From: an uncultured Selenomonadales bacterium
Lineage (GTDB): Bacteria; Bacillota; Negativicutes; Selenomonadales; Selenomonadaceae
DNA length: 64,000 nucleotides
Reading direction: 5' to 3'
Assembly: GCA_946183785.1 (NCBI GenBank)
Contig: CAMHCS010000010.1
Span: 1 to 64,000 of the forward strand
Shown here: piece by piece, positions 1 to 64,000 of the stretch
Position numbering within the stretch: the stretch's first letter is position 1
How the letters are laid out: every line of letters begins with the position of its first letter
Notes under the pieces: model-generated
The model's input: the letters and a program-made list of their open reading frames with translations, nothing else
Told to the model about the DNA's origin: nothing
Databases searched by the model: none
Made by a program: the position numbers and the translations under genes

Positions 1-736
1 CGTTTTTGTAGTCTTTGCAATATGGTAGTTTGTTTGACTTCCATATTGCCTCCATCTTTTCTTTATCGTTCAGTACATCCCATAAATTGATTTTTATACC
101 ATCTTTGACTATTGCATGTTCGAATGGGGTCAAATCTAAGTTGTATTTTGAGGGAGGCAATGGAAATGAAATGAAGCAAAGGCTTATATCTTTATATCTA
201 TCACGGAAGGATAGCAGTGGTTCTGAAATAGGAATATTGATATGAGTACTACAACCAGCAAACGTGTCGAAAACACAACTGTCAATTATATTATCTTTTG
301 CGGTGTCAAAAACAAAAAAATTGAAGCCACGACCATTAAGTTGATAGTTAGCACCATCAATTAAAACCATAGCCCCACTACCTACGCCATGCCTCCACAT
401 GAATCCAGCACTATAAACAGCAATATCGTGGCAATTTACTTTCCCCTCAACCCAAAGAGGTTGTTCTAAATTTTCGGAGTATTGTTCGTGAATAATATTA
501 CCGTGATCAATAATGGCTATATATGGCTGGCGGTACCTTTGTAGCATATTGACTTTCAGCCCCAAATCCATCATGGCTTGGGCACATTCTGGTGTGAAAT
601 ATGACGCCGCGCCTGTATCAGCCACGGTGATGATGACGAGATACTGCGACAAACATGCTTTCAAAAGGCGCAGGTAGCTCAATAGATCCCATTCTGTCTT
701 CAGTCGGTGTTCGTATTCCTGAATCTGAATCTGCAT
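1..736 (-). CDS. GG/ILEI-domain protein, 3' end cut by window edge
   Basis: The frame is open from an ATG at 736 to the window edge (245 codons, no stop), so the C-terminus is missing. GAAGGGGA lies about 8 nt before the ATG. Residues ~104-160 carry 'AVYSAGF', 'LIDGANYQLNGRGFNFFVF' and 'IIDSCVFDTFAG', the pattern of the GG/ILEI (interleukin-like EMT inducer) domain, which in bacteria is usually found with cell-surface glycan or glycosyltransferase proteins. Residues 30-90 ('YLVIITVADTGAASYFT') form an alpha/beta region that I recall accompanying this domain in Selenomonas-like proteins. Base composition is AT-richer than the housekeeping genes to the right. The domain call is by pattern and the role in glycan modification is inference. 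Confidence 0.7.
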   Translation of the reverse strand, partial: MQIQIQEYEHRLKTEWDLLSYLRLLKACLSQYLVIITVADTGAASYFTPECAQAMMDLGLKVNMLQRYRQPYIAIIDHGNIIHEQYSENLEQPLWVEGKVNCHDIAVYSAGFMWRHGVGSGAMVLIDGANYQLNGRGFNFFVFDTAKDNIIDSCVFDTFAGCSTHINIPISEPLLSFRDRYKDISLCFISFPLPPSKYNLDLTPFEHAIVKDGIKINLWDVLNDKEKMEAIWKSNKLPYCKDYKN

Positions 737-891
737 GAAATTGAATCCCCTTCGTGTAAAAAAAAGTAAATTTCTCTCCCCAGAAAAGGAGTAACAGATG
801 ATATTTGAAGACCGTAGCCAACGCGTCGCGGTCTCTGTGATAGACCACTGGATGTCATGCCCCATAGGGAAAAGCAAGGGCTTTGGATCCT

Positions 892-1155
892 TCATTTATC
901 GTGATAATGGCTGCCGCACTGAGCTATCTCCAACTTCCCGTCTTGAATCCTAAAAACGATACGATTCTTTTCATCCATGCGAACGCTCCAAACGCCGGAC
1001 AAATCGTCTTTGAGAGGCTCCGGTTTTCCGATGCAGTTATACCCGTTGCGTTCTATTTCCTCAATAAGCCGGTTGATTTTCTTCAGCTTTTTCTTGTCCA
1101 AGGATTGCCAAAGCAAATATTCGTCCCATGCGCCATCATGCCATAGCTTCTGCAT
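892..1155 (-). CDS. yoeB: YoeB-family mRNA interferase toxin
   Basis: An 87-residue protein matching the Txe/YoeB family along its whole length: 'WHDGAWDEYLLWQ' near the N-terminus, 'GKPEPLK' and 'LSGVWSVRMD' in the middle, 'CGSHYHDK' at the end. With the ATG at 1155 as start, Glu46, Arg65, His83 and Tyr84 fall at the same positions as the catalytic residues of E. coli YoeB, which supports this start over an in-frame TTG 12 nt upstream. YoeB toxins cleave mRNA in the ribosomal A site. The gene begins 1 nt after the antitoxin stop, the usual coupled arrangement. The partner is RelB/DinJ-like rather than YefM. Confidence 0.92.
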   Translation of the reverse strand: MQKLWHDGAWDEYLLWQSLDKKKLKKINRLIEEIERNGYNCIGKPEPLKDDLSGVWSVRMDEKNRIVFRIQDGKLEIAQCGSHYHDK

Positions 1156-1156
1156 C

Positions 1157-1417
1157 CTACACCTCAATCAGTTCATGCTCGGACACATTGCGCCCAGCAT
1201 CTATATCAGCAACACGAGATTTGAGCATTTCCATGTTTTCCGCGCTGTAAAACGGGTCGGGCGTGGTAATCTCAAAAGGAATCCTGCGCTCACGCGCCAC
1301 TTTTTTTGCAAAAATCGTGAACGCCGTTGTAATATTCATCCCCATCTCATGAAGAATAGAATCCAGCTCTCGTTTCAGGTCGGCGTCTATCCGTAAATTG
1401 ATTGTTGCTTGGTTCAT
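1157..1417 (-). CDS. RelB/DinJ-family antitoxin
   Basis: An 86-residue protein starting 'MNQATINLRIDADLKREL', a ribbon-helix-helix N-terminus, followed by 'LHEMGMNITTAFTIFAKK' and 'RRIPFEITTPDPFYSAEN', the signature of RelB/DinJ antitoxins. The family binds its own promoter and neutralises the toxin through the C-terminal tail. The ATG at 1417 follows AGGAGGTGG by 7 nt. It is the first gene of a two-gene operon with the YoeB-like toxin. A promoter lies directly upstream and is probably autorepressed, as in other RelB systems (inference). Confidence 0.9.
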   Translation of the reverse strand: MNQATINLRIDADLKRELDSILHEMGMNITTAFTIFAKKVARERRIPFEITTPDPFYSAENMEMLKSRVADIDAGRNVSEHELIEV

Positions 1418-1441
1418 AGTGAATCCACCTCCTGTAAAACA

Positions 1442-1471
1442 ATCATACAACATTTATACGCACATTGTAAA
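1442..1471 (-). promoter_or_regulatory. Promoter of the relB-yoeB operon
   Basis: On the minus strand a TTTACA (-35, 1471-1466) and a TATGAT (-10, 1447-1442) are separated by 18 nt, 24 nt upstream of the antitoxin start. Both hexamers are near consensus and the spacer is acceptable. Confidence 0.5.
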
Positions 1472-1559
1472 TACATTCTAGATTAGTGGAACCAGTAATA
1501 TTATTGGGGAATATTTTCTGCTTCATTTCACTAATTTGTTCCCCACTTTATCAAGCCCA

Positions 1560-1603
1560 TAAAAAGCCGCCCTCGCACGGAAATCTTTCCGTGAAAGGGC
1601 GGC
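1560..1603 (-). terminator. Intrinsic terminator after nrdG
   Basis: Arms GCCGCCCT (1566-1573) and AGGGCGGC (1596-1603) enclose a second paired segment CACGGAAA/TTTCCGTG. On the minus strand the stem is followed by TTTTTAT. It lies just past the nrdG stop at 1611. T residues on the other side could make it bidirectional. Confidence 0.85.
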
Positions 1604-1610
1604 TCATTTT

Positions 1611-2111
1611 TCAGTCGTTATATTTCAGCACGATCTCCCCGCGTTCGCGCGTCGCCTTCATATCAATCACGCGTTGATTTCGCGAGCCCCGGAAGCGAAG
1701 CGTGAGATCGCGCTCGGCAAGGATAAAGGGGCCGTCCACCAGCACGTCGAGCTCGTCGAGCAGGGCGTCCACATCGGGATCGTGCATGTCGCAGAGCTCG
1801 TCCAGCGTATATCCCGTGTAGCTCCAAACGTCAAGACCGAGCGCCTTGACTTCCCGCGCAAGATGCGTCAGCGGCACGGGCTGCAGGAAGGGCTCGCCGC
1901 CGGAGAAGGTAATTCCCGACAACAGCGGATTTGCCCGGATTGCCATCAGGATTTCCTCCGTGTCCAAAAAATAGCCCCCATCCTCCGGCCACGTCTTTGG
2001 GTTGTGGCAGCCGGGGCAATGGTGCGGACACCCCTGGGTGAACACCGTAAAGCGGTAGCCGTCGCCGTCGACGACGGAATCGTTGATTGTTCCGGCAATG
2101 CGTATCTCCAT
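1611..2111 (-). CDS. nrdG: Anaerobic RNR activating protein (radical SAM)
   Basis: A 166-residue radical-SAM protein of normal NrdG length. 'CPHHCPGC' (CX3CX2C) binds the 4Fe-4S cluster that cleaves S-adenosylmethionine, and 'ITFSGGEPFLQ' is the GGE motif. NrdG abstracts hydrogen from the glycine of the class III ribonucleotide reductase to make the glycyl radical. The ATG at 2111 is chosen because AGGAGG lies 8 nt upstream; the frame extends further 5' through non-conserved sequence. It is the third gene after nrdD and the small glycyl-radical subunit. A terminator-like hairpin at 2169-2199 lies between the small gene and nrdG, so nrdG may be expressed by read-through or at a lower level. 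Confidence 0.95.
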   Translation of the reverse strand: MEIRIAGTINDSVVDGDGYRFTVFTQGCPHHCPGCHNPKTWPEDGGYFLDTEEILMAIRANPLLSGITFSGGEPFLQPVPLTHLAREVKALGLDVWSYTGYTLDELCDMHDPDVDALLDELDVLVDGPFILAERDLTLRFRGSRNQRVIDMKATRERGEIVLKYND

Positions 2112-2344
2112 GCCGCGAACCTCCTGAAAATATATTAAAAAGAATCGTTTCCGGTCTTTGTATTTCGTAAAAACTGCCCCGCCGGGGAAGGCAGGGCAGA
2201 AAGGGGAAGTCCCGATGCGGGGTAGCATCAGGGCTTGGACGTTTCCGGCATCCCCTTTTGGGGAAGGAGACGCCGTCCACATCCTATTTCAAGAGAGAGC
2301 GCTTCACTTTGCCGGGGAGACGCCGCGAAGCTTGGGGTGCCCTC
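2112..2344. repeat. Palindrome-rich intergenic region
   Basis: This 233-base gap holds several nested inverted repeats: GCCCTGATGC/GCATCGGG around 2212-2236, CCCC-TTTT-GGGG inside a longer GGACG/CGTCC stem around 2237-2281, and the terminator at 2169-2199. No coding signal is convincing. The composition resembles the palindromic intergenic repeats common in Negativicutes, but no second copy is obvious in the window. Confidence 0.4.
2169..2199 (-). terminator. Intrinsic terminator after the glycyl-radical small subunit gene
   Basis: On the minus strand CTGCCC (2199-2194) and GGGCAG (2179-2174) form a stem followed directly by TTTTT. It sits between the small subunit gene and nrdG, so it would set the nrdD/nrdG expression ratio. 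Confidence 0.6.
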
Positions 2345-2632
2345 TCAGTGAAGGCCGTGCTTCACGCGGTCATGCTCTTCGGCGCGCTTCGCGTTGTTGA
2401 AGCGGTCGAGGGTGCCGACCAGGTATCCGGTAATCCTCCGGATTCTCTGGAACTGCGGCGGACGCAGCGTGTAGTCGAGCGCCACGTTGTCGCCCTCCTG
2501 GGCGGAAATCTCCAGCGTCTCGATTTCGTCGTTACGGTTGTCCTGATGAATAAAATCCATATATGCAAGAATCTCCTGTTCGGAGATATTGTCGATTCCT
2601 TTTACGGTGACGTCGGTTCCGTTGACTATCAT
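2345..2632 (-). CDS. Detached glycyl-radical domain of class III RNR
   Basis: A 95-residue protein starting at the ATG at 2632 (AAAGGAAG about 9 nt upstream). Its C-terminal ~36 residues read 'RIRRITGYLVG' then 'TLDRFNNAKRAEEHDRVKH', the sequence that normally ends NrdD, including the R-x-x-G-Y glycyl-radical site. The first ~60 residues ('MIVNGTDVTVKGIDNISEQE') match no domain I recognise. The preceding nrdD ends just after its CPRCG zinc site and lacks this region, so this protein most likely supplies the radical glycine in trans. The two genes are 20 nt apart, on one strand, each with its own ribosome site, so this is not a simple frameshift. The function is inference from sequence. Confidence 0.8.
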   Translation of the reverse strand: MIVNGTDVTVKGIDNISEQEILAYMDFIHQDNRNDEIETLEISAQEGDNVALDYTLRPPQFQRIRRITGYLVGTLDRFNNAKRAEEHDRVKHGLH

Positions 2633-2652
2633 TTGGCATCTTCCTTTCTTTA

Positions 2653-4929
2653 TTAAAGTCCGCAATGAATGCGGGGAATCACCTGATGATGATGATGCTC
2701 AGCCTCGGTGCGTCCGCAGCGGGGGCAGACGTCGATAATCAGGCCGTTGTAGCCGCAGACCGGGTCGCGGTCGACGGGATGATTGACGGAGCCGTAGCCG
2801 ACGCCGTTGTCGTGCATGCACCGAATGATGGCTTCAAAGGCTTTGACGTTTTTCGTCGGGTCGCCGTCCATCTCGACGTAGCTGATATGCCCACCGTTAG
2901 TGAGGGCATGATACGGGCCCTCGATGCGGATCTTGTCCACGGCCGCAATCGGGAAATAGACCGGCACATGGAAGCTGTTCGTGTAATAGTCGCGGTCAGT
3001 GACGCCCTCGATCTCGCCGTAACGCTGGCGGTCGATGCGCAGGAAGCGGCCGGAAAGCCCTTCCGCCGGCGTCGCAATCAAGCTCCAGTTCAGCCCGGTG
3101 CGCTTCGCTTCGTCGTCCATCCGCTGCCGCATGTACGAGACAATACGCAGGCCGAGTTTCTGCGCGTCTTCCGACTCGCCGTGATGCTTGCCCGTGAGGG
3201 ACTTCAGGCACTCGGCAAGACCGATGAAGCCCATGGTCAGGTTGCCGTGCTTCAAGACCTCCGCCACGCTGTCATCCGGCTCCAAGCCGTCGGAGTCAAT
3301 CCAAACGCCCTGCCCCATCAGGAAGGGATAATTGCGGGCGCGTTTCGTGCACTGAATCTTGAAGCGGTGCAGCAGCTGACGAATCACGAGATCGATGACG
3401 TCGTCCAGGCTGTCAAAGAACTGCTCCAGGTCGCCTTTCGCCTCGATGGCGAGACGCGGCAGGTTGATGCTGGTAAAGCTCAGGTTGCCGCGGCCGCAGG
3501 TGACTTCCCGCGAGGGATCGTGCACGTTGCCGATCACGCGCGTACGGCACCCCATATAGGCGACCTCTTTGTTGTAATCGCCCTGCTTGTAATATTGCTT
3601 GTTGAACGGTGCGTCGAGGAAGCTGAAATTCGGGAACAGCCGCTTCGCCGACACCTCCATCGCCAATCGGAAAAGATCGTAGTTCGGGTCGTCGGGATTG
3701 TAGTTGACCCCTTCTTTGACCTTGAAAATCTGCACCGGGAAAATCGGCGTCTCGCCGCCCCCAAGCCCGGCCTGTGTCGCGAGCAGGAGGTTCCGTATGA
3801 CCATACGCGCCTCCGGCGAGGTATCTGTGCCGTAATTGACAGAACTGAACGGCACCTGCGCCCCGGCGCGGGAATTCATCGTATTCAAGTTGTGGACGAA
3901 AGCTTCCATCGCCTGGAAAGTGGCGTGGTCGGTAGCCTTCCAGGCCGCCTCGCTGGCGAAATCGTGCGCCTTTTTCGCCATCTCCGCTGAAATCGGCTGG
4001 AATCCACGCTCCGCCTGATGCGCAGGTAAGAACTCCACCAGCCGCTTTCCGTATTCGTCCATTGTCTCGAAACGAATCGGCGCGTCCACGCATCGCTCGA
4101 TTTCTTTGACAAGCAGCCGCGCATCGTCGAGCTTCATGTCGAGAAGCATCGAAAGCGCGTCCCCGAGATGGACGAAATACTGCTTGCGAAAAGTCTTGAC
4201 GACCCCCGGAACCATCGCATAGTCGAAATTCGGGATTGACTGGCCGCCGTGCATTTCGTTCTGATTCGCCTGAATGGCGATGCAAGCCAGCGCCGCATAG
4301 GAACGAATATCGTTCGGCTCGCGCAGGCAACCGTGCCCGGTGGAGAAGCCGTCCTTGAACAGCTTCAAAAGGTCGATCTGGCAGCAGGTCTCGGTCAGCA
4401 TATAGAAGTCCATATCATGGATATGGATATCGCCGTTGACGTGAGCCGCCGCGATGTCCTTCGGCAAGATGCGATGAATGATGAAATATTTCGAGCCTTC
4501 CGAACCGTACTTGAGCATCGTGCCCATGGCCGTATCAGCGTCGATATTGGCGTTTTCGCGCTTGAGATCCGCTTCGCGGGCATCCTTGTAGGTCAGCTCG
4601 TCATAGATGTCCATCAGGTCGACTTCGGCCTCGCGAATGCTCGTATGCGCAGCACGATACAAGATATAGGCCTTCGCTGTGGATGCATAGTTGTTCTTGA
4701 TCAAAGCGCGCTCCACGGCGTCCTGGATATACTCGACACCGGGAGCCTTCTTGTCGGCGACGCTGCGAATGACGCTCCGGGTCAGGGCATCAAGCTGACG
4801 CTGGGAAAACGTCGCGTCTGTCGATTCCAGGTTTGCTTTCTGGATCGCATTGGTGATTTTGGTCGCGTCAAACGGAACAATCTCGCCGTTCCGCTTCTTT
4901 ATATTCTTGATGATGGGAGTTGCTGGCAT
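2653..4929 (-). CDS. nrdD: Anaerobic ribonucleoside-triphosphate reductase, large subunit without glycyl-radical domain
   Basis: A 758-residue class III RNR. Residues ~5-95 form an ATP-cone ('KRNGEIVPFDATKI'), the allosteric activity site. The 10-stranded barrel follows ('GDIHIHDMDFY', 'SVNYGTDTSPEAR', 'MGCRTRV', 'VTCGRGNLSFTSINLPRLA'). The C-terminus has the zinc-site cysteines 'VCGYNG' and 'CPRCGR', then ends in a His run and 'HCGL' without the R-x-x-G-Y radical loop found in intact NrdD. That loop is in the next gene. The enzyme reduces NTPs to dNTPs under anoxia, normally with formate and NrdG. The ATG at 4929 has AAGGAA upstream, and a strong promoter with NrdR-like boxes precedes it. 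Confidence 0.93.
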   Translation of the reverse strand: MPATPIIKNIKKRNGEIVPFDATKITNAIQKANLESTDATFSQRQLDALTRSVIRSVADKKAPGVEYIQDAVERALIKNNYASTAKAYILYRAAHTSIREAEVDLMDIYDELTYKDAREADLKRENANIDADTAMGTMLKYGSEGSKYFIIHRILPKDIAAAHVNGDIHIHDMDFYMLTETCCQIDLLKLFKDGFSTGHGCLREPNDIRSYAALACIAIQANQNEMHGGQSIPNFDYAMVPGVVKTFRKQYFVHLGDALSMLLDMKLDDARLLVKEIERCVDAPIRFETMDEYGKRLVEFLPAHQAERGFQPISAEMAKKAHDFASEAAWKATDHATFQAMEAFVHNLNTMNSRAGAQVPFSSVNYGTDTSPEARMVIRNLLLATQAGLGGGETPIFPVQIFKVKEGVNYNPDDPNYDLFRLAMEVSAKRLFPNFSFLDAPFNKQYYKQGDYNKEVAYMGCRTRVIGNVHDPSREVTCGRGNLSFTSINLPRLAIEAKGDLEQFFDSLDDVIDLVIRQLLHRFKIQCTKRARNYPFLMGQGVWIDSDGLEPDDSVAEVLKHGNLTMGFIGLAECLKSLTGKHHGESEDAQKLGLRIVSYMRQRMDDEAKRTGLNWSLIATPAEGLSGRFLRIDRQRYGEIEGVTDRDYYTNSFHVPVYFPIAAVDKIRIEGPYHALTNGGHISYVEMDGDPTKNVKAFEAIIRCMHDNGVGYGSVNHPVDRDPVCGYNGLIIDVCPRCGRTEAEHHHHQVIPRIHCGL

Positions 4930-4985
4930 CTCGTCAATTCCTTCTTTCCTTGCGAGCTTCCGCCCGCTTCATCGGTCTACCACGC

Positions 4986-5014
4986 ATTATACAATATCTA
5001 CCTCCCGTCGTCAA
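4986..5014 (-). promoter_or_regulatory. nrdD promoter
   Basis: On the minus strand TTGACG (5014-5009) and TATAAT (4991-4986) are spaced by exactly 17 nt, about 57 nt upstream of the nrdD start. It is nearly consensus for the housekeeping sigma factor. Confidence 0.8.
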
Positions 5015-5036
5015 GGAAAAACACAATATATTGTTA
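4989..5036. promoter_or_regulatory. Tandem NrdR-like boxes over the nrdD promoter
   Basis: 5021-5036 reads ACACAATATATTGTTA, matching the published NrdR box acaCwAtATaTwGtgt at all but the last two positions. A weaker copy, ATACAATATCTACCTC, lies at 4989-5004. The box starts are 32 bp apart (16-bp linker), the three-turn phasing described for paired NrdR boxes. The weak copy overlaps the -10; the strong copy is just upstream of the -35. Repression by NrdR is inferred; no nrdR gene is in the window. Confidence 0.7.
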
Positions 5037-5049
5037 TTTTGTGCCAGAT

Positions 5050-5146
5050 TTATCCACAGGGGAAGACGCGAAAAACCGCCGCCCCCCAAACGAAGCGACG
5101 GTTTTGCACAAAAAACGGTGGAAAAGATTTTTTCGCCTGTGGATAA
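5050..5146. promoter_or_regulatory. Two inverted DnaA-box consensus sites
   Basis: TTATCCACA occurs at 5050-5058 (plus) and, as TGTGGATAA, at 5138-5146 (minus). Both are exact matches to the strongest DnaA-box sequence. They flank the mscS terminator and lie just upstream of the nrdD promoter. Confidence 0.4.
5071..5105 (-). terminator. Intrinsic terminator after mscS
   Basis: ACCGCCGC (5075-5082) pairs with GCGACGGT (5095-5102, one G-T wobble), extended by A/T pairs. On the minus strand the stem ends in TTTTT, 50-90 nt past the mscS stop. Confidence 0.8.
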
Positions 5147-5157
5147 ATCGCGGAAAT

Positions 5158-6240
5158 TTACCCTTCGCTCCCCTTCATGCGCACGGTACGAATGGGGAAC
5201 GGAATCTCGATTTTCTCCTCGTCGTACCGCCTTTTCAGCGCCTTGATGAATTCATGGCGGATCAGATACTGGCCGCGGAACGACGTCGTGTGCAGATTGA
5301 CATTGAAGTCAATCGACGAGTCGCCGAAAGTATGAAAGCGAACCGACGGCGCGGTGGGCGCTCCTTCGGACGCGTCCAGATTGGGATCGAGCCGGGCCAG
5401 CACGTCCCGGGCGACCTCCAATGTCACGCGCTCCACCTTGTCGAGGTCGCTGTCGTAGGCGACGCCCACCGTCACGGAAAAGGCCACGTCCTCAACGCTT
5501 GTCCCCCCCGTCACGCCCATATCGTAGTTCGTGATAATGGAGGCGGCGAGCTTATTATTCGGCACGATGATGACGTTATTCGTGACCGTGTGGATTTTCG
5601 CAAAACGCCATGTGATGTCGGTGATCTGTCCCTCCGCGCCGCCTTCCAGCCGGATATGGTCGCCGATGCGGATCTGCTTCGTCAACAGGATATGAAGCCC
5701 TGCGAAAATGTTCGACATCGTCTCCTGGAGTCCGAGGGCGACGGCCATACCGCCGACGCCGAGCGCAGTCAGGAGCGGCGTAATCGAAACGCCGTAAGCG
5801 TCCAGCACGATGATGACGCCCAACAGATAAACGACCGCGCCGACAAGATTCAAAAGCAGCGAAGTCGAGGCGGGGCTGCCGTCCGCCCCCATGCGATATT
5901 CAATTACTTGACAAATCGCCCGCTGAATAAATGTCGCCGCAATCCAGACGAGCAACGTGAAGAGCAGGCACGACGCGATAAAAAGCGCGAAATCTGAAAG
6001 AGGCGCGATATGGACGGCCCAGTCCAATCCAATCAAAAAGCCGCAGACCGTCGGCAAATTGTTCATTGAACGCAGCAGCACGCCGACAAACGAATCCTCC
6101 GAAAACCGCCCGTTTCGAGCCGCCGCCTTCATACGATGCGCAACCGCACCGCCCAAAAGCGTGCACAAAACGACTACGACGACAGGCAGCACAACCATGT
6201 CGCGCAAAACCGGCCACGCCAAAAATTCAAAGGAAAACAA
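5158..6240 (-). CDS. MscS-family mechanosensitive channel
   Basis: A 360-residue protein with three to four hydrophobic segments in the first ~170 residues, a glycine/alanine-rich pore helix ('LTALGVGGMAVALGLQ'), then the MscS beta domain ('IRIGDHIRLEGGAEGQITDI', 'VPNNKLAASIITNY') and an alpha/beta C-terminal domain. MscS channels in the inner membrane open under turgor to release solutes during osmotic downshift. The start is a TTG at 6240 with GGGGGAGGAAG 7 nt upstream; no better start exists nearby. The gene appears monocistronic, with terminators on both sides. Small-conductance class is clear; ion preference and regulation are not. Confidence 0.92.
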   Translation of the reverse strand: MFSFEFLAWPVLRDMVVLPVVVVVLCTLLGGAVAHRMKAAARNGRFSEDSFVGVLLRSMNNLPTVCGFLIGLDWAVHIAPLSDFALFIASCLLFTLLVWIAATFIQRAICQVIEYRMGADGSPASTSLLLNLVGAVVYLLGVIIVLDAYGVSITPLLTALGVGGMAVALGLQETMSNIFAGLHILLTKQIRIGDHIRLEGGAEGQITDITWRFAKIHTVTNNVIIVPNNKLAASIITNYDMGVTGGTSVEDVAFSVTVGVAYDSDLDKVERVTLEVARDVLARLDPNLDASEGAPTAPSVRFHTFGDSSIDFNVNLHTTSFRGQYLIRHEFIKALKRRYDEEKIEIPFPIRTVRMKGSEG

Positions 6241-6311
6241 TCAAACTTCCTCCCCCAAAAACATTTCTCTCGTAGTATAGCATACCACGCAACGGAAGAA
6301 AAATTTTTCAC

Positions 6312-6357
6312 AAAGAAAGACAGACGCCGCGAATTATGCAACGTCTGTCTTTTCTTT
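6312..6357. terminator. Terminator after upp
   Basis: The arms AAAGAAAGACAGACG (6312-6326) and CGTCTGTC-TTTTCTTT (6342-6357) form a long stem 10 nt past the upp stop. T-rich flanks on both sides would allow action on either strand. Confidence 0.8.
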
Positions 6358-6366
6358 CAAACTATA

Positions 6367-7005
6367 TCACAGCGTCCCGAAGATGCGGTCGCCGGCGTCA
6401 CCGAGACCTGGCACGATGTAGCCGTGGTCGTTGAGCTTTTCGTCCACCGCCGCCGTATAAATCGGCACGTCGGGATGCTCTTTGTTCACGACGCGCACGC
6501 CCTCCGGCGCGGACACGAGACACATCAAGACGAGCTTCTTCGCGCCGTGCTTTTTCAGCATGGTCAGCGCCGCCGCCGAGGAGCCGCCGGTCGCGAGCAT
6601 CGGGTCGACGACGATGAAAATACGATTCTCCGGGTTGGGCGGAAGCTTGCAGTAATATTCGATGGGCTTCAGCGTCTTCGGGTCGCGGTAGAGGCCAATA
6701 TGGCCGACACGAGCCGTCGGGATCAGGTTCAGCATGCCGCCGAGCATGCCGAGCCCGGCGCGCAGGATCGGCACAAGGCCGACCTCGTTGTCGGCGAGCA
6801 CCTTCGCACGGCAGGGCGCGACAGGCGTCTCGATGTCGATTTCCTTCATCGGCAGATTGCGGGTGATTTCATACGCCATCAGCATCGCGATTTCCTCAAG
6901 CAGCTCGCGGAAGTCCTTGTAGGACGTGTCCTTCATGCGCATGCGGGTCAGCTTGTGCTGGATCAACGGATGATCGATAATGTGGACGTTCAACTCTTCG
7001 GCCAT
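6367..7005 (-). CDS. upp: Uracil phosphoribosyltransferase
   Basis: A 212-residue UPRT. '[15 protein letters not shown]' and the PRPP loop '[16 protein letters not shown]' are diagnostic, and the C-terminal '[16 protein letters not shown]' is the uracil-binding region. It converts uracil and PRPP to UMP in pyrimidine salvage. The ATG at 7005 is preferred over one 21 nt upstream because GAGGAGG lies 9 nt before it and the length then matches the family (~209). It follows glyA closely and ends at a terminator, so it is the last gene of rpiB-glyA-upp. Confidence 0.96.
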
Positions 7006-7018
7006 AAGCCATGCCTCC

Positions 7019-8266
7019 TCACTCATAGAGCGGATATTTGTTGCAAAGCGCGGCGACTCGAGCGCGCGCCTTGTTACGGACGGTTTCGTCGCCAGGGTGA
7101 TCGAGGGTCATCGCGATGACGTCGGCGACCTCCTTCATGTCGTTCTCTTTGAATCCGCGCGTCGTCAACGCGGGCGAGCCGAGACGGATACCGCTGGTGA
7201 CAAACGGCGAAAGCGGTTCGAAGGGGATTGTGTTCTTATTCGCAGTGATGCCGACTTCGTCCAGAAGGTTTTGCGCTTCTTTGCCCGTCAGGTTCTTGCT
7301 GCGGAGATCGACGAGCATCAGGTGGTTGTCGGTACCTCCGGTGACGATGCGGAAGCCGTCCTTCATCAGCTCCTCAGCGAGCACCTTGGCGTTTTTCAGC
7401 ACCTGCTTCTGATATTCGACAAACTCCGGCGTCATCGCTTCACCGAGCGCAACGGCTTTCGCCGCGATGACGTGCATGAGCGGACCGCCCTGGATGCCGG
7501 GGAAGATCGCCTTATTGAACTTCTTGCCAAGCTCCTCGTTATTCGTCAAAATCAACCCGCCGCGCGGACCGCGAAGCGTCTTGTGCGTGGTGGTCGTAAC
7601 CACGTCGGCGTAGGGAACCGGGCTCGGGTGAAGCCCCGCCGCCACAAGGCCCGCGATATGCGCGATGTCCACCATCAGGTACGCGCCGACTTTTTTCGCA
7701 ATCGCGGCGAGGCGCGGGAAGTCGATAATCCGCGCGTAGGCGGAGGCGCCCGCGACGATCATCTTCGGCTTCGTATCCATCGCCTGCTTTTCCAGCGCGT
7801 CGTAGTCAATTGTCTCCGTTTCCTTCGACACTCCATAGGGAACGATCTTGAAATACATGCCGGACATATTGACCGGGCTGCCGTGGGTCAGGTGGCCGCC
7901 GTCCGTCAGGTTCATCCCCATGACCATGTCGCCGGGCGAAAGCAGCGCAAAGAACACTGCCATATTCGCCTGGGCGCCGGAGTGGGGCTGCACATTCGCA
8001 TAAGCCGCGCCAAAGACTTTTTTCGCGCGGTCGATCGCGATCTGCTCGATCACGTCGACGCACTCGCAGCCGCCGTAATAGCGCTTGCCCGGATAGCCTT
8101 CCGCGTACTTGTTCGTCAGGACGCTGCCCTGCGCCTCCATCACCGCGCGGCTCACGATATTTTCCGACGCGATCAGCTCCAGCTTGTTCCGCTGCCGTGA
8201 AAGCTCGCGGTCGATTGCCGCCTTCATCTCCGGATCCGTCACATACAAAGTGTCCATCAAGTTCAT
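7019..8266 (-). CDS. glyA: Serine hydroxymethyltransferase
   Basis: A 415-residue PLP enzyme. '[14 protein letters not shown]', '[16 protein letters not shown]' and the lysine-bearing '[14 protein letters not shown]' are the SHMT signatures. It interconverts serine plus THF with glycine plus methylene-THF, feeding one-carbon metabolism. The ATG at 8266 is preceded by GGAGAG (7 nt); an in-frame TTG 15 nt upstream would give a 420-residue form. It lies between rpiB and upp in a conserved Firmicutes order and is probably transcribed from the promoter at 8791-8819. Confidence 0.97.
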
Positions 8267-8304
8267 GCCGTTTCTCTCCAACCTTCCTAAATATATTATT
8301 TAAA

Positions 8305-8745
8305 TTATTTGTTTTCTAATGCCATAATTTTCCCGACACGCCGTGCATGACGTCCGCCCTCGAATTCCTGCGAGAAGAACGTCCTCACGATATCGCCCGC
8401 AAGCTCCGGCCCGAGAACGCGCCCCCCGAGGGCAAGCACGTTGGCATCGTTGTGCGCCCGCGCCATGCGCGCCGAATATGCTTCGCTGCAAAGCGCGCAT
8501 CGGATTCCGCTGATCTTGTTCGCGGCCATGGAAATGCCGATACCGGTGCCGCAAAGCACCACACCGCGCTCCGCCTCGCCAGAAACGACTTTCTCGCATA
8601 CCTTTTCAGCAATGTCGGGATAATCGACCGAATCCTCCGTATAGGCGCCGATATCGTCAACCTCCGTCCCAAGCTCCGCGAGCACTTTTTTGACGCTTTC
8701 TTTCAGCGCCAGCGCACCGTGATCGCAGCCAATCGCAATTTTCAT
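8305..8745 (-). CDS. rpiB: Ribose 5-phosphate isomerase B
   Basis: A 146-residue RpiB/LacAB-family protein: 'IAIGCDHGALALKE' at the N-terminus, 'GVVLCGTGIGISMAANK' with the active-site cysteine, and 'HNDANVLALGGRVLG'. It interconverts ribulose 5-phosphate and ribose 5-phosphate in the pentose phosphate pathway. The ATG at 8745 has GGAAGG about 10 nt upstream. It is the first gene after the promoter that overlaps the end of sua5, and is followed at 38 nt by glyA. Confidence 0.95.
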   Translation of the reverse strand: MKIAIGCDHGALALKESVKKVLAELGTEVDDIGAYTEDSVDYPDIAEKVCEKVVSGEAERGVVLCGTGIGISMAANKISGIRCALCSEAYSARMARAHNDANVLALGGRVLGPELAGDIVRTFFSQEFEGGRHARRVGKIMALENK

Positions 8746-8790
8746 TTCATTCCGCCTTCCTGCGAATTTTGAGTAAAAATCCGCCCCTCC

Positions 8791-8819
8791 ATTTTACTTC
8801 CCGGAAGACCTATCGTCAA
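8791..8819 (-). promoter_or_regulatory. Promoter for rpiB-glyA-upp
   Basis: Minus-strand TTGACG (8819-8814) and TAAAAT (8796-8791) with a 17-nt spacer. The -35 overlaps the last codons of sua5, so the three downstream genes can be transcribed independently of prmC-sua5. Confidence 0.6.
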
Positions 8820-9868
8820 TTATAAAAACGGATTCTTCCTCCAGCCGCTTTTTTCAGCCGGTTCATGATTGCAACGCCGAGCCCCGCTTCCCCGACAGCC
8901 TCGGCAAAAAGGATGTCCGCGTTTTTATCGTCGAAATAGCGGAGCGATTCGTAAAGATTCGCCGCCATGGTGGAAAGGTCGCCCGCACTGCCGGTAACGG
9001 CAATGTTCTCCAGCGGCACAAGACCTGCAATTTCTTCCGCCGTCTCCCGGCTGACGATGAGTCCGGGACGCTTGCCCTCCGCCGTCGCCTCGCGAACGGC
9101 GGCGCGAAACGCCTCGCCCATTTTCTCCCAGGGCGCGGCAATCAATGTCAGAGGCGCAAGCGGCGCGTAGTGAGTGTATTTCATGCCGGGGGCGCGGGGC
9201 GCTTCGCCCTCGCGCAAAACTGGCGGCGGCGCAAGCTCGCCGAGCACCTCGGTCAGCATCTCCCGCGTCACCGCGCCGGGGCGAAGAATCTCCGCACGCT
9301 CGCCGGTACAGTCCACGATGGTCGATTCCACGCCAAACCTACACGGGCCGCCGTCGAGAACCAGCGGGATTTTCCCGTCCATGTCGGCGAACACTGCCGT
9401 CGCCGTCGTCGGGCTGGGACGGCCGGAGCGGTTCGCACTGGGCGCGGCAATCGGCGCCCCCGCAGCGCGGATCAGCGCGCGGGCGACGTCGTTGTCCGGC
9501 ATGCGAATCCCGACCGTGGAAAGCCCGCCCGTGACGCTTGGCGGCACAGCGTCCCGCTTTGGCAGGATTACCGTGACAGGACCGGGGGCGAAGGCCGCCA
9601 ATACCCTCTCCGCCATTTCCGTGACCGTCGCCGCGCAGTCGATCATCGCGCGGTCGGCAACGTGCAGAATCAACGGATTGTCCGAAGGCCGTCCCTTCGC
9701 TTCGTAAATCTTCGCGCAGGCCTCCGCATCCAGTCCGTTCGCGCCGAGCCCATAGACAGTTTCCGTCGGAAACGCGACAAGCCCGCCGCTTCGGATAATC
9801 TCGCCCGCCTCAGCAAAAACCGCCGAGGATTCTTTTAGATCGGATATTATTTCAATTCTCGTCTGCAA
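8816..9868 (-). CDS. L-threonylcarbamoyladenylate synthase
   Basis: A ~350-residue Sua5/YwlC-type protein. The catalytic YrdC domain ('GGLVAFPTETVYGLGAN', 'KGRPSDNPLILHV', 'APSANRSGRPSPT') fills residues ~20-210 and the Sua5 C-terminal domain follows ('APGMKYTHYAPLAPL'). It makes threonylcarbamoyl-AMP from threonine, bicarbonate and ATP for the t6A37 modification of ANN-decoding tRNAs. The start is taken as TTG at 9868, with GGAAGG 10 nt upstream inside the end of prmC; TTG 9877 or GTG 9886, both overlapping prmC, are alternatives. Order prmC-sua5 is typical for Firmicutes. Confidence 0.95.
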   Translation of the reverse strand: MQTRIEIISDLKESSAVFAEAGEIIRSGGLVAFPTETVYGLGANGLDAEACAKIYEAKGRPSDNPLILHVADRAMIDCAATVTEMAERVLAAFAPGPVTVILPKRDAVPPSVTGGLSTVGIRMPDNDVARALIRAAGAPIAAPSANRSGRPSPTTATAVFADMDGKIPLVLDGGPCRFGVESTIVDCTGERAEILRPGAVTREMLTEVLGELAPPPVLREGEAPRAPGMKYTHYAPLAPLTLIAAPWEKMGEAFRAAVREATAEGKRPGLIVSRETAEEIAGLVPLENIAVTGSAGDLSTMAANLYESLRYFDDKNADILFAEAVGEAGLGVAIMNRLKKAAGGRIRFYN

Positions 9869-9873
9869 TTTCT

Positions 9874-10734
9874 TCAAGCCTTCCACAATACGACGACGCG
9901 CTCTTTGCCCGCAAGATCGCGGACAATTTCCGTCTTGCCAAAGCCGCCGCTCTTTGCCATTTCCGAAATCGCGCCTGCCTGCGTGTCGCCGCACTCCACT
10001 GCGAGGAATCCGCCGTCCTTCAAAAGCGCAGCGCTTTCGCGGACGAGCCGATGGTAAAAGTCGAGGCCATCAGGACCGCCGTCGAGGGCGATTTTCGGCT
10101 CGGCGCGCACTTCGCGGGGCAAGTTCTCAATCTCCGTGCTGGGGATATAGGGCGGATTCGACACGATTGCATCATACGTTCCGCCGGAAAGCGGCGCAAG
10201 CAAATCACCCTCGAAAAACTGTACGCGCTCCGAAAGCTCGAGCGTTTCCGTGTTTTGTTTCGCAATTTCCACCGCATCCGCTGAAATGTCCGTCGCCGCC
10301 ACCGACGTTTCCGGCAGATAATGCGCAAGAGCCAGAGCAATCGCGCCGCTGCCCGTGCAAATGTCGGCAATTCGCGGCGACTTTTTGCCCCGCAGCCGCT
10401 CAATGGCCGCCTCAACCAGCGTCTCCGTGTCCGGCTGTGGCACCAGCACAGCGGGCGTAACCTTGAACGTCAGGCCCATGAATTCCTTCTCGCCGCAAAT
10501 ATAGGCCACCGGTTCCCCTGCCGTTCGCCGCCTGACCAGTTCCCGATACCGCGCCAGTTCGTCCGAAGTCATAGGCTGATCAAAATACACATAAAGGTAG
10601 ATTCGTTTTTCACCCAAAAGATGCGAAAGCAGCACCTCGGCGTCGAGCCTCGGCGTTTCCGCGCCGTGACTGCCGAAGTACTGCTCGCTCCACTTCAATA
10701 TCGCACCGATGGTCCAGACCTGCCCGTCCGCCAT
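9874..10734 (-). CDS. prmC: Peptide chain release factor N5-glutamine methyltransferase
   Basis: A 286-residue HemK/PrmC protein. The N-terminal helical domain ('TPRLDAEVLLSHLLG') binds the release factor. The Rossmann methyltransferase domain has 'IADICTGSGAIALALA' (SAM site) and the substrate-glutamine motif 'NPPYIP'. It methylates the glutamine of the GGQ motif of RF1/RF2. The start is ATG 10734, 13 codons inside the longest frame, preceded by GAGGACGGGA. In most Firmicutes prmC directly follows prfA; here about 2.4 kb of accessory DNA separates them. Confidence 0.96.
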   Translation of the reverse strand: MADGQVWTIGAILKWSEQYFGSHGAETPRLDAEVLLSHLLGEKRIYLYVYFDQPMTSDELARYRELVRRRTAGEPVAYICGEKEFMGLTFKVTPAVLVPQPDTETLVEAAIERLRGKKSPRIADICTGSGAIALALAHYLPETSVAATDISADAVEIAKQNTETLELSERVQFFEGDLLAPLSGGTYDAIVSNPPYIPSTEIENLPREVRAEPKIALDGGPDGLDFYHRLVRESAALLKDGGFLAVECGDTQAGAISEMAKSGGFGKTEIVRDLAGKERVVVLWKA

Positions 10735-10776
10735 TCTATCCCGTCCTCGTTTACAACAAAATATAGCAGGCAATCC

Positions 10777-11163
10777 CTAAACGCTTTTCTGCTCCAAATA
10801 TTGCCTGACCTTCTCGTAAAACTCTTTAGCGTGCTCATATTGCATTTCTGCATCCGGCTTTGCCACTACATAAAAATCAGCGTAGTCGCTGTTATTCCGC
10901 AAAATAAACGCCTTGCCAACATAATCCGAATACTTTTCCTCAAAAATCCCGGTCTTGATATAGTGTTGGCGAAAATAGCTGATCACGGCAGAATGCTTTT
11001 TGAAGTCTATTTGCTTTTCGGCCAGCAAGCTGCGAATCGTGTGGAAAAAAGCATAATAGGAACGATTGATTGAATCTTTGAGATGTCCGGCCTCCATTTC
11101 AAGCTTGGCAGCCGCCAACCGTTCCTGTGCGGATTCCAGTCGATATTTCGCCAAATCAACCAA
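10777..11163 (-). CDS. HEPN-domain protein, partner of MNT nucleotidyltransferase
   Basis: A 128-residue all-helical protein: 'AKYRLESAQERLAAAK', 'INRSYYAFFHTIRSLL' and 'ILRNNSDYADFYVV' match the HEPN family. The start is a TTG at 11163 with GGAGGGG 7 nt upstream; it overlaps the stop of the nucleotidyltransferase gene by 8 nt, so the two are translationally coupled. HEPN-MNT pairs are usually toxin-antitoxin modules in which the HEPN protein is an RNase. The catalytic R-x4-6-H motif is not evident: the arginine is followed by 'NNSDYADF' with no histidine. RNase activity is therefore doubtful. Confidence 0.85.
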   Translation of the reverse strand: MVDLAKYRLESAQERLAAAKLEMEAGHLKDSINRSYYAFFHTIRSLLAEKQIDFKKHSAVISYFRQHYIKTGIFEEKYSDYVGKAFILRNNSDYADFYVVAKPDAEMQYEHAKEFYEKVRQYLEQKSV

Positions 11164-11494
11164 TGCGTTTCCCCTCCGTAAAAATGTTTCGGTAATAAGG
11201 AAGCTCGTCCCGATATTTTTGGAACTCATCCACAGGAATAACGGTCGGCGAAGTGACTATATCATATTCAAGATCCATTTTGACAGTATCGTTCCAAACC
11301 TCGTCCAGCTTGCGTTGCAAATTCCGCCGTTCGCCTTTGACGAGCGCTACGAAATCGAGATCGGAACTTTCGTCGTAATCGCCTCGGGCATAGGAGCCAT
11401 ACAAATAGATACCTTGAATATCACTGCCGTACACTCTTCTATAGCTGCCTGCGACGCGGCTGCATATAGCCTCTAAATTCGGCATAGCGTTCAT
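11156..11494 (-). CDS. MNT-type minimal nucleotidyltransferase
   Basis: A 112-residue protein of the pol-beta nucleotidyltransferase superfamily: 'GIYLYGSYARGDYDESSD' continues to 'LDF', giving the GS-x(n)-DxD catalytic motif. In characterised HEPN-MNT modules the MNT protein is an antitoxin that AMPylates the HEPN toxin. The ATG at 11494 has GGGGGAG 8 nt upstream. It is the first gene of the two-gene unit. The module sits between prfA and prmC, which are normally adjacent, so it was probably inserted. Confidence 0.9.
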   Translation of the reverse strand: MNAMPNLEAICSRVAGSYRRVYGSDIQGIYLYGSYARGDYDESSDLDFVALVKGERRNLQRKLDEVWNDTVKMDLEYDIVTSPTVIPVDEFQKYRDELPYYRNIFTEGKRIG

Positions 11495-11821
11495 AGGATT
11501 CTCTCCCCCTGTTAAGCAGCAAAAACTTCATCATTGTAATTTTATCATAGCACGCCGACGCCATGTTTGACAAGAAGCGGCTGGCGCTCACTGCGCAAAC
11601 GATGGAGCGCAAATGAAAAATCCGTTAGCCGTACATTAAAAATCTATTGGAAACGCAAAGATAATAACCCAAACGCTTACTCGCGCAAGGAATCTACAGA
11701 TTTTTCACTCGGCTTGACATGTCCATGGGGGGGGGTAAAATATGCGCATAGAAAGGACAATCTGAGGTGACGGAGGAGGAGTGAGGAACAGCCGTCCGAA
11801 AAATGAAACGGAGGAATGAAC
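11495..11821. other. Intergenic region with poly-G promoter
   Basis: This 327-base gap separates the divergent MNT and secreted-protein genes. It holds the promoter at 11714-11741 and a purine-rich leader with several AGGAGG-like runs before the start at 11822. The rest is AT-rich with no convincing gene. Confidence 0.6.
11714..11741 (+). promoter_or_regulatory. Promoter with nine-G tract in the spacer
   Basis: TTGACA (11714-11719) and TAAAAT (11736-11741) are separated by 16 nt, of which the last nine (11727-11735) are all G. The tract touches the -10. Slippage in such a run would change the -35/-10 spacing, the basis of phase-variable promoters in other bacteria. Confidence 0.65.
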
Positions 11822-12277
11822 ATGAAAAAAATCTTTTCCTTGTTGTTGCTGGTATGCGTGATGGCGACCGCGCAAGTATGCAGCGCCGATGTCAAATATC
11901 GGGCAAAAGTGGATAACAGTGGCGGTATTATGACCTATATCCTCGCGCACAATAATTTGACCGCCACAGGGAAGTATCTCATCAAAGACGAATTGGATAC
12001 CATCCTATATACGTTCGACTATGATAAGGCATCCAATATTTTCACCGTGTACAGGGAAGACGGTAGCTTAAATTCACGCCGCAAATTCGAAAACAAAGTT
12101 ACGATGTACAATCGGCAATACTATGAAGACGGTTCTGAATATGAAGAGTTTAACGGAACCTATCGCAAGGAAAACGACGGCATTTTTTGGAAGGTAGGGG
12201 AGGATCACTACCATTACATTCAGCCTTATTTTACGGATGGAGCCTTAATTTTCCTTGACCGGGGTGGCAATATCTAA
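11822..12277 (+). CDS. Secreted protein of unknown function
   Basis: A 151-residue protein with a clear signal peptide: 'MKKIFSLLLLVCVMATAQ' then 'VCSADV', with likely cleavage after CSA. The mature part is hydrophilic, rich in Tyr, Asp and Asn, with short beta-like repeats ('YTFDYDKASNIFTVYRED', 'YNRQYYEDGSEYEEFNGTY'). I do not recognise a family. The ATG at 11822 is preferred to one 6 nt upstream because GGAGG is 7 nt before it. It lies behind the poly-G promoter, so expression may be switchable. Codon use is more AT-rich than the flanking housekeeping genes. Confidence 0.75.
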   Translation: MKKIFSLLLLVCVMATAQVCSADVKYRAKVDNSGGIMTYILAHNNLTATGKYLIKDELDTILYTFDYDKASNIFTVYREDGSLNSRRKFENKVTMYNRQYYEDGSEYEEFNGTYRKENDGIFWKVGEDHYHYIQPYFTDGALIFLDRGGNI

Positions 12278-12408
12278 GAAATGCAATCATTGGATGTGCC
12301 TATATTGCTATCATAAAAAAGCTTATAGCCAAAACTTATGCATTATTACCATTGTTTACGGTCTGGGGCGCGGCATACGTCGCGCCCTTACCTATTGGAG
12401 GAGAGGGA

Positions 12409-12969
12409 ATGAACTATGTGGAAAATTTAATCTTCCCTTTGTTTGGATTTGGCGTTGGATTGAGCATTGGTTGTTTGATGGGTTTCCTTGCCGTATTCTT
12501 TTTCATGTCCGGAAGAAAATTGCATACGATAAAAATCTTATATTCATTTGATTGGTTGGAATATCTTTTGATTTTTGGAACACCCGTTGCAATCATTTTA
12601 TACCGCCAATATGATTCGAACTCAATCATCAATTTCCTAAAAATAATTCATAGCGGGTCTTTATGGCCTTTATGTTTATTGGTTATCGGATGTATTCTCT
12701 TAATTAGATGTTATTTCATAAAGGTTTATGAAGAGAATCCCTATGATCCTTCAATCCATGCAACATTACGTGCAGAAAAAGATGAATTCACTATTTGGGC
12801 AGGTATTGCATCGCTACTCGTGTTCGTACTCAAAGAGCCAGAATACCTTAGACCGGAGGAGCCAAAAAGTCTTTTAATCTTGAGTGCCTTTTATCTTCTG
12901 CTAATAATTTCTGTATACTACCGCCATTTAAGCCAAGCCATTTATATGCAAGAAGCAAAGGAAAAATGA
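12409..12969 (+). CDS. Multi-spanning membrane protein of unknown function
   Basis: A 186-residue hydrophobic protein with about five predicted membrane segments: 'LIFPLFGFGVGLSIGCLMG', 'YLLIFGTPVAIILY', 'SLWPLCLLVIGCILLIRC', 'WAGIASLLVFVL', 'LLILSAFYLLLIISVYY'. No family recognised. The start is ATG 12409 with GGAGGAG 6 nt upstream. A GGGCGCG/CGCGCCC hairpin (12365-12386) lies just before the ribosome site and could limit translation. The gene is distinctly AT-rich and ends at a strong terminator. It may be co-transcribed with the secreted protein 130 nt upstream. Confidence 0.75.
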   Translation: MNYVENLIFPLFGFGVGLSIGCLMGFLAVFFFMSGRKLHTIKILYSFDWLEYLLIFGTPVAIILYRQYDSNSIINFLKIIHSGSLWPLCLLVIGCILLIRCYFIKVYEENPYDPSIHATLRAEKDEFTIWAGIASLLVFVLKEPEYLRPEEPKSLLILSAFYLLLIISVYYRHLSQAIYMQEAKEK

Positions 12970-12980
12970 TTATTCTCACG

Positions 12981-13008
12981 AAAAAGCCCTCGCGTCGCGA
13001 GGGTTTTT
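12981..13008 (+). terminator. Intrinsic terminator
   Basis: CCCTCGC (12987-12993) and GCGAGGG (12997-13003) with a 3-nt loop, followed by TTTTT. It closes the 11822-12969 unit. Confidence 0.85.
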
Positions 13009-13095
13009 AATCTATATCTGTCCCCTATGGAAGGTGGCTAGCAAAGCGCGACAGATAAGTTTTTGATAGACCACAGGTAATACACGCGCTACGCT

Positions 13096-13148
13096 ACAGA
13101 ACCTCACCCACCGCCTTCGGCGGTCCCCCCTCCCCATAGGGGAGGGCT
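13096..13148. repeat. Intergenic palindromic repeat unit
   Basis: Two adjacent hairpins, CCGCC-TTC-GGCGG and CCTCCCC-AT-GGGGAGG, lie just past the prfA stop. This type of GC-rich double hairpin is a common dispersed intergenic repeat in Firmicutes. It may also stop transcription from prfA, though no T run follows. Confidence 0.5.
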
Positions 13149-13152
13149 TATA

Positions 13153-14223
13153 TTATTCCTGCGTCCGTTTCAGCTTCTCAGCCCTGTCCGCCGTAATCAG
13201 CGCGTCGAGAAGCTCGTCCAGTCCGCCGCCCAGCACCGATTCTAATTTGTGCAGCGTCAAGCCGATGCGGTGGTCGGTAACGCGGCCTTGCGGGAAATTG
13301 TAGGTACGGATGCGCTCGCTGCGGTCGCCGGAGCCGATCTGGCTCTTGCGGTCTGCCGCCTCCTCCGCCGCCTGCTGCTCCTGCGCCTGCTCCAAAATAC
13401 GCGCCCGAAGCACGCGCATGGCTTTTTCCTTGTTTTTCAGCTGGGATTTCTCATCCTGACACTGCACCACAATGCCCGTCGGCAAATGGGTGATGCGGAT
13501 GGCCGACTCGGTCTTGTTGACGTACTGGCCGCCGGCGCCGCCGGCCCGGTAGGTGTCGATTTTCAAATCCTCGTTTTTGATATCCACTTCCACATCATCG
13601 GCCTCCGGCAGCACCGCCACCGTTACCGCCGAAGTGTGAATACGGCCCTGGGACTCCGTGGCCGGAACGCGCTGCACGCGATGGGTGCCCCGCTCGTATT
13701 TCAGGCGGCTGAACGCACCCGCGCCATCGACCGAGAACGAGATTTCCTTAAATCCGCCAAGCTCCGTCGGACTGGAATCGAGTATCGAGACGCGCCAGCC
13801 CTGCCGCTCCGCATAGCGCGTATACATGCGAAAAAGATCCCCCGCGAAAAGCGCGGCCTCTTCGCCGCCGACGCCGCCGCGGATCTCAACGATGACGCTC
13901 TTTTCATCATTCGGGTCCCTCGGCAAAAGCAAAATCGGAAATTCTTTTTCCAGCGCCGCCTTTTCCTCCCGAAGGCCGGAAAGTTCCTCGGCGGCCAACG
14001 ATTTCAACTCCGCGTCGTCGGACTCCGCCAGCACCGCCTCGTCGTCTTCAATTTCCTTCGTCACACGCCGATAATCGCGCACCTTTTCCACAATCGGGGC
14101 AAGCTGCGAAAGCTCCCGATTCATTTTCTGCCATCGCTCGACGTCCGCCAGCACGTCGGGATCGCCAAGCAAAGATTCCAGTTCGCGATAATGATCCTCT
14201 ATCGCCAAAAGCTGTTCCAGCAC
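13153..14223 (-). CDS. prfA: Peptide chain release factor 1
   Basis: A 356-residue class I release factor. The peptidyl-tRNA hydrolysis motif is in '[12 protein letters not shown]', and '[18 protein letters not shown]' and '[20 protein letters not shown]' are standard RF signatures. RF1 recognises UAA and UAG. The start is a GTG at 14223 with GAGGTG upstream, its ribosome site overlapping the stop of the DUF1385 gene. Its methylating enzyme PrmC is encoded downstream but displaced by the inserted block 10777-12969. Confidence 0.97.
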
Positions 14224-14232
14224 CTTCGCACC

Positions 14233-15180
14233 TCAACTTGTCATAATCGCCGCAGCCTCTTCGACAACCGGCTCTGTTTTCTGAGGCTCAGCGGCAAGTC
14301 CCATGCGCGCCCGCTCCTCCGCCGGCAGCACAGCCGCAAGCGACGCAATCGCCACCTCGACCATCTCGTCCTCCGGCGGATTTGTCGTCAGCCGTTGGAG
14401 CCAAAGGCCCGGCAGCGTCAAAAGCCGCACTGCGGAATTATGCGAACGCGCCGCGAGGCGAATGAACTCATAAGAAATTCCCGCCACTACAGGAAGCATC
14501 ATGACACGGCTTACGACCCTCGTCAACAGGTCGGGCCAGCCGAGAAATGCGAACACGAAAATGCTGACCAGCATCACGATCAATAGGAACGAAGTGCCGC
14601 AGCGCGGGTGGAACCGAGAGCACGCCTGCACACGTTCCACCGTCAGCGGACCGCCGCCCTCGTAAGCGTGAATCGTCTTATGCTCGGCGCCGTGGTACTG
14701 GAACACGCGGTAAATGCCATCCATGCGCGAAATCGCAAGCAAATAGCCGAGGAAAATCGTAAGCCGAAGCCCGCCTTCAGCCAGGTTTAGAAGCACAGGG
14801 GACTCCGTCAGCGTATGGAAAAACCGCGTCGCCCAGGTTGGGATCGCCACGAAAAGCACTGCCGCCAATGCGAAGGCAATCGCCATCGTCCCGGCAAGCT
14901 CCCCGTCGGAAAGCTGCTCATCCTCTTCTCCCGCCATCTTCGCAGAATAGGACAGCGAGCGAAGCCCCAACATCAACGACTCGCCTAAAGCAACAACGCC
15001 GCGCAAAAACGGCTTCTTAAAAATCGGGAAGCGGTCCGCGATCGAGTCCACGTCCCGAACCTCCGTCTCGATATGTCCGTCCGACACGCGCACCGCCGTC
15101 GCCACTTTTCCTGCGCCGCGCATCATCACACCTTCGAGCACTGCCTGCCCGCCTACCATCAACGGTTTTTTATCTTCCAA
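14233..15180 (-). CDS. DUF1385 membrane protein
   Basis: A 315-residue integral membrane protein of the DUF1385 family: 'GGQAVLEGVMMRG' near the N-terminus, 'YHGAEHKTIHAYEGG', 'CSRFHPRCGTSFLLIVML', with about four to five hydrophobic segments. The conserved His and Cys residues suggest metal or redox chemistry, but the function is unknown. It sits between rpmE and prfA as in many Firmicutes. The start is a TTG at 15180 with AAAGGAGG 8 nt upstream; an ATG at 15219 lacks a ribosome site and would add 13 residues of repeat-like DNA. Confidence 0.9.
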   Translation of the reverse strand: MEDKKPLMVGGQAVLEGVMMRGAGKVATAVRVSDGHIETEVRDVDSIADRFPIFKKPFLRGVVALGESLMLGLRSLSYSAKMAGEEDEQLSDGELAGTMAIAFALAAVLFVAIPTWATRFFHTLTESPVLLNLAEGGLRLTIFLGYLLAISRMDGIYRVFQYHGAEHKTIHAYEGGGPLTVERVQACSRFHPRCGTSFLLIVMLVSIFVFAFLGWPDLLTRVVSRVMMLPVVAGISYEFIRLAARSHNSAVRLLTLPGLWLQRLTTNPPEDEMVEVAIASLAAVLPAEERARMGLAAEPQKTEPVVEEAAAIMTS

Positions 15181-15189
15181 TCGCTCCGC

Positions 15190-15330
15190 CTCCTTTCTTG
15201 CCGGTCCTTTTCCCGCCATGCGGTGTCAGCCGACACTCGCCGCAACGATACTACGCCTTCGCGTCACGAAACATGCCGCTGGTATGTTTCGCCTCGTCTG
15301 ACGAAAAAAATCCTCGCCAAGTTTTTAAAA
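15190..15330. repeat. Probable degenerate relative of the 35400-35567 element
   Basis: Segments such as TGCCGGTCCTTTTCCCGCC (15197-15215) and ACGATACTACGCCTTCG (15245-15261) resemble in order and spacing the interior of the MITE at 35400-35567. The terminal repeats are not visible. It fills the gap between DUF1385 and rpmE. Confidence 0.35.
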
Positions 15331-15346
15331 TATAAGAAATAATGAC

Positions 15347-15373
15347 ACAAAAGGCAGGGCGCTTTGCCCTGCC
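15347..15373 (-). terminator. Intrinsic terminator after rpmE
   Basis: GGCAGGGC (15353-15360) and GCCCTGCC (15366-15373) form a stem; on the minus strand TTTTGT follows, just past the rpmE stop. Confidence 0.8.
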
Positions 15374-15381
15374 CCTTACTT

Positions 15382-15582
15382 TTAGTCTTTCTTGTAACGC
15401 TGCTTGAAACGCTCGATCCGGCCGCCTTTGGCCTGCCCGCGAAGACGCCCCGTAAAGAACGGGTGGCACTTCGAGCAGACGTCGACGCGAAGCTCCTGCT
15501 TCGTCGAGCCCGTTGTGAACTTGTTGCCGCAGCCGCAAGTCACCGTCGCCTCGAAATATTTGGGATGGATACCCTCTTTCAT
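15382..15582 (-). CDS. rpmE: 50S ribosomal protein L31
   Basis: A 66-residue L31. 'CGCGNKF' and '[11 protein letters not shown]' carry four cysteines, so it is the zinc-binding (C+) form. Zinc-free L31 paralogues are usually Zur-repressed, so this is probably the housekeeping copy. The ATG at 15582 has GAGGTG about 8 nt upstream. It is followed by a terminator, so DUF1385-prfA probably need read-through or their own promoter. Confidence 0.97.
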
Positions 15583-15908
15583 GCTTTACACCTCACTTTT
15601 CCCCCTAAATCATAGGGCAAGATACAAGCGCTCTCTGCGAACGCTTGGTTCAGAGAATATGTCCCCATACCCTCTCCTGGCCCCCGTAAGGGGAAAAACC
15701 AGATGCCGAAGAAAAGACGGCGCTCCGTCAATTCCGCGCACATTATAGCACAAAGCAAAATGCCGCGCAAGCGATTCCTCAAAAAGCGGCAAAAAAGCGC
15801 AGGACAAAGGAATCGAAAGAAAAAAACCGCCCCCGCTTGAAAAAATTATTTTACCATTTATAATAAAAGACACCATTACACGACAAATTCACGACGGAGG
15901 AATGACCC
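15583..15908. other. Divergent intergenic region rpmE/clpX-like
   Basis: This 326-base region contains no convincing gene. It holds small palindromes (AAGCG/CGCTT around 15627-15650; CCCC-GTAA-GGGG around 15683-15696), A-rich runs, and the clpX-like promoter at its right end. Confidence 0.6.
15837..15864 (+). promoter_or_regulatory. Promoter of the clpX-like gene
   Basis: TTGAAA (15837-15842) and TATAAT (15859-15864) with a 16-nt AT-rich spacer, 44 nt before the start codon. No CIRCE or CtsR-like operator is evident. Confidence 0.75.
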
Positions 15909-17210
15909 ATGGCTAAAAATACGCCGATGCAGCACGTTTGCAGCTTCTGTAAGCGGCTCGTAACGATACGCGACCAGTACGACATGCCGATCCTCGACCC
16001 GCAGACCGGGTTCGCGATTTGCAAGAACTGTATCGGAGACATCTACCATTTCATCGAGGACCATGACTCCCACAAGGCCGCGACGAGCAAAAAGAATTTC
16101 GCCGCGTCCCTGGGATCGATCCTCGAAAAGAACAAGCCGCACAAAATCAAGGAATATCTCGATAAGTTCATCATTGAGCAGGATCGGGCGAAAAAGGTCC
16201 TTTCCGTGGCAATCTACAATCATTACAAGCGCATGAAGTACGGCTTCGACCACAAGGACGACATGGCCATCGAGAAATCGAACGTCATCATGCTCGGCCC
16301 GTCGGGCTGCGGCAAGACGGCTCTGCTGTCCCATCTCTCGACGCTGCTCGATATTCCGTTTGCCGTGACCGACGCTTCGAGCCTCACCGAAGCCGGATTC
16401 GTCGGCTCGGACGTCGAGGTTGCCGTCCGCAACCTGTATTATGCGGCGGACAAGGACATTGAGCGCACCGAACACGGCATTATCTATCTTGACGAGTTCG
16501 ACAAGATTGCGCGGAAATCCGGCGAAAACAACTCGATCACCGCCGACCCCGGCCACGAGGGCGTACAACAGTCGCTCCTGAAGATGCTCGAGGGCAGCGT
16601 CGTCGAATTCACTGCCCGCGGCCAGCGCAAGCACCCGGAAGCGCCGACCATCAAGGTCGATACAAAAAACATCCTGTTCATCGTCGGCGGCGCCTTTGTC
16701 GGTATCGACAAAATCATCGCGAAGCGGCTGCAGAAATCCGATGCGAACATCGGCTTCGGCGCAAAGGTCGAGGGCGAAAAGGAAAAGCCGAAATTCGACG
16801 AGCTGATCCATCAGGTAACGCCGGACGACCTTATGAAATACGGCATCATTCCCGAAATCATCGGCCGCCTGCCGATTATCTGCACGTTGGAGACATTGGA
16901 CGAGAACGCGCTCCTGCGTATTCTGACCGAGCCGATTAACGCCCCGGTGCGCCAGTATGAAAAGCTTCTCGAAATGGACGGCGTAGAGCTTTCTTTCGAG
17001 GAAGACGCGTTGCGCGCCGTCGCGAAAAAGGCCATCGAACGCAAGACCGGCGCCCGGAGTCTCAAAGGCATCATCGAAGACGTGATGCTCGACGTGATGT
17101 TCGACATTCCGCGCACCGACGAACCGCGCCGTGTGCTGATTACAAAAGAATCCATCACCGAGGGCGCAAGGCCGGAGATCGAGCTGATCGAGGAAAAACG
17201 CTCGGCATAG
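15909..17210 (+). CDS. Divergent ClpX-family AAA+ unfoldase
   Basis: A 433-residue ClpX-like protein. A C4 zinc finger (Cys11, Cys14, Cys38, Cys41) is followed by the AAA+ module: Walker A 'GPSGCGKT' at 130-137, pore-1-like 'GFVGSDVE', Walker B 'IIYLDEFDKIA', and an 'IGFG' loop resembling the ClpP-docking loop. It differs from housekeeping ClpX at usually invariant places: Walker A is normally GPTGSGKT, and the RKH-loop region reads 'ITADPGHEGVQQSLL' rather than ITRDVSGEGVQQALL. It stands alone between its own promoter and a tRNA, without clpP, tig or lon. It is probably a second ClpX paralogue; whether it docks ClpP is unknown. Confidence 0.85.
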   Translation: MAKNTPMQHVCSFCKRLVTIRDQYDMPILDPQTGFAICKNCIGDIYHFIEDHDSHKAATSKKNFAASLGSILEKNKPHKIKEYLDKFIIEQDRAKKVLSVAIYNHYKRMKYGFDHKDDMAIEKSNVIMLGPSGCGKTALLSHLSTLLDIPFAVTDASSLTEAGFVGSDVEVAVRNLYYAADKDIERTEHGIIYLDEFDKIARKSGENNSITADPGHEGVQQSLLKMLEGSVVEFTARGQRKHPEAPTIKVDTKNILFIVGGAFVGIDKIIAKRLQKSDANIGFGAKVEGEKEKPKFDELIHQVTPDDLMKYGIIPEIIGRLPIICTLETLDENALLRILTEPINAPVRQYEKLLEMDGVELSFEEDALRAVAKKAIERKTGARSLKGIIEDVMLDVMFDIPRTDEPRRVLITKESITEGARPEIELIEEKRSA

Positions 17211-17262
17211 GTAAAATTTTCTTGCCCCCGCTCATGTTTTGTGATAAACTATCAAAGTCGAC

Positions 17263-17336
17263 GCGGGCATAGTTCATCGGTAGAATGAAAGCTTCCCAAG
17301 CTTTAGAGGGCGGTTCGATTCCGCTTGCCCGCTCCA
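17263..17336 (+). tRNA. tRNA-Gly (CCC)
   Basis: A 74-nt cloverleaf with acceptor GCGGGCA/TGCCCGC, T-arm GGTTCGATTCC, encoded CCA and an anticodon loop TTCCCAA giving CCC, which reads GGG. It lies 52 nt after the clpX-like gene and is followed by a terminator. Confidence 0.93.
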
Positions 17337-17348
17337 GGAAAAAATTAC

Positions 17349-17376
17349 GGGAACCGTTTTGCGGTTCCCGTTTTTG
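17349..17376 (+). terminator. Terminator after tRNA-Gly
   Basis: CGGGAACCG (17349-17357) pairs perfectly with CGGTTCCCG (17363-17371), followed by TTTTT. Confidence 0.9.
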
Positions 17377-17385
17377 TATGTCTTT

Positions 17386-19137
17386 TTATGCCGCCGGTAT
17401 CGCTCGCAGTTCCGCCGTACCTCCTGCCAGCGACAGCTCGCTGTCGTGGCGCGCGAAGAGGGTAGAACGATGCCCTACGCTGACGAGACCCGCATTCGGA
17501 AGTTCACTCCGCAGGAGGTCGTAGAGCCGCGCTTCCCGCGCCTCGTCGAGGGCGCTGGTGGCCTCGTCGAGGAAAATCCAGTCGGGGCGCGTCAGGATAA
17601 CGCGGGCGAAGGCGATCCTCTGCTGCTCTCCGAGGGAGAGAATACGGCTCCAGTCGTCGACGTCGTCGATGCGCGACGCAAGCTCGGCAAGATCGACCAG
17701 CGTCAGCACCCGGCGAAGCTCTTCATCCGCCGGCGCCTCTGTCTCCGGCAGCGGATAGACGATAGCGCGGCGCAATGAGCCGAGCGGCAGATAGGGTCTT
17801 TGCGGCAGGAACAGTACGCGGCTGCCCGCAGGCCGCTGCAGCCGCCCCGCGCCAAAGGGCCAAAGCCCTGCCAGCGCGCGAAGCAACGTGCTCTTGCCGC
17901 AGCCGGAGGGGCCGGTGACGAGCAGCCGCTTTCCGGCCGGCAGCGCGAGCGAAAAGGACGAGAGAAGCTGCGCGCCGTTCGGCAAGCGCACGGTCACGCC
18001 GTCCATGACGAGCGCATGGGAGGCGTCAGCCGTCGCCCCGCCCGTTTCGAAGGAGCCGCCTTCAATCTGCGCAACAGCCGGCGCCAGCGCGCGGACTTCC
18101 TCGAGATGCTCAGTGAAACCGTACAGTCGGTGAATGACGGAAACGAGCTTCGCGATGGTATCGTATGCCTCGACGAAATACGAGAGACCGTCCTGTACCC
18201 GCCCGAACGCGCTGACGGTCTGCATCAGGCCGCCCAGCGCCATTTCCCCGGCGAAGTAACGCGGCGCGGCGAGAATCAGCGGAGCGATAATCGCAAGCTG
18301 CATATAGGAATTGGCATAAAAATTCAGGAACTTCGTCTGCCGCATCAGGCCGCGGAAGTTTTTGATGACGAGGCCGAAGCGGTCCAAAAATCCCGCGTTT
18401 TCAGCGTCCTCGCCGCGATAGAAGGCGACGCTTTCGCTGTTTTCCCGCATACGCGCCATCGAAAAACGGAAATCCGCCTCGTACCGTTGCTGCTCATAGT
18501 TCAGAGAAATGAGCTTCCGTCCGACGACGTGCGCCAGCGCGGTGCCTATGGCGGAATAGAGCAGCGAGAACCAGAGCATATAGCCGGGAATCTCAATCGT
18601 ACCGCCGCCGAGGGGCACGGCCAAAACGCCGGACAGCTCCCAGAGCACGACGGCAAAAGCCGCAATGGTGGTAATCTGCTTCAAGAGCCCAAGCAAAAGC
18701 TGAAGCGTCAGGCTGACGAAAAGGTCGATATCCTCCTGGATACGCTGGTCTGGGTTGTCCATGCCGCCGCTGCCCGTGACCTGCAGGCGGTAATGCGCCT
18801 GATCTTCCAGCCACGCGGTCAGATACTTGCCCGTCATCCATGTGCGCCAGCGTATTTCAAGCAGCTGCCGCAAATAAATCGCGTAGACGGCGATGCCGAT
18901 ATAGATGAACGCAATCATTGTAAACTTTCCGATCAGCGGCCAGAACAGGCCGTACTCGTAAGCCTGCAGCGCATTATAAAACTCATTGTACCACTGGTTG
19001 AGCTGAACGAGCAGATAGACCATCGCGAAATTCATCGCGATGACGACGGCGAGCAGGCCGACGGCGCGCGTTTTTTCCTCGGAGCGCCAATAGCCGCGGA
19101 ACAGCCGCCAAAAGGCGCGCATAAAAGAAATCTTCAT
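17386..19137 (-). CDS. ABC transporter fusing permease and ATPase (YddA/ABCD type)
   Basis: A 583-residue half-transporter. The N-terminal ~340 residues form the membrane domain with about six helices and the SbmA/BacA-like features 'QWYNEFYNALQ', 'IRWRTWMT' and 'DNPDQRIQEDI'. The C-terminal ATPase has Walker A 'GPSGCGKSTLLRALAGLW', signature 'LSLGEQQR' and Walker B 'WIFLDEATSALD'. Related proteins (YddA, human ABCD, bacterial B12/peptide transporters) act as dimers in the inner membrane; the substrate here is unknown. The start ATG 19137 has AGAAAGGAC upstream. It stands alone, convergent with the tRNA. Confidence 0.9.
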   Translation of the reverse strand: MKISFMRAFWRLFRGYWRSEEKTRAVGLLAVVIAMNFAMVYLLVQLNQWYNEFYNALQAYEYGLFWPLIGKFTMIAFIYIGIAVYAIYLRQLLEIRWRTWMTGKYLTAWLEDQAHYRLQVTGSGGMDNPDQRIQEDIDLFVSLTLQLLLGLLKQITTIAAFAVVLWELSGVLAVPLGGGTIEIPGYMLWFSLLYSAIGTALAHVVGRKLISLNYEQQRYEADFRFSMARMRENSESVAFYRGEDAENAGFLDRFGLVIKNFRGLMRQTKFLNFYANSYMQLAIIAPLILAAPRYFAGEMALGGLMQTVSAFGRVQDGLSYFVEAYDTIAKLVSVIHRLYGFTEHLEEVRALAPAVAQIEGGSFETGGATADASHALVMDGVTVRLPNGAQLLSSFSLALPAGKRLLVTGPSGCGKSTLLRALAGLWPFGAGRLQRPAGSRVLFLPQRPYLPLGSLRRAIVYPLPETEAPADEELRRVLTLVDLAELASRIDDVDDWSRILSLGEQQRIAFARVILTRPDWIFLDEATSALDEAREARLYDLLRSELPNAGLVSVGHRSTLFARHDSELSLAGGTAELRAIPAA

Positions 19138-19272
19138 GGGTTTTGTCCTTTCTGTGCCAAACTTTCGGGCAAGTCGCCCGCTTTTCTATTATAAATAACG
19201 GGACGCATGTTTTCAAGCGCGGGACGAATATGATAAAATAGAAGCCGTCATTAAAAGAAGGAGGGGCGCGCC

Positions 19273-19914
19273 ATGTTCACGACGGAGGCGCTGGGCGCCG
19301 CGCTGCTTGTGCTGCTGCTGTTTCTCGCACAGCGATTTTTTCCGCGCCGGGGCATTTTTGCGATCTTCTGCGCGGTGCTGCTTTGCGCAGGCGCAGCTTT
19401 CTATATCACGCAAAAAGAAAAAACCGAACCGATGACGGCGGCGGAACGTGAACACATCGCGGAGCAGCAGATGATCGTCGCGGACTGGTACGCCGGATAC
19501 CAGGGACTGATCGATGAGATGGATCACAACTGGCGTCAGTATCACCGCATTCTGTCCGACTTCGACGCGGACATCATCGATCTTACTACGGCCTACGAGC
19601 GTCTGGACGAGCTGGACGCGGAGGCCGTAAAAACATTGGACACGCTGGAACGCATGGAGCCGCCGCTGACGCTGGACGACGACAACTACGACCTCGTGAC
19701 AGCGATTATCTTGAAAACGCGAGCCTACGCGGCGGAACAACGGCAGACAATCCGCCACACGGCGAATGTAGCCGACCCTGACCACCAGTCGACTGAAATG
19801 CAGGAAGAACAGAGCCGCCGCCTGCGCGACGTAATGCGCTCAGAGTCCCCGGCTGGGCTGTTTACAGCGCGGGAAATTTCCGCGCTGAAGGAGAATGTCG
19901 ATGCAAGGGAATGA
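19273..19914 (+). CDS. Membrane-anchored protein of unknown function
   Basis: A 213-residue protein with two hydrophobic N-terminal stretches ('LGAALLVLLLFLAQRFF', 'GIFAIFCAVLLCAGAAFYIT') and a long charged, mainly helical domain rich in Glu, Asp and Arg. I recognise no family. GAAGGAGG precedes the ATG. It overlaps the start of the downstream YigZ-family gene by 14 nt, so the two form an operon. The soluble part ('DWYAGYQGLIDEMDHNW') would lie outside the cytoplasm if the topology is two-pass; this is inference. Confidence 0.8.
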   Translation: MFTTEALGAALLVLLLFLAQRFFPRRGIFAIFCAVLLCAGAAFYITQKEKTEPMTAAEREHIAEQQMIVADWYAGYQGLIDEMDHNWRQYHRILSDFDADIIDLTTAYERLDELDAEAVKTLDTLERMEPPLTLDDDNYDLVTAIILKTRAYAAEQRQTIRHTANVADPDHQSTEMQEEQSRRLRDVMRSESPAGLFTAREISALKENVDARE

Positions 19915-20536
19915 ACCGCTGACAATACTGGGAGAAGGAACGGCGGAATTCACAGTGCAGCGGTCGCGCTTCATCGCTTACGTCGCCGCCGTGCACGACG
20001 AAGAAGAAGCCCGCGCTTTCGTTTCCCGTCTCCGCAAGGAACATTACGACGCACGCCACTGCTGCTCGGCCTGGATTCTCGGCGCTGACGGCGCAAAACA
20101 AAAATCCAGCGACGACGGCGAGCCTGGCGGCACGGCGGGCATGCCGATTCTCGAAACGATGAAACGCCGTAGCCTCACCGACGCGGCCGTCGTTGTCGTC
20201 CGCTACTTCGGCGGCATAAAGCTCGGTGCGGGCGGTCTCGTACGCGCCTATTCCCACGCGGCGGCTATCGGTATCGACGCGGCGACGCTGGCGCGGCGAA
20301 TTACGCTCCGCCGCCTTCTTGTGACAGTGGGCTATGAAACGCTTTCCGCCGTCGAGCATTGGTCGCGGCAAAAAAAAATCCGCACAGGCGAAGCCTCTTA
20401 CGCGGAAAAAGTCACCCTGCCGCTCCTCATCGAACCGAAACAATACGAAAAGGTGAAAAAAGAGTTGACCGACCTGACCGCGGCCAAAGCCGCCTTCGAG
20501 GACGGGAATGAAGAAGAACTGCTGGAGCCCGTATAA
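19901..20536 (+). CDS. YigZ/IMPACT-family protein
   Basis: A 211-residue protein of the IMPACT/YigZ family: 'QRSRFIAYVAAV', 'HHCCSAWILG'-like 'ARHCCSAWILG', 'SSDDGEPGGTAGMPIL' and 'VVVVRYFGGIKLGAGGLVRAY'. The N-terminal UPF0029 domain (~1-125) is followed by a ferredoxin-like DUF1949 domain. Eukaryotic IMPACT regulates Gcn2; the bacterial role is unclear, though ribosome or nucleic-acid binding is suggested for the family. The ATG at 19901 is chosen because AAGGAG lies 7 nt before it. The gene ends just before a bidirectional terminator. Confidence 0.92.
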   Translation: MQGNEPLTILGEGTAEFTVQRSRFIAYVAAVHDEEEARAFVSRLRKEHYDARHCCSAWILGADGAKQKSSDDGEPGGTAGMPILETMKRRSLTDAAVVVVRYFGGIKLGAGGLVRAYSHAAAIGIDAATLARRITLRRLLVTVGYETLSAVEHWSRQKKIRTGEASYAEKVTLPLLIEPKQYEKVKKELTDLTAAKAAFEDGNEEELLEPV

Positions 20537-20550
20537 TCGCATCCAAAACA

Positions 20551-20583
20551 AAAAAGAGGCGGACAACGCGTTCGCCTCTTTTA
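20551..20583. terminator. Bidirectional terminator
   Basis: AAAGAGGCG (20553-20561) and CGCCTCTTT (20573-20581) with A/T runs on both sides, between the convergent yigZ-like and SGNH-hydrolase genes. Confidence 0.85.
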
Positions 20584-20584
20584 A

Positions 20585-21934
20585 TTATTGTAATCCAAAA
20601 GTATCCTTCAAATATTTTCCAATCGTTTCGCCGATGATTTTTTTTGCCTCAGCGTCGGGATGCAGGCCGTCGGTAGTCAGCTCAGCCTTCATTTCTCCGT
20701 CCTCGTCGGTCAGCGGCGTCGACACGTCCACTGCGTAAGGCTGCGCCATGATCCATTCATTGACGGCAATCTGCTCGGCCTTCCAACCCCACGACGCGGG
20801 CTCCACATCCCAGACCTTTTCCATCAAACGCGGCGTAATCGGCGTCGCTGTCGTGAAAATCGGCGTGATATCATAAGCGCGGCATTTTTCCGCGATGCGC
20901 GAAAGGTTTTGGATCGTAACGCGAGCGGGCGTGCCGATGCGATAATCGTTGACGCCGCCCATGATGACGAGATATTTCGGCGCAAAGGGCAGCACGTCGT
21001 CTTCGAATCGCTGCAGCAATTCATAAGTGTTGTCGCCGCTCCGTCCGAGATTCTTGACGGGAATCCCCGCGTAAGTCTCCCAGCAGTACATGCCCCGGGA
21101 AGGCGGCGCCATCACCGCGCCGCCGCCATGGGTGATACTGTCGCCGAAGGCCGCAACCGTTACGGGAGAATTTACGGCAAATTTTTCCGGCTCGGTCCAG
21201 TCGCTCCACCGCCGCCCGTGGCCGTCGAGGGCGCGAACCCGCCACGAATACTCGCCCTGTGCCAAAACCGGCGCCTCGTCGTACAACACAGACTCGTAGG
21301 TGTAATAATGGCGTACGCGTTCGCGGTTCTTTCCGTCCTCGCGCCAAAGCTCGACCTCATAAGAGCTGGTCCCCTGCACGGGTATCCACGCGTAGACGAG
21401 ATAAATCGGCGTCTCCGCCATTTCGTGATAGTCTGACAGCATCAACGGTGAAACGGGACGTCGCTCGCTGAAAGAAAGGGGCTTTGGCGCCTGAAATTCC
21501 CCGAGGGGGGCGCCGTCCAGCCGAAGGCCGCAGACCGTCCAATACACGAATTCAAAAGGCGCGCCATGCAATGCTTCCAGTACGATTTCCGTGCCGGGAG
21601 CTGAGACCGTCTCCGCGTAGATTACATTTTCCTCCTTGTATTCTGACGAGGACAGAAGCTCGACCCGATAACGCACCGCACCGGGCATCATCGGCCATGT
21701 CAGACGCACCTTGTCCACCGCTGCCGAACGCGGCAAGTCCCGCGTCGATTGCTGCAACCACGCATGACGCGACGTCGCCTGTTCTTCCTGCACGACGCGT
21801 CCCCTCCCCTCGTTCGGCGCGCCTTCAACAGTTCCGCCCGCAAAAAAGACAGCGGCGCAACCGGCGGCGCACGCCATGCCAAAGGAAAAGCGGCGCAAAA
21901 ACCGCCGCCGCTTTTCCCACTGCCCCCGCTTCAA
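20585..21934 (-). CDS. Secreted SGNH/GDSL hydrolase
   Basis: A ~449-residue exported protein. Residues ~12-40 ('LRRFSFGMACAAGCAAVFFA') form a signal peptide. The middle (~60-270) has two fibronectin-III-like segments ('VRLTWPMMPGAVRYRVELL', 'SYEVELWRED', 'GEYSWRVRALDGHG'). The SGNH hydrolase domain follows: block I 'VAAFGDSITHGGGA', block II 'NLGRSGDNT', block III 'VIMGGVNDYR', block V 'DGLHPDAEA' with the catalytic Asp/His. It probably deacylates an envelope glycan or lipid. The TTG at 21934 overlaps the dehydrogenase stop by 4 nt (TTGA), suggesting coupling; a TTG 12 codons later is an alternative. Confidence 0.82.
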   Translation of the reverse strand: MKRGQWEKRRRFLRRFSFGMACAAGCAAVFFAGGTVEGAPNEGRGRVVQEEQATSRHAWLQQSTRDLPRSAAVDKVRLTWPMMPGAVRYRVELLSSSEYKEENVIYAETVSAPGTEIVLEALHGAPFEFVYWTVCGLRLDGAPLGEFQAPKPLSFSERRPVSPLMLSDYHEMAETPIYLVYAWIPVQGTSSYEVELWREDGKNRERVRHYYTYESVLYDEAPVLAQGEYSWRVRALDGHGRRWSDWTEPEKFAVNSPVTVAAFGDSITHGGGAVMAPPSRGMYCWETYAGIPVKNLGRSGDNTYELLQRFEDDVLPFAPKYLVIMGGVNDYRIGTPARVTIQNLSRIAEKCRAYDITPIFTTATPITPRLMEKVWDVEPASWGWKAEQIAVNEWIMAQPYAVDVSTPLTDEDGEMKAELTTDGLHPDAEAKKIIGETIGKYLKDTFGLQ

Positions 21935-23112
21935 CGGTTCGCACGGCGGTAAATCGCGAGCGCCGTCTCCCGGTCGATTGGGCGGAACGCGCCCACCGTC
22001 TTTTTCCCGCTGTCGGTGCAGCTGTCGGCAAGAGCCGCCAGCGCCTCCTCGTCCAGTTCGCCGATTCCAAGCTCTGTAAAGCACAGCGGCAATCCCAGCC
22101 CACGCCAGAATTCCTCTGTCTCGCGAATACCCGCCCGGGCTTTTTCCTCCGTCGTTCCGACCGTCGAGCCCCAGACGTTTTCCGCATACTGGGCAAAGCG
22201 CTCCGGCGCGTCAAGATAGACCTCCCGCGCCCAGGCCGGCCACATCACCGTCAGGCTCTCGCCGTGGGTCACGCCGTATTTGCCACTGAGCTCATGGGCG
22301 AGCTTGTGGACGCTGAAATCTTTTGTACGCCCGAGCCCCGTAAAGTCGGTATGGGAAACGCTGCCGCACCACATCAGTTCGCTCATGGCCTCATAGTCGC
22401 GGTGGTTTGTCATCGCCTTTTTGCCGAAGCGCACCACATTCTTCATCAGCGCTTCCGCGACGCGGTCAGTGAAATTGTTGCCCGTCTCCCGCGTCATATA
22501 GCGGTCAAGGGTGTGCATGAAAATGTCCGCAATGCCCGCCGCCAGCTGCGCACGGGGAATCGTGTAGGTCAGTTCCGGATTCATGATCGCGAAGGCGGGG
22601 CGATTCATCGCCGTATTGAGGCCGGCTTTCTTGCCCGTCTCCTCATTCGTCAGCACCGCCGAGTCGCTGGTCTCACTGCCCGCCGCGGCAATCGTCAGCA
22701 CCACGCCGACAGGCAGGGTGCGCTCGACTTTTTTCTTCCCGCTCCAAAACTCCCAAATGTCGGTATCGAGATTCGCCGCGCCGTGAGCGATGGCCTTCGC
22801 GGTGTCGATAGTACTGCCGCCGCCCACCGCGAGGATCAGGTCCGCGCCGAAAGTCGCCGCGCGTTTCACGCCCTCCCGGGCATGGGCCAGCGTTGGATTC
22901 GGCTGGGCGCCGCCAAACTCCTCAAAGCGAATCTCTGCTGCTTCAAGCTGCTTTTCTATCGTATCGAGCAGCCCGCTCTTTTTCGCGCTGCCGCCGCCGA
23001 ACACCAGGAACACGCGCCGCCCGCCGTGACGCTTCACCGCCGCAGCCGTCTGCTCTTCCGCGCCGCGCCCGAAGATAATCTCCGTCGGCACGCAATAAGT
23101 AAAATTGTTCAT
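21931..23112 (-). CDS. Iron-containing alcohol dehydrogenase
   Basis: A 393-residue group III alcohol dehydrogenase of the BDH/YqhD type. 'VGGGSTIDTAKAIA' binds the nicotinamide cofactor. The metal-binding set is visible as 'AGIADIFMHTLDRYM' and 'HKLAHELSGKYGVTHGES'. The 'FEEFGGAQPNPTL' motif with a Gly-Gly-Ala stretch is typical of NADPH-dependent YqhD/BdhA enzymes acting on butyraldehyde and similar aldehydes. It follows hemL by 18 nt on the same strand and overlaps the SGNH hydrolase gene. Its role in fermentation or aldehyde detoxification is inference. Confidence 0.92.
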   Translation of the reverse strand: MNNFTYCVPTEIIFGRGAEEQTAAAVKRHGGRRVFLVFGGGSAKKSGLLDTIEKQLEAAEIRFEEFGGAQPNPTLAHAREGVKRAATFGADLILAVGGGSTIDTAKAIAHGAANLDTDIWEFWSGKKKVERTLPVGVVLTIAAAGSETSDSAVLTNEETGKKAGLNTAMNRPAFAIMNPELTYTIPRAQLAAGIADIFMHTLDRYMTRETGNNFTDRVAEALMKNVVRFGKKAMTNHRDYEAMSELMWCGSVSHTDFTGLGRTKDFSVHKLAHELSGKYGVTHGESLTVMWPAWAREVYLDAPERFAQYAENVWGSTVGTTEEKARAGIRETEEFWRGLGLPLCFTELGIGELDEEALAALADSCTDSGKKTVGAFRPIDRETALAIYRRANR

Positions 23113-23130
23113 CGAAATACCGCCTTTCTA

Positions 23131-24453
23131 TCAACCCTGCCGGAATTTCTTCACCGCGGCAAAGCCCTTTTCCGCCGCTGCTAACGTCTTTTCAAGGTCC
23201 GCATCAGTGTGCGCGCCGCTCATGAAGATCGTCTCGAACTGCGACGGCGCGAGATAGATTCCTTCCTCCAGCATCGCACGGAACCAGACCTTGAACGCTT
23301 CCTGATCCGCCGCCGCCGCCGTCGCGTAGTCGTAAACCTCATTCGCGGTGAAGAACATGCCGAACATCGAGCCCGCCTGATGCACCTGCACGGGAATCCC
23401 CACCGCCTTCGCGCATTGCTCCAACCCCTGCACGACAGTCTTCGTTTTCAGATACAACTTTCGCGTATAGTCCGGCTCGCCCGGCTCCGGTTCCTCCGTC
23501 AGGATTTTCAGCGTTTCGATACCCGCCGTCATCGCCAGCGGATTGCCGGACAAAGTGCCCGCCTGATAAACCGGCCCTGCCGGGGAAATGAAGCTCATGA
23601 TATCCTTGCGCCCGCCATACGCCGCCACAGGCAGACCGCCGCCGATAATCTTGCCGAGACAGGTCAGGTCCGGCACTATGCCGTAGGCCGCCTGCGCGCC
23701 GCCCAGGGACGCACGGAAGCCGCACATCACTTCGTCGAAAATTAAGAGCGCACCGTGTTTTTCCGTGAGTTTCCGAAGCGTGTCGAGATAGCTCTGCTTC
23801 GGCAGCACGAGACCCATATTGCCCGCCACCGGCTCCACGATGATCGCGGCGATTTCCTCGCCGTATTTGTCCATGACCGCCGTGATCGCGTCCACGTCGT
23901 TATACGGCACGGTAATCGTGTCCTGCGCTGTCGCCTTCGTAACGCCGGGACTGGACGGCACGCCAAAAGTCGCAAGTCCGGAGCCGGCGTCCACGAGAAG
24001 CCCGTCGCTGTGGCCGTGATAGCAACCAATAAACTTCACGATCTTGTCGCGGTTCGTGAAGCCCCGGGCAAGTCGCAGCGCGCTCATCGTCGCCTCGGTG
24101 CCGGAATTGACCATGCGGACGAGTTCAATCGACGGATAAACGCTCTTGACGAGCCGAGCCAGTTCCGATTCCAGAAGCGTCGGCGCGCCGTAGCTCGTCC
24201 CGCGCTCCGCCACCGCCTTCAGCGCCGCCACCACTTTCGGGTGCGCGTGGCCGACCACCATCGGCCCCCATGATCCGACATAGTCGATATATTCGTTGCC
24301 GTCGATATCGTAAATATGGCTGCCCTCGGCCCGCGCGATAAACGGCGGATTGCAGTCCACGCTCCGATACGAGCGCACAGGGCTGTTCACCCCCCCCGGC
24401 ATCAGATTTTTCGCCTCGGCAAATGCCTCGGCGGATTTTTCAAGATTCAGCAT
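23131..24453 (-). CDS. hemL: Glutamate-1-semialdehyde 2,1-aminomutase
   Basis: A 440-residue PLP enzyme: 'MPGGVNSPVRSY', 'EYIDYVGSWGPMVVGHAHP', 'VNSGTEATMSALRLARG', 'GCYHGHSDGLLVDAGSG' and the Schiff-base lysine in 'LGKIIGGGLPVAAYGG'. It converts glutamate-1-semialdehyde to 5-aminolevulinate, the second step of the C5 pathway started by HemA. It lies 19 nt after hemB. In this organism the product goes to corrinoid and siroheme synthesis, judging from cobI, cobA and sirC in the cluster. Confidence 0.97.
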   Translation of the reverse strand: MLNLEKSAEAFAEAKNLMPGGVNSPVRSYRSVDCNPPFIARAEGSHIYDIDGNEYIDYVGSWGPMVVGHAHPKVVAALKAVAERGTSYGAPTLLESELARLVKSVYPSIELVRMVNSGTEATMSALRLARGFTNRDKIVKFIGCYHGHSDGLLVDAGSGLATFGVPSSPGVTKATAQDTITVPYNDVDAITAVMDKYGEEIAAIIVEPVAGNMGLVLPKQSYLDTLRKLTEKHGALLIFDEVMCGFRASLGGAQAAYGIVPDLTCLGKIIGGGLPVAAYGGRKDIMSFISPAGPVYQAGTLSGNPLAMTAGIETLKILTEEPEPGEPDYTRKLYLKTKTVVQGLEQCAKAVGIPVQVHQAGSMFGMFFTANEVYDYATAAAADQEAFKVWFRAMLEEGIYLAPSQFETIFMSGAHTDADLEKTLAAAEKGFAAVKKFRQG

Positions 24454-24472
24454 ATAGTTCTCTCCTTATCCT

Positions 24473-25447
24473 TTACCCTTTCAGCCACTTCGCCGCGTCG
24501 ATGGCATGATACGTGATGATAATATCCGCGCCGGCGCGCTTCATGCTTGTCAGCGTTTCCAACACGATACGTTTCTCGTCGATCCAGCCGTTCTGCGCCG
24601 CCGCCTTCACCATCGCGTACTCGCCGCTGACGTTGTAGACCGCCACCGGCTGCACGATATTGTCCCGCACCAGCCGCACCACGTCGAGATACGCCAGCGC
24701 GGGCTTCACCATGATGATATCCGCACCTTCGGCGATGTCGAGGGAGACCTCCTTCATCGCCTCCCGCACATTCGCCGGGTCCATCTGGTAGCCGCGGCGG
24801 TCGCCGAACTGCGGCGCGGAGTCCGCCGCATCGCGGAACGGCCCGTAATAGCCCGACGCGTACTTCACCGCATAGCTCATGATCGAGACATTCGTCAGCC
24901 CCTTCGAGTCGAGAGCGTCTCGAATCGCTGCCACGCGCCCGTCCATCATGTCCGACGGCGCGATGATGTCAGCGCCCGCCTGGGCCTGGCTCACCGCCAC
25001 GTTCTGCAAAAGCGGCAGTGTCCCGTCGTTGTCCACCTCATGATCGCAGAGCCGCCCGCAATGCCCGTGATTCGTATATTGGCAAAGGCAGACGTCGCCG
25101 ACGATGACCAAATCCGGCTCCGCTTTCTTGATCGCGGCGATCGCCCGCTGCACCGGGCTTGCCATATCCCAGGCCGACGAGCCGATCTCGTCCTTGTACT
25201 CGGGCAGCCCGAACACTTCCACCGAAGGAATCCCAAGCGAAGCAATCTCCTTCGCCGTCTCCACCGCCTTGTCCACCGACAAATGATAACACCCCGGCAT
25301 ACTCGGAATCTCTTCCTTGATATTCTCCCCCGGCACCACGAAGATCGGATAGACGAAATCCTTCACCGAAAGGGAAGTCTCCCGCACCATAGCGCGGATG
25401 TTCTCAGACCGGCGCAGCCGCCGTGGACGAATTTTTAATGTTGACAT
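24473..25447 (-). CDS. hemB: Delta-aminolevulinic acid dehydratase (porphobilinogen synthase)
   Basis: A 324-residue HemB. '[14 protein letters not shown]' carries the three-cysteine motif of zinc-dependent enzymes. Active-site lysines lie in '[15 protein letters not shown]' and '[12 protein letters not shown]'. It condenses two 5-aminolevulinate molecules to porphobilinogen. ATG 25447 is preceded by AAAGGAGG. It is separated from the upstream hem genes by about 2.4 kb holding a hypothetical gene, a BRO-family gene and a NYN-family gene, so hemB-hemL may have their own promoter. Confidence 0.97.
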
Positions 25448-25483
25448 TGGTTAGTCCTCCTTTTGATATTCCCATTGAATATA

Positions 25484-25840
25484 TTACTCTTCTTGATTTA
25501 TCAGATAGCGCACCTTCGGCAAAAACTGCTGCGGCGTCTTGTCGATATAAACCCTTAATGTTTCATACGGCGGGTCGGTATGGCTCTCCAAAAGATAAAG
25601 CGCGTCCTCGATAATATCGTCTTCATTTTCTGAGATCACCATTTGCTGAAGCAGTTCCTTCAGCGGCTCATACAAGTCCGTCAAATCGTGCTTATAATAC
25701 GGATCCATATACCAATCAAGATAAAACAGCAATCGTCGTTTTGCATTCGTGTCGTTGCCAGCCAATACCGATTCGATTGCTTCATATCCTGCTTTTACAA
25801 TTTTCCTTTCAGCGTCCCCGTATACGTAATTAGGCTCCAT
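25484..25840 (-). CDS. Hypothetical protein
   Basis: A 118-residue acidic, apparently all-helical protein with no motif I recognise ('RRLLFYLDWYMDPYYKHDL', 'YLLESHTDPPYETL'). AAGGAA precedes the ATG at 25840 by about 10 nt. The repeated aromatic and charged residues suggest a small soluble domain, resembling immunity-like or antitoxin-like proteins only in general character. It lies between hemB (36 nt) and the BRO-family gene (26 nt), all on one strand, and its lower GC marks it as part of the inserted block. Confidence 0.65.
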   Translation of the reverse strand: MEPNYVYGDAERKIVKAGYEAIESVLAGNDTNAKRRLLFYLDWYMDPYYKHDLTDLYEPLKELLQQMVISENEDDIIEDALYLLESHTDPPYETLRVYIDKTPQQFLPKVRYLINQEE

Positions 25841-25866
25841 ACGGTCTTCAGTTCCTTTAGATTAAA

Positions 25867-26751
25867 CTATTCTTTTCCGCCGATTTGTTCATCACTTATG
25901 TTAACACTGGCGTCAATCATCTGTGTTACAACGTGGTTCAATTCCCGCGCCGTTTTGTTCGTAATCAAGGGCCGCCCCGTACCGGACTCTATGGCTCTTC
26001 TTGCTTCTCCCGCCACTTTGCCGCCGCGCTTTGCCACAGCGACATTCGCGTCGAAACTATTCGGTTTCTCCACTTGGGAAAATTCCTTGGCGGCTGTTTC
26101 TGCCAGCATATTCAATACAAGCTCGCTGGTGCTCATATTATCGCGGAGGCTTTCCTTCTTCAACCCTTTCAGATTTTTGTATTGGCGCGTGGTCATGCCG
26201 CTCCATGCACGCGTCAACTCATCTGTGAGAGTGGCATACTCTTTGCCCTGCTTCACGCCCCGCGCTTTCCATTCGTCTGTCAGTTCCTTGCGTGCACTGA
26301 TTGCCATAAGCCGCTGATTAATCCATTCCCGCGTGTAGCCTTTACGCTCATAAGTTGCTACCAGCCTCTCGGCTATGCGTTCCGGATCAAGCGTCTCATC
26401 AATCCGCTCACGTCCCACCTGCGCCAGCCACAGCTTGAACGGCTCGGCCTTCCTTGATGGTATGGATTGGATAATGCGGAGCAGTTGCTCCGTGTTGGCG
26501 ACGTCGGTATTATATCGTTTTCCATCAGCGGCTTTCAACTTCAGTTGACTACAATTTGTAGTCAACTGACTTCCTTCTTTTTTGAGACGCGTTTTTAATA
26601 CGCTCCAATATTTAGCTGCATGACGAGCATCCGGTTGTTCCGTCAGTACCCCCACCACGTCCACGATGGAAAAATACCACTCTTCCTCTTCTTCGTTCCA
26701 AGCGGTGCGTATGGGCTGGTCTTCAAAAAGCTGCAAGTTCTCATTATCCAT
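25867..26751 (-). CDS. BRO-family protein with DinD-like C-terminus
   Basis: A 294-residue protein. Residues ~12-110 form a BRO-N domain ('RTAWNEEEEEWYFSIVDVV', 'ARHAAKYWSVLKTRLKKEG'), a DNA-binding module of phage antirepressors and baculovirus BRO proteins. The C-terminal half ('GKEYATLTDELTRAWSG', 'KGLKKESLRDNMSTSELV', 'LNMLAETAAKE') resembles the C-terminal part of DinD, the SOS-induced RecA inhibitor of E. coli. Its promoter overlaps a 36-bp palindrome that could be its operator. Such genes are often of mobile origin; AT-rich composition supports acquisition. Function unknown. Confidence 0.82.
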   Translation of the reverse strand: MDNENLQLFEDQPIRTAWNEEEEEWYFSIVDVVGVLTEQPDARHAAKYWSVLKTRLKKEGSQLTTNCSQLKLKAADGKRYNTDVANTEQLLRIIQSIPSRKAEPFKLWLAQVGRERIDETLDPERIAERLVATYERKGYTREWINQRLMAISARKELTDEWKARGVKQGKEYATLTDELTRAWSGMTTRQYKNLKGLKKESLRDNMSTSELVLNMLAETAAKEFSQVEKPNSFDANVAVAKRGGKVAGEARRAIESGTGRPLITNKTARELNHVVTQMIDASVNISDEQIGGKE

Positions 26752-26777
26752 TAAATTCTCCCTAAATCCCTTCGTAA

Positions 26778-26821
26778 CTTATACTAGACACTGTTAGAAA
26801 TGTTAATTTCTTACAGTGTCT
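26778..26821 (-). promoter_or_regulatory. BRO-gene promoter overlapped by a 36-bp palindrome
   Basis: Minus-strand TTAACA (26806-26801) and TATAAG (26783-26778) are 17 nt apart. An inverted repeat with 15-nt arms (26786-26800 and 26807-26821, one mismatch) is centred on the -35 and fills the spacer, so a bound protein would block the promoter. Confidence 0.65.
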
Positions 26822-26832
26822 GCATGAGACGG

Positions 26833-26901
26833 CATTTGCGCCGCAGGCGCAAATGTAGCATGCGAAGCATGCGTCAACCGATTAAATCTTTTAATCGGTT
26901 G
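26833..26901. repeat. Array of three perfect hairpins with 3-nt loops
   Basis: Three back-to-back inverted repeats: arms of 10 bp (26833-26842/26846-26855, loop GCA), 6 bp (26858-26863/26867-26872, loop GAA) and 12 bp (26875-26886/26890-26901, loop TCT), separated by only 2 nt each. All stems are perfect. No T run follows, so these are not ordinary terminators. Confidence 0.75.
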
Positions 26902-26952
26902 TTAGTATTAGCGCCGATAATATATCAACAGATTATTATTCGCCGTTTGCAT

Positions 26953-27006
26953 TAAAAAATCCTGCCGAAAGAATAGCGAACATTTCGTTCCTTTCTCGGC
27001 AGGATT
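26953..27006 (-). terminator. Terminator after the NYN-domain gene
   Basis: AATCCTGCCGA (26958-26968) and TCGGCAGGATT (26996-27006) form an 11-bp stem with a T run on the minus strand (TTTTTTAAT), 11 nt past the stop at 27017. Confidence 0.85.
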
Positions 27007-27016
27007 TTCTCTTTCC

Positions 27017-27820
27017 TTATGTGCACCGATAAAACACATGCCCCTTCTTCGAAGTCTTGAACTTGTACCGATCGGGGAACGCCTCGATGAGCTGCGGCAA
27101 TTTGTGGTAGCCGTAAGAGCGCACGTCGAAGTCCGGCCTTGCGCGCTTGATATAGCTGCCCGCCGCGCCGATGTTGACGTAGCCCTCCGCGTCCTGGTAT
27201 TTGTCCCACGCGAGCCTAAGCAGCGCGTGAACTTTTTTCATTGCGTTCTTTCCGGGCTGACGCAGTTTTTCTTCTCCGGCTTTTTGCGTTGTCTTCTGCC
27301 CGCCGCCTTTGGCGGCTTCCTCCTTCGACGCCGTCTTTTTCTCGGCGCGGCTTTCCTCTTCTTTTTCCGTGCCTCCCTCGTCGGGCTCGTCGTTGAGGTT
27401 TTCCAAGTAGATGAAATCGTCGCAGCTGTTGCGGAAGGATTCGGGCGTCTTTGTCTCGCCTACGCCGATCACGTAGACGCCGGACTCGTGGAGGTCGAGG
27501 GCCAGCGGCGTGTAGTCGCTGTCGCTGGCGACGATGACGAAGGAATCGTAAATGCCCCGATAGAGGAGGTGCATCGCGTCGATGACCAGCGCGATGTCCG
27601 TGGCATTCTTTCCCGCCACATAGTCGAACTGCTGCTCCGCCTTGATGGCGAGACGCTTCAGCTCCGGCTCCCAGTTTTTCAGCGTGTCCTTTTTCCAGTT
27701 GCCGTAGGCACGCTTGACGATGATGCGCCCATGCAGGGACACTTCCTCAATGACCGCTTCGAGCTTCGAGAGCTGGGTATTGTCCGCGTCGACCAGCAGC
27801 ACCATCTTTTGCAAATTCAT
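27017..27820 (-). CDS. NYN-domain putative ribonuclease with LOTUS-like domain
   Basis: A 267-residue protein. Residues 1-145 are a NYN (PIN-like) nuclease domain with the acidic residues expected at the metal site: 'VLLVDADNTQLS', 'GKNATDIALVIDAMHLLY' and 'VIVASDSDYTPLALDL'. A Lys/Glu-rich linker (~147-195) follows, then a C-terminal OST-HTH/LOTUS-like domain ('NIGAAGSYIKRARPDF', 'SYGYHKLPQLIEAFPDRY') that would bind RNA. It starts 14 nt after cobA-hemD with AGAGGAG upstream, so it is the last gene of the tetrapyrrole operon, closed by its own terminator. Domain calls are firm; the target RNA is unknown. Confidence 0.88.
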   Translation of the reverse strand: MNLQKMVLLVDADNTQLSKLEAVIEEVSLHGRIIVKRAYGNWKKDTLKNWEPELKRLAIKAEQQFDYVAGKNATDIALVIDAMHLLYRGIYDSFVIVASDSDYTPLALDLHESGVYVIGVGETKTPESFRNSCDDFIYLENLNDEPDEGGTEKEEESRAEKKTASKEEAAKGGGQKTTQKAGEEKLRQPGKNAMKKVHALLRLAWDKYQDAEGYVNIGAAGSYIKRARPDFDVRSYGYHKLPQLIEAFPDRYKFKTSKKGHVFYRCT

Positions 27821-27834
27821 GTTAAGCGCTCCTC

Positions 27835-29352
27835 TTACCGCGCAAGCCGCGCCACGGTCTCCGCCAGCGCGTCGATCGTGTATTCCTCCGGCATGGCCTC
27901 GACCTTGATGCCAAGCTCTTCGCAGGTTCCCGCCGTAACCGGTCCGATAGCGACGACCTTAGTTTTCTCCAGAAGCGACGCGTCACCGATAATCTTCACG
28001 AGATTCCTGACTGTGGAGCCGCTGGCAAACGTCGTGAAGTCAATTTCTCCTGCCGCCAGCATTTTCTTCACCTCGGTGGGATCGACCTCCGCTGCTTTCG
28101 TCTCGTAGACTGGCGCCACATCGACAATCGCGCCGTAATCCCGCAGGCTCTCAGGGAGGATTTCTCGAGCTTCCTGCGCGCGGGGAATCAAGACACGCTC
28201 CCCCGGCGCCAGCTCGTTTTTCAGCGCCTCGATGACGCCCTCGGCGCGATATTCTTTCGGCACGATGTCCGCAAGGATTCCGTAGTTTTTCAGCCGGTCC
28301 GCCGTCGCCTTTCCGATAGCGGCGAAATGCGCCGCCGTCAAATCGCGGGCGTCCTTGTTCGCGGCAAAGAGCCGGTCAAAGAAACGATCCACGCCGTTGA
28401 CGCTGGTAAAGATCAGCCAGTCGTAGGACGCGATCAGGCTGATGGCCGCATCCACCGCCTCGTAATGGTCCGCAGGATCGTCGATACGAATTGCCGGCAG
28501 TTCGATGACCCGCGCGCCCATCATCTCGAGTTTTTCCGTCATTTTCGACGCCTGCGGGCGCGAACGCGTGACCAGCACCGTCTTTCCGAAAAGCGGGCGC
28601 GTTTCCGCCGCGTCGAACCACGATAATTCCTTCCGCAGCTTCACCACGTTGCCGACGATGAAAATCGCGGGGGGCTTGATTCCGTTTCGCTTCACATCCT
28701 CCGCCGCGCTGCCGAGCGTCGTGACCAGCGTCCGCTGCTCCGGCTTCGTACCCCAACGGATCACCGCCGCCGGTGTGTCCGCCGCACGCCCGTTATCAAT
28801 CAGCTGCTTCGTGATATACGGAAGATTCGCAACGCCCATCAGGAATACGAGAGTGTCCGTCGCCGTCGCCAACTTGTCCCATCGCATCGAGGATTCACCT
28901 TTCGTAGGATCCTCGTGTCCCGTCACCACGGCGAAGGAGGTCGCCACCGCACGATGGGTGACAGGAATCCCCGCGTAGGCCGGCACGGAAATCGCGCTCG
29001 TCACGCCCGGCACGATCTCAAAGGGCACACACTGCTCTTTCAGAAGCAGCGCTTCCTCGCCGCCGCGCCCGAAGACGAAGGGATCGCCGCCCTTCAGACG
29101 CACCACACATTTTTCTTCTTTCGCCTTGTCGACCAGCAGTTGGTTGATATCCCCCTGCTTCATCGTATGGTTCGCCGACGCCTTGCCGACGTAAATCATT
29201 TCCGCGTCATGCTTCGCCCATCGCAGGATGCGGTCGTCGGCGAGACGGTCGTAGACCACCACGTCGGCTTTCTTCAAACATTCAACGGCTTTCAGCGTAA
29301 TCAGCCGATAATCTCCCGGCCCCGCGCCGACAAGATACACCATCCCGGACAT
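27835..29352 (-). CDS. Fused uroporphyrinogen-III C-methyltransferase / uroporphyrinogen-III synthase
   Basis: A 505-residue fusion. Residues 1-245 are the SAM-dependent methyltransferase CobA/SUMT ('VYLVGAGPGDYRLITLKAVE', 'VVYDRLAD', 'RLKGGDPFVFGRGGEEA', 'VTSAISVPAYAGIPVTHR'). Residues ~255-500 are HemD ('FGKTVLVTRSRPQASKM', 'DWLIFTSVNGVDRFFDR', 'TFASGSTVRNLVKI'). HemD closes hydroxymethylbilane to uroporphyrinogen III and CobA methylates it to precorrin-2. The fusion is widespread in Firmicutes. ATG 29352 is preceded by TTGGAGTG. It lies between hemC (111 nt) and the NYN gene (14 nt). Confidence 0.96.
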   Translation of the reverse strand: MSGMVYLVGAGPGDYRLITLKAVECLKKADVVVYDRLADDRILRWAKHDAEMIYVGKASANHTMKQGDINQLLVDKAKEEKCVVRLKGGDPFVFGRGGEEALLLKEQCVPFEIVPGVTSAISVPAYAGIPVTHRAVATSFAVVTGHEDPTKGESSMRWDKLATATDTLVFLMGVANLPYITKQLIDNGRAADTPAAVIRWGTKPEQRTLVTTLGSAAEDVKRNGIKPPAIFIVGNVVKLRKELSWFDAAETRPLFGKTVLVTRSRPQASKMTEKLEMMGARVIELPAIRIDDPADHYEAVDAAISLIASYDWLIFTSVNGVDRFFDRLFAANKDARDLTAAHFAAIGKATADRLKNYGILADIVPKEYRAEGVIEALKNELAPGERVLIPRAQEAREILPESLRDYGAIVDVAPVYETKAAEVDPTEVKKMLAAGEIDFTTFASGSTVRNLVKIIGDASLLEKTKVVAIGPVTAGTCEELGIKVEAMPEEYTIDALAETVARLAR

Positions 29353-29463
29353 GAATTTTCACTCCAAACCTTATTTGTTTTCCCAAAACATCGCATAAAA
29401 CAAAGAGTGGAAAGTAGCGGACGGAGAGTGGAATTCATACGGTAATATCACCACTCTGCACTC

Positions 29464-30399
29464 TTAACTCTCCAACAACAATCCCAATTCCCGCAAAATC
29501 TCCGCGCCGCCCTCGTTGAGCAGCTTTTCAGCCAAATCCCTGCCGAGCTTCGCAGCGTCCTGCCGCACGCCGTTGACGTCGCTCCGATAGAAACGCTGCC
29601 CGTCCAGCGACGCGATGACCGCCTCCACATGGAGCCCGTCGCCCTCGACCGTCGCGTAGACGCCCACCGGTACCTGGCATCCGCCCTCGACCCGCGCGAG
29701 GAACGAGCGCTCCGCTTCCGTACAGCAGATCGTGTCGTCGTCGCGCAAAAACGAAAGCATTTCCCGCGTCTCTTTGTCGTCCTCCCGCGTTTCGATGGCA
29801 AGCGCTCCTTGCCCGACGGCGGGCAATACCATATCTCTCGGCAATACCTGCCGAATACGGTCGGCAAAGCCAAGCCGCTTCAACCCCGCGACGGCCAGCA
29901 CAATCGCGTCGTACTCGCCCTCGTCCAGTTTTCGCAGTCTCGTATTGACGTTGCCGCGAAGATCGATCATGGTAAGGTCGGGCCGTGCGCAGAGAAGCTG
30001 CGCACGCCGGCGCAGGCTCGAGGTGCCGACCCGCGCGCCCTGCGGCAATTCCGAAAACGACGAAAAGCGGTTCGACACGAGGGCGTCCCCCGGATCAAGC
30101 CGCTTCGTAACCGCCGCGATAATAAGGCCGTCCGGCACCTTCGCCGGCATATCCTTCAGGCTGTGCACGGCGAGATCAATCCCGCCGGACAGCATTTCCT
30201 CCTCCAGTTCTTTCGTGAAAAGGCCCTTGCCGCCGATCTTCGCCAGCGGCACGTCGAGAATACGGTCGCCCTTCGTCGTCACGCGTTTCTGCGTCACAAC
30301 AAGACCCGGGTATTCCTCGCGAAGCCGCTGCTCTATATAATCGGCCTGCCAAAGCGCAAGCTTACTCCCCCGCATACCGATGACGATTTGATTCTTCAC
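29464..30399 (-). CDS. hemC: Hydroxymethylbilane synthase (porphobilinogen deaminase)
   Basis: A 311-residue HemC. 'IGMRGSKLALWQADYIEQ', 'RILDVPLAKIGGKGLFTKEL', 'AVHSLKDMPAKVPDG' and the arginine-rich 'GTSSLRRRAQLL' are typical. 'ARVEGGCQVPVGVYA' carries the cysteine that binds the dipyrromethane cofactor. It polymerises four porphobilinogens. The start is a GTG at 30399, since the N-terminus 'MKNQIVIG' aligns with the family; it overlaps hemA by 38 nt, so the two are coupled. Confidence 0.96.
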   Translation of the reverse strand: MKNQIVIGMRGSKLALWQADYIEQRLREEYPGLVVTQKRVTTKGDRILDVPLAKIGGKGLFTKELEEEMLSGGIDLAVHSLKDMPAKVPDGLIIAAVTKRLDPGDALVSNRFSSFSELPQGARVGTSSLRRRAQLLCARPDLTMIDLRGNVNTRLRKLDEGEYDAIVLAVAGLKRLGFADRIRQVLPRDMVLPAVGQGALAIETREDDKETREMLSFLRDDDTICCTEAERSFLARVEGGCQVPVGVYATVEGDGLHVEAVIASLDGQRFYRSDVNGVRQDAAKLGRDLAEKLLNEGGAEILRELGLLLES

Positions 30400-31684
30400 C
30401 GAGTGTTTCCGCCTCTCCTAAGTAATCGAGCTTGAACAGCCGCTTCATCGCGTCCACGTAAAACGCCTCACGTTCTGTGCCCGCCGCCGCGCTGATGGTC
30501 ATCATCGGGAAGCGCAACAGCTTCCTGACGATCATTTTGGACATTTGGTCAAGCACCTTCTGCTCCGCTTCGCCAATCTCCGGCAGCTTGCTCATCGCGC
30601 GGCGCATCTCCCGGCGCCTGATCTTGTCCGCACGCTGGGAAAGCCGCGCCATCAGCGGCTGAAATGACAGATACTGGAATTTGTCAAGAATGGAAACAAC
30701 TTCCTCCTCGACAATGGCCTCCGCCTGATGCGCTTCCTTCTGTCGCTCCTCGCGGTGTTCGTCGACGACCTCCTCGAGATCGTCAATGTTGTACACCGTG
30801 ACGCCCTCGATTTCTCCCACGTCGGGATCGACGTCCCGCGGTACGGCGATATCAAAGAACAGCAGCGAACGCCCTTCGCGCTTTTTCATCGCGCGGCGCA
30901 CTTCCTTCGGATGGACGACATAGTGCGGCGCGCCCGTCGAGGTCACGACAATGCCGACGTCCGGCGACTCCTCCAGGGCCGCGTCGAAATCTACGGCCTG
31001 CCCGCCATATTTCGCGGCGACTTCCTCCGCCTTTTCCCTGTGATGATTCGCTATGTAGACTTTTTTCACGCCGCGCCCGATCAGATTTTCTATCGTAAGC
31101 TCCGCCATGCGCCCCGCACCGTAAATCAATGCACACGTCGAATCCAGGCTGCCGCCGAAAATCTCCCGTGCCAGCTCCACCGCCGCATAACTGACCGACA
31201 CCGCGCTGAACGCAATCCGCGTCTCGGTCCGCACGCGCTTTCCTGTGGCAATGGCGCGATGAAAAAGCGTATTCAAAACCGTCGAAGTCGCACCCGCGTC
31301 GTGAGCCATCGCATAGGCGTCCTTCACCTGGCTCAGGATCTGCCCCTCGCCGATCACCAGCGAGTCCAGGCTCGACGCCACGCGGAACAAATGGCGTATA
31401 GCGTCCTCGTGGACGAAGCAATAAAGGTATGGCTCCATGCTCTCGTCGATTCCGGTCAGTTCCGCCCAAAAATCCTTCAACGCGTCTATGCCGCCCTCGG
31501 CGGTCTCGGCTACAGCGTAAATCTCGCTGCGGTTGCAAGTGGAGAGCACCACCGCCTCGCTGACCGTCTCATAGGCTGACAACGTAATCAAGCCGCCGCG
31601 CACTCTTTCCTTCGGAATCGAAAAGCGTTCGCGAATCTCCACGGGCGCGGTTTTATGATTCAGCCCTACTGCGATTAACTGCAT
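30362..31684 (-). CDS. hemA: Glutamyl-tRNA reductase
   Basis: A 440-residue HemA. 'GLNHKTAPVEIRERFS' and 'VVLSTCNRSEIYAV' give the substrate site and the nucleophilic cysteine. 'GEGQILSQVKDAYA', the NADPH-binding 'LIYGAGRMAELTIENL' and the C-terminal dimerisation helices complete the family pattern. It reduces glutamyl-tRNA(Glu) to glutamate-1-semialdehyde, the committed step of the C5 pathway. ATG 31684 lies inside the end of sirC (32-nt overlap); its own stop lies inside hemC. The tight packing indicates one polycistronic mRNA. Confidence 0.97.
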   Translation of the reverse strand: MQLIAVGLNHKTAPVEIRERFSIPKERVRGGLITLSAYETVSEAVVLSTCNRSEIYAVAETAEGGIDALKDFWAELTGIDESMEPYLYCFVHEDAIRHLFRVASSLDSLVIGEGQILSQVKDAYAMAHDAGATSTVLNTLFHRAIATGKRVRTETRIAFSAVSVSYAAVELAREIFGGSLDSTCALIYGAGRMAELTIENLIGRGVKKVYIANHHREKAEEVAAKYGGQAVDFDAALEESPDVGIVVTSTGAPHYVVHPKEVRRAMKKREGRSLLFFDIAVPRDVDPDVGEIEGVTVYNIDDLEEVVDEHREERQKEAHQAEAIVEEEVVSILDKFQYLSFQPLMARLSQRADKIRRREMRRAMSKLPEIGEAEQKVLDQMSKMIVRKLLRFPMMTISAAAGTEREAFYVDAMKRLFKLDYLGEAETLGEESNRHRYAGE

Positions 31685-32309
31685 TTCTAACCAGTTCCTC
31701 TGCTTTCCCTAAGTTTCCTTCACGTACCAGCTCCATCACTTCCGCCGACAGCGCCTCGCGCCAAAACGCGCGCCGCTCCTCGCTGGACGAGAGCAGTTCC
31801 TTGATTTCCTCCCGAATCGGCACGAGCTTTTCGAGCCAAGGCGCATAAATATCGCCCAGCGACTCCAGATCGCCCCGTATCCGACGCGAAAGCTCCGGGC
31901 ACGCGCCGCCGGTCGAAACCGTAAAGAGCAACTCGCCGCGCCGCACGCTGGCCGGTACGGTAAAATCGCTGAGTTCCAACGGAGGCGCCGCCATATTGAC
32001 AAGCGCGCCCATCGACTTTGCCGCCCACGCCGCCCTCCGATTCACGTCAGGATCGCTCGTCGCGCAGACGACGAAAGACGCCCCTTGCAGCATGGACGCG
32101 GCAAAGGGTTCTTTATGCCACTTGACTTTCCCCATTTCAACGAACTTTTCAATACCTTCAACCGCCTCCGGCGCGACGACGCGTACCAGCGCCCCCGCTT
32201 CCAGAAGCGCCTCAACGCGATGCAGAGCCACGCGCCCTCCGCCGACGACGCAGGCGCGTTTCCCGGTCATCCAAAGCAATGCTGGATATGAAAGTCCCTT
32301 CGTCTTCAT
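31653..32309 (-). CDS. Precorrin-2 dehydrogenase / sirohydrochlorin ferrochelatase family
   Basis: A 218-residue protein related to the N-terminal part of CysG and yeast Met8p: 'YPALLWMTGKRACVVGGGRV' binds NAD. 'FVVCATSDPDVNRRAAWAAK', 'NMAAPPLELSDFTVPASVRR' and 'LLFTVSTGGACPELSRRIR' are standard. It oxidises precorrin-2 to sirohydrochlorin, and in some members also inserts iron or cobalt. The methyltransferase half of CysG is supplied by cobA-hemD. The ATG overlaps the cobI stop by 4 nt (ATGA). Confidence 0.94.
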   Translation of the reverse strand: MKTKGLSYPALLWMTGKRACVVGGGRVALHRVEALLEAGALVRVVAPEAVEGIEKFVEMGKVKWHKEPFAASMLQGASFVVCATSDPDVNRRAAWAAKSMGALVNMAAPPLELSDFTVPASVRRGELLFTVSTGGACPELSRRIRGDLESLGDIYAPWLEKLVPIREEIKELLSSSEERRAFWREALSAEVMELVREGNLGKAEELVRNAVNRSRAES

Positions 32310-33013
32310 TTTCCCATCGTCCTTCGCGCAAGAATCGTTGAAAGATAATTGACCGGCTGGTCTTTCCGCGCGCGGATGTCGTCGATGCGCTCCTCGTCAG
32401 GGAGACCGCAACGGCTGACCATCACGGCGTGATCGAGCATCGCATTTTTCTCCAAAAGCTCCGCCACCTCCGGGAAATTCCTGTAAACCTTCATCAATAC
32501 GACGTTATCCGAAACCGAAAGCGCCTTCTCGATCTTTTCCGCGCCCGCCGTCGCCGGAATCACCGACAGCACGTCGTCACCCTCGACGATCGGCCAGCCG
32601 AGATGGCTGCCCATCGCGACGAACGCCGGAATGCCGGGGATTGTTTCAATATGGATTTCTTCTTTCTCCAGCAGACGGAAAATGTAAATATACGTGCTGA
32701 AAAACATCGCATCGCCCAACGTCAGGAATGCCACATTTTTCCCCTCGTCGAGAAATCCGAGGATTTCCGACTTGTTCTTTTGCCAGGCAGCGTCGTCCTC
32801 CTCGAATCCTTTTATCATCGGGAACACCTGATAGACGATTCGCACATCTTTTTTCAAATATGGGCGCGCGATATCAAGGGCGACGCTGCCATCCTTTTTC
32901 TCCGTCTTTGGGGCAATAATGATATCTACCTTTTCAATCGCCTTGACCGCTTTCATCGTCAAGAGCTCGGGATCGCCCGGCCCGACGCCGATCCCGTAAA
33001 ATGTGCCCTTCAT
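32306..33013 (-). CDS. Precorrin-2 / cobalt-factor II C20-methyltransferase
   Basis: A 235-residue tetrapyrrole methylase. 'GTFYGIGVGPGDPELLTMKA' is the CobI/CbiL N-terminus, 'NVAFLTLGDAMFFSTYIYIF' the SAM loop, and 'ETIPGIPAFVAMGSHLGWP' the substrate region. It methylates C20 in cobalamin synthesis; whether it uses the metal-free or cobalt substrate cannot be told from sequence. ATG 33013 is chosen over an upstream start because AAGGAGG lies 10 nt before it. It is the first gene of the operon behind the promoter at 33082-33110. No cobalamin riboswitch is evident upstream. Confidence 0.93.
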   Translation of the reverse strand: MKGTFYGIGVGPGDPELLTMKAVKAIEKVDIIIAPKTEKKDGSVALDIARPYLKKDVRIVYQVFPMIKGFEEDDAAWQKNKSEILGFLDEGKNVAFLTLGDAMFFSTYIYIFRLLEKEEIHIETIPGIPAFVAMGSHLGWPIVEGDDVLSVIPATAGAEKIEKALSVSDNVVLMKVYRNFPEVAELLEKNAMLDHAVMVSRCGLPDEERIDDIRARKDQPVNYLSTILARRTMGK

Positions 33014-33081
33014 GGATTGTAAACCTCCTTCGCGCAGTCCGGCGCGATTCCTGAACATTTTCGAAAGTAACTCATTATATG

Positions 33082-33110
33082 ATACTATACCGAACGACGC
33101 GAAATGTCAA
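33082..33110 (-). promoter_or_regulatory. Promoter of the tetrapyrrole operon
   Basis: Minus-strand TTGACA (33110-33105) and TAGTAT (33087-33082) separated by 17 nt, about 70 nt before cobI. A TATAAT a few bases downstream offers an alternative -10. Confidence 0.7.
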
Positions 33111-33144
33111 TTGCGGGAACGCAGTCGCATCCCATGCAAACTCT

Positions 33145-33816
33145 TCACTCCAACGAAACGATCTTGTGCTTCAGCACGTAAATCAGCGCCTGCGTGCGGT
33201 CGTTGACGTTCAGCTTGCGGAAGATGTTCGTCAGATGGTTCTTGACCGTCTTCTCACTGACAAACAGAGCCTTTGCAATATCCTGATTGGAAAAGCCTTT
33301 CGCGATACAAGCCAAGACGTCCATCTCACGGGACGTCAAACGATCGCCCCGACCGTCGCGCCACATTTCCTTCGCCTTCGCCTTGACGTCCGCGCCGTCG
33401 GAAAGGCCTCCGAAAATCCTCTCGGCAAGCTTCGGATAAACGAAAGTTCCGCCGCCCGCGACGACGTGAATCGCCTTGATCAGCATTGTCGGCTCCACGT
33501 CCTTCAGCAGATAGCCGAGAGCGCCGTTTCGAAGCATTTCCAGCACATATCGATCGCTGTCATGCACAGTCAGCGCGATGATACGCGTCTTGACCCTCGC
33601 GGCGACGAGCTGCTTCGTCACCTCGATACCGGATAGGCCCGGCATATTGAGGTCAATCAAAAGGACGTCTGGCTGGAGCACCAGCGTCCGCGAAAGTGCC
33701 TCCTGCCCCTCCGAAGCCTCCCCGACGACCTCAAGATCGTCCTCGAAATTCAGCACCCTTTTGATCCCTTGACGCAAAAGCGAGTGATCGTCCGCAATCA
33801 GGATCTTGATTGACAT
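33145..33816 (-). CDS. NarL/FixJ-type response regulator
   Basis: A 223-residue two-component regulator. The receiver domain starts 'IKILIADDHSLLRQGIKRVL'; the phosphoacceptor is Asp55 in 'VLLIDLNMPGLSG', and 'YLLKD' carries the conserved lysine. The C-terminal LuxR-type helix-turn-helix is 'LTSREMDVLACIAKGFSN' and 'VSEKTVKNHLTNIFRKL'. ATG 33816 follows AGAGGT. No histidine kinase gene is adjacent, so it is an orphan here. It lies 22 nt downstream of the pilQ-like secretin gene and may be co-transcribed, suggesting a link to pilus or surface expression (inference). Confidence 0.93.
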   Translation of the reverse strand: MSIKILIADDHSLLRQGIKRVLNFEDDLEVVGEASEGQEALSRTLVLQPDVLLIDLNMPGLSGIEVTKQLVAARVKTRIIALTVHDSDRYVLEMLRNGALGYLLKDVEPTMLIKAIHVVAGGGTFVYPKLAERIFGGLSDGADVKAKAKEMWRDGRGDRLTSREMDVLACIAKGFSNQDIAKALFVSEKTVKNHLTNIFRKLNVNDRTQALIYVLKHKIVSLE

Positions 33817-33838
33817 GGCCCGCACCTCTTTCTAAATA

Positions 33839-35299
33839 TTAATTAGATGAATTATGATTTATATCATGTACGACTTTCGCCGTAAGGAAAATCATGACCT
33901 CAGAATCCGTCTTGCTCGTCCGCACATTGCGGAAAAAGGCACCAAGAATCGGAAGGTCGCCTAAAAAGGGAATCTTCGACAATGTTTTCGACTCCTCGCT
34001 TCCGATCAGGCCGCCGATTACCATCGTCTCGCCGTCCCGCAGGCGCACCTCCGTATCGGCGGAACGCTTATTGAAGCGATAAGCAGAAAGCGAAGCCACA
34101 TAAAGGGGCGAGCTGACTTCTGTATGCACTTTCGCCGTAATGTCTCCGTTCGCACCCACGCGCGGCGTACAGCGAAGGATGATGCCCGCCTCGCGGTATG
34201 TCACCGAAGTCGTCGTCGTCGAATTCGTTACCGAAACAGTCTGCACCGGAACTTCGCCGCCGATGTTGATGACGGCCTCGCGCCCCTGCAGTGTCGTGAT
34301 ATTCGGACGCGCAAGCAAGTTCGCCTTGCCGTCCGTAATCAGCGCGTTGATTTTCGCACCGTAATAAAACTCGAAGGGATATCCCTCCGGCCCTCGCCCA
34401 AAGCGAATGATTCCGGGAACGGAACCGTCGCCGTCCGTATAGCTGCGGCGCACCGTCACGCGAGGCACGTCCTCGGTGACGGTCGTATAGGAACCGTCGG
34501 CGTTCTGCACTGTATGACGGCGCGTCTCGTAGTCGGTCCTATGCTCAGGATATTGGGGAACTCTCGACCACTCCCACTCGACGCCAAGCTCCTTAGCCGC
34601 GTTCTTGTCGATGGAAACGACCTTTGCCTCCAACGATATTTGCGGCGGCGGCTGGTCCAGCGCCGCAATCAGCTTTTCCGCCGCCTTCGCCTCCGAGGCC
34701 GTACCGTAAAACACGATGCTCCCCGTCGTAGGATCGGCAAGAATGCGTGAATCGTCGCGCCCGTTTCCGTGTCCTTCCCGCGTCACAGTATGGATATCCG
34801 CGTTGTCCTCCGACGCCGAGGGAGTCCGCTGCGTCTCCCGCACACGCGTCGATGCCCCGTTGTCGTCATACGGCATCAAAGACAACGCCACTGCCTGCGA
34901 AACCGTATCAAGATCCGCGTACTTCACAGGGAACACATAAGGGCGATAAAGTCCCTGCACGCCCGTCCGCGAGGCTGTGATAATCGCCACGCCGCCCGTT
35001 TCCCCAAGGGAAAGATCGTCCGCCGCCGCAATCATTGCGAAAGCCTCTTCCGGCTCCACCTCGTCAAGGTGAATCGTAATCGTGCCCTGCACCGAATCGT
35101 CAAGCACGAGGCCGACCCCGCCAAGCTCGGCGACCGACGCCAGCACGGCGCGGACGTCCGCGTCCACGACGTGAAGCGTTACAGGACGGGCAAATGCGAG
35201 ACGGGACGGCAAAAACAGGAGCACAGTCGCGCATAAAAACAGGAAACGTTCCATGAAACGGAAAAATCCCACCGCCCCGTTGGACTGCTGCTCGTCCAT
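33839..35299 (-). CDS. Type IV pilus / type II secretion secretin (PilQ-like)
   Basis: A 486-residue secretin. A signal segment (~17-38, 'FLFLCATVLLFLPSRLAFA') precedes an STN/N0 domain ('VTLHVVDADVRAVLASVAEL'), an N1-like domain ('YVFPVKYADLDTVSQAVALS') and the C-terminal secretin domain ('ARPNITTLQGREAVINIGGE', 'YREAGIILRCTPRV', 'IPFLGDLPILGAFFR'). Secretins form multimeric outer-membrane pores, so the cell envelope is diderm. ATG 35299 has GGAGGTG 6 nt upstream. The upstream partner is a PilP-like gene, separated by a MITE; other pilus genes are not nearby. Confidence 0.92.
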   Translation of the reverse strand: MDEQQSNGAVGFFRFMERFLFLCATVLLFLPSRLAFARPVTLHVVDADVRAVLASVAELGGVGLVLDDSVQGTITIHLDEVEPEEAFAMIAAADDLSLGETGGVAIITASRTGVQGLYRPYVFPVKYADLDTVSQAVALSLMPYDDNGASTRVRETQRTPSASEDNADIHTVTREGHGNGRDDSRILADPTTGSIVFYGTASEAKAAEKLIAALDQPPPQISLEAKVVSIDKNAAKELGVEWEWSRVPQYPEHRTDYETRRHTVQNADGSYTTVTEDVPRVTVRRSYTDGDGSVPGIIRFGRGPEGYPFEFYYGAKINALITDGKANLLARPNITTLQGREAVINIGGEVPVQTVSVTNSTTTTSVTYREAGIILRCTPRVGANGDITAKVHTEVSSPLYVASLSAYRFNKRSADTEVRLRDGETMVIGGLIGSEESKTLSKIPFLGDLPILGAFFRNVRTSKTDSEVMIFLTAKVVHDINHNSSN

Positions 35300-35399
35300 A
35301 TCCCACCTCCAAATCCGTATTTTACGGTTAAAAAACGCAACGATCTTTGCCTTCCCTCAAGTGAAAGGCAAATTTAGCCAGAATCAATCATAAGCCCCA
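35300..35399. other. Intergenic sequence upstream of the secretin gene
   Basis: About 100 bases between the MITE and the secretin start. It holds a small CTTTGCCTT/AAGGCAAAT inverted repeat near 35346-35373 but no clear promoter, so after MITE insertion the secretin gene may depend on read-through. Confidence 0.3.
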
Positions 35400-35567
35400 T
35401 TAAGGAACCACTGAATAAGTCCCTCCGCGCCTCTGCCGGGTCTTTTTCCGCCTGTCGTTGTCAAATCCCTCTCGACGTAGCGATGCTACGCCTTCGAGGG
35501 ATTTTCCTAGACAGTCGAAAAAATCCCTCGACAGATGCACGAATTGACTTAATCAGTGTTTCCTTAA
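35400..35567. mobile_element. MITE-like element, 168 bp with 22-bp terminal inverted repeats
   Basis: The ends 35400-35421 and 35546-35567 are inverted repeats over 22 bp with two mismatches, both beginning TTAAGGAA. The interior has a nested hairpin (AAATCCCTC/GAGGGATTT enclosing CGTAGC-GAT-GCTACG at 35476-35490). There is no coding capacity. It lies between the PilP-like and secretin genes and its right end supplies the stop codon of the PilP-like gene. A possible TTAA target duplication is hidden in the symmetrical ends. Confidence 0.75.
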
Positions 35568-36097
35568 CTTTTATTATAATTTGCCCTCGACAGGGAGAGT
35601 TCCCATTCTCCCATCGCCGTCGAGACCGTCGCCGTGTTTTCCGTCAGGGAACCCAGTGTCACGCCGTCTTTTTCCTCGCCGGGTGCCAAAAGGATTTGCC
35701 GCTTGCCGACGGACAGGATTGCCCGCCGTTCGTTCTCGGAAGAAATGACGCCGACAAGCCGTATTTCCTCCTCTTTGAGAGTGGAAGACGGCTGACGAGA
35801 CAATTCCGCTCCCGGCTTCGGCTTCGGACTTGCCGTCGAGGCCAACGCCCTGCTTTGCTCCCGCGTCGGGTGCTCAGGCAAGAACGGTGAAACCAGTTCG
35901 CCCTGTGTAACCGGATATTCGCGCACCGTATGCAGTTCACCCTGCGTCTTGCTTTCAGTCGCTGACGATGGCACGCGACTTGGCGCAGAAACCGAAAGCT
36001 CCGCCGTGCGTACAGGACAAGCCGCATAACTCACGCCCAACCCAAGTGCAACAGCGGCAAGAGCCGCACAGGCAAGCGCCGCCGTCGGACGGTTCAC
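35564..36097 (-). CDS. PilP/GspC-like pilus assembly protein
   Basis: A 177-residue protein: N-terminal hydrophobic anchor ('AALACAALAAVALGLGVSYA'), a Pro/Ser-rich linker, and a C-terminal beta domain ('RLVGVISSENERRAILSVGK', 'LLAPGEEKDGVTLGSL', 'TVSTAMGEWELSLSR') with the HR-domain pattern of PilP and GspC, which connect the inner-membrane platform to the secretin. The GTG at 36097 overlaps the pgi stop by 4 nt. Its TAA stop lies in the terminal repeat of the MITE, so the native C-terminus may have been altered. Assignment rests on pattern and on the neighbouring secretin. Confidence 0.72.
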   Translation of the reverse strand: MNRPTAALACAALAAVALGLGVSYAACPVRTAELSVSAPSRVPSSATESKTQGELHTVREYPVTQGELVSPFLPEHPTREQSRALASTASPKPKPGAELSRQPSSTLKEEEIRLVGVISSENERRAILSVGKRQILLAPGEEKDGVTLGSLTENTATVSTAMGEWELSLSRANYNKS

Positions 36098-37554
36098 GCC
36101 TTTTTTGCCCTCGTCTGCTTGACTTCGGCGAGACGCGGTCCCATAATCCGCTTATAGGCTTCGACGCCCGGCTGGTTGAAGGCGTCCACGTCGGCGAACT
36201 CGCCTTCGTAAGCGACGGATAAAGCCAGCATATACATCAGCTCACCCAGATGGTAGGCGTTCAGCGTCGGAAGGGTAAAGCACGCGCTGTAACGCCCATT
36301 GGACGCCAAAGCTTCCTCGTTCGATACCCGGGCGACCTCCAGCGCCTCCGCCATAGTAACGCCCGAACTATCTGAAAGCTTTTTCGCTTCAGGGAACACG
36401 TCGGGAATAATGCAGTCTTCGGGCCAGTCCGCCACACGTATGAACTGCACAATCTTGTTCAGCCGTCCCTCCTGGTGCTGCTGCGTCTGGGCATGCATAT
36501 CAGTGGTGCCGACGGCGACCAGCGGCGTGCGCCCATAATAAACCTTGTTGCCCGCGCGGTCATCCTCCTTGCCGAGGGACTCGGCAAGAAGCTGGATATA
36601 CCATTCGGACAGCGATTTCAAGTAATCGCCGTAGGGCATCATGACCTCGATCTCCCGTCCGTGCTCCTTTGCCGCCGCGAATTTCAGCGCCGCGTTCAGC
36701 ATTGCCGGATTCTTCATCATGTCGTCAGTCTTGCAGGCTTCGTCCATATCCCGCGCCCCCTTGAGGAACGACTCGATATCAAAACCGAAGCAGACCGCCA
36801 GCGAAAGCCCGACGTCCGAGAACACCGAGAACCGCCCGCCCACGCCGTCCGGTACCCGGAAGGTCGGCCAGCCCTTTTCCATGGCCAGCTTCTTCAAAAT
36901 CGTCGGCTTTTCCTCATTCGGGTCGGTGACCGCGACAACTTCGGTCTCCACGTTCGCCGTCCTCGAAAGTTCGTCGTAAATTACCATAAAATTTGACATC
37001 GTATCAAGAGTGCCGCCCGATTTCGAGATCACGAGCAACAATACGCGAAGTGCGCGCTTCCTGTGGGTCTTCGCCACTTCCGCCTTATGCGCGAGGTACT
37101 TCAAAAGATCCTTCGTGCGGCGCGGATCGATATTGTTGCCGCTGAAATAGACCTCAGGCCAGCCATCGCGATCCTCCGGCGTCATCGCGTTCCAGAACTC
37201 GCCGCATCCCACGTCGAACAGCACCTTGTTGCCGAGGAACGAACCGCCGATCCCGAGGGAAACAACGACGTCCACGCGCCCCCTGACGTCCTCGCCGAAC
37301 TTCTTCAGCTTTTCGATATCGGCGGGCGAATTGAGATTTCCGTCCTTCACATAAGGAAGCTGCGGAAACAATACCAGCTCCGGCGTTCCGTCCTTCGACA
37401 AATGCCCGCGCACCTCGCCCGTCTCCCGCATATGACAGACGGCTTTGTGCGCCGCCTTCGCGTCGGGCAGCTCCGCCTGCGTGACCTTGCCCTCGCCGAA
37501 GAGATTCGTATAGTCAAAAGTGAAGCCCGACGGCAATACAATTTGGTTCCCCAC
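36094..37554 (-). CDS. pgi: Glucose-6-phosphate isomerase
   Basis: A 486-residue phosphoglucose isomerase. 'VVSLGIGGSFLGNKV', 'VISKSGGTLDTMSNF', 'VGGRFSVFSDVGLSLAVCFG' and 'QQHQEGRLNKIVQFI' mark the substrate and catalytic regions. It interconverts glucose 6-phosphate and fructose 6-phosphate. The start is a GTG at 37554 with GAGGGAAAG upstream. It belongs to a run galU-pgi-pilP-like with short gaps and sits with sugar-nucleotide genes, linking glycolysis to UDP-glucose supply. Confidence 0.95.
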   Translation of the reverse strand: MGNQIVLPSGFTFDYTNLFGEGKVTQAELPDAKAAHKAVCHMRETGEVRGHLSKDGTPELVLFPQLPYVKDGNLNSPADIEKLKKFGEDVRGRVDVVVSLGIGGSFLGNKVLFDVGCGEFWNAMTPEDRDGWPEVYFSGNNIDPRRTKDLLKYLAHKAEVAKTHRKRALRVLLLVISKSGGTLDTMSNFMVIYDELSRTANVETEVVAVTDPNEEKPTILKKLAMEKGWPTFRVPDGVGGRFSVFSDVGLSLAVCFGFDIESFLKGARDMDEACKTDDMMKNPAMLNAALKFAAAKEHGREIEVMMPYGDYLKSLSEWYIQLLAESLGKEDDRAGNKVYYGRTPLVAVGTTDMHAQTQQHQEGRLNKIVQFIRVADWPEDCIIPDVFPEAKKLSDSSGVTMAEALEVARVSNEEALASNGRYSACFTLPTLNAYHLGELMYMLALSVAYEGEFADVDAFNQPGVEAYKRIMGPRLAEVKQTRAKKA

Positions 37555-37573
37555 AACTTTCCCTCGCTTTCCC

Positions 37574-38458
37574 TTATTTCTTTTCTTCCAAGAGCGGACC
37601 GATTGTCTTTACCAGATATTTCATGAAGCGGTCGCGAAGCTCCGGGCGCTTCAGCGCCTGCTCCACGGTTGCCTCCAAAAAACCTTCCTTGTCGCCGATA
37701 TCGTAGCGGCGGCCGAAGAAATTGTACGCGTAGACCGCCTGCTGTCCGGCCAATACACGGATCGCGTCGGTCAGCTGAATCTCGCCGCCGCGTCCCGGCT
37801 GCGTCTTTTCCAATATCGTAAAGATTTCCGGATCGAGAATATAGCGTCCAAGTACCGCCAGCCGTGAAGGGGCTTCCTCCGGCTCCGGCTTCTCAATCAG
37901 GTCCATCGCCTGCCAGACGTTCGGCTTCACCGCCCGGGGCGTGACAATGCCGTAATTTGAGACAGCGTCCGCCGGAACCTCCTGCACGCCGAGCACGCTG
38001 CCGCCGAGGTCGTTGTAGACGTCGATCAGCTGCGACAGGCAGGGCGCCTCCGCATCCACAAGATCGTCGCCCAGCATGACCGCGAAGGGCTCGTAGCCGA
38101 CAAACTGTTTCGCGCAGAGCACGGCATGGCCGAGTCCCAGCGCCTCTTTTTGGCGAATGAAATGAATCGTAACCTCGGAGATTTCCTCGACCATTTTCAG
38201 CTGGTCATATTTGCCCTGCGCCTTCAGCTGCATTTCCAGCTCCAGCGAACGGTCGAAATGATCCTCGATCGAGCGCTTGTTGCGTCCGGTGATGATCAAA
38301 ATCTCCTCGATGCCGGAATCAATCGCTTCCTCAATGATAAACTGGATTGCCGGCTTGTCGACGATTGGCAGCATTTCCTTCGGCTGTGCCTTCGTCGCGG
38401 GCAAGAATCGCGTCCCAAGCCCCGCCGCCGGAATAATCGCCTTGCGAATCTTCTGCAC
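37574..38458 (-). CDS. galU: UTP-glucose-1-phosphate uridylyltransferase
   Basis: A 294-residue GalU. 'IPAAGLGTRFLPATKAQPKE' binds the nucleotide. 'MLPIVDKPAIQFIIEEAIDS', 'VMLGDDLVDAEAPCLSQLI' and 'GRGGEIQLTDAI' complete the family signature. It makes UDP-glucose from UTP and glucose 1-phosphate. Located 13 nt after the phosphohexomutase gene and just before pgi, it forms a compact route from hexose phosphates to UDP-glucose, which galE nearby can epimerise. Confidence 0.96.
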   Translation of the reverse strand: MQKIRKAIIPAAGLGTRFLPATKAQPKEMLPIVDKPAIQFIIEEAIDSGIEEILIITGRNKRSIEDHFDRSLELEMQLKAQGKYDQLKMVEEISEVTIHFIRQKEALGLGHAVLCAKQFVGYEPFAVMLGDDLVDAEAPCLSQLIDVYNDLGGSVLGVQEVPADAVSNYGIVTPRAVKPNVWQAMDLIEKPEPEEAPSRLAVLGRYILDPEIFTILEKTQPGRGGEIQLTDAIRVLAGQQAVYAYNFFGRRYDIGDKEGFLEATVEQALKRPELRDRFMKYLVKTIGPLLEEKK

Positions 38459-38471
38459 GGATTACAACTCC

Positions 38472-39824
38472 TTACGCCCTGATTTTCGCCAAAAGCTCGT
38501 CCGTCTTTTCCTTCAGGAGCTTCTCGTCTCCCTTAGTCTCCACGTTCAAGCGGATCACCGGCTCCGTGTTGGACATGCGCAGATTGAAGCGCCAGTTGTC
38601 GAATTCCACCGAGAGGCCGTCCACCTTGTTGACCTTGCCTTTCGGTCCATACTCGGCTTCGAGCTTCGCGATGATGGCCTTCGCGTCGTCCACCGTCGAA
38701 TTGATTTCGCCGCTGCACGGGAACTTCGCCATGCGCTCCGCCATCAGCGCCGAGACCGCCTTGCCCGCCTCAGAGACCAGCTCCATCGTCGTCAGGAACA
38801 CCAGCATGCCGCTGTCGCAATACGAGAAATTGCGGAAATAGTGATGGGCGCTCATCTCTCCGCCGTACACCGCATCTTCTTTACGCATCTTGTCCTTGAT
38901 GAACGCGTGGCCGCTCTTGCACATGACCGGTACGCCGCCGAACTTCTCGGCAATCTCGATCGTGTTCCAGGTCAGCCGCGGATCATAAATGACCTTGCCC
39001 CCCGGATTCTTCTTCAGGAAAGACTGAGCGAGGAAGCCTACCATATAATAGCCCTCGATAAAGCCGCCCTGCTCGTCGAACAGGAAGCAACGGTCGAAAT
39101 CGCCGTCCCATGCAAAGCCCATAGCCGCCTTGTGCTCGCGCACCGCTTTCGCCGTCGCGTCGCGGTTTTCCGTCAAAATCGGATTCGGCACGCCGTTCGG
39201 GAAATTGCCGTCCGGCTCGTTGTAGACCTTGACCAGCTTCACCGGCAGCTTCGCCTCCAGCTTGTCGATGATTGGCCCCGCCGCGCCGTTTCCGGCGTTC
39301 ACGACTACAGTCATCGGCTTCAAAGCCTTTGCGTCGATATATGTCAAAAGATGCTCGACATATTCGTCCGTCACATCCCGCTTCTCGACCTTTCCCTTCG
39401 GGCCGTCGTAGGGCTTGAAATTCCCTTCGATGGCAAGGTTCTCAATATCCTTGAGCCCCGTGTCGCTGGAAATCGGGATCGCCTTCTCTCGGACCAGCTT
39501 CATGCCGTTGTAGTTTTTCGGGTTATGACTGGCTGTGACCATAATGCCGCCATCCAGTCCCAAATGGAACGTGGCGAAATAAATCATCTCGGTGCCGCAC
39601 TGCCCGATGTCGACCACGTCGCAGCCCGACTCCGTCAATCCCCGCGTCAGCGCCTCGGAAATCGCCGGACCGGACAGACGGATATCGTGCCCCACCGCCA
39701 CGCGCTTCGCGCCCAAAAGCTGGACAAACGCCTTACCCACACGATAAGCAAGTTCCTCGTTGACCTCGTCCGGATAAATACCGCGCACATCGTAAGCGCC
39801 AAAGCCTTTTCTGCTGAGTTCCAT
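38472..39824 (-). CDS. Phosphoglucomutase/phosphomannomutase
   Basis: A 450-residue alpha-D-phosphohexomutase. The phosphoserine loop is 'MVTASHNPKNYNGMKLV', the metal loop 'FAWDGDFDRCFLFDEQ', the sugar-binding loop 'VYGGEMSAHHYFR' and the phosphate-binding C-terminal 'LRMSNTEPVIRLNVE'. The GEMSAHHYFR form is seen in dual-specificity PMM/PGM (AlgC) enzymes. It provides glucose 1-phosphate to galU and possibly mannose 1-phosphate. ATG 39824 has GGGAGGGAA upstream. Substrate preference is not decidable from sequence. Confidence 0.93.
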   Translation of the reverse strand: MELSRKGFGAYDVRGIYPDEVNEELAYRVGKAFVQLLGAKRVAVGHDIRLSGPAISEALTRGLTESGCDVVDIGQCGTEMIYFATFHLGLDGGIMVTASHNPKNYNGMKLVREKAIPISSDTGLKDIENLAIEGNFKPYDGPKGKVEKRDVTDEYVEHLLTYIDAKALKPMTVVVNAGNGAAGPIIDKLEAKLPVKLVKVYNEPDGNFPNGVPNPILTENRDATAKAVREHKAAMGFAWDGDFDRCFLFDEQGGFIEGYYMVGFLAQSFLKKNPGGKVIYDPRLTWNTIEIAEKFGGVPVMCKSGHAFIKDKMRKEDAVYGGEMSAHHYFRNFSYCDSGMLVFLTTMELVSEAGKAVSALMAERMAKFPCSGEINSTVDDAKAIIAKLEAEYGPKGKVNKVDGLSVEFDNWRFNLRMSNTEPVIRLNVETKGDEKLLKEKTDELLAKIRA

Positions 39825-39918
39825 AATATTCCCTCCCGATTTGTCAATATATATAGATAGTATTCGCCCTATAGGTAAAAAATCCTCCTACAAAACGCAC
39901 ATAAATAAAAAAATTGTC

Positions 39919-41262
39919 CTACGAATTCGGCGACGCGTCGTGAAGCGTCTTTCGCACCATTGTATAGGCGATGGCCAGCGGTACGCACGCACCAATCCAG
40001 GCCATCGGATTTGCGAAACACGCGCCAAGATAGCCGAAGCGATCGATCAGGAATATCGCCGCCATCGCGCGCATAATAAGCTCCATGATGCCCGCGAAGG
40101 TCGGCACCACCGTCTGCCCCAACCCTTGCAGCGTGAAACGGAAAATGAACAACAGCGAAAGCACGAAATAACAAAGGCCGTTGACGACGAGGAAGGTGCG
40201 CCCCATGGCTATGACCTCCGGCTCTCCCGCGCCGACAAAACCTTCGATCACGAAACCGCCGCACAGGATATTGAACGCCGCCGCAATCACACTGAACGCC
40301 ACCGACATCATGGCGCAGGCGCGCACTCCTTCGCGAATCCGTGACAAGCGGCGCGCGCCAAAATTTTGCGCGGTGTATGTCGCCATCGCCATGCCGAAAG
40401 AGATCATCGGCATGACCGCCACCGCGTCCACGCGCTGCGCCGCCGCATAGGCAGCAATCGATTGAGCGCCAAGCCCGTTCAATGCACCCTGTAAAATAAT
40501 CGCGCCGAGGGCTACCACCGACGACTGGAAACCCATGGGGAACCCAATCCTCGCGTGCGCCCAAAGCTCCGCCTTCGTCAGCCGCCAGTCCTCCCGCCGA
40601 ATCCAAAGTGGGGAAATATGGCGGCGGATATAGAGGAAACAGGCCAGATTCGCAATGACCTGCGATGCCGCCGTCGCAAGCGCAGCCCCAGGCACGCCGA
40701 GCCCGAAGCCGAGAATGAAGATCGGCTCGAAAACGATATTGATAAAAAGCCCGCCGGACAGCATGATTGTCGCCAGGCGGCTGTCGCCCAACGCGCGAAT
40801 CAGGTTCGTCTGCATCGCGAACAGGCTCATCAGCGGCGTGCCCGCGCAAATAATCGAAATAAACGAAACCGCGTCGTCGAAAATCTCCGGCGGCGTGTCG
40901 AGCGCCGTCAGTACCGGCCGTATCAATGGCAGCCCCAAAAGCACCAACCCCGCCGCCATTACAACAGAAAGCACCGTACAAGCCGCTGCGCTCCTCCGCA
41001 CACCCTCCTCGTCCTTTGCGCCAAAAGCCTGTCCGGTCTTGATTGCCAGCCCTGTCGTCATGCCCATGACGAAGCCGATCATCAGAAACATCAGGCAGCC
41101 CGTGCAGCCCACCGCCGCCAACGCCTTCACGCCGAGGAACCGTCCGACGAGGAACGTGTCGGCAAACGCGTACATCTGCTGAACCATATTCCCCGCAATC
41201 AGCGGCAGCGCGAAAAACAGAATCAATCGCCAGGGCTTTCCCTCGGTCATATCCTTTGCCAT
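39919..41262 (-). CDS. MATE-family efflux transporter
   Basis: A 447-residue protein with about twelve membrane helices in two homologous halves ('LILFFALPLIAGNMVQQMY', 'ALAAVGCTGCLMFLMIGFV', 'IGFPMGFQSSVVALGAIILQ'). These are the features of the NorM/DinF-type MATE family, which exports drugs or metabolites in exchange for Na+ or H+. The N-terminal 'MTEGKPWRLILFFALPL' is typical of clostridial members. It lies 94 nt upstream of the phosphohexomutase gene; co-transcription is possible since I see no terminator. The substrate is unknown. Confidence 0.93.
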   Translation of the reverse strand: MAKDMTEGKPWRLILFFALPLIAGNMVQQMYAFADTFLVGRFLGVKALAAVGCTGCLMFLMIGFVMGMTTGLAIKTGQAFGAKDEEGVRRSAAACTVLSVVMAAGLVLLGLPLIRPVLTALDTPPEIFDDAVSFISIICAGTPLMSLFAMQTNLIRALGDSRLATIMLSGGLFINIVFEPIFILGFGLGVPGAALATAASQVIANLACFLYIRRHISPLWIRREDWRLTKAELWAHARIGFPMGFQSSVVALGAIILQGALNGLGAQSIAAYAAAQRVDAVAVMPMISFGMAMATYTAQNFGARRLSRIREGVRACAMMSVAFSVIAAAFNILCGGFVIEGFVGAGEPEVIAMGRTFLVVNGLCYFVLSLLFIFRFTLQGLGQTVVPTFAGIMELIMRAMAAIFLIDRFGYLGACFANPMAWIGACVPLAIAYTMVRKTLHDASPNS

Positions 41263-41296
41263 GAGTCTTCTTTCCTTTTAATGAAAACCAAATCCA

Positions 41297-42058
41297 TCAG
41301 AATCCTGTCATTTTCGTAACGAAGCAGCGAAGCTCCTCGCGTATCACGCAAACGCTGTCTTCCAGCGCGCTCGCTTGTGGAGCCAGCCACATATAATGAA
41401 ACAGGCGCGGCTCCGCATTCGCCCGATAGCCCGCCGGAAAAGGCGTGACTGCAACGCCATATTTCTCAAAATTCAACACCGAACGCTGCATATGATATGC
41501 CGAAGTTACTAAAATCGGCCTTTTAAAGCCTCGTTCCTTTAAAAGCATCGCCGTGTACTTCGCGTTTTCACCTGTCGTCCTGCTTTCCATCTCTAAAATG
41601 ATATCTTGATCTGGTATCCCAAGCCCCAACAGATTCCGACGCGCAACATCCGCTTCCGAAGCGGAATCCTCGAACACCTTTCCGCCTGTAAAAAGAATAG
41701 GAACATGAAGACGATGATAAAGACGCGCCGCCGCAAGAAGACGCGTAGACGAACCTTCACTGAGTCCGTCCACGCCGTCAAGATCGGGCGTCCCTTTCGT
41801 CGACCCGCCCCCCAGCAAAACGATCACGTCCCCAGAAGGATTCTGCGGCAAAGGATATGCAGCTTCGAGATTGCGCATCATCGCCGCTGACAAATACGGC
41901 GTCGAAAGCGCGTAGAACGCCAATGTCGCAACGAGAAGTGCCGCCGCGATTCCCTTTTCCCTTCGCCGGAAGAGTTTTGCCGACAACAAAAAGAACACCA
42001 GCAGGAATATCCCCGGCGGCGTCACGAACGCCGCGCCGAACTTCAAAAAATATATCAC
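41297..42058 (-). CDS. YdcF/ElyC-family membrane protein (DUF218)
   Basis: A 253-residue protein with two N-terminal membrane segments ('FVTPPGIFLLVFFLLSAKLF', 'GIAAALLVATLAFYALS') and a DUF218 domain: 'VIVLLGGGS', 'PILFTGGKVFEDSASEADVA', 'SRTTGENAKYTAMLLKE' and 'ILVTSAYHMQRSVLNFEKYG'. Family members (ElyC, SanA, YdcF) affect peptidoglycan or envelope polysaccharide metabolism, but their reaction is unknown. The start is taken as GTG 42058 with GGAAGGGGG about 8 nt before it; the longer frame adds 15 poorly conserved residues. Confidence 0.88.
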   Translation of the reverse strand: MIYFLKFGAAFVTPPGIFLLVFFLLSAKLFRRREKGIAAALLVATLAFYALSTPYLSAAMMRNLEAAYPLPQNPSGDVIVLLGGGSTKGTPDLDGVDGLSEGSSTRLLAAARLYHRLHVPILFTGGKVFEDSASEADVARRNLLGLGIPDQDIILEMESRTTGENAKYTAMLLKERGFKRPILVTSAYHMQRSVLNFEKYGVAVTPFPAGYRANAEPRLFHYMWLAPQASALEDSVCVIREELRCFVTKMTGF

Positions 42059-42143
42059 AAAGCCGCCCCCTTCCGACAGGGAGCGGCCCCATAGCCTTCG
42101 CACGGGATTATTCTTCCCGGTCTGCGGTTTGTTTTCGTATTTC

Positions 42144-43079
42144 TCACAATTCTTCCGCCTTCTTCAGAAAATACTCGTAAGTCCGGCGGAGCCCTTCCTC
42201 AAGCGAAACCGACGGCTTCCAGCCGAGCCCGCGCCGCGCCCGCGCATTCGACAGCGCCGATTTGTAGATGTCCCCCGGACGCTCCGGACCGTATTTGGGA
42301 ATAATCCGTCGCCCCGCGACGTTTGACAGTACGTCGACAAGCTCCCGAAGACTCGTTTGCGTCTGGGTACTGAGATTGTAAACGACGTTCGCCTGCGTCG
42401 TCGTCAGTGCTGCCGCTACACCCGCCGCAATATCGCCGGCATAAATGAAATCCCTCGTCTGCTCTCCGTCGCCGAAAATCGTGATCTCCTTTTCCTCCGC
42501 AACGCTTCGAGCAAATATGCTGATGACTCCGCCCTCGCCGCCGTCGCCTTGCCGCTCTCCGTAAACGTTAGCGAACCGGAGCGCCACGTAATCGAGGCCG
42601 AAGCAATCATGGTAAAGTTCCAGATACCGCTCCGCCGTCACCTTCGACAGCCCGTAAAACGACATCGGCGCCAGCTTGTGCGCCTCCTTGATCGGCAGAT
42701 CACGCTCCGGCGCATCGCCGTAGGCCGCCGCCGTCGAAGAGAAAATCACGCGTTTCACGCCGCTTTGACGCGCCGCCTCCAGCACGCGGATCGTCCCCAG
42801 CACGTTGCAGTCCGCGTCGAAAATCGGGGCCGCCAGAGAGGCGGGCACCATGGTCTGCCCAGCGAAATGCACAATCGCGTCATACTGCCCGGTGGCGACC
42901 ACGCCCGCCAGCCGTTCGTCGCGTACGTCCATTTCAATCAATTCCATGTCCGGCTCAAGGTGTTCCCTCTGTCCGCTGGACAAATTGTCGAGCGCCACCG
43001 GCTCGTCCCCGTGCGCACGCAGATACCGCATCAAATGCGAGCCTATAAAGCCCGCCCCGCCTGTAACTAGAACCTTCAT
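42144..43079 (-). CDS. galE: UDP-glucose 4-epimerase
   Basis: A 311-residue extended short-chain dehydrogenase. 'VLVTGGAGFIGSHLMRYL' binds NAD, 'VIFSSTAAAYGD' gives the serine, and 'SFYGLSKVTAERYLE' the YxxxK pair. 'LRFANVYGERQ', 'GDGEQTRDFIYAGDIA' and 'ERPGDIYKSALSNARAR' are typical of GalE-type epimerases acting on UDP-glucose or UDP-GlcNAc. GGAGGAG precedes the ATG. It lies 27 nt downstream of rfbD, so the pair serves surface-polysaccharide precursor synthesis. Exact substrate is inferred. Confidence 0.9.
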   Translation of the reverse strand: MKVLVTGGAGFIGSHLMRYLRAHGDEPVALDNLSSGQREHLEPDMELIEMDVRDERLAGVVATGQYDAIVHFAGQTMVPASLAAPIFDADCNVLGTIRVLEAARQSGVKRVIFSSTAAAYGDAPERDLPIKEAHKLAPMSFYGLSKVTAERYLELYHDCFGLDYVALRFANVYGERQGDGGEGGVISIFARSVAEEKEITIFGDGEQTRDFIYAGDIAAGVAAALTTTQANVVYNLSTQTQTSLRELVDVLSNVAGRRIIPKYGPERPGDIYKSALSNARARRGLGWKPSVSLEEGLRRTYEYFLKKAEEL

Positions 43080-43106
43080 ATAAACTCCTCCGCGCCTCCG
43101 CGCGTC

Positions 43107-43967
43107 TTATTCTCCTATAGCATCCAATTCCGTCAGATACCGCTTCACGGCGTCTTTCCAGTCCGGCAGGCGACGGAATCCGCCCCGGTCCAGCGACGAT
43201 TTTGACAGCCGCGAATTTTTGGGCCGCACTGCCTTCGTCGGATACATGTCCGACGGAACCGGCGTCACCTTCGTCCGAAGCCCGCGCAGTCGGATTGCCT
43301 CCGCCGCAAGCTCCGCCCACGAGCAGACGCCCTCGTTCGTAGCATGGTACACGCCGAATTTGTCGCTTTCAACCATATCCGCGAGCAATATTGCCAAGTC
43401 CGCCGTATATGTCGGCGAACCGATCTGGTCGTCCACCACCGTCAGCGTGTCCCTTGTCTTCGCGAGCCCCAGAATCGTACGAATGAAATTCCTGCCGTGA
43501 ATGCCGAACACCCACGACGTGCGAACGATGAAAAACCGCCCCGACGCCATCGCGTCCCGCACAGCCCGTTCCCCCGCCAGCTTCGACGCGCCGTAAGCAT
43601 TGCAAGGCGCGACTGCGTCGTCTGTTTCGTAAAAAACCACGCCCGTGCCCGGAAACACGTAATCGGTGCTGATATAGACGAGCTTCGCGCCGACGTTCTC
43701 GCACGCCTCGGCAATCGCCTGCGTCGCTGAACCGTTGACGACATGGCAAAACTCCGCTTCTTCCTCCGCGCGATCCACCGCCGTATAAGCCGCACAGTGA
43801 ATTACTGCGTCCGGCCGTGTCCTCTCGACGAACGCCCGCGCCTCGTCCGGAGCGCCCAGAGGCATTTCCTGCCGCGTCGTGCCGACGATTTCCACACCGC
43901 GCCCGCGAAGCACGCGCGCCGCGTCGTACCCAAGCTGTCCCGTCACGCCCGTCACAAGAATTCTCAT
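43107..43967 (-). CDS. rfbD: dTDP-4-dehydrorhamnose reductase
   Basis: A 286-residue RmlD/RfbD-family protein. 'MRILVTGVTGQLGYDAARVL' binds NADPH, 'PDAVIHCAAYTAVDRAEEE', 'VYISTDYVFPGTG', 'NAYGASKLAGERAV' (YxxxK) and 'RTSWVFGIHGRNFIRTIL' are conserved. It catalyses the last step to dTDP-L-rhamnose. RfbA, RfbB and RfbC are not in the window, so they must be elsewhere. The start is ATG 43967, 16 codons inside the longest frame, with TGGAGT 9 nt upstream. Confidence 0.92.
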   Translation of the reverse strand: MRILVTGVTGQLGYDAARVLRGRGVEIVGTTRQEMPLGAPDEARAFVERTRPDAVIHCAAYTAVDRAEEEAEFCHVVNGSATQAIAEACENVGAKLVYISTDYVFPGTGVVFYETDDAVAPCNAYGASKLAGERAVRDAMASGRFFIVRTSWVFGIHGRNFIRTILGLAKTRDTLTVVDDQIGSPTYTADLAILLADMVESDKFGVYHATNEGVCSWAELAAEAIRLRGLRTKVTPVPSDMYPTKAVRPKNSRLSKSSLDRGGFRRLPDWKDAVKRYLTELDAIGE

Positions 43968-44027
43968 GATATCAACTCCATTCTTTATCATACCATTTGC
44001 GCCGCACGGAAGCAAGGGAAAGGCGAC

Positions 44028-44062
44028 AAAAAAGGAAGCCGCGTCACATTTGTGCGGCTTCC
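44028..44062 (-). terminator. Terminator after gamma carbonic anhydrase gene
   Basis: GGAAGCCGC (44034-44042) and GCGGCTTCC (44054-44062) form a 9-bp stem, followed on the minus strand by TTTTTT. Confidence 0.85.
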
Positions 44063-44078
44063 CTGTTTCCCAATCGCT

Positions 44079-44636
44079 TTATACGATTTTTTCCCCGTGG
44101 TACATCTCGCCCTCGATGTCCGGCTTGACCCCATAGCCGACGGCCCACTCGTATTTGTATTTGAGCGCCTGTGCATGGATCGCGTCGATGCGCTCGATCG
44201 TCCGACGTACTTTTCCCGGCACGCCCGCCACCAGAGAATTCGGCGGGATTACTTCATTTTGAAGGATCAGCGCCCCTGCCGCGATAATTGAGCCGCGGCC
44301 GATCTTCGCGCCGTCCAGCACCGTGGCATTCATCCCGATCAGCACATGATCCTCCACCGTGCAAGCATGCACCACCGCGCAATGACCGATCGTCACATAG
44401 TCGCCGATGATGCACGGGTAATCATCAGCCACGTGCAGGCAGGCAAGGTCCTGCACATTCGAGCACTCGCCGACGGAAATATAATTGACGTCGCCCCGGG
44501 CCACCACGCCGGGCCAAAGGCTTGCATATTTCGCGATACGAACGTCTCCGGACAAAAACACCTGAGGAGCGACAAAGGCTTCCTCGTGGATGGAAGGGCT
44601 CTTCCCTTGAAACTCGCGGCTTGTAAGCGTATACAT
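44079..44636 (-). CDS. Gamma carbonic anhydrase-family protein
   Basis: A 185-residue left-handed beta-helix protein with hexapeptide repeats ('LSGDVRIAKYASLWPGVVA', 'IGDYVTIGHCAVVHACTV', 'VLIGMNATVLDGAKIGRGS'). Three histidines in 'LHVAD' and 'IGHCAVVHAC' sit at the positions that bind zinc or iron in the Cam/PaaY/YrdA family. Most members are annotated as carbonic anhydrases, though activity is often unproven. ATG 44636 has AAAGGAGAG upstream. It is monocistronic, divergent from the thioesterase pair and closed by a terminator. Confidence 0.92.
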   Translation of the reverse strand: MYTLTSREFQGKSPSIHEEAFVAPQVFLSGDVRIAKYASLWPGVVARGDVNYISVGECSNVQDLACLHVADDYPCIIGDYVTIGHCAVVHACTVEDHVLIGMNATVLDGAKIGRGSIIAAGALILQNEVIPPNSLVAGVPGKVRRTIERIDAIHAQALKYKYEWAVGYGVKPDIEGEMYHGEKIV

Positions 44637-44727
44637 GGCTGCACTCTCCTTTGATCACAATTTTGATATTTTCATTGTATATTACTTTCATGAAAATAGA
44701 AAGCAGATTTTTTACTCCGGCATTTTG

Positions 44728-44736
44728 TGATATACT
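44728..44736 (+). promoter_or_regulatory. Extended -10 promoter of the thioesterase pair
   Basis: TGATATACT (44728-44736) is an extended -10 (TGnTATACT); the -35 region is T-rich but poor. It lies 56 nt before the first start codon. Confidence 0.45.
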
Positions 44737-44791
44737 TATATAGACCCTCCCTGGAGGGAACGCCCCATAACAACCTGAAAGGAAGAATGCC

Positions 44792-45235
44792 ATGAACCGG
44801 GAAACCGCTCTTCCAATCCTGAAAGAAATTTACGAACAGGGCAATCCGTTCGTAAAACTTTGCGGCATCGTCATCGACGACGCAGGGCAGGGCATGGCGA
44901 AAAGCCACATGACCGTTACCGAGCCGCTGACGAATCTCGTCCAACGTCTGCACGGCGGCGCCCTGGCGACATTGATCGACAATATCTTTGGCGTCACCTG
45001 CCGGACGATCGGCGCGGAAGTCGTCACTCAGAGCATTACGACAAACCTTATACGCAACACCGATATCGGCAAAACGATTTACGCCGAAGCGCATATTCAC
45101 CACGCAGGGCGCACCACCATCGTCCTTGAAGCCGACGTTTTCACCGAAGAAAAGAAGCTGATGGCCCATTCCATCGCCACCATGTTTGTCAGCGGCACGG
45201 ATGAACGATTCCCGCGCAAGTGGGACGATAACTAA
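44792..45235 (+). CDS. PaaI-family hotdog thioesterase
   Basis: A 147-residue single hotdog-fold protein. 'GMAKSHMTVTEPLTNLVQRL' and 'HGGALATLIDNIFGVTC' give the PaaI/YdiI pattern with the HGG motif and catalytic Asp in the long helix; 'GKTIYAEAHIHHAGRTTIVL' is the following sheet. Members hydrolyse acyl-CoA or aryl-CoA thioesters. It is followed after 14 nt by a second hotdog protein of nearly equal length and related sequence, so the two probably arose by duplication and may form a heteromer (inference). Substrate unknown. Confidence 0.87.
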   Translation: MNRETALPILKEIYEQGNPFVKLCGIVIDDAGQGMAKSHMTVTEPLTNLVQRLHGGALATLIDNIFGVTCRTIGAEVVTQSITTNLIRNTDIGKTIYAEAHIHHAGRTTIVLEADVFTEEKKLMAHSIATMFVSGTDERFPRKWDDN

Positions 45236-45249
45236 AGGAGGCGTAAATT

Positions 45250-45684
45250 TTGGACAAAGAAAAATGCCTCGAAATCATACAGGACATCTTCAGCACGAAC
45301 CGCTATGTAATCCACAGCGGCATTATCATCGACGAAGTCGGCTGTGGCTGGGCAAAGCTCCACATGACCATCGATCCCGACGTCCATATCAACCTGACCG
45401 GCTTCACCCACGGCGGCGCGTTCTCCACGCTGGCGAACACCGCTGTCGGCGTCGCCTGCTGCACCGTCGGTGCAAAGACGGTCACGCTGAACATCACCAC
45501 CGACTTCATCAAGAATATCCGCGCCGGTGAAACCGCATGGGCGGAAGCAAAAGTCCTGCATCGGGGCCGAAAAACCATCGTCCTCGTTTCAAAAATCTAC
45601 GACGATCACCGCTCCCTGCTCTGCCAAACGATGGCGACTATGTACGTCAAAGGAGACGACGAGCGAATCCCGAAAGAATGGTAG
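45250..45684 (+). CDS. PaaI-family hotdog thioesterase, second copy
   Basis: A 144-residue hotdog protein related to its upstream neighbour: 'GWAKLHMTIDPDVHINLTGF', 'THGGAFSTLANTAVGVACC', 'GETAWAEAKVLHRGRKTIVL' and the shared C-terminal 'DDERIPKEW'. It has Asn in 'STLANTAVG' where the first copy has Asp ('ATLIDNIFG'), the usual position of the catalytic acid, so activity may differ. The start is a TTG at 45250 with AAAGGAGG upstream. It ends at a convergent terminator shared with ribF. Confidence 0.87.
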   Translation: MDKEKCLEIIQDIFSTNRYVIHSGIIIDEVGCGWAKLHMTIDPDVHINLTGFTHGGAFSTLANTAVGVACCTVGAKTVTLNITTDFIKNIRAGETAWAEAKVLHRGRKTIVLVSKIYDDHRSLLCQTMATMYVKGDDERIPKEW

Positions 45685-45690
45685 CCACCG

Positions 45691-45741
45691 AAAAAAACAA
45701 ACGCCTTGCGATGCTCAAACATGAGCGCCGCAAGGCGTTTC
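45691..45741. terminator. Bidirectional terminator between thioesterase and ribF
   Basis: AACGCCTTGCG (45700-45710) and CGCAAGGCGTT (45729-45739) form an 11-bp stem with a smaller internal hairpin. The minus strand has a seven-T run, so it ends the infB operon. Confidence 0.85.
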
Positions 45742-45748
45742 TTACATT

Positions 45749-46675
45749 TTATACAAATATTTTCCGCGCAGTTTGCTCGTCTTTTCGGATTTGTTCGACG
45801 AGAGCCTCCGGCGACGGGAATCTTTTTTCCGCCCGGAGACGTTCAACAAAGTGCACGACAATGCGTTGGCCGTAAAGATCGCCGGAAAAATCAAGCAGAT
45901 GCGTTTCAATGCGCTGCTCGCCGCCGCCGAAGGTCGGATTGTCGCCGACATTTGCGACGCCGATGTACTCTTCCCCGCCTTCCAGGACGACACAGACCGC
46001 GTAAGCGCCGTTCGCGGGACATGCCTCTCCCTTCGGCGGCAAAAGATTAGCAGTCGGAAAGCCGAGTTTTCTTCCGCGTTCGTCGCCGTGTATGACAACG
46101 CCCGAAATTGCGAAAAGCCGCCCCAAAAGCTCGCCCGCGAGGCGCACATCGCCTTCCGAGAGCAGTGAACGAATCCGCGTGCTCGAAACCGTTTCCCCCG
46201 CATGGGAAAAAAGAGGCAGCTTTTCGACATGAAATCCTAATATTTGCCCCTGCTCGAAAAGAAAATCCGGCGTGCCGCGCCCCTCCGCGCCGAAGGAGAA
46301 ATTTTCCCCGACAACCACCGCTTGCGGCGCGAGCCGTTCCACAAGCCGAGTAAGAAAATCCTCCGCCGAAAGCGCCGCCATTTCCTCCGTGAACTTTGCC
46401 TCAACCACGAGATCAACGCCAAGCTCCTCAAACACGAGGCGACGTTCCTCCCGTGAAGAAAGCGCCGGAGGTCTGTGCTCCGGCACGAGCACAGACAACG
46501 GGTGATTGGAAAAGGTGAACACGACGGAAAGCACACCCGCTTCCCTTGCCAACGAAACAGCGCGGGCAATCAGCTTCTGATGGCCGAGATGAACGCCGTC
46601 AAAGGTACCGATGGCGACAACGCATCTCCGCGCGTTTTCATTTTGCAAATCCGAAAGCCGCTCCATGATTCTCAT
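45749..46675 (-). CDS. ribF: Bifunctional riboflavin kinase / FAD synthetase
   Basis: A 308-residue RibF. The N-terminal FAD synthetase domain has 'VVAIGTFDGVHLGHQKLIAR' (nucleotide-binding HxGH-type motif), 'VVVGENFSFGAEGRGTPDFL' and 'VSSTRIRSLLSEGDV'. The C-terminal kinase domain has 'GRKLGFPTANLLPP' and 'GVANVGDNPTFGG'. It makes FMN then FAD. It is the last gene of the rimP-infB operon, its usual place beside truB in Firmicutes, and is followed by a terminator. Confidence 0.96.
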   Translation of the reverse strand: MRIMERLSDLQNENARRCVVAIGTFDGVHLGHQKLIARAVSLAREAGVLSVVFTFSNHPLSVLVPEHRPPALSSREERRLVFEELGVDLVVEAKFTEEMAALSAEDFLTRLVERLAPQAVVVGENFSFGAEGRGTPDFLFEQGQILGFHVEKLPLFSHAGETVSSTRIRSLLSEGDVRLAGELLGRLFAISGVVIHGDERGRKLGFPTANLLPPKGEACPANGAYAVCVVLEGGEEYIGVANVGDNPTFGGGEQRIETHLLDFSGDLYGQRIVVHFVERLRAEKRFPSPEALVEQIRKDEQTARKIFV

Positions 46676-46699
46676 GCGTCCTGTCGCCTCTTTCCTTTC

Positions 46700-47575
46700 T
46701 TATGATTTATAAACTTTTTCCGGCACGAGCGACGACGACATCTCGTCGTATCTCCCGATCCCTAGAAACGCCTCGCCGGAAAAAACCGCCAAAGGGCCCG
46801 ACGTGCATGAAGCGTCATCGACATGCGTAGAAAGCCCGTTCAAAAACGCTTTGACCCGCGCTTCCGGCAAATCATATCGCGGCAAATGGCCGAGATAATC
46901 TTGCGGCTGCTCCACCGCCGTCTCACCCATAGTCTTCAATTCTTCCGGCGTGTGCGCGTTTTCCAGCATGAAAGCTCCGACGCGGCTCCGCACAAGAAAC
47001 GCCATCGTCGCGCGGACTCCCGCCGCCCGTCCGAGATCACGGCAAAGGGAACGGATATACGTTCCTTTCGAGCAATCAATATCCAGCAGCAGCGTTTTTT
47101 CCCGCTCGTTTCGCGCCAGGATTTCAAGGCGGTAAACCGTCACCAGCCGAGACGGAATCTCAACTTCAGCGTTTTGCCGCGCGAGATCGCAGGCACGCCG
47201 ACCGCCGATTTTCACGGCGGAAAAAATCGGCGGCGTCTGCGAAATCTCGCCTGTCAAAGAGCGAACCGCGCGCATCAGCGTCTCATCATCCGGTATGACT
47301 GCGTCGCCCTGCGTGACAATTTCTCCGAGATCGTCACCGCTGTCCGTTTCGACGCCGAACCGAAGCTCCGCCCGATACGATTTTCGCGCGCCGCCGACAT
47401 ATTCCAAGAGCCGTGTTGCGCGCCCGACGGCGATTGGAAGCACGCCCGCCGCTCCGGGGTCGAGCGTCCCCGCGTGCCCCGCCTTTTTCAAGCCGAGCGC
47501 GCGGCGCACACAGCCTACCGCGTCATGGGAACTCATTCCGGGAGGCTTGAGAAAGTTTACGAATCCGTCCTTCAT
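46700..47575 (-). CDS. truB: tRNA pseudouridine(55) synthase
   Basis: A 291-residue TruB. 'GFVNFLKPPGMSSHDAVGCV', 'KKAGHAGTLDPGAAGVLPIA' with the catalytic aspartate in GTLDP, 'KSYRAELRFGVETDSGD', 'GEISQTPPIFSAVKI' and 'DIDCSKGTYIRSLCRDLG' are all typical. It forms pseudouridine 55 in the T-loop of tRNAs. ATG 47575 has GAGGGAACG 9 nt upstream and is preferred to a start 21 nt further up. It lies between nrnA and ribF. Confidence 0.97.
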   Translation of the reverse strand: MKDGFVNFLKPPGMSSHDAVGCVRRALGLKKAGHAGTLDPGAAGVLPIAVGRATRLLEYVGGARKSYRAELRFGVETDSGDDLGEIVTQGDAVIPDDETLMRAVRSLTGEISQTPPIFSAVKIGGRRACDLARQNAEVEIPSRLVTVYRLEILARNEREKTLLLDIDCSKGTYIRSLCRDLGRAAGVRATMAFLVRSRVGAFMLENAHTPEELKTMGETAVEQPQDYLGHLPRYDLPEARVKAFLNGLSTHVDDASCTSGPLAVFSGEAFLGIGRYDEMSSSLVPEKVYKS

Positions 47576-47605
47576 CGACGTTCCCTCTTTCTCCACACTT
47601 CACTC

Positions 47606-48547
47606 TTATTTCAGCACTGCGCCCAATGCGTCCAGCACGTCTTTTTTTGCCTCCGTCAGCGGCTTTTTGACTGAGAAACCCGCCGCGCGGATATGACCGC
47701 CGCCGCCGAATTTCATCGCAACTTTGCTGACGTCGAGCCCTTTCGAGCGAACGCTGACGCGGCAGAAATTTTCGTCCATGCACTTGATCAGCACGGCAAT
47801 CTCAACGCCCTCGATCACGCGCACGAAATCAATAAAGCCCTCGGTCGTATCGAGGGACGTGGCAAGCTCTTTGTCGAGATACAATCCCGCCACACGCCCA
47901 TTGTAAGAAAGCTCCATAGTCTGAAGCGCCGCCGCCTGCCCGCGCACAACGCTCTCCGGTTTTTCCTCCAGCGCCTCAGACACCTGCTCCGGACGCACGC
48001 CCGCTTCAAGCAGCCGTGCAGCGGCGCGCATGGTCTCCGGACGCGTGTTGGAAAACTTGAAAAAGCCCGTGTCGGTCGCAATCCCCGTATAAAGAGGCGT
48101 TGCAATTTCCGGCGTGAACTCGCCGCCCAGGCGTTCGACAAGCTCAAAAACGATTTCCGCCGCCGCCGCTCGGTTATCATTGTAAAGGAAATCTGCCTTT
48201 TCATCGTTGGAAATATGATGGTCGAGATTCAGTACGGGCAGTCCGGCCGCCGCCTTTCCGACCTCGCCGATACGGTCAAGACTCGTGTCAAGAATCACGA
48301 GCAACTCAGCGTCGGCTTTTTTCCCCTCCTCCGGGCGGACGATTTTGTCGTACCCTGGCAGGAACGAAAGATTTTTTGGCAGCTTGTCGTCGATCATCAC
48401 AGTCGCATCCTTGCCTTTCGCGCGCAAGAGAGCGGCAAGAGCCAGCGTCGATCCGATTGCGTCGCCGTCCGGATTCACATGCGCCGTAAGCAGGAATTTT
48501 TTCGCTGTCATGAGCTTTTCGGCAGCCTGCTCCAACGTAATCTTCAT
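47606..48547 (-). CDS. nrnA: DHH-family bifunctional nanoRNase / pAp phosphatase
   Basis: A 313-residue DHH/DHHA1 protein. 'LLTAHVNPDGDAIGSTLALA' and 'PVLNLDHHISNDEKADF' carry the metal-binding DHH residues. The DHHA1 domain at the C-terminus has 'KFGGGGHIRAAGFSVKKPL'. NrnA degrades 2-5-nt RNA and dephosphorylates pAp. Its ATG overlaps the rbfA stop by 4 nt (ATGA), giving translational coupling in the standard Firmicutes rbfA-nrnA-truB order. Confidence 0.95.
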   Translation of the reverse strand: MKITLEQAAEKLMTAKKFLLTAHVNPDGDAIGSTLALAALLRAKGKDATVMIDDKLPKNLSFLPGYDKIVRPEEGKKADAELLVILDTSLDRIGEVGKAAAGLPVLNLDHHISNDEKADFLYNDNRAAAAEIVFELVERLGGEFTPEIATPLYTGIATDTGFFKFSNTRPETMRAAARLLEAGVRPEQVSEALEEKPESVVRGQAAALQTMELSYNGRVAGLYLDKELATSLDTTEGFIDFVRVIEGVEIAVLIKCMDENFCRVSVRSKGLDVSKVAMKFGGGGHIRAAGFSVKKPLTEAKKDVLDALGAVLK

Positions 48548-48924
48548 TCGTTTTGCCCGCCTTTCTTCATTTTTTCCGCTTCATCCTTCTGTACGCGCAG
48601 AAGAAGCTCCTGGATATGTGCGCTGTACGCCATTGAGTCGTCGATTTCCAGCGAAAGCTCTGGCGTATAGCGAAGCCGTACGCGATGCCCGACCTCGCGG
48701 CGAATGAATCCCAGCGAGCGGTTCAGTCCTCGCCAGCAATCCGCCATCTGTTCTTCGCTTCCCATCAGACTCACAAACACGCGCGCTGAGCGCAGGTCGC
48801 TGGTCACATGAACCCGCGTGACCGTCACAAAGCCGACGCGAGGATCCTTGATATCCTCAAGGATAATTTTGCTAATTTCCTGTTTCACCAGCTCCTGAAC
48901 TCTTTCCATTCGAAGCTGTCCCAT
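48544..48924 (-). CDS. rbfA: 30S ribosome-binding factor RbfA
   Basis: A 126-residue RbfA. 'RMERVQELVKQEISKIILED', 'DPRVGFVTVTRVHVTSDLRS' and 'RRFVGHRVRLRYTPEL'-like 'RREVGHRVRLRYTPELSLEI' form the KH-like fold with its AxG-type kink region. It binds free 30S subunits during 16S 5'-end maturation and helps growth in the cold. The ATG at 48924 has AGAAAGGAAG about 8 nt upstream. A hairpin separates it from infB. Confidence 0.95.
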   Translation of the reverse strand: MGQLRMERVQELVKQEISKIILEDIKDPRVGFVTVTRVHVTSDLRSARVFVSLMGSEEQMADCWRGLNRSLGFIRREVGHRVRLRYTPELSLEIDDSMAYSAHIQELLLRVQKDEAEKMKKGGQNE

Positions 48925-48944
48925 AAATGTTCTTCCTTTCTGCA

Positions 48945-49005
48945 AAAGAAACTGCCCGCGACGCTGCGCCGCAGAAAACGGCGAAGCATCCGCAGGCAGT
49001 TTTTC
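48945..49005 (-). terminator. Hairpin between infB and rbfA
   Basis: AACTGCC (48950-48956) and GGCAGTT (48995-49001) close a large stem with further internal pairing; on the minus strand TTTCTTTT follows. It may act as a partial terminator within the operon. Confidence 0.5.
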
Positions 49006-49011
49006 AAAGCG

Positions 49012-51777
49012 TCAGTTTTCCTTTTCCTCCGCCGCGGCGTTTACTTCGGCAATGGAGGTTTCAATTTCTTCCATCTCGTAAACCTCGAGGATATCGCCTT
49101 CCTTGAAGTCCCGATAGTCCTTCAGCGTCAGGCCGCACTCGTAACCCGCCGCCACTTCCTTGACGTCGTCTTTGAATCGGCGCAGAGAATCAACTTCGCC
49201 GTCGAAGACTACGATATGGTCGCGGATAATGCGCACCTTCGAGTTGTTCGTAATCTTCCCCTCCAGCACATAGCAGCCGGCGACGAGGACCTTCGAGAAC
49301 TTCATGACCTGACGGATCTCGACCTTGCCGCTGACGACCTCCTTGTACTTCGGCGCGAGCAATCCGGACATGGCCGCCTTGACGTCGTTCAGCGCGTCGT
49401 AAATAACCTGGTAGGTGCGAATGTCAATCTTCTCGGCGTCCGCCGCCTTCCGCGCGTTTGTGTCCGGCCGCACGTTGAACGCGATAATCAACGCATTGGA
49501 GGCCGCCGCCAACATGACGTCGGATTCGCTGACCGCGCCGACGCCGGAGTGAACGATGCTGACGCGCACTTCCTCGTTCTTGTTCAGCGCGAGAAGCGAG
49601 CCGGTCAGCGCCTCGACGGAGCCCTGCACGTCCGCCTTGATAACGATATTGAGATCCTTGATATGGCCCTCCTGAATCTGATGGAACAGATCGTCGAGGG
49701 AAACTTTCTTGGACTTCATCAGCTCCGTACGCTGCTTTTCGATACGCTTTTCCGCAATAGCGCGCACTAATTTCTCGTCAAGGGCCGCCAGTTCGTCGCC
49801 CGCCTCCGGCACGTCGGAAAGGCCGAGCACCTCCACCGGCATGGACGGTCCGGCTTTCTTGACGTTCTCGCCGCGATCGTTGATCATCGCGCGAACCTTG
49901 CCGTAAGTCGTGCCGGCAACAATCGAGTCGCCGATACGGAGCGTACCGTTCTGCACCAGCACCGTCGCCACAGGACCGCGTCCCTTATCAAGCTGCGCCT
50001 CGATGATGACGCCGCGGGCGTCGCGGTTCGGGTTCGCCTTCAGCTCCTGCACCTCGGCGACGAGCAGTACCGTCTCCAAAAGATCGTTGATACCGATGTC
50101 CTTTTTCGCGGAAACGGGCACCATGATAACGTCGCCGCCCCACTCCTCCGGCACAAGCTCATGCTCGGCGAGCTGCTGCTTGACATGGTCGGGGTTCGCG
50201 CCAGGCTTGTCAATCTTGTTGATTGCTACGATTATCGGCACATTCGCCGATTTCGCATGATTGATCGCCTCGATGGTCTGCGGCATTACACCGTCGTCCG
50301 CCGCAACAACCAGGATCGCAATATCCGTGACCTGCGCGCCGCGCGCACGCATCGCCGTAAACGCCTCATGACCCGGCGTATCGAGGAACACGATTTTCTT
50401 CCCCTGGCAGTTGACCTGATAGGCGCCGATGTGCTGGGTAATGCCGCCAGCCTCTCCTCGGGCCACCGAGCTTTTACGGATGACGTCGAGAAGCGACGTC
50501 TTGCCGTGGTCGACATGTCCCATGACCGTGACAACCGGCGGACGGAGCACGAGATTTTTCGGATCGTCCTCGATTTCCGGGATTTCCGTCATATCGACCT
50601 CCGGCGGCAACGCTTCCACCGTAACGCCAAACTCGCTGGCAACCAGTTCCGCCGTATCGTAGTCGATTTCCTGATTGATGGTCGCAATCGACCCCATCAG
50701 GAAAAGCTTCTTGATAATGTCTGCAGCCGTGCAGCTCATCTTGCTGGCAAGATCGCGAACCACAATCGTCTCGCCGATCTTGATATGCGTCGGGCGTGCA
50801 ATCTCCACCTTCTGCGGCTGCACCTGCTGGTTCTTGTTTTTGCGGTTTTTGCGTCCCGGGCGGTTCTCGTTTCGGTTAAATCCGCCGTTATTGAAATTCC
50901 CGCTATTGCTGTTCCTGCGATCGTCGCGCTGGTTTTTGCCGCCGCGCTTGCCGCCGTTGTCGCGGTTGCGACGATTCCCGCCATCGCGGTTGCCGCCGTC
51001 GTTGTTTCCGCGACGGTTCCCGTCGCCGGAGCCGTTTCGACGTCCCTGGTTCTGGCTCTGATTGTTGCCCGCATTCTGCTGCGGACGCCCCGCACCGGCT
51101 CCCTGCATATGTCCGTTTCTGCCCCCTGTCGGACGATTCTCTCCGCCCTGCTGCGCCGGACGATGATCGCCCTGCTGCTGCGCGGGTCTCTGCGCCGCCT
51201 GCAGCTGCTGCGTTTGTTGTATCTGTTGCGGCTGCTGGCTCTGCTGCGGCTGATGCGCAACACTGTTTTCCTGCGGACGAGCTGAGACCGGTTCTTCGAC
51301 GCGCCGTGTCTCCTCTACTGCAGCCGGACGCGCTGCCGCCTCAGCCGCCTCTTTCGCCGCACGCTCCGCAGCTTCTCTTGCCTGCGCTTCCGCAGCCTCT
51401 TTTGCCGCCCGGATATCCGCGCCCTTGGCAATGCGCCGCACAGTGCCCATCACCATCGGTTTTGCCTGCGCAGTCGGTCGCGCACCCGGGCGCTGCGCCG
51501 GCGGCATATGCGTATTTTGCAGCGTTGGTTTCGCCTGCTGCGGTTTGGCTGCCGGCTTCGCCGGCGCTTGCGGTTTCGTCTCCTGCTGCGCTGGCGACGC
51601 ACCTTTTCCTCCGGTCTTCTCTTTACCCAAAATGCCTCGTATCAAATCCCGTTCCGCCTCGCCGACACTGCTCAGCGTATTCTTAACCTCATATCCGTTC
51701 TGCGTCAAAAGCTTCAGGACATTCTTGCTCTCCGTATGAAATTCCTTCGCCAATTCATACACTCTGTATTTCGACAT
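49012..51777 (-). CDS. infB: Translation initiation factor IF-2
   Basis: A 921-residue IF-2. An IF2N domain is at residues 1-55 ('[19 protein letters not shown]'). A long linker (~60-345) is rich in Ala/Pro, then Gln, then Asn/Gly/Arg. A second IF2N segment ('[19 protein letters not shown]') precedes the G domain with G1 '[20 protein letters not shown]', G3 '[10 protein letters not shown]' and G4 'VAINKIDKP'. Domains II-IV follow. It delivers fMet-tRNA to the 30S subunit. The start is ATG 51777 with GGAGGTGG 6 nt upstream. It is the central gene of the nusA operon. Confidence 0.97.
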
Positions 51778-51812
51778 TGAACCACCTCCGAAATCCTGTC
51801 CGACTTCCATCG

Positions 51813-52124
51813 TCAGCTCCGAACTCTCTCCTCGAGCGTCTTCGCAAAGCCTCTATCCAAAAGAGCCGCTACAGCTCGATATTCCTTGCCCAGGCATCGC
51901 CCCAGCACTTCCTTCGTAAACAGCGCGTACACGGGAATGTTTTTAGCGCCGGCTTCCCGGTATAACGTTTCCTTGGAACGCTCCGAAGCGTCCTCCGCTG
52001 TGATTATGGCCATGGCCTGTCCTGACGCGATAGCTTTTCGTACCGCTAAATCTCCGGAAACGACCTTTCCCGCACGCTGCGCCATGCCCAAAAGACCTTC
52101 CACCTTTTGTACATCCATGCTCAT
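51813..52124 (-). CDS. L7Ae-like RNA-binding protein YlxQ
   Basis: A ~103-residue L7Ae/L30e/S12e-type protein: '[20 protein letters not shown]', '[20 protein letters not shown]', '[20 protein letters not shown]'. Family members bind kink-turn RNA. It lies between ylxR and infB as in B. subtilis. The start is ATG 52124, one codon before a second ATG (52118); the ribosome site GGAGGGAA lies in the end of ylxR, just before its stop. Confidence 0.9.
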
Positions 52125-52128
52125 GCGC

Positions 52129-52404
52129 TCACATTCCCTCCGGGAACAATTCATCCCGAAGCGTTTTCAACACATCCGCATCCACCGGACCTTGAAACGA
52201 TTTCGCAAACTGGCGTCTCTTCACCGCCGCGTCAAAGCACTCAGGCTTACGGCATACATACGCGCCCCGCCCCGGCTTCTTCCCCGTGAGATCCACCGAG
52301 AACACCCCTTCCGGGCTTCGGACGATACGCACGAGCTCCTTTTTCGGCCGAACCGTTTGGCAGCCGAGGCAAAGCCGTTCAGGCGTTTTCTTCACACCCG
52401 ACAT
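52129..52404 (-). CDS. YlxR (RNase P modulator) family protein
   Basis: A 91-residue YlxR/DUF448 protein: 'RLCLGCQTVRPKKELVRIVR', 'VDLTGKKPGRGAYVCRKPEC' and 'AVKRRQFAKSFQG'. The fold binds RNA; a B. subtilis homologue has been reported to bind RNase P and act in transcription. Its ATG overlaps the last base of the nusA stop (TAATG), so it is translationally coupled. Confidence 0.93.
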   Translation of the reverse strand: MSGVKKTPERLCLGCQTVRPKKELVRIVRSPEGVFSVDLTGKKPGRGAYVCRKPECFDAAVKRRQFAKSFQGPVDADVLKTLRDELFPEGM

Positions 52405-53567
52405 TATACCTCATCACCTTCCGCCGAGAACGATTCCTCGCCTGTAACCTCGACGGCAGCCATGTTCTCGTCCGGCTCTTCTTCCGCCGCCTGAGATTCG
52501 CTCTTGATGTCTATCTTCCAACCTGTCAGCTTTGCCGCAAGACGGGCGTTCTGCCCCTCCTTGCCGATTGCCAACGAAAGCTGATGATCGGGAACGACAA
52601 CGCGCGAAGCTTTTTCCGCTTCGTTCACCGCAACAGAGACTACCTTCGCCGGGCTCAGCGCGTTCGCAATATAATGCACGGGATCCTCGTTCCACTTTAC
52701 GATGTCGATTTTCTCATTTTTCAGTTCCGTCACCACCGCCTGCACACGCAGGCCCTTGTGCCCGACGCAGGCCCCGACGGGATCCACGTCCTCGTCCCGC
52801 GAATACACGGCAATCTTCGAACGCATCCCCGGCTCCCTTGCCACCGACTTGATTTCCACGACGCCGTCGTGAATCTCCGGAACCTCCATCTCAAAGAGCC
52901 GCTTCAAAAGCCCTGGATGCGTGCGTGAAACGGCAATCTGTGGGCCCTTCGAGGTCCTACGGACTTCGAGAATATATGCCCTGATACGGTCGCCGTGAAC
53001 GTAGGTCTCCCCTTCGATTTGCTCCGACGGCGTCAACACCGCTTCCGTCTTACCGAGGTCGATATAGACGTTCCGATTCTCGACGCGCTGCACCAACCCA
53101 GTTACGATATCGCTGGCCCGTCCTGAGAATTCGTCGTAAATGTTGCCGCGCTCAGCCTCGCGAATCCGTTGTACAACGACCTGCTTCGCCGTCTGCGCCG
53201 CGATACGCCCGAAATTCGCCGGTGTCACCTCGATTTCCAGCACGTCGCCTTCTTCGTAATCGGGATCGAGCGCCTGCGCATCCGTCAACGCCATTTCCAT
53301 CACCGGATCCTCGACTTCGCGCACGACGGTCTTATGTGCGTACACATGGAACTCGCCCGTTGTGCGGTCAATCTGCACATGCGCATTCTGTTCCGAGCCA
53401 AAATTCCGCCGATATGCCGATATCAATGCCGCCTCGATAGCGTCAAACAAAATCTCCGGCGCGATTCCCTTCTCTTTGCCCAGATCGTCGATGGCCATCA
53501 TAAATTCTTTGGCCCGATCGAATTCCTGTACCTTTTTCCTTCCCTTGCCCCTGCTTCTCTTGATCAA
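52404..53567 (-). CDS. nusA: Transcription termination/antitermination protein NusA
   Basis: A ~387-residue NusA of Firmicutes length. The N-terminal RNA-polymerase domain ('GKEKGIAPEILFDAIEAALI') is followed by an S1 domain ('VQRVENRNVYIDLGKTEAVL'), KH1 ('EVPEIHDGVVEIKSVAREPG', 'DPVGACVGHKGLRVQAVV') and KH2 ('LSLAIGKEGQNARLAAKLTG'). The acidic tail ends 'FSAEGDEV'. The start is taken as TTG 53567 with AGGAGG 9 nt upstream, giving a basic N-terminal extension ('IKRSRGKGRKK'). An ATG at 53501 would match other NusA lengths better but lacks a good ribosome site. Confidence 0.95.
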   Translation of the reverse strand: MIKRSRGKGRKKVQEFDRAKEFMMAIDDLGKEKGIAPEILFDAIEAALISAYRRNFGSEQNAHVQIDRTTGEFHVYAHKTVVREVEDPVMEMALTDAQALDPDYEEGDVLEIEVTPANFGRIAAQTAKQVVVQRIREAERGNIYDEFSGRASDIVTGLVQRVENRNVYIDLGKTEAVLTPSEQIEGETYVHGDRIRAYILEVRRTSKGPQIAVSRTHPGLLKRLFEMEVPEIHDGVVEIKSVAREPGMRSKIAVYSRDEDVDPVGACVGHKGLRVQAVVTELKNEKIDIVKWNEDPVHYIANALSPAKVVSVAVNEAEKASRVVVPDHQLSLAIGKEGQNARLAAKLTGWKIDIKSESQAAEEEPDENMAAVEVTGEESFSAEGDEV

Positions 53568-53594
53568 GTTCAAAATCCTCCTATTGATGTGTTG

Positions 53595-54041
53595 TTATAT
53601 CTCTATATGCAAGCGCGTCTGCGCAATCTTTTCCTTCGGGATCGGCTCGCGGCCTTCAAGCTTCAACGTCGCACCGTCGAAGCTCTCCAACGTACCGACC
53701 AAGAGTTTCTCGCCTTCCAGCGGTTCGTAAAGGGAAACCTCCACCGTTTTGCCGCGTTCGCGTTCGAAATCCCGCGTTTTTTTCAACACCCGGTCAAGTC
53801 CCGGAGAGGACACTTCCAAAATGTACGCATCCGGCACCACATCCCGCGCATCCAACAGTGACTCCAATTTTTCACTGAGCGCTTGGCAGTCCTCGATGCC
53901 TATTCCCTCAGGCTTGTCGATGAACACGCGCAAATACCAGTCTTTTTCTTTTACATATTCCACATCGACCAGCTCGACGCCGCTTCCATTCAGAAGCTGC
54001 TCGGCCATCTCCCATACCGTTTTCTCCACGACATTCGCCAC
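53595..54041 (-). CDS. rimP: Ribosome maturation factor RimP
   Basis: A 148-residue RimP. 'GVELVDVEYVKEKDWYLRVF', 'IDKPEGIGIEDCQALSEKL', 'YILEVSSPGLDRVLKKTRDF' and the C-terminal SH3-like 'KLLVGTLESFDGATLKLEGR' match the family. It is needed for 30S maturation. The start is GTG 54041: GGGAGG lies 7 nt before it, while the ATG two codons upstream is too close to that site. It is the first gene of the nusA-infB operon. Confidence 0.95.
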   Translation of the reverse strand: MANVVEKTVWEMAEQLLNGSGVELVDVEYVKEKDWYLRVFIDKPEGIGIEDCQALSEKLESLLDARDVVPDAYILEVSSPGLDRVLKKTRDFERERGKTVEVSLYEPLEGEKLLVGTLESFDGATLKLEGREPIPKEKIAQTRLHIEI

Positions 54042-54101
54042 ACGCATTCCTCCCCCGTCGTAAATTGCGATCAAACAATCTCCGCGCCTTTGATATAAGA
54101 G

Positions 54102-54127
54102 TAAAGAGTGGGCTCACACCCACTCTT
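54102..54127 (-). promoter_or_regulatory. Leader hairpin of the rimP-infB operon
   Basis: AAAGAGTGGG (54102-54111) and CCCACTCTTT (54118-54127) form a perfect 10-bp stem with a 6-nt loop, in the 5' leader between the promoter and rimP. Position and T-rich flank suggest an attenuator or a stabilising hairpin. Confidence 0.55.
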
Positions 54128-54157
54128 TTAATCTGCATCATATTCTAAACTATCCGC

Positions 54158-54186
54158 ATTATATCATTCGATAATCAGAAAGTAAA
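54158..54186 (-). promoter_or_regulatory. Promoter of the rimP-nusA-infB-ribF operon
   Basis: Minus-strand TTTACT (54186-54181) and TATAAT (54163-54158) with a 17-nt spacer, about 120 nt upstream of rimP. Confidence 0.75.
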
Positions 54187-54242
54187 CCTTCTCTCTGTTA
54201 TTTTTCCGTTTTTTGCAGAAAAAATCCTGCGAATATGAAAAG

Positions 54243-54270
54243 AGCGCCCGCCGTCGCGAACGCCCCTTTA
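54243..54270 (-). terminator. Terminator after the LysM gene
   Basis: On the minus strand GGGCGTTCG and CGGGCGCTC pair (with G-T wobbles) around a 6-nt loop, followed by TTTTC, about 20 nt past the stop. Confidence 0.55.
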
Positions 54271-54286
54271 TTCATAGTCCTGTCAT

Positions 54287-54604
54287 TTATTTCTCTGCCA
54301 GCTTTGGCAGCCGCTCCCGGAGAATCGGAATCCGAAGGCTTTGACCGACGCGAAGCGCGCCGTCCGCTGCCAGCCCGTTCACTTCGATGATTGCTTCTGC
54401 CAACTCCCTGGCGTCCTCCGCTTTTGCCGTATACCGTGAAGCGATCGTCCAAACGCTGTCCTTCCGCGAAACCTTAACCGTATCGAAATCGGCGCTCCGA
54501 AGATAGTCGTTGCCCAGATGGAAGGGAGAGGCCGTTGCAGCCAAGGCGATCAGCAACATCATTCGCACTGCCATTTTCCGAAGTGTATTCTTTTTCTTCT
54601 TCAT
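54287..54604 (-). CDS. Small LysM-domain protein under SOS control (YneA-like)
   Basis: A 105-residue protein: basic N-terminus 'MKKKKNTLRKMAVR', one membrane segment ('MMLLIALAATASPFHLG'), then a LysM domain ('VKVSRKDSVWTIASRYTAKA', 'INEVNGL'-like 'IIEVNGLAADGALRVGQSLR'). It has the layout of B. subtilis YneA, the SOS-induced cell-division suppressor. A GAAC-N4-GTTC LexA-type box lies between the -10 and the gene, which supports that role. ATG 54604 has GGAGGATGG upstream. lexA is not in the window. YneA function is inference. Confidence 0.8.
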   Translation of the reverse strand: MKKKKNTLRKMAVRMMLLIALAATASPFHLGNDYLRSADFDTVKVSRKDSVWTIASRYTAKAEDARELAEAIIEVNGLAADGALRVGQSLRIPILRERLPKLAEK

Positions 54605-54659
54605 CGCTCCATCCTCCATTTGCGTTTTCAAATCATTGTTCCCGAAACACGTTTTCTGA

Positions 54660-54701
54660 GAACTTTTGTTCTTATTATACCTCAATAAACTATTTTGTCA
54701 A
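54660..54701 (-). promoter_or_regulatory. SOS promoter: consensus -35/-10 with LexA box
   Basis: Minus-strand TTGACA (54701-54696) and TATAAT (54679-54674) are 16 nt apart. GAACAAAAGTTC (54671-54660) starts 2 nt after the -10 and matches the Gram-positive LexA core GAAC-N4-GTTC perfectly, where LexA would block transcription. Confidence 0.8.
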
Positions 54702-54709
54702 CACTTTAG

Positions 54710-54749
54710 AACAAATTTTCCACAAAAATTTGTTTGTGGAAAATTTGTT
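54710..54749. repeat. Perfect 17-bp inverted repeat
   Basis: AACAAATTTTCCACAAA (54710-54726) and its exact complement (54733-54749) flank a 6-nt loop. It lies upstream of the LysM promoter and of the divergent unit to the right. Confidence 0.7.
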
Positions 54750-54789
54750 TCCTTGTTCTCTGTCTGGCATATCGCCAAGAATGTGATAT

Positions 54790-54870
54790 AATAAAGATGT
54801 TATATTGACACGTGCGGCGATGGGCTCCTGCCCGGCCGCTCTCCCCGTGTTAAATATTCAAGGTCGTTAA
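54790..54870 (+). ncRNA. Candidate structured leader RNA
   Basis: Downstream of a TATAAT-like -10 (about 54785-54790) the sequence can fold: ACACG/CGTGT enclosing GCGGC/GCCGC and GGGC/GCCC around 54808-54850, then GGTC/GACC at about 54862-54882. It ends ~50 nt before the 86-residue gene. No known riboswitch class recognised. Confidence 0.3.
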
Positions 54871-54928
54871 CATATTGACCGCAAAACACAATCATAAAAC
54901 TTCCATTATATATGCAAGGAGAATCATC

Positions 54929-55189
54929 ATGACCATTCATGGAGCAGTCATTATCGAACAGGGCGTGACATTCGCCATCATCTCCGTCAAGCCCTTCGTC
55001 ACCCAGTACACGGCGCGGGCCACTGCCTTTCGGCAGGAAATATCTTACTTTTTCCCCAACATGCCGATTATTCTCATGTCGCAGGACGCCAACGGCGCGC
55101 CTCACTATTTCGGCCGAAAGGACATCGTCGACTTCCTGAAAACCATACGCGTCGACCAAATTCCATGGAAGGAATACCATGTCTATTGA
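54929..55189 (+). CDS. Conserved-looking small hypothetical protein
   Basis: An 86-residue protein, 'MTIHGAVIIEQGVTFAIISV' at the N-terminus, 'ISYFFPNMPIILMSQDANG' in the middle and 'DFLKTIRVDQIPWKEYHVY' at the end. The length, alternating hydrophobic strands and helices suggest a compact alpha/beta domain; no family recognised. CAAGGAG lies 8 nt before the ATG at 54929. Base composition fits the core genome. It stands alone behind a possibly structured leader and before tRNA-Arg. Confidence 0.75.
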   Translation: MTIHGAVIIEQGVTFAIISVKPFVTQYTARATAFRQEISYFFPNMPIILMSQDANGAPHYFGRKDIVDFLKTIRVDQIPWKEYHVY

Positions 55190-55217
55190 TTGATCCCGGG
55201 TAAATTTCAAAAAATCG

Positions 55218-55246
55218 TTGACACCCGTAAACTCGCGTGCTATTAT
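55218..55246 (+). promoter_or_regulatory. Promoter of tRNA-Arg
   Basis: TTGACA (55218-55223) and TATTAT (55241-55246) with a 17-nt spacer, 29 nt upstream of the tRNA. Confidence 0.75.
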
Positions 55247-55274
55247 AATATGCGTTGATTGCGAGAGCAGTCTT

Positions 55275-55352
55275 GGCCTGGTAGCTCAGCTGGATTAGAG
55301 TATTTGGCTACGAACCAAAGGGTCGGGGGTTCGAGTCCCTCCCAGGTCACCA
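55275..55352 (+). tRNA. tRNA-Arg (ACG)
   Basis: A 78-nt cloverleaf with acceptor GGCCTGG/CCAGGTC (one G-T pair), D-arm TAGCTCAGCTGGATTAGAG, anticodon stem TTTGG/CCAAA with loop CTACGAA giving ACG, T-arm GGGGGTTCGAGTCCC and encoded CCA. The wobble A would be deaminated to inosine to read CGU/CGC/CGA. Confidence 0.95.
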
Positions 55353-55363
55353 TCAGTAAAATC

Positions 55364-55398
55364 AAGGCTTCGGGGAGTTTCCCCTGAAGCCTTTTTTG
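55364..55398 (+). terminator. Terminator after tRNA-Arg
   Basis: AAGGCTTC-GGGG and CCCC-TGAAGCCTT form a strong stem with a short AGTTT loop, followed by TTTTTT. Confidence 0.9.
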
Positions 55399-55538
55399 CT
55401 GTAAAAATGCAAAAATCGTCTTTATCTTGAAACATTGCGAAATAAAGGGCATACTATAATAGGTCGGCAACTTAAAACAGGAAAAGACCATGCTCGGCGA
55501 TTGAGGCCGGCGCGGCTTTATTGGGAAGGAGATAACAA

Positions 55539-57728
55539 ATGCGAACGGAAGATATCGGAGCGGCCATCGCGCGGGAATTGAAGCTCAGGCCCAAGCAGGT
55601 CGAGGCGACGATGGAGCTCCTGGACGGAGGGAACACGGTGCCATTCATCTCCCGCTACCGCAAGGAGGCGACGGGAGAACTCGATGAAGAACAGGTACGC
55701 ACGCTAGAGGAGCGCATGACATACCTTCGCAGCCTCGTGAAGCGGCAGGAGGAAATTATCGCAAAGATCGAGGAACAGGGGAAGATGACGGACGGGCTGC
55801 GGGATGCCATTGAGAAGGCACAGAAGCTCCAGGAACTCGAAGACCTCTACCTCCCCTATAAGCAAAAAAAGCGCACCCGTGCACAGATCGCCCGGGAGCG
55901 GGGCCTCGTGCCACTGGCTGAAGCGATGCTTGCGCAGCAGGAGACAACACGGGACGCCCTCTCAATAGCGGCGGATTTCGTCGACGAAGAGAAAGGCGTG
56001 ACCTCGGCGGAGGACGCGCTGGCGGGCGCCGGGGATATCGTTGCCGAGACGGTCATGGAAGAGGCGGCGCTCCGCCAGAGCATGCGCAAGGAGCTTTGGC
56101 AGACGGGCGTCATCGAAACCGAGCTCGACAAGGCGGCGGCGGAGAGCCAGACCTTCCTGATGTACGACAAATACGAGGAACCGGTGCGGACGCTGCCTTC
56201 CCATCGCGTGTTGGCTATCAACCGCGGCGAGAAAAAGGGCTGTCTCAAGGTGCGCCTCAAGACGGACCACGAGGCGAACTGTAAGGCTATTTATCAGGGT
56301 ATTTACAAGCAGCCGTCGAGCTTTGCCGAACCGCTGCGCCTCGCCATAGAGGACGGCTACAAGCGATTGCTCTTCCCGGCACTGGAGCGCGAAATCCGCA
56401 CAGCGCTGACAGAAAACGCCGAAGCACAGGCAATCCACGTCTTCGGCGCCAACCTCAAGCAGCTTCTTTTGCAGCCGCCGCTGGCCGGTCATGTGGTGCT
56501 GGGTCTCGACCCCGGCTACCGCACTGGCTGCAAGCTTGCTGTGGTGGACGCCACGGGGCATGTCCTCGACCACGGCGTCATCCAAGTTACGCAAAGCGAC
56601 GCGGCGAAGCAGGCTGCGGAACAGAGAGTGCTCGGACTTATCAAAAAGCACCATATCACACTGATCTCCATCGGCAACGGCACCGCCTCCCTCGAAACGG
56701 AGGAATTCACCGCGAAACTCATCAAGGATCACAATCTCAAAGACGTCCATTACCTCATTACAAACGAGGCAGGCGCCTCCGTCTACTCCGCCTCGAAGCT
56801 CGCAAAGGAGGAATTGCCGCAGTACGACGTGACGATTCGGGGCGCGGTTTCCATCGCGCGCCGCGTGCAGGATCCCCTCGCCGAACTCGTAAAGATCGAC
56901 CCGAAGGCTATCGGCGTCGGACAGTATCAGCACGACGTCAATCAGACGGAGCTGTCCCACACCCTGGACGCCACCATCGAGTCTGCCGTGAACCATGTGG
57001 GCGTCGACCTCAATACGGCTTCGGGCGAGCTGCTGCGCCACGTCTCGGGCATCAACGCCAGTGTCGCTAAGAATATCGTCGCCTATCGAAACGAAAACGG
57101 TACCTTCAAGAAGCGGCAGGAGCTTCTGAAGGTACCTCGTCTTGGGCCTGCGGCTTTCACCCAATGTGCCGGTTTCCTGCGCATCCGGGGCGGTGCGTCA
57201 CCTCTCGACAACACTCCCGTACATCCCGAGTCCTATGCTCTCGCAGAAAGGATTCTGGACCGTCTCGGCTTCGAGCCGCAGGATCTTGGCGACCGCAAGT
57301 CCGTCGATTTTCTCGCGGCCAAGGCCAGGCTCGTGAACGAAGAAAAGCTGGCACAAGAACTCGACGCCGGTCTGCCCACTGTCCGCGATATTCTCGCTGC
57401 GCTGGTGAAACCTGGCCGCGACCCCCGCGAAGACCTGCCGGCTCCGCTGACGCGGCAGGCCATTGTCAAGCTCTCCGACATCAAACCAGGCACCATCATG
57501 CGCGGTACGGTGCGGAACATCACTGACTTCGGCGTCTTCGTCGACATCGGCATCAAGACGGCGGGGCTCATCCACATTTCCGAACTCAGCAAAAAACGCG
57601 TGCGCCATCCGCTGGACGTAGTCGCCGTCGGCGACGTCCTGAACGTCATGGTCATCAAGGTGGACGAAGAGCGCGGGCGTATCGGCCTCTCGCTGCGTCA
57701 GGTCCCAACGGAGCAAAGAGCAGGCTGA
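55539..57728 (+). CDS. Tex-family RNA-binding transcription accessory protein
   Basis: A 729-residue Tex/YdcI/YhgF protein. 'GGNTVPFISRYRKEATGELD' opens the helical N-terminus, 'GLDPGYRTGCKLAVVDATGH' starts the YqgF/RNase-H-like domain, 'NEAGASVYSASKLAKEELP' and 'SIARRVQDPLAELVKIDPK' follow. A helix-hairpin-helix region ('ASVAKNIVAYRNENG') precedes the C-terminal S1 domain ('GTIMRGTVRNITDFGVFVDI'). Tex is related to eukaryotic Spt6; reported roles include toxin expression and RNA binding. GGAAGGAG precedes the ATG. It is a single-gene unit. Confidence 0.95.
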   Translation: MRTEDIGAAIARELKLRPKQVEATMELLDGGNTVPFISRYRKEATGELDEEQVRTLEERMTYLRSLVKRQEEIIAKIEEQGKMTDGLRDAIEKAQKLQELEDLYLPYKQKKRTRAQIARERGLVPLAEAMLAQQETTRDALSIAADFVDEEKGVTSAEDALAGAGDIVAETVMEEAALRQSMRKELWQTGVIETELDKAAAESQTFLMYDKYEEPVRTLPSHRVLAINRGEKKGCLKVRLKTDHEANCKAIYQGIYKQPSSFAEPLRLAIEDGYKRLLFPALEREIRTALTENAEAQAIHVFGANLKQLLLQPPLAGHVVLGLDPGYRTGCKLAVVDATGHVLDHGVIQVTQSDAAKQAAEQRVLGLIKKHHITLISIGNGTASLETEEFTAKLIKDHNLKDVHYLITNEAGASVYSASKLAKEELPQYDVTIRGAVSIARRVQDPLAELVKIDPKAIGVGQYQHDVNQTELSHTLDATIESAVNHVGVDLNTASGELLRHVSGINASVAKNIVAYRNENGTFKKRQELLKVPRLGPAAFTQCAGFLRIRGGASPLDNTPVHPESYALAERILDRLGFEPQDLGDRKSVDFLAAKARLVNEEKLAQELDAGLPTVRDILAALVKPGRDPREDLPAPLTRQAIVKLSDIKPGTIMRGTVRNITDFGVFVDIGIKTAGLIHISELSKKRVRHPLDVVAVGDVLNVMVIKVDEERGRIGLSLRQVPTEQRAG

Positions 57729-57784
57729 TGATTTATAAAATAGCGGTCTGCAGCATTTAGCGGATTCATGCTATCCGTTCATCT

Positions 57785-58102
57785 TCACGCGTCCATCTCT
57801 TCGTCCAGAGCCTCCAAGAGGAAGCTGACCGGGCGAAAGCCGTCGTTGCATGATATCATGGCCGACCGCTTGTCCTTCATCCATCCATCGTAAAAGTCCT
57901 CCGCGCCATGCGACAAAGCCATGACGAACGGGGACACTGTTTCCCATGCGCTCTCACAAAATCCATCCGGCCGTTTCCAACCGTTGGCAACGAACACTTG
58001 CCCCTCCTGGACGTCGCAGGCATGCTCGATGGGATTCTCGAATTTCGCCATCAAGTCTTCATAACAGGCTTTACGCATTACAGTAATCCGGACCTTCTTC
58101 AC
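57785..58102 (-). CDS. TIGR04076-family protein
   Basis: A 105-residue protein, 'KKVRITVMRKACYEDLMAKF' at the start, 'CDVQEGQVFVANGWKRPDGF' and 'SCNDGFRPVSFLLEAL' at the end, the pattern of the TIGR04076 family of uncharacterised small proteins with conserved Cys residues. The start is GTG 58102: AAGGAGG lies 7 nt upstream, whereas the ATG two codons earlier abuts that site. Function is unknown; other members are found in anaerobes. Confidence 0.85.
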   Translation of the reverse strand: MKKVRITVMRKACYEDLMAKFENPIEHACDVQEGQVFVANGWKRPDGFCESAWETVSPFVMALSHGAEDFYDGWMKDKRSAMISCNDGFRPVSFLLEALDEEMDA

Positions 58103-58157
58103 GGCCATACCTCCTTCGACCTTTGAAAATTCTGCCAGACCTCCTCGATCGTACCCA

Positions 58158-58649
58158 TTATGACGATCCTTCTTGTAAGATTCGCGTCACAATCCCCATG
58201 GCGTCACTTTGCGCCAATAACGTGTAGGAGAACCGTTCGTCCTCCGTCACTTCACGCCCGAACCATGTCGGAGGCTGAAAGGCCTTTGCCGCTTCCGTCG
58301 TGGGGAATTCAACCTCCACATAGTTGAGACCTGCCAAATGTCCTTCATGGACATGAAGTTCTGCTATCCGGCCATCCGCCAGCGAAATATGGTAACGCCG
58401 TTTCCCAATCATACATGTTTCGGGGTAAATACGCGCCTCTAGGCTGTCAAACTCCCGCTTGGAAATTTTCGTCTCCCATTCTTCCCGTACAAGACCGGCT
58501 CCACGTTTGACCGTCAGCGTAAAACAAACACCGTTGATTTCCCGGATGCGTATTTCCGGCAGGAACGCCACATACCCCTGCCGTATGGCTTCATATCCCT
58601 TTGGCAAGGGAGGAAGTTCCGTTACCAGGAATTGCCGTTCAATTTCCAT
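58158..58649 (-). CDS. CYTH-domain protein
   Basis: A 163-residue CYTH (triphosphate tunnel metalloenzyme) protein. The N-terminal motif is 'MEIERQFLVTELP', where ExExK is normal, so the lysine is replaced by glutamine. Basic and acidic tunnel residues follow ('EIRIREINGVCFTLTVKRGA', 'YHISLADGRIAELHVHEGHL', 'LNYVEVEFPTTEAAKAFQPP'). Family members hydrolyse inorganic triphosphate or make cAMP. The missing lysine could lower activity or alter substrate. It lies 55 nt upstream of the TIGR04076 gene, same strand. Confidence 0.88.
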   Translation of the reverse strand: MEIERQFLVTELPPLPKGYEAIRQGYVAFLPEIRIREINGVCFTLTVKRGAGLVREEWETKISKREFDSLEARIYPETCMIGKRRYHISLADGRIAELHVHEGHLAGLNYVEVEFPTTEAAKAFQPPTWFGREVTEDERFSYTLLAQSDAMGIVTRILQEGSS

Positions 58650-58974
58650 TGATTTCCACCATCAGCCTTCCACGTCCACAAAAATCTGCGCTCGGTATCA
58701 TCTCTCCGTAATGATTCGCTATAATCCATGTGATTCCTGCTTTGCCTGTCAAAATGCTCTCTGCGAACGATATCCCAATTTCGATGCCATTCCGTCCCTA
58801 TAGATTTTTCTGCTGTCATTCCCCGGAAAATCAAGGACTTCATCGTGGAACTCCGGGATCAAAGAGTTTACAGATTTTATGACATTTTAATCTTACGCTC
58901 ATCCTCCTCAAATTTCCCTTCGGTATGATACAGCCAAGAAGAACAGGCTGACTCAAAATGCAGGAGGGATTTAT
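58650..58974. other. Intergenic region, CYTH / His-rich lipoprotein
   Basis: This 325-base divergent region shows no convincing gene. A small minus-strand frame (58622-58843) has no domain. TATGAT near 58925 could be the -10 of the lipoprotein gene, with a weak -35. Confidence 0.4.
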
Positions 58975-59454
58975 ATGTTTACGTTGAAGAACCAGAAGAA
59001 GCTCGCCGGGGTCATTACCCTTTTCGCAGCGTGCGGGTTGCTCGCCGGCTGCGACGATGACAATCACCATCATCATCCGCATCCTCGGCCTCCTCATGAT
59101 GGCCGCCGCGGCGACCATCATAGGGACGAACATCATGGACATCGCCCTCCTTCAAGGGATGGCAGCCACCACCATCATGAACGACGGAGACACGCTTCCC
59201 TGGCAGGCGCTTATTCCGCCCTCGCACTGAACGACGCAGTGGTACCTAAAGGGACTGCGATTTCATTGGACGTCGTACAGGGGGAAGACGAGTCCCTGCG
59301 TCTCGTCGACCCCACCGGAAAGCAATATCCTATTCAGTTTGACACGGAGGCGGGCACAGGCTATGTCGCGGGCGGCAGTCTCTCCCTTCGAGAGGACGGC
59401 CATTTCGTTTACAAGGACGCCCACGGCGGCGTATGGCTCGTGCAGCGGCAATAG
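58975..59454 (+). CDS. Histidine-rich lipoprotein
   Basis: A 159-residue lipoprotein. 'LAGVITLFAACGLLAGC' ends in a lipobox (LAGC), so the cysteine is lipidated. Directly after it come ~45 residues with about 20 histidines ('DDDNHHHHPHPRPPHDG', 'GDHHRDEHHGHRPPSRDG', 'SHHHHERRRH'), a likely metal-binding stretch. The remaining ~85 residues form a beta-rich domain ('GTAISLDVVQGEDESLRLVD', 'GSLSLREDGHFVYKDAHGG') I do not recognise. GGAGGG precedes the ATG. Metal (Zn or Ni) capture or delivery in the periplasm is inference. Confidence 0.85.
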   Translation: MFTLKNQKKLAGVITLFAACGLLAGCDDDNHHHHPHPRPPHDGRRGDHHRDEHHGHRPPSRDGSHHHHERRRHASLAGAYSALALNDAVVPKGTAISLDVVQGEDESLRLVDPTGKQYPIQFDTEAGTGYVAGGSLSLREDGHFVYKDAHGGVWLVQRQ

Positions 59455-59479
59455 CAACAAGGAATATCGTATAACAAAG

Positions 59480-59518
59480 AACCGGAGCGCAGGTGTGATA
59501 CGCTCCGGTTTGTTCTTT
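59480..59518 (+). terminator. Terminator after His-rich lipoprotein
   Basis: AACCGGAGCG (59480-59489) and CGCTCCGGTT (59501-59510) form a 10-bp stem followed by TGTTCTTT. Confidence 0.8.
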
Positions 59519-59644
59519 AGTTTATTCTTTCGCCTGGCTATTTGATTCGTTCCAGTCGATTCGCCTTCTGCCTCTGTACTGGGAATAACGACACATCATC
59601 CTCGCTTTTCAGTATGGAATCTTTTATGTATCGTTTCTTTACTA

Positions 59645-61330
59645 TTATACTTTGAACTTGCCCGTTGCCGATTGCAACTCCGTTGCGAGGTCGGCCAGCG
59701 AATGGGAGGCCGACGCGATCTCCTCGCTGGACGCGGACTGCTCTTCCGCGGCCGCCGAAATGGTCTGCGTCTCCTCCGACGTGGAACGGCTCACTTCGTC
59801 GATGGTATCCATCGCGGTGACGATGCCCTGCATCCCTTTCGAGACCTTCTGCACCTCGTCGTTGATTTCCTCCATCTCTGACTTGATCGACGCGACCCGT
59901 GCCGTGATGTCCTGGAACTGTTCGCCCACTTCGCGGATGGCCTGGGTGCCGAGCGCCACTTCGTTGGTGCCCGCTTCCATGGCGACAACCGCGTCTGCCG
60001 TATCTCCCTGGATGACGGCGATGCGTTCCTTGATTTCCTCCGCCGAGAGCTGGGACTGCTCGGCGAGCTTTCGGACTTCCTCCGCCACGACGGAGAAGCC
60101 GCGGCCCGCTTCGCCTGCCCGCGCCGCCTCGATGGCCGCGTTCAGCGCGAGGAGGTTCGTCTGGTCGGCGATGGCCGAGATGCTTTCAACGATCTGACCG
60201 ATCTGCTTCGAGTTTTCGCCGAGCTTCTTGACGACCTGCGCCGAGTTCGCCACGCTCTGCTCGATGCCGTTCATCTTTTCCATGGCGTTGTTCATGAGCT
60301 CCGCGCCGTGATCCGCCGCGCCCGCCATCTGCTCGGTGTTTTCCGTGACGACCGCCGCTTTTTCCGTCATGGTGTTGATGTCGATGAAGGCCGCGTCGAT
60401 GTTTTGCTTGGCGCTGTCAACGCTGGACAGCTGCTTGTCCATGCCGCCCGCCACTTCGACGACGGTCTGTGCGACGTGGGTAGCCGCCTCTGCCGCCTGC
60501 TGGGAGCTGGCCGTCAGCTCTTCGCTGGAGGCCGCGACCTGCTCGGCGCTGTTTGCCATTTGGGTAATCAATCCGCGCAGATTTTTCAGCATGGCATTGA
60601 ATTCTTCCGACATCAGGCCGATCTCGTCGCTGGACGTGACGGGCAACGGCTCCAGCCGCAGATTGCCCTGCGACATCTCGCCCATGTGGCCGACAAGCCC
60701 GTTGAGCTGCTTGACGACCCGCCCGATGACAAGCCAGGAGATCGCGCCGACGACGATGAGCAGAACGATAACCGCAATGGCGATGGTCCGAATGAAGCCG
60801 GACTGGATCTCGTCGAGCTCCTTCGTGGGGATGCCCATGAACAGCATGCCGACTACCTAGCCGCTCTGGTTCTTGAGCGGTTTATACGCGCTCAAATAAC
60901 GGTTGCCCAAGACTTCCGCGTAGCCGGAGAAGGATTTTCCCTCCTGCAGGACGGTCTTGATGATCGCTTCCGAGGCTTTCGTCCCGACCGGGCGTTTCCC
61001 TGCGGCGTCCTGGAACGTGGTCGCGACGCGCGTGTCCTTGTTGAACATCGTCACGTTGTTGCCCGAGAGCTGCCCCAACTCGTCCAGCAGCTTATTGTCG
61101 TCGTTGAACTTTTTCCCGCCTTTGTAAAGGCCGTCCGGCTTGGATTCCCAGGCCCCCGGATAGCGGGCTTCCAGCACGGCGTTGATTTCCTCCAAGTCGT
61201 GCACTGCTTTTTCTTCCAGCGCAAATCCAAATCCGTGGTCCGCCGTGAAATATCCGAGCACGCCGACGATGACGCAGGCGACTGCCAATAGGATATTGAA
61301 TACCAGTATCGCTTTTCCCTGTAATTTCAT
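59645..61330 (-). pseudogene. Methyl-accepting chemotaxis protein interrupted by an in-frame TAG
   Basis: One frame encodes a complete MCP of ~560 residues except for a TAG at 60859-60857. Before it: a membrane segment ('AILVFNILLAVACVIVGVLG') and a single-Cache sensor ('GYFTADHGFGFALEEKA', 'NRYLSAYKPLKNQSG'). After it the frame resumes '[20 protein letters not shown]', then a second membrane helix, a HAMP domain and the signalling domain ('[20 protein letters not shown]'). Homologues usually have Glu at that place, so GAG to TAG is the simplest change. The downstream 400-codon part has ATGs but no ribosome site. ATG 61330 has AAGGAG; ATG 61435 with AAAGGAGG is an in-frame alternative. Confidence 0.88.
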
Positions 61331-61695
61331 TTCCCTGATTCTCCTTTTCTGGCTGTTCCTGTCTGCAAAGAAGCAACAGCCTTGCTCATACTGCCTTCTT
61401 CTCGTTTCGGTCCGTCCATGTGCGTTCCTGTCATCAACTCCTCCTTTGGACCCATAGTTCCGTTTCCGTATCGTCTCATACTAACCTGATTATATTGTAT
61501 TCCTCCTGTCGGAATGCGAACAATAACCGATTGGGCACGGCCTATCCAAACGGGCGAAGTCTTGGTTTCTATTTTCGTATATTTGCAGACAAATGGCTCA
61601 GTTTTATGATATTATGAAACTGTTCGCCTTCAGTGCGTGTCGTGAAAGCGGGCAGCCATCATGCTGAGGATATGGCGGACAAGGAGAAGGACACG
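61331..61695. other. Divergent region MCP / AraC regulator
   Basis: This 365-base gap holds an in-frame upstream extension of the MCP (to 61435), a TATAAT on the minus strand near 61490-61495, and for the AraC gene TTGCAG (61583-61588) and TATGAT (61605-61610), 16 nt apart. CAGTTT/AAACTG half-sites at 61599-61604 and 61617-61622 surround that -10. Confidence 0.5.
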
Positions 61696-62658
61696 ATGGA
61701 GCCATTCGACTGGAAACAAAAATTTGACGTTTCGTATACATATATAGACAGCACCGACGGATTCGACCGTTATCACATCGAGAATGAAACCGGCGACGGA
61801 ACGATTACTGCGTGCACGGTTTTTCCCGGCCTTCAGGCGGTCCTGCTGGATTTTCGTCTGCGCCGCTGCGACAATTTGCTGACGCTGAACAAGGACGTCA
61901 TTGATATGGGATATTGCATCGACGGGCGTTTTGAGTGCAACGTCAACAGGCAGTACTGCTACTTCGCTTCTGGCGGGGATTTTTCCCTGGGCTTCTTCGG
62001 GAAGCAGGAATCCCACGGCATATTTCCGACGGGACGATATCTGGCAATCAATATCTTCCTGGACGTGAAGCTGTTTTCGCAGCATCATGTTAAGACGCTG
62101 CGGGAGCTGGATATCCGTTTGGAGCGGATCTATGCGCTGGCGGATCGGAAATTTCGCTGTTACGTGCTGCACCGCAGCCCGGAGCTTATAGCCATCGAGT
62201 CGGCGATTGCGGACGGATTCAGGGCCAAAAGCGTTCCCCGTCTGCGAGTCAAGATGATGGAGCTGCTACTGTTCCTCAGCGGTTTGGACAACACGGCAAT
62301 CAATGATTCGCCGACTTATCTCAACAAAAGACGTGCGGCACTTGCCGAATCCGTGCATAAACGATTGACGGCCGATGGATTTGGGCACATCACGATAGAA
62401 CGGTTGGCGGCTGAATTGGGCGTGGGGACGACGGCGCTGAAGACGTCGTTCAAAACCGTTTACGGCGTCCCGATCTACCAATACCAGAAAGATTTGCGCC
62501 TCCAAAAGGCGCAGCGGCTGCTTCGGGAAACGACGCTCCCCGTTTCCGACGTCGCCGCGGAAGTCGGCTACGCAAATCCGGCCAAGTTTTCTTCGGCGTT
62601 CAAGAAGAGATTCGGCGTTTCACCCACGGAATATAAAAGAACCACGGATAATCCATAA
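61696..62658 (+). CDS. AraC-family transcriptional regulator
   Basis: A 320-residue regulator. The C-terminal ~100 residues contain two helix-turn-helix units: 'ITIERLAAELGVGTTALKTS' and 'VSDVAAEVGYANPAKFSSAF' ending 'KKRFGVSPTEYKR', the AraC signature. The N-terminal ~200 residues ('IDMGYCIDGRFECNV', 'YLAINIFLDVKLFSQHHVKT') resemble the sensory domain of PchR-like clostridial regulators; the ligand is unknown. ATG 61696 is chosen because AAGGAG lies 9 nt upstream. It is convergent with the aldo/keto reductase gene, which may be a target (inference). Confidence 0.9.
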   Translation: MEPFDWKQKFDVSYTYIDSTDGFDRYHIENETGDGTITACTVFPGLQAVLLDFRLRRCDNLLTLNKDVIDMGYCIDGRFECNVNRQYCYFASGGDFSLGFFGKQESHGIFPTGRYLAINIFLDVKLFSQHHVKTLRELDIRLERIYALADRKFRCYVLHRSPELIAIESAIADGFRAKSVPRLRVKMMELLLFLSGLDNTAINDSPTYLNKRRAALAESVHKRLTADGFGHITIERLAAELGVGTTALKTSFKTVYGVPIYQYQKDLRLQKAQRLLRETTLPVSDVAAEVGYANPAKFSSAFKKRFGVSPTEYKRTTDNP

Positions 62659-62772
62659 GATTTCCTGCGGTCGAACGCCATCGGGAAGCATTGTTCATAT
62701 TTTCCATATCACGCCGCCGTTCCCGTAAGAACCGTGCGATAGCAAAACAAACGTCGAAAATCAAGCAAACAA

Positions 62773-62801
62773 AAAGCCGCGAAGTCGTCCTTCGCGGCTT
62801 T
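62773..62801. terminator. Terminator between AraC regulator and aldo/keto reductase
   Basis: AAAGCCGCGAAG (62773-62784) and CTTCGCGGCTTT (62790-62801) form a perfect 12-bp stem with A/T flanks on both sides. Confidence 0.85.
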
Positions 62802-62811
62802 TCTAATTGGA

Positions 62812-63960
62812 TCAATACCCGAAAACTTCTTTTGCCCTCCGCATATTCGCCCGCACGTCGACGCCGAAAGGGCAGCGCGTTTCGCAGACGCCGCACTGCA
62901 CGCATTCTTCCGCGTGGTGCGGGAGGACGGCGTAATGCTCGCGCACCGTTTCCGGAACGCCTTTTTGTGCCTCCGCCAGATGCAGGAACTTCGTGACGTC
63001 GGCGACGCTGATTTTTTGCGGGCAGGGGGCGCAATGGCTGCAATACATGCAATGCCCCTGCCAGCGGATGCGCGGGAATTTGGCGAAGGCCGCCGCGTAG
63101 TCCCGTTCCGCTTCGCCTGCGTCCTCATAGGCAAGGCTCGTCAGGAACTGTTCCGCCGAGTGGGCGCCCGCCAGTACCGTCGCCACCGCCGGACGGGTCA
63201 GCGCGTAATGGATGCACTGGTTCACCGAGAGAGCCGCTCCGGCGGGGGAGAGCTTCGCATCGAGGAGGTCGCCGCCGCCGAAGCATTTCATCACGGTGAT
63301 GCCCACGCCCAGCCGTTGGCACGTTTCATAGAGCCGCTGCCGCTCCGGGTCCATGTTCGTCAGCTCGCCCTCGTAGTTTTTGGCGGCCCAGATTTCTTCC
63401 ACGTCCTCCGAGGCGGGCTGGAGATCGTAGCAGGGATTGACGCTGAACATCAGCACCTCGACGGCTCCGCTTTCCACGGCCTTCAAAGCGACTTCGGGGT
63501 TGTGGCTCGAAAGGCCGATATGGCGGACGCGCCCCGCCGCTTTCAGTTCCTTCGCGTAGTCCAGCACGCCGCCTTTTTCGATTTCCTCCCAATCGGAAAG
63601 AGCGTCGCAGTAATGGATCATGCCCACGTCGAGATAATCCGTCCGCAGGAGCTTCATCATCTCGTCAAATCCGGCCCGCGCTTCCGCCACATCCCGCGTG
63701 CGCTTGTACTGCCCGTCCTGCCAGATCGAGCAGATATGGGACTGGATATAAAACTTTTCCCGCCGCCCGGCAAGCGCGTCGCCGACGGCGCGGCGCACGT
63801 CGGGATTCGACGTATAAAGGTCGAAATAATTGACCCCGCGGGCCTCGGCTAGGTCGAACAGCGTCTTCGTCATCCTGCAGCCGTCCTCGGCAAAGCCCTC
63901 GCAACCCATGCCGATCTCGCTGACCTTCAGTCCGGTGCTGCCCAATTCCCTATATTTCAT
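62812..63960 (-). CDS. Aldo/keto reductase with C-terminal 4Fe-4S domain
   Basis: A 382-residue protein. The N-terminal TIM-barrel aldo/keto reductase domain ('KYRELGSTGLKVSEIGMGCE', 'NYFDLYTSNPDVRRAVGDAL', 'LDVGMIHYCDA', 'GRVRHIGLSSHNPEVALKAV') covers ~1-275. The C-terminus has two cysteine clusters, 'CMYCSHCAPCP' and 'CVQCGVCETRCPFGVD', a ferredoxin-like 4Fe-4S module. Such fusions are common in anaerobes; the usual Tyr/Lys of the reductase tetrad is hard to place, so the reaction is uncertain. ATG 63960 has GGAAAGG upstream. It is the last gene before the window edge. Confidence 0.9.
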   Translation of the reverse strand: MKYRELGSTGLKVSEIGMGCEGFAEDGCRMTKTLFDLAEARGVNYFDLYTSNPDVRRAVGDALAGRREKFYIQSHICSIWQDGQYKRTRDVAEARAGFDEMMKLLRTDYLDVGMIHYCDALSDWEEIEKGGVLDYAKELKAAGRVRHIGLSSHNPEVALKAVESGAVEVLMFSVNPCYDLQPASEDVEEIWAAKNYEGELTNMDPERQRLYETCQRLGVGITVMKCFGGGDLLDAKLSPAGAALSVNQCIHYALTRPAVATVLAGAHSAEQFLTSLAYEDAGEAERDYAAAFAKFPRIRWQGHCMYCSHCAPCPQKISVADVTKFLHLAEAQKGVPETVREHYAVLPHHAEECVQCGVCETRCPFGVDVRANMRRAKEVFGY

Positions 63961-64000
63961 TTTTCCCGTCCTTTCCACGTTTCGCCACACCAATACGGAT

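Follow-up and report, generated by a model that had tools for sequence, protein, structure and literature searches.

Promoters whose spacing is altered by slippage are known chiefly from a small number of mucosal pathogens. In porA of Neisseria meningitidis, spacings of 18, 17 and 16 nt between the -35 and -10 hexamers go with high, medium and no expression, respectively, while the homopolymeric tracts of the Campylobacter and Neisseria phasomes lie mostly within reading frames. Relative to a porA promoter with 11G, surface expression was 2.2-fold lower with 10G and 13-fold lower with 9G (PMC3639595). Here we describe a promoter that is probably a switch of this kind in the genome of a diderm Firmicute (Negativicutes). 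In the window, i.e., the whole stretch of 64,000 nt that was analysed, a poly-G tract at 11727–11735 would make the promoter of a small, putatively secreted protein phase-variable by slippage. The likeness to N. meningitidis porA (PMC3639595) lies in the poly-G tract within a promoter spacer, the exported protein encoded downstream (here a predicted one), a tract length that differs between isolates or species, and the graded expression that would be expected to result. The differences are the host, the small size of the predicted secreted protein, hexamers (TTGACA and TAAAAT) that are near consensus, and the fact that one and the same switch precedes different genes depending on the species, the length variation known here being that between species. 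As in the phasomes of Campylobacter (PhasomeIt, PMC6321876) and Neisseria (PMC5953494), homopolymeric G tracts are found genome-wide at surface genes; in contrast to those phasomes, the tracts described here are in promoter spacers as well as in 5' coding regions, and they are often flanked by TGTC...AC. A search of a library of open-access papers for repeat-based phase variation in Negativicutes, Veillonella or Selenomonas returned no paper, and the paper on the V. parvula outer-membrane proteome does not mention phase variation by repeats. As a mechanism, such a switch would be of a kind already known; the part that we consider worth following is its setting, namely the exchanged cargo, the porin and adhesin genes of the same class, and the GTDB-wide bias toward export and away from a 17-nt spacing.

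The poly-G promoter in the window

The promoter is on the forward strand and consists of the -35 hexamer TTGACA (11714–11719), a 16-nt spacer, TGTCCATGGGGGGGGG (11720–11735), made up of TGTCCAT and nine consecutive Gs, and the -10 hexamer TAAAAT (11736–11741); together, the two hexamers match the consensus at 11 of 12 positions. The G9 tract (11727–11735), which is the candidate slippage site, is at the far end of the spacer from TTGACA and directly abuts TAAAAT, an arrangement that the preliminary description had read exactly, and one that has the homopolymeric tract between -35 and -10 which marks promoters of the porA type. By itself a G9 run is not rare, the mean being 0.56 per shuffled window; a run of seven or more Gs between TTGACA and TANAAT occurred in 0 of 100 shuffles of the window. 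The whole 2.93 Mb genome from which the window comes (G000; other G numbers designate the genomes compared with it) has a single TTGACA/poly-G/TANAAT site even when searched in the G6+ form, and with this we rejected the idea that the promoter is a multi-copy repeat; runs of G8 or more number about a dozen in the entire genome. A search of 380 Negativicutes genomes identified 14 such sites, versus none for the backwards pattern and none with poly-C in place of poly-G. Where an assembly is a draft, the length of a homopolymer tract may be one base off. The window contains two more homopolymer runs, a C8 (24390–24397) and a C7 (5503–5509).

We envisage a sigma-70-type promoter in which the distance between the -35 and -10 hexamers would be set by the slippage-prone poly-G tract. 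Replication slippage that gains or loses one G would change the spacing from 16 to 17 or 15 nt, and this shift would raise or lower transcription while leaving the protein itself unaltered; the 16-nt state that was sequenced is predicted to be a low one, and one or two extra Gs would give higher expression. We infer each of slippage in the population, its effect on transcription and the export of the protein. As relatives retain the tract but differ in its length, it probably serves as a random volume switch for the secreted product.

Conservation of the promoter and exchange of its cargo

Conservation within the genus extends over a segment of about 180 bp that contains the promoter and the leader, and the promoter and leader together were found in four related species, in five copies beyond that of G000. 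All six copies have TTGACA, at least the seven Gs common to every one of them, and TARAAT, while the spacer ranges from 14 to 16 nt. Four copies combine a G9 tract with a spacing of 16 nt (those of G000, of its closest relative G007, and of contigs 183 and 72 of G001), and the others have G8 at 15 nt (G010) and G7 at 14 nt (G004). Thus the tract differs in length between close relatives at an otherwise conserved promoter, as does that of porA, and it does so between species only; the variation among relatives on which the preliminary description had made its reading depend is, to that extent, present.

The gene behind this promoter belongs to what we call family A (a 153-aa frame) in G000 and G007, and to family B (about 140 aa) in the other copies. 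A comparison of profiles gave no significant match between A and B, and we rejected treating them as a single family. At the locus between prfA and prmC the intervening gene is A in G000 and G007 and B in G004 and G001, the G001 locus apparently being split over contigs 26 and 183, while in G005 (L007) only ~157 nt separate the MNT nucleotidyltransferase gene from prfA, and the promoter and gene insert are absent. As this position is occupied by A, by B or by nothing, the switch stays in place while its cargo is exchanged, or else the whole unit is missing.

The untranslated leader (11748–11821, forward strand, from a predicted transcription start) is kept between copies that carry different genes and includes a Shine-Dalgarno sequence, GGAGGA (11810–11815). 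It showed no Rfam match and no covarying pairs, and we discarded a riboswitch or other structured leader RNA on these grounds; a leader peptide was likewise rejected, as the short frame seen in G000 is not conserved among the copies. Two start codons come into question for the family A gene (11822–12277, forward strand); ATG 11822 is the more likely, because the alternative ATG 11816 nearly touches the Shine-Dalgarno sequence. The signal-peptide-like N-terminus of its product, MKKIFSLLLLVCVMATAQVCSA-D, suggests a small secreted protein. Searches with the family A protein gave nothing above the cut-off in Pfam and NCBIfam and no relative in the PDB, and its AlphaFold model is poor (pLDDT 44.5). 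The model for family B (pLDDT 69) weakly matched HP1028 (E 0.24, TM 0.44), and we take a lipocalin-like fold for family B as a weak lead only. A predicted membrane protein encoded downstream of the family A gene (12409–12969, forward strand) may share its transcript; no similar protein was found in the same place in G007.

A second promoter design at orthologous genes

The family A orthologue of G006 (78% identical) has unrelated DNA upstream, and there too the promoter spacer contains a poly-G tract: TGTCTTGC-G8-ACATCTGTGATACAAT. The family B promoter of G128, from another genus, reads TGTCTTGC-G9-ACAACGATGCTATAAT, and those of G273 (G7) and G240 (G8, the protein match being weak) are built alike. 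The second design has its G run at the -35 end of the spacer and, in addition, an extended -10 (TGn); in 17 examples, tracts of G7–G10 are combined with spacings of 15–18 nt. The exceptions among A and B orthologues are G115, with G6 only, G230, which is tractless, and G140 and G142, whose sole tract is far upstream; in addition, the loci examined for weak, distant family A matches in other genera contained no G7+ tract. Most close A and B genes thus have a promoter with a tract of at least seven Gs, built to one or the other of two non-homologous designs, although G8+ runs are scarce in G000.

Poly-G promoters across GTDB

A scan of GTDB with the pattern TTGACA-N7..10-G8+-TANAAT, which admits spacings of 15–18 nt alone, yielded at least 124 sites in at least 120 stretches (L052–L171); viral contigs contained eight such sites. 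By a crude signal-peptide rule applied to the gene behind each promoter, 70 of 104 (67%) of these genes among the matches listed looked exported; the controls gave 4 of 33 (12%) for ordinary promoters (TTGACA/TANAAT) of those stretches and 105 of 1455 for random positions. The modal tract among the matches listed was G9, not the minimum of G8. The spacings were also unlike those of ordinary promoters: among the matches listed, 23, 46, 14 and 41 poly-G promoters had spacings of 15, 16, 17 and 18 nt, respectively, the corresponding numbers for ordinary promoters being 1, 5, 28 and 6. A 17-nt spacing was therefore found in 14/124 (11%) of poly-G promoters among the matches listed versus 28/40 (70%) of ordinary ones (Fisher p = 3e-12), and when one site per genome was counted the values were 12/100 among the matches listed versus 20/31 (p = 3e-8). 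To our knowledge this avoidance of 17 nt by poly-G promoters has no prior description. Such a bias would be expected if most assemblies had captured states of low expression; if the 18/17/16 scheme of porA applies, the peaks at 16 and 18 nt would be the off and on states, respectively.

A second regularity points another way. In genomes with several poly-G promoters, the spacing was equal in 27 of 39 pairs where 11 were expected, and this was also true of dissimilar promoters of one genome (16 of 21 pairs), in both cases among the matches listed. Such coherence agrees with stabilising selection for a spacing particular to each lineage, and it is the main argument for a fixed class of promoter, in which the poly-G beside the -10 and the off-17 spacing would serve a constant purpose, the promoters being weak, dependent on an activator or on geometry, and dedicated to exported proteins, with the length differences between species reflecting slow drift. 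The retention of G9/16 in four of the six copies of the window promoter, despite 11–20% divergence of the flanks, is in keeping with this, and along with the G9 tract identical in G007 and the tractless distant homologs of family A it would also count against switching. We nevertheless consider a fixed class unlikely, as near-identical or identical half-spacers differ by G7/G8 and by G8/G9/G10, and as promoter function cannot explain the 5' coding tracts in surface genes of the same genus that are described below. The G7/G8 difference is in a promoter common to G007 and G002, ~98% identical over some 440 bp, where the promoter region differs solely in this respect; we regard this pair as the cleanest apparent sign of slippage. 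The other is in one Clostridia genome with four promoters that have an identical half-spacer, AAAATGC, and tracts of G8, G9, G9 and G10.

Poly-G tracts at other surface genes

Slippage-driven phase variation, the reading that we prefer, is further favoured by the poly-G tracts that the genus has at other surface genes. An SLH-domain, OmpM-like porin is preceded by a poly-G promoter in G000 (G8), G004 (G9), G010 (G8) and G005 (G9), with a matching promoter in G006 (G8), all at spacings of 16–17 nt; the G000 tract (contig C33, 20886–20893, L207; relatives L222, L231, L239 and L276) belongs to a second poly-G promoter of that genome. In the family that contains Veillonella, one poly-G promoter precedes a YadA-type trimeric adhesin. 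Relatives also have runs of G7–G12 in the initial codons or the 5' part of genes for TPS-domain exoproteins, autotransporter-like proteins and flagellin; the loci concerned (L223, L238, L225, L250, L251, L252 and L214) are candidate frame-shift switches. The proposal of the preliminary description, a candidate phase-variable switch for a secreted protein, finds good comparative support in these tracts, in the conserved tract with its differing length across relatives, in the second design at the same genes and in the G7/G8 sister promoter; what speaks against free switching is the uniform spacing that independent poly-G promoters have within some genomes.

Poly-G runs of the family, in promoters and at coding starts alike, often have TGTC(C/T)NN to their left and (G)ACA to their right (e.g., L207, L223, L238, L250 and L252), for which hairpin-assisted slippage or a binding site are candidate reasons. 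Among the matches listed, 88 G7+ runs have TGTC before and AC after them versus 11 with the reversed pattern, an enrichment that would suit a protein-binding site in which the G run and its flanks (TGTC...ACA) are recognised and length is of little weight. We think this improbable, as the window copy is without the ACA arm, at least three of the five other copies have AGTCC rather than TGTCC, and many of the flanked runs fall inside coding sequence. More improbable still is a chance homopolymer or an assembly artefact at a promoter that is not in use or does not respond to it, since, even with ~0.56 G9 runs expected per shuffled window and homopolymer length being what an assembly determines with the least certainty, the tract is kept in six copies (G000 and four other genomes) and recurs at orthologues with unrelated upstream DNA.

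Wider distribution and neighbouring genes

Beyond this locus, we suggest tentatively, as a possibility rather than a probability, that poly-G-spacer promoters may be a widespread and mostly unrecognised device for exported proteins, with a range reaching from Negativicutes and Clostridia as far as Treponema and Saccharibacteria. A spacing kept one or two bases away from the optimum of 17 nt would represent either a low state one slip away from full expression or a dedicated weak class, and in Negativicutes these promoters would form part of a phasome that includes the outer-membrane SLH porin. The same device at genes for secreted proteins, porins and adhesins of diderm Firmicutes, with length differences between orthologues, would imply that commensals diversify their surface as mucosal pathogens do. 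The loci identified here form a concrete list that can be checked in existing deep metagenomes, and the avoidance of 17 nt is a quantitative and easily checked regularity of poly-G promoters.

Divergent from the promoter in the window are HEPN and MNT nucleotidyltransferase genes (10777–11494, reverse strand), a typical toxin-antitoxin-like pair; partner genes differ from species to species.
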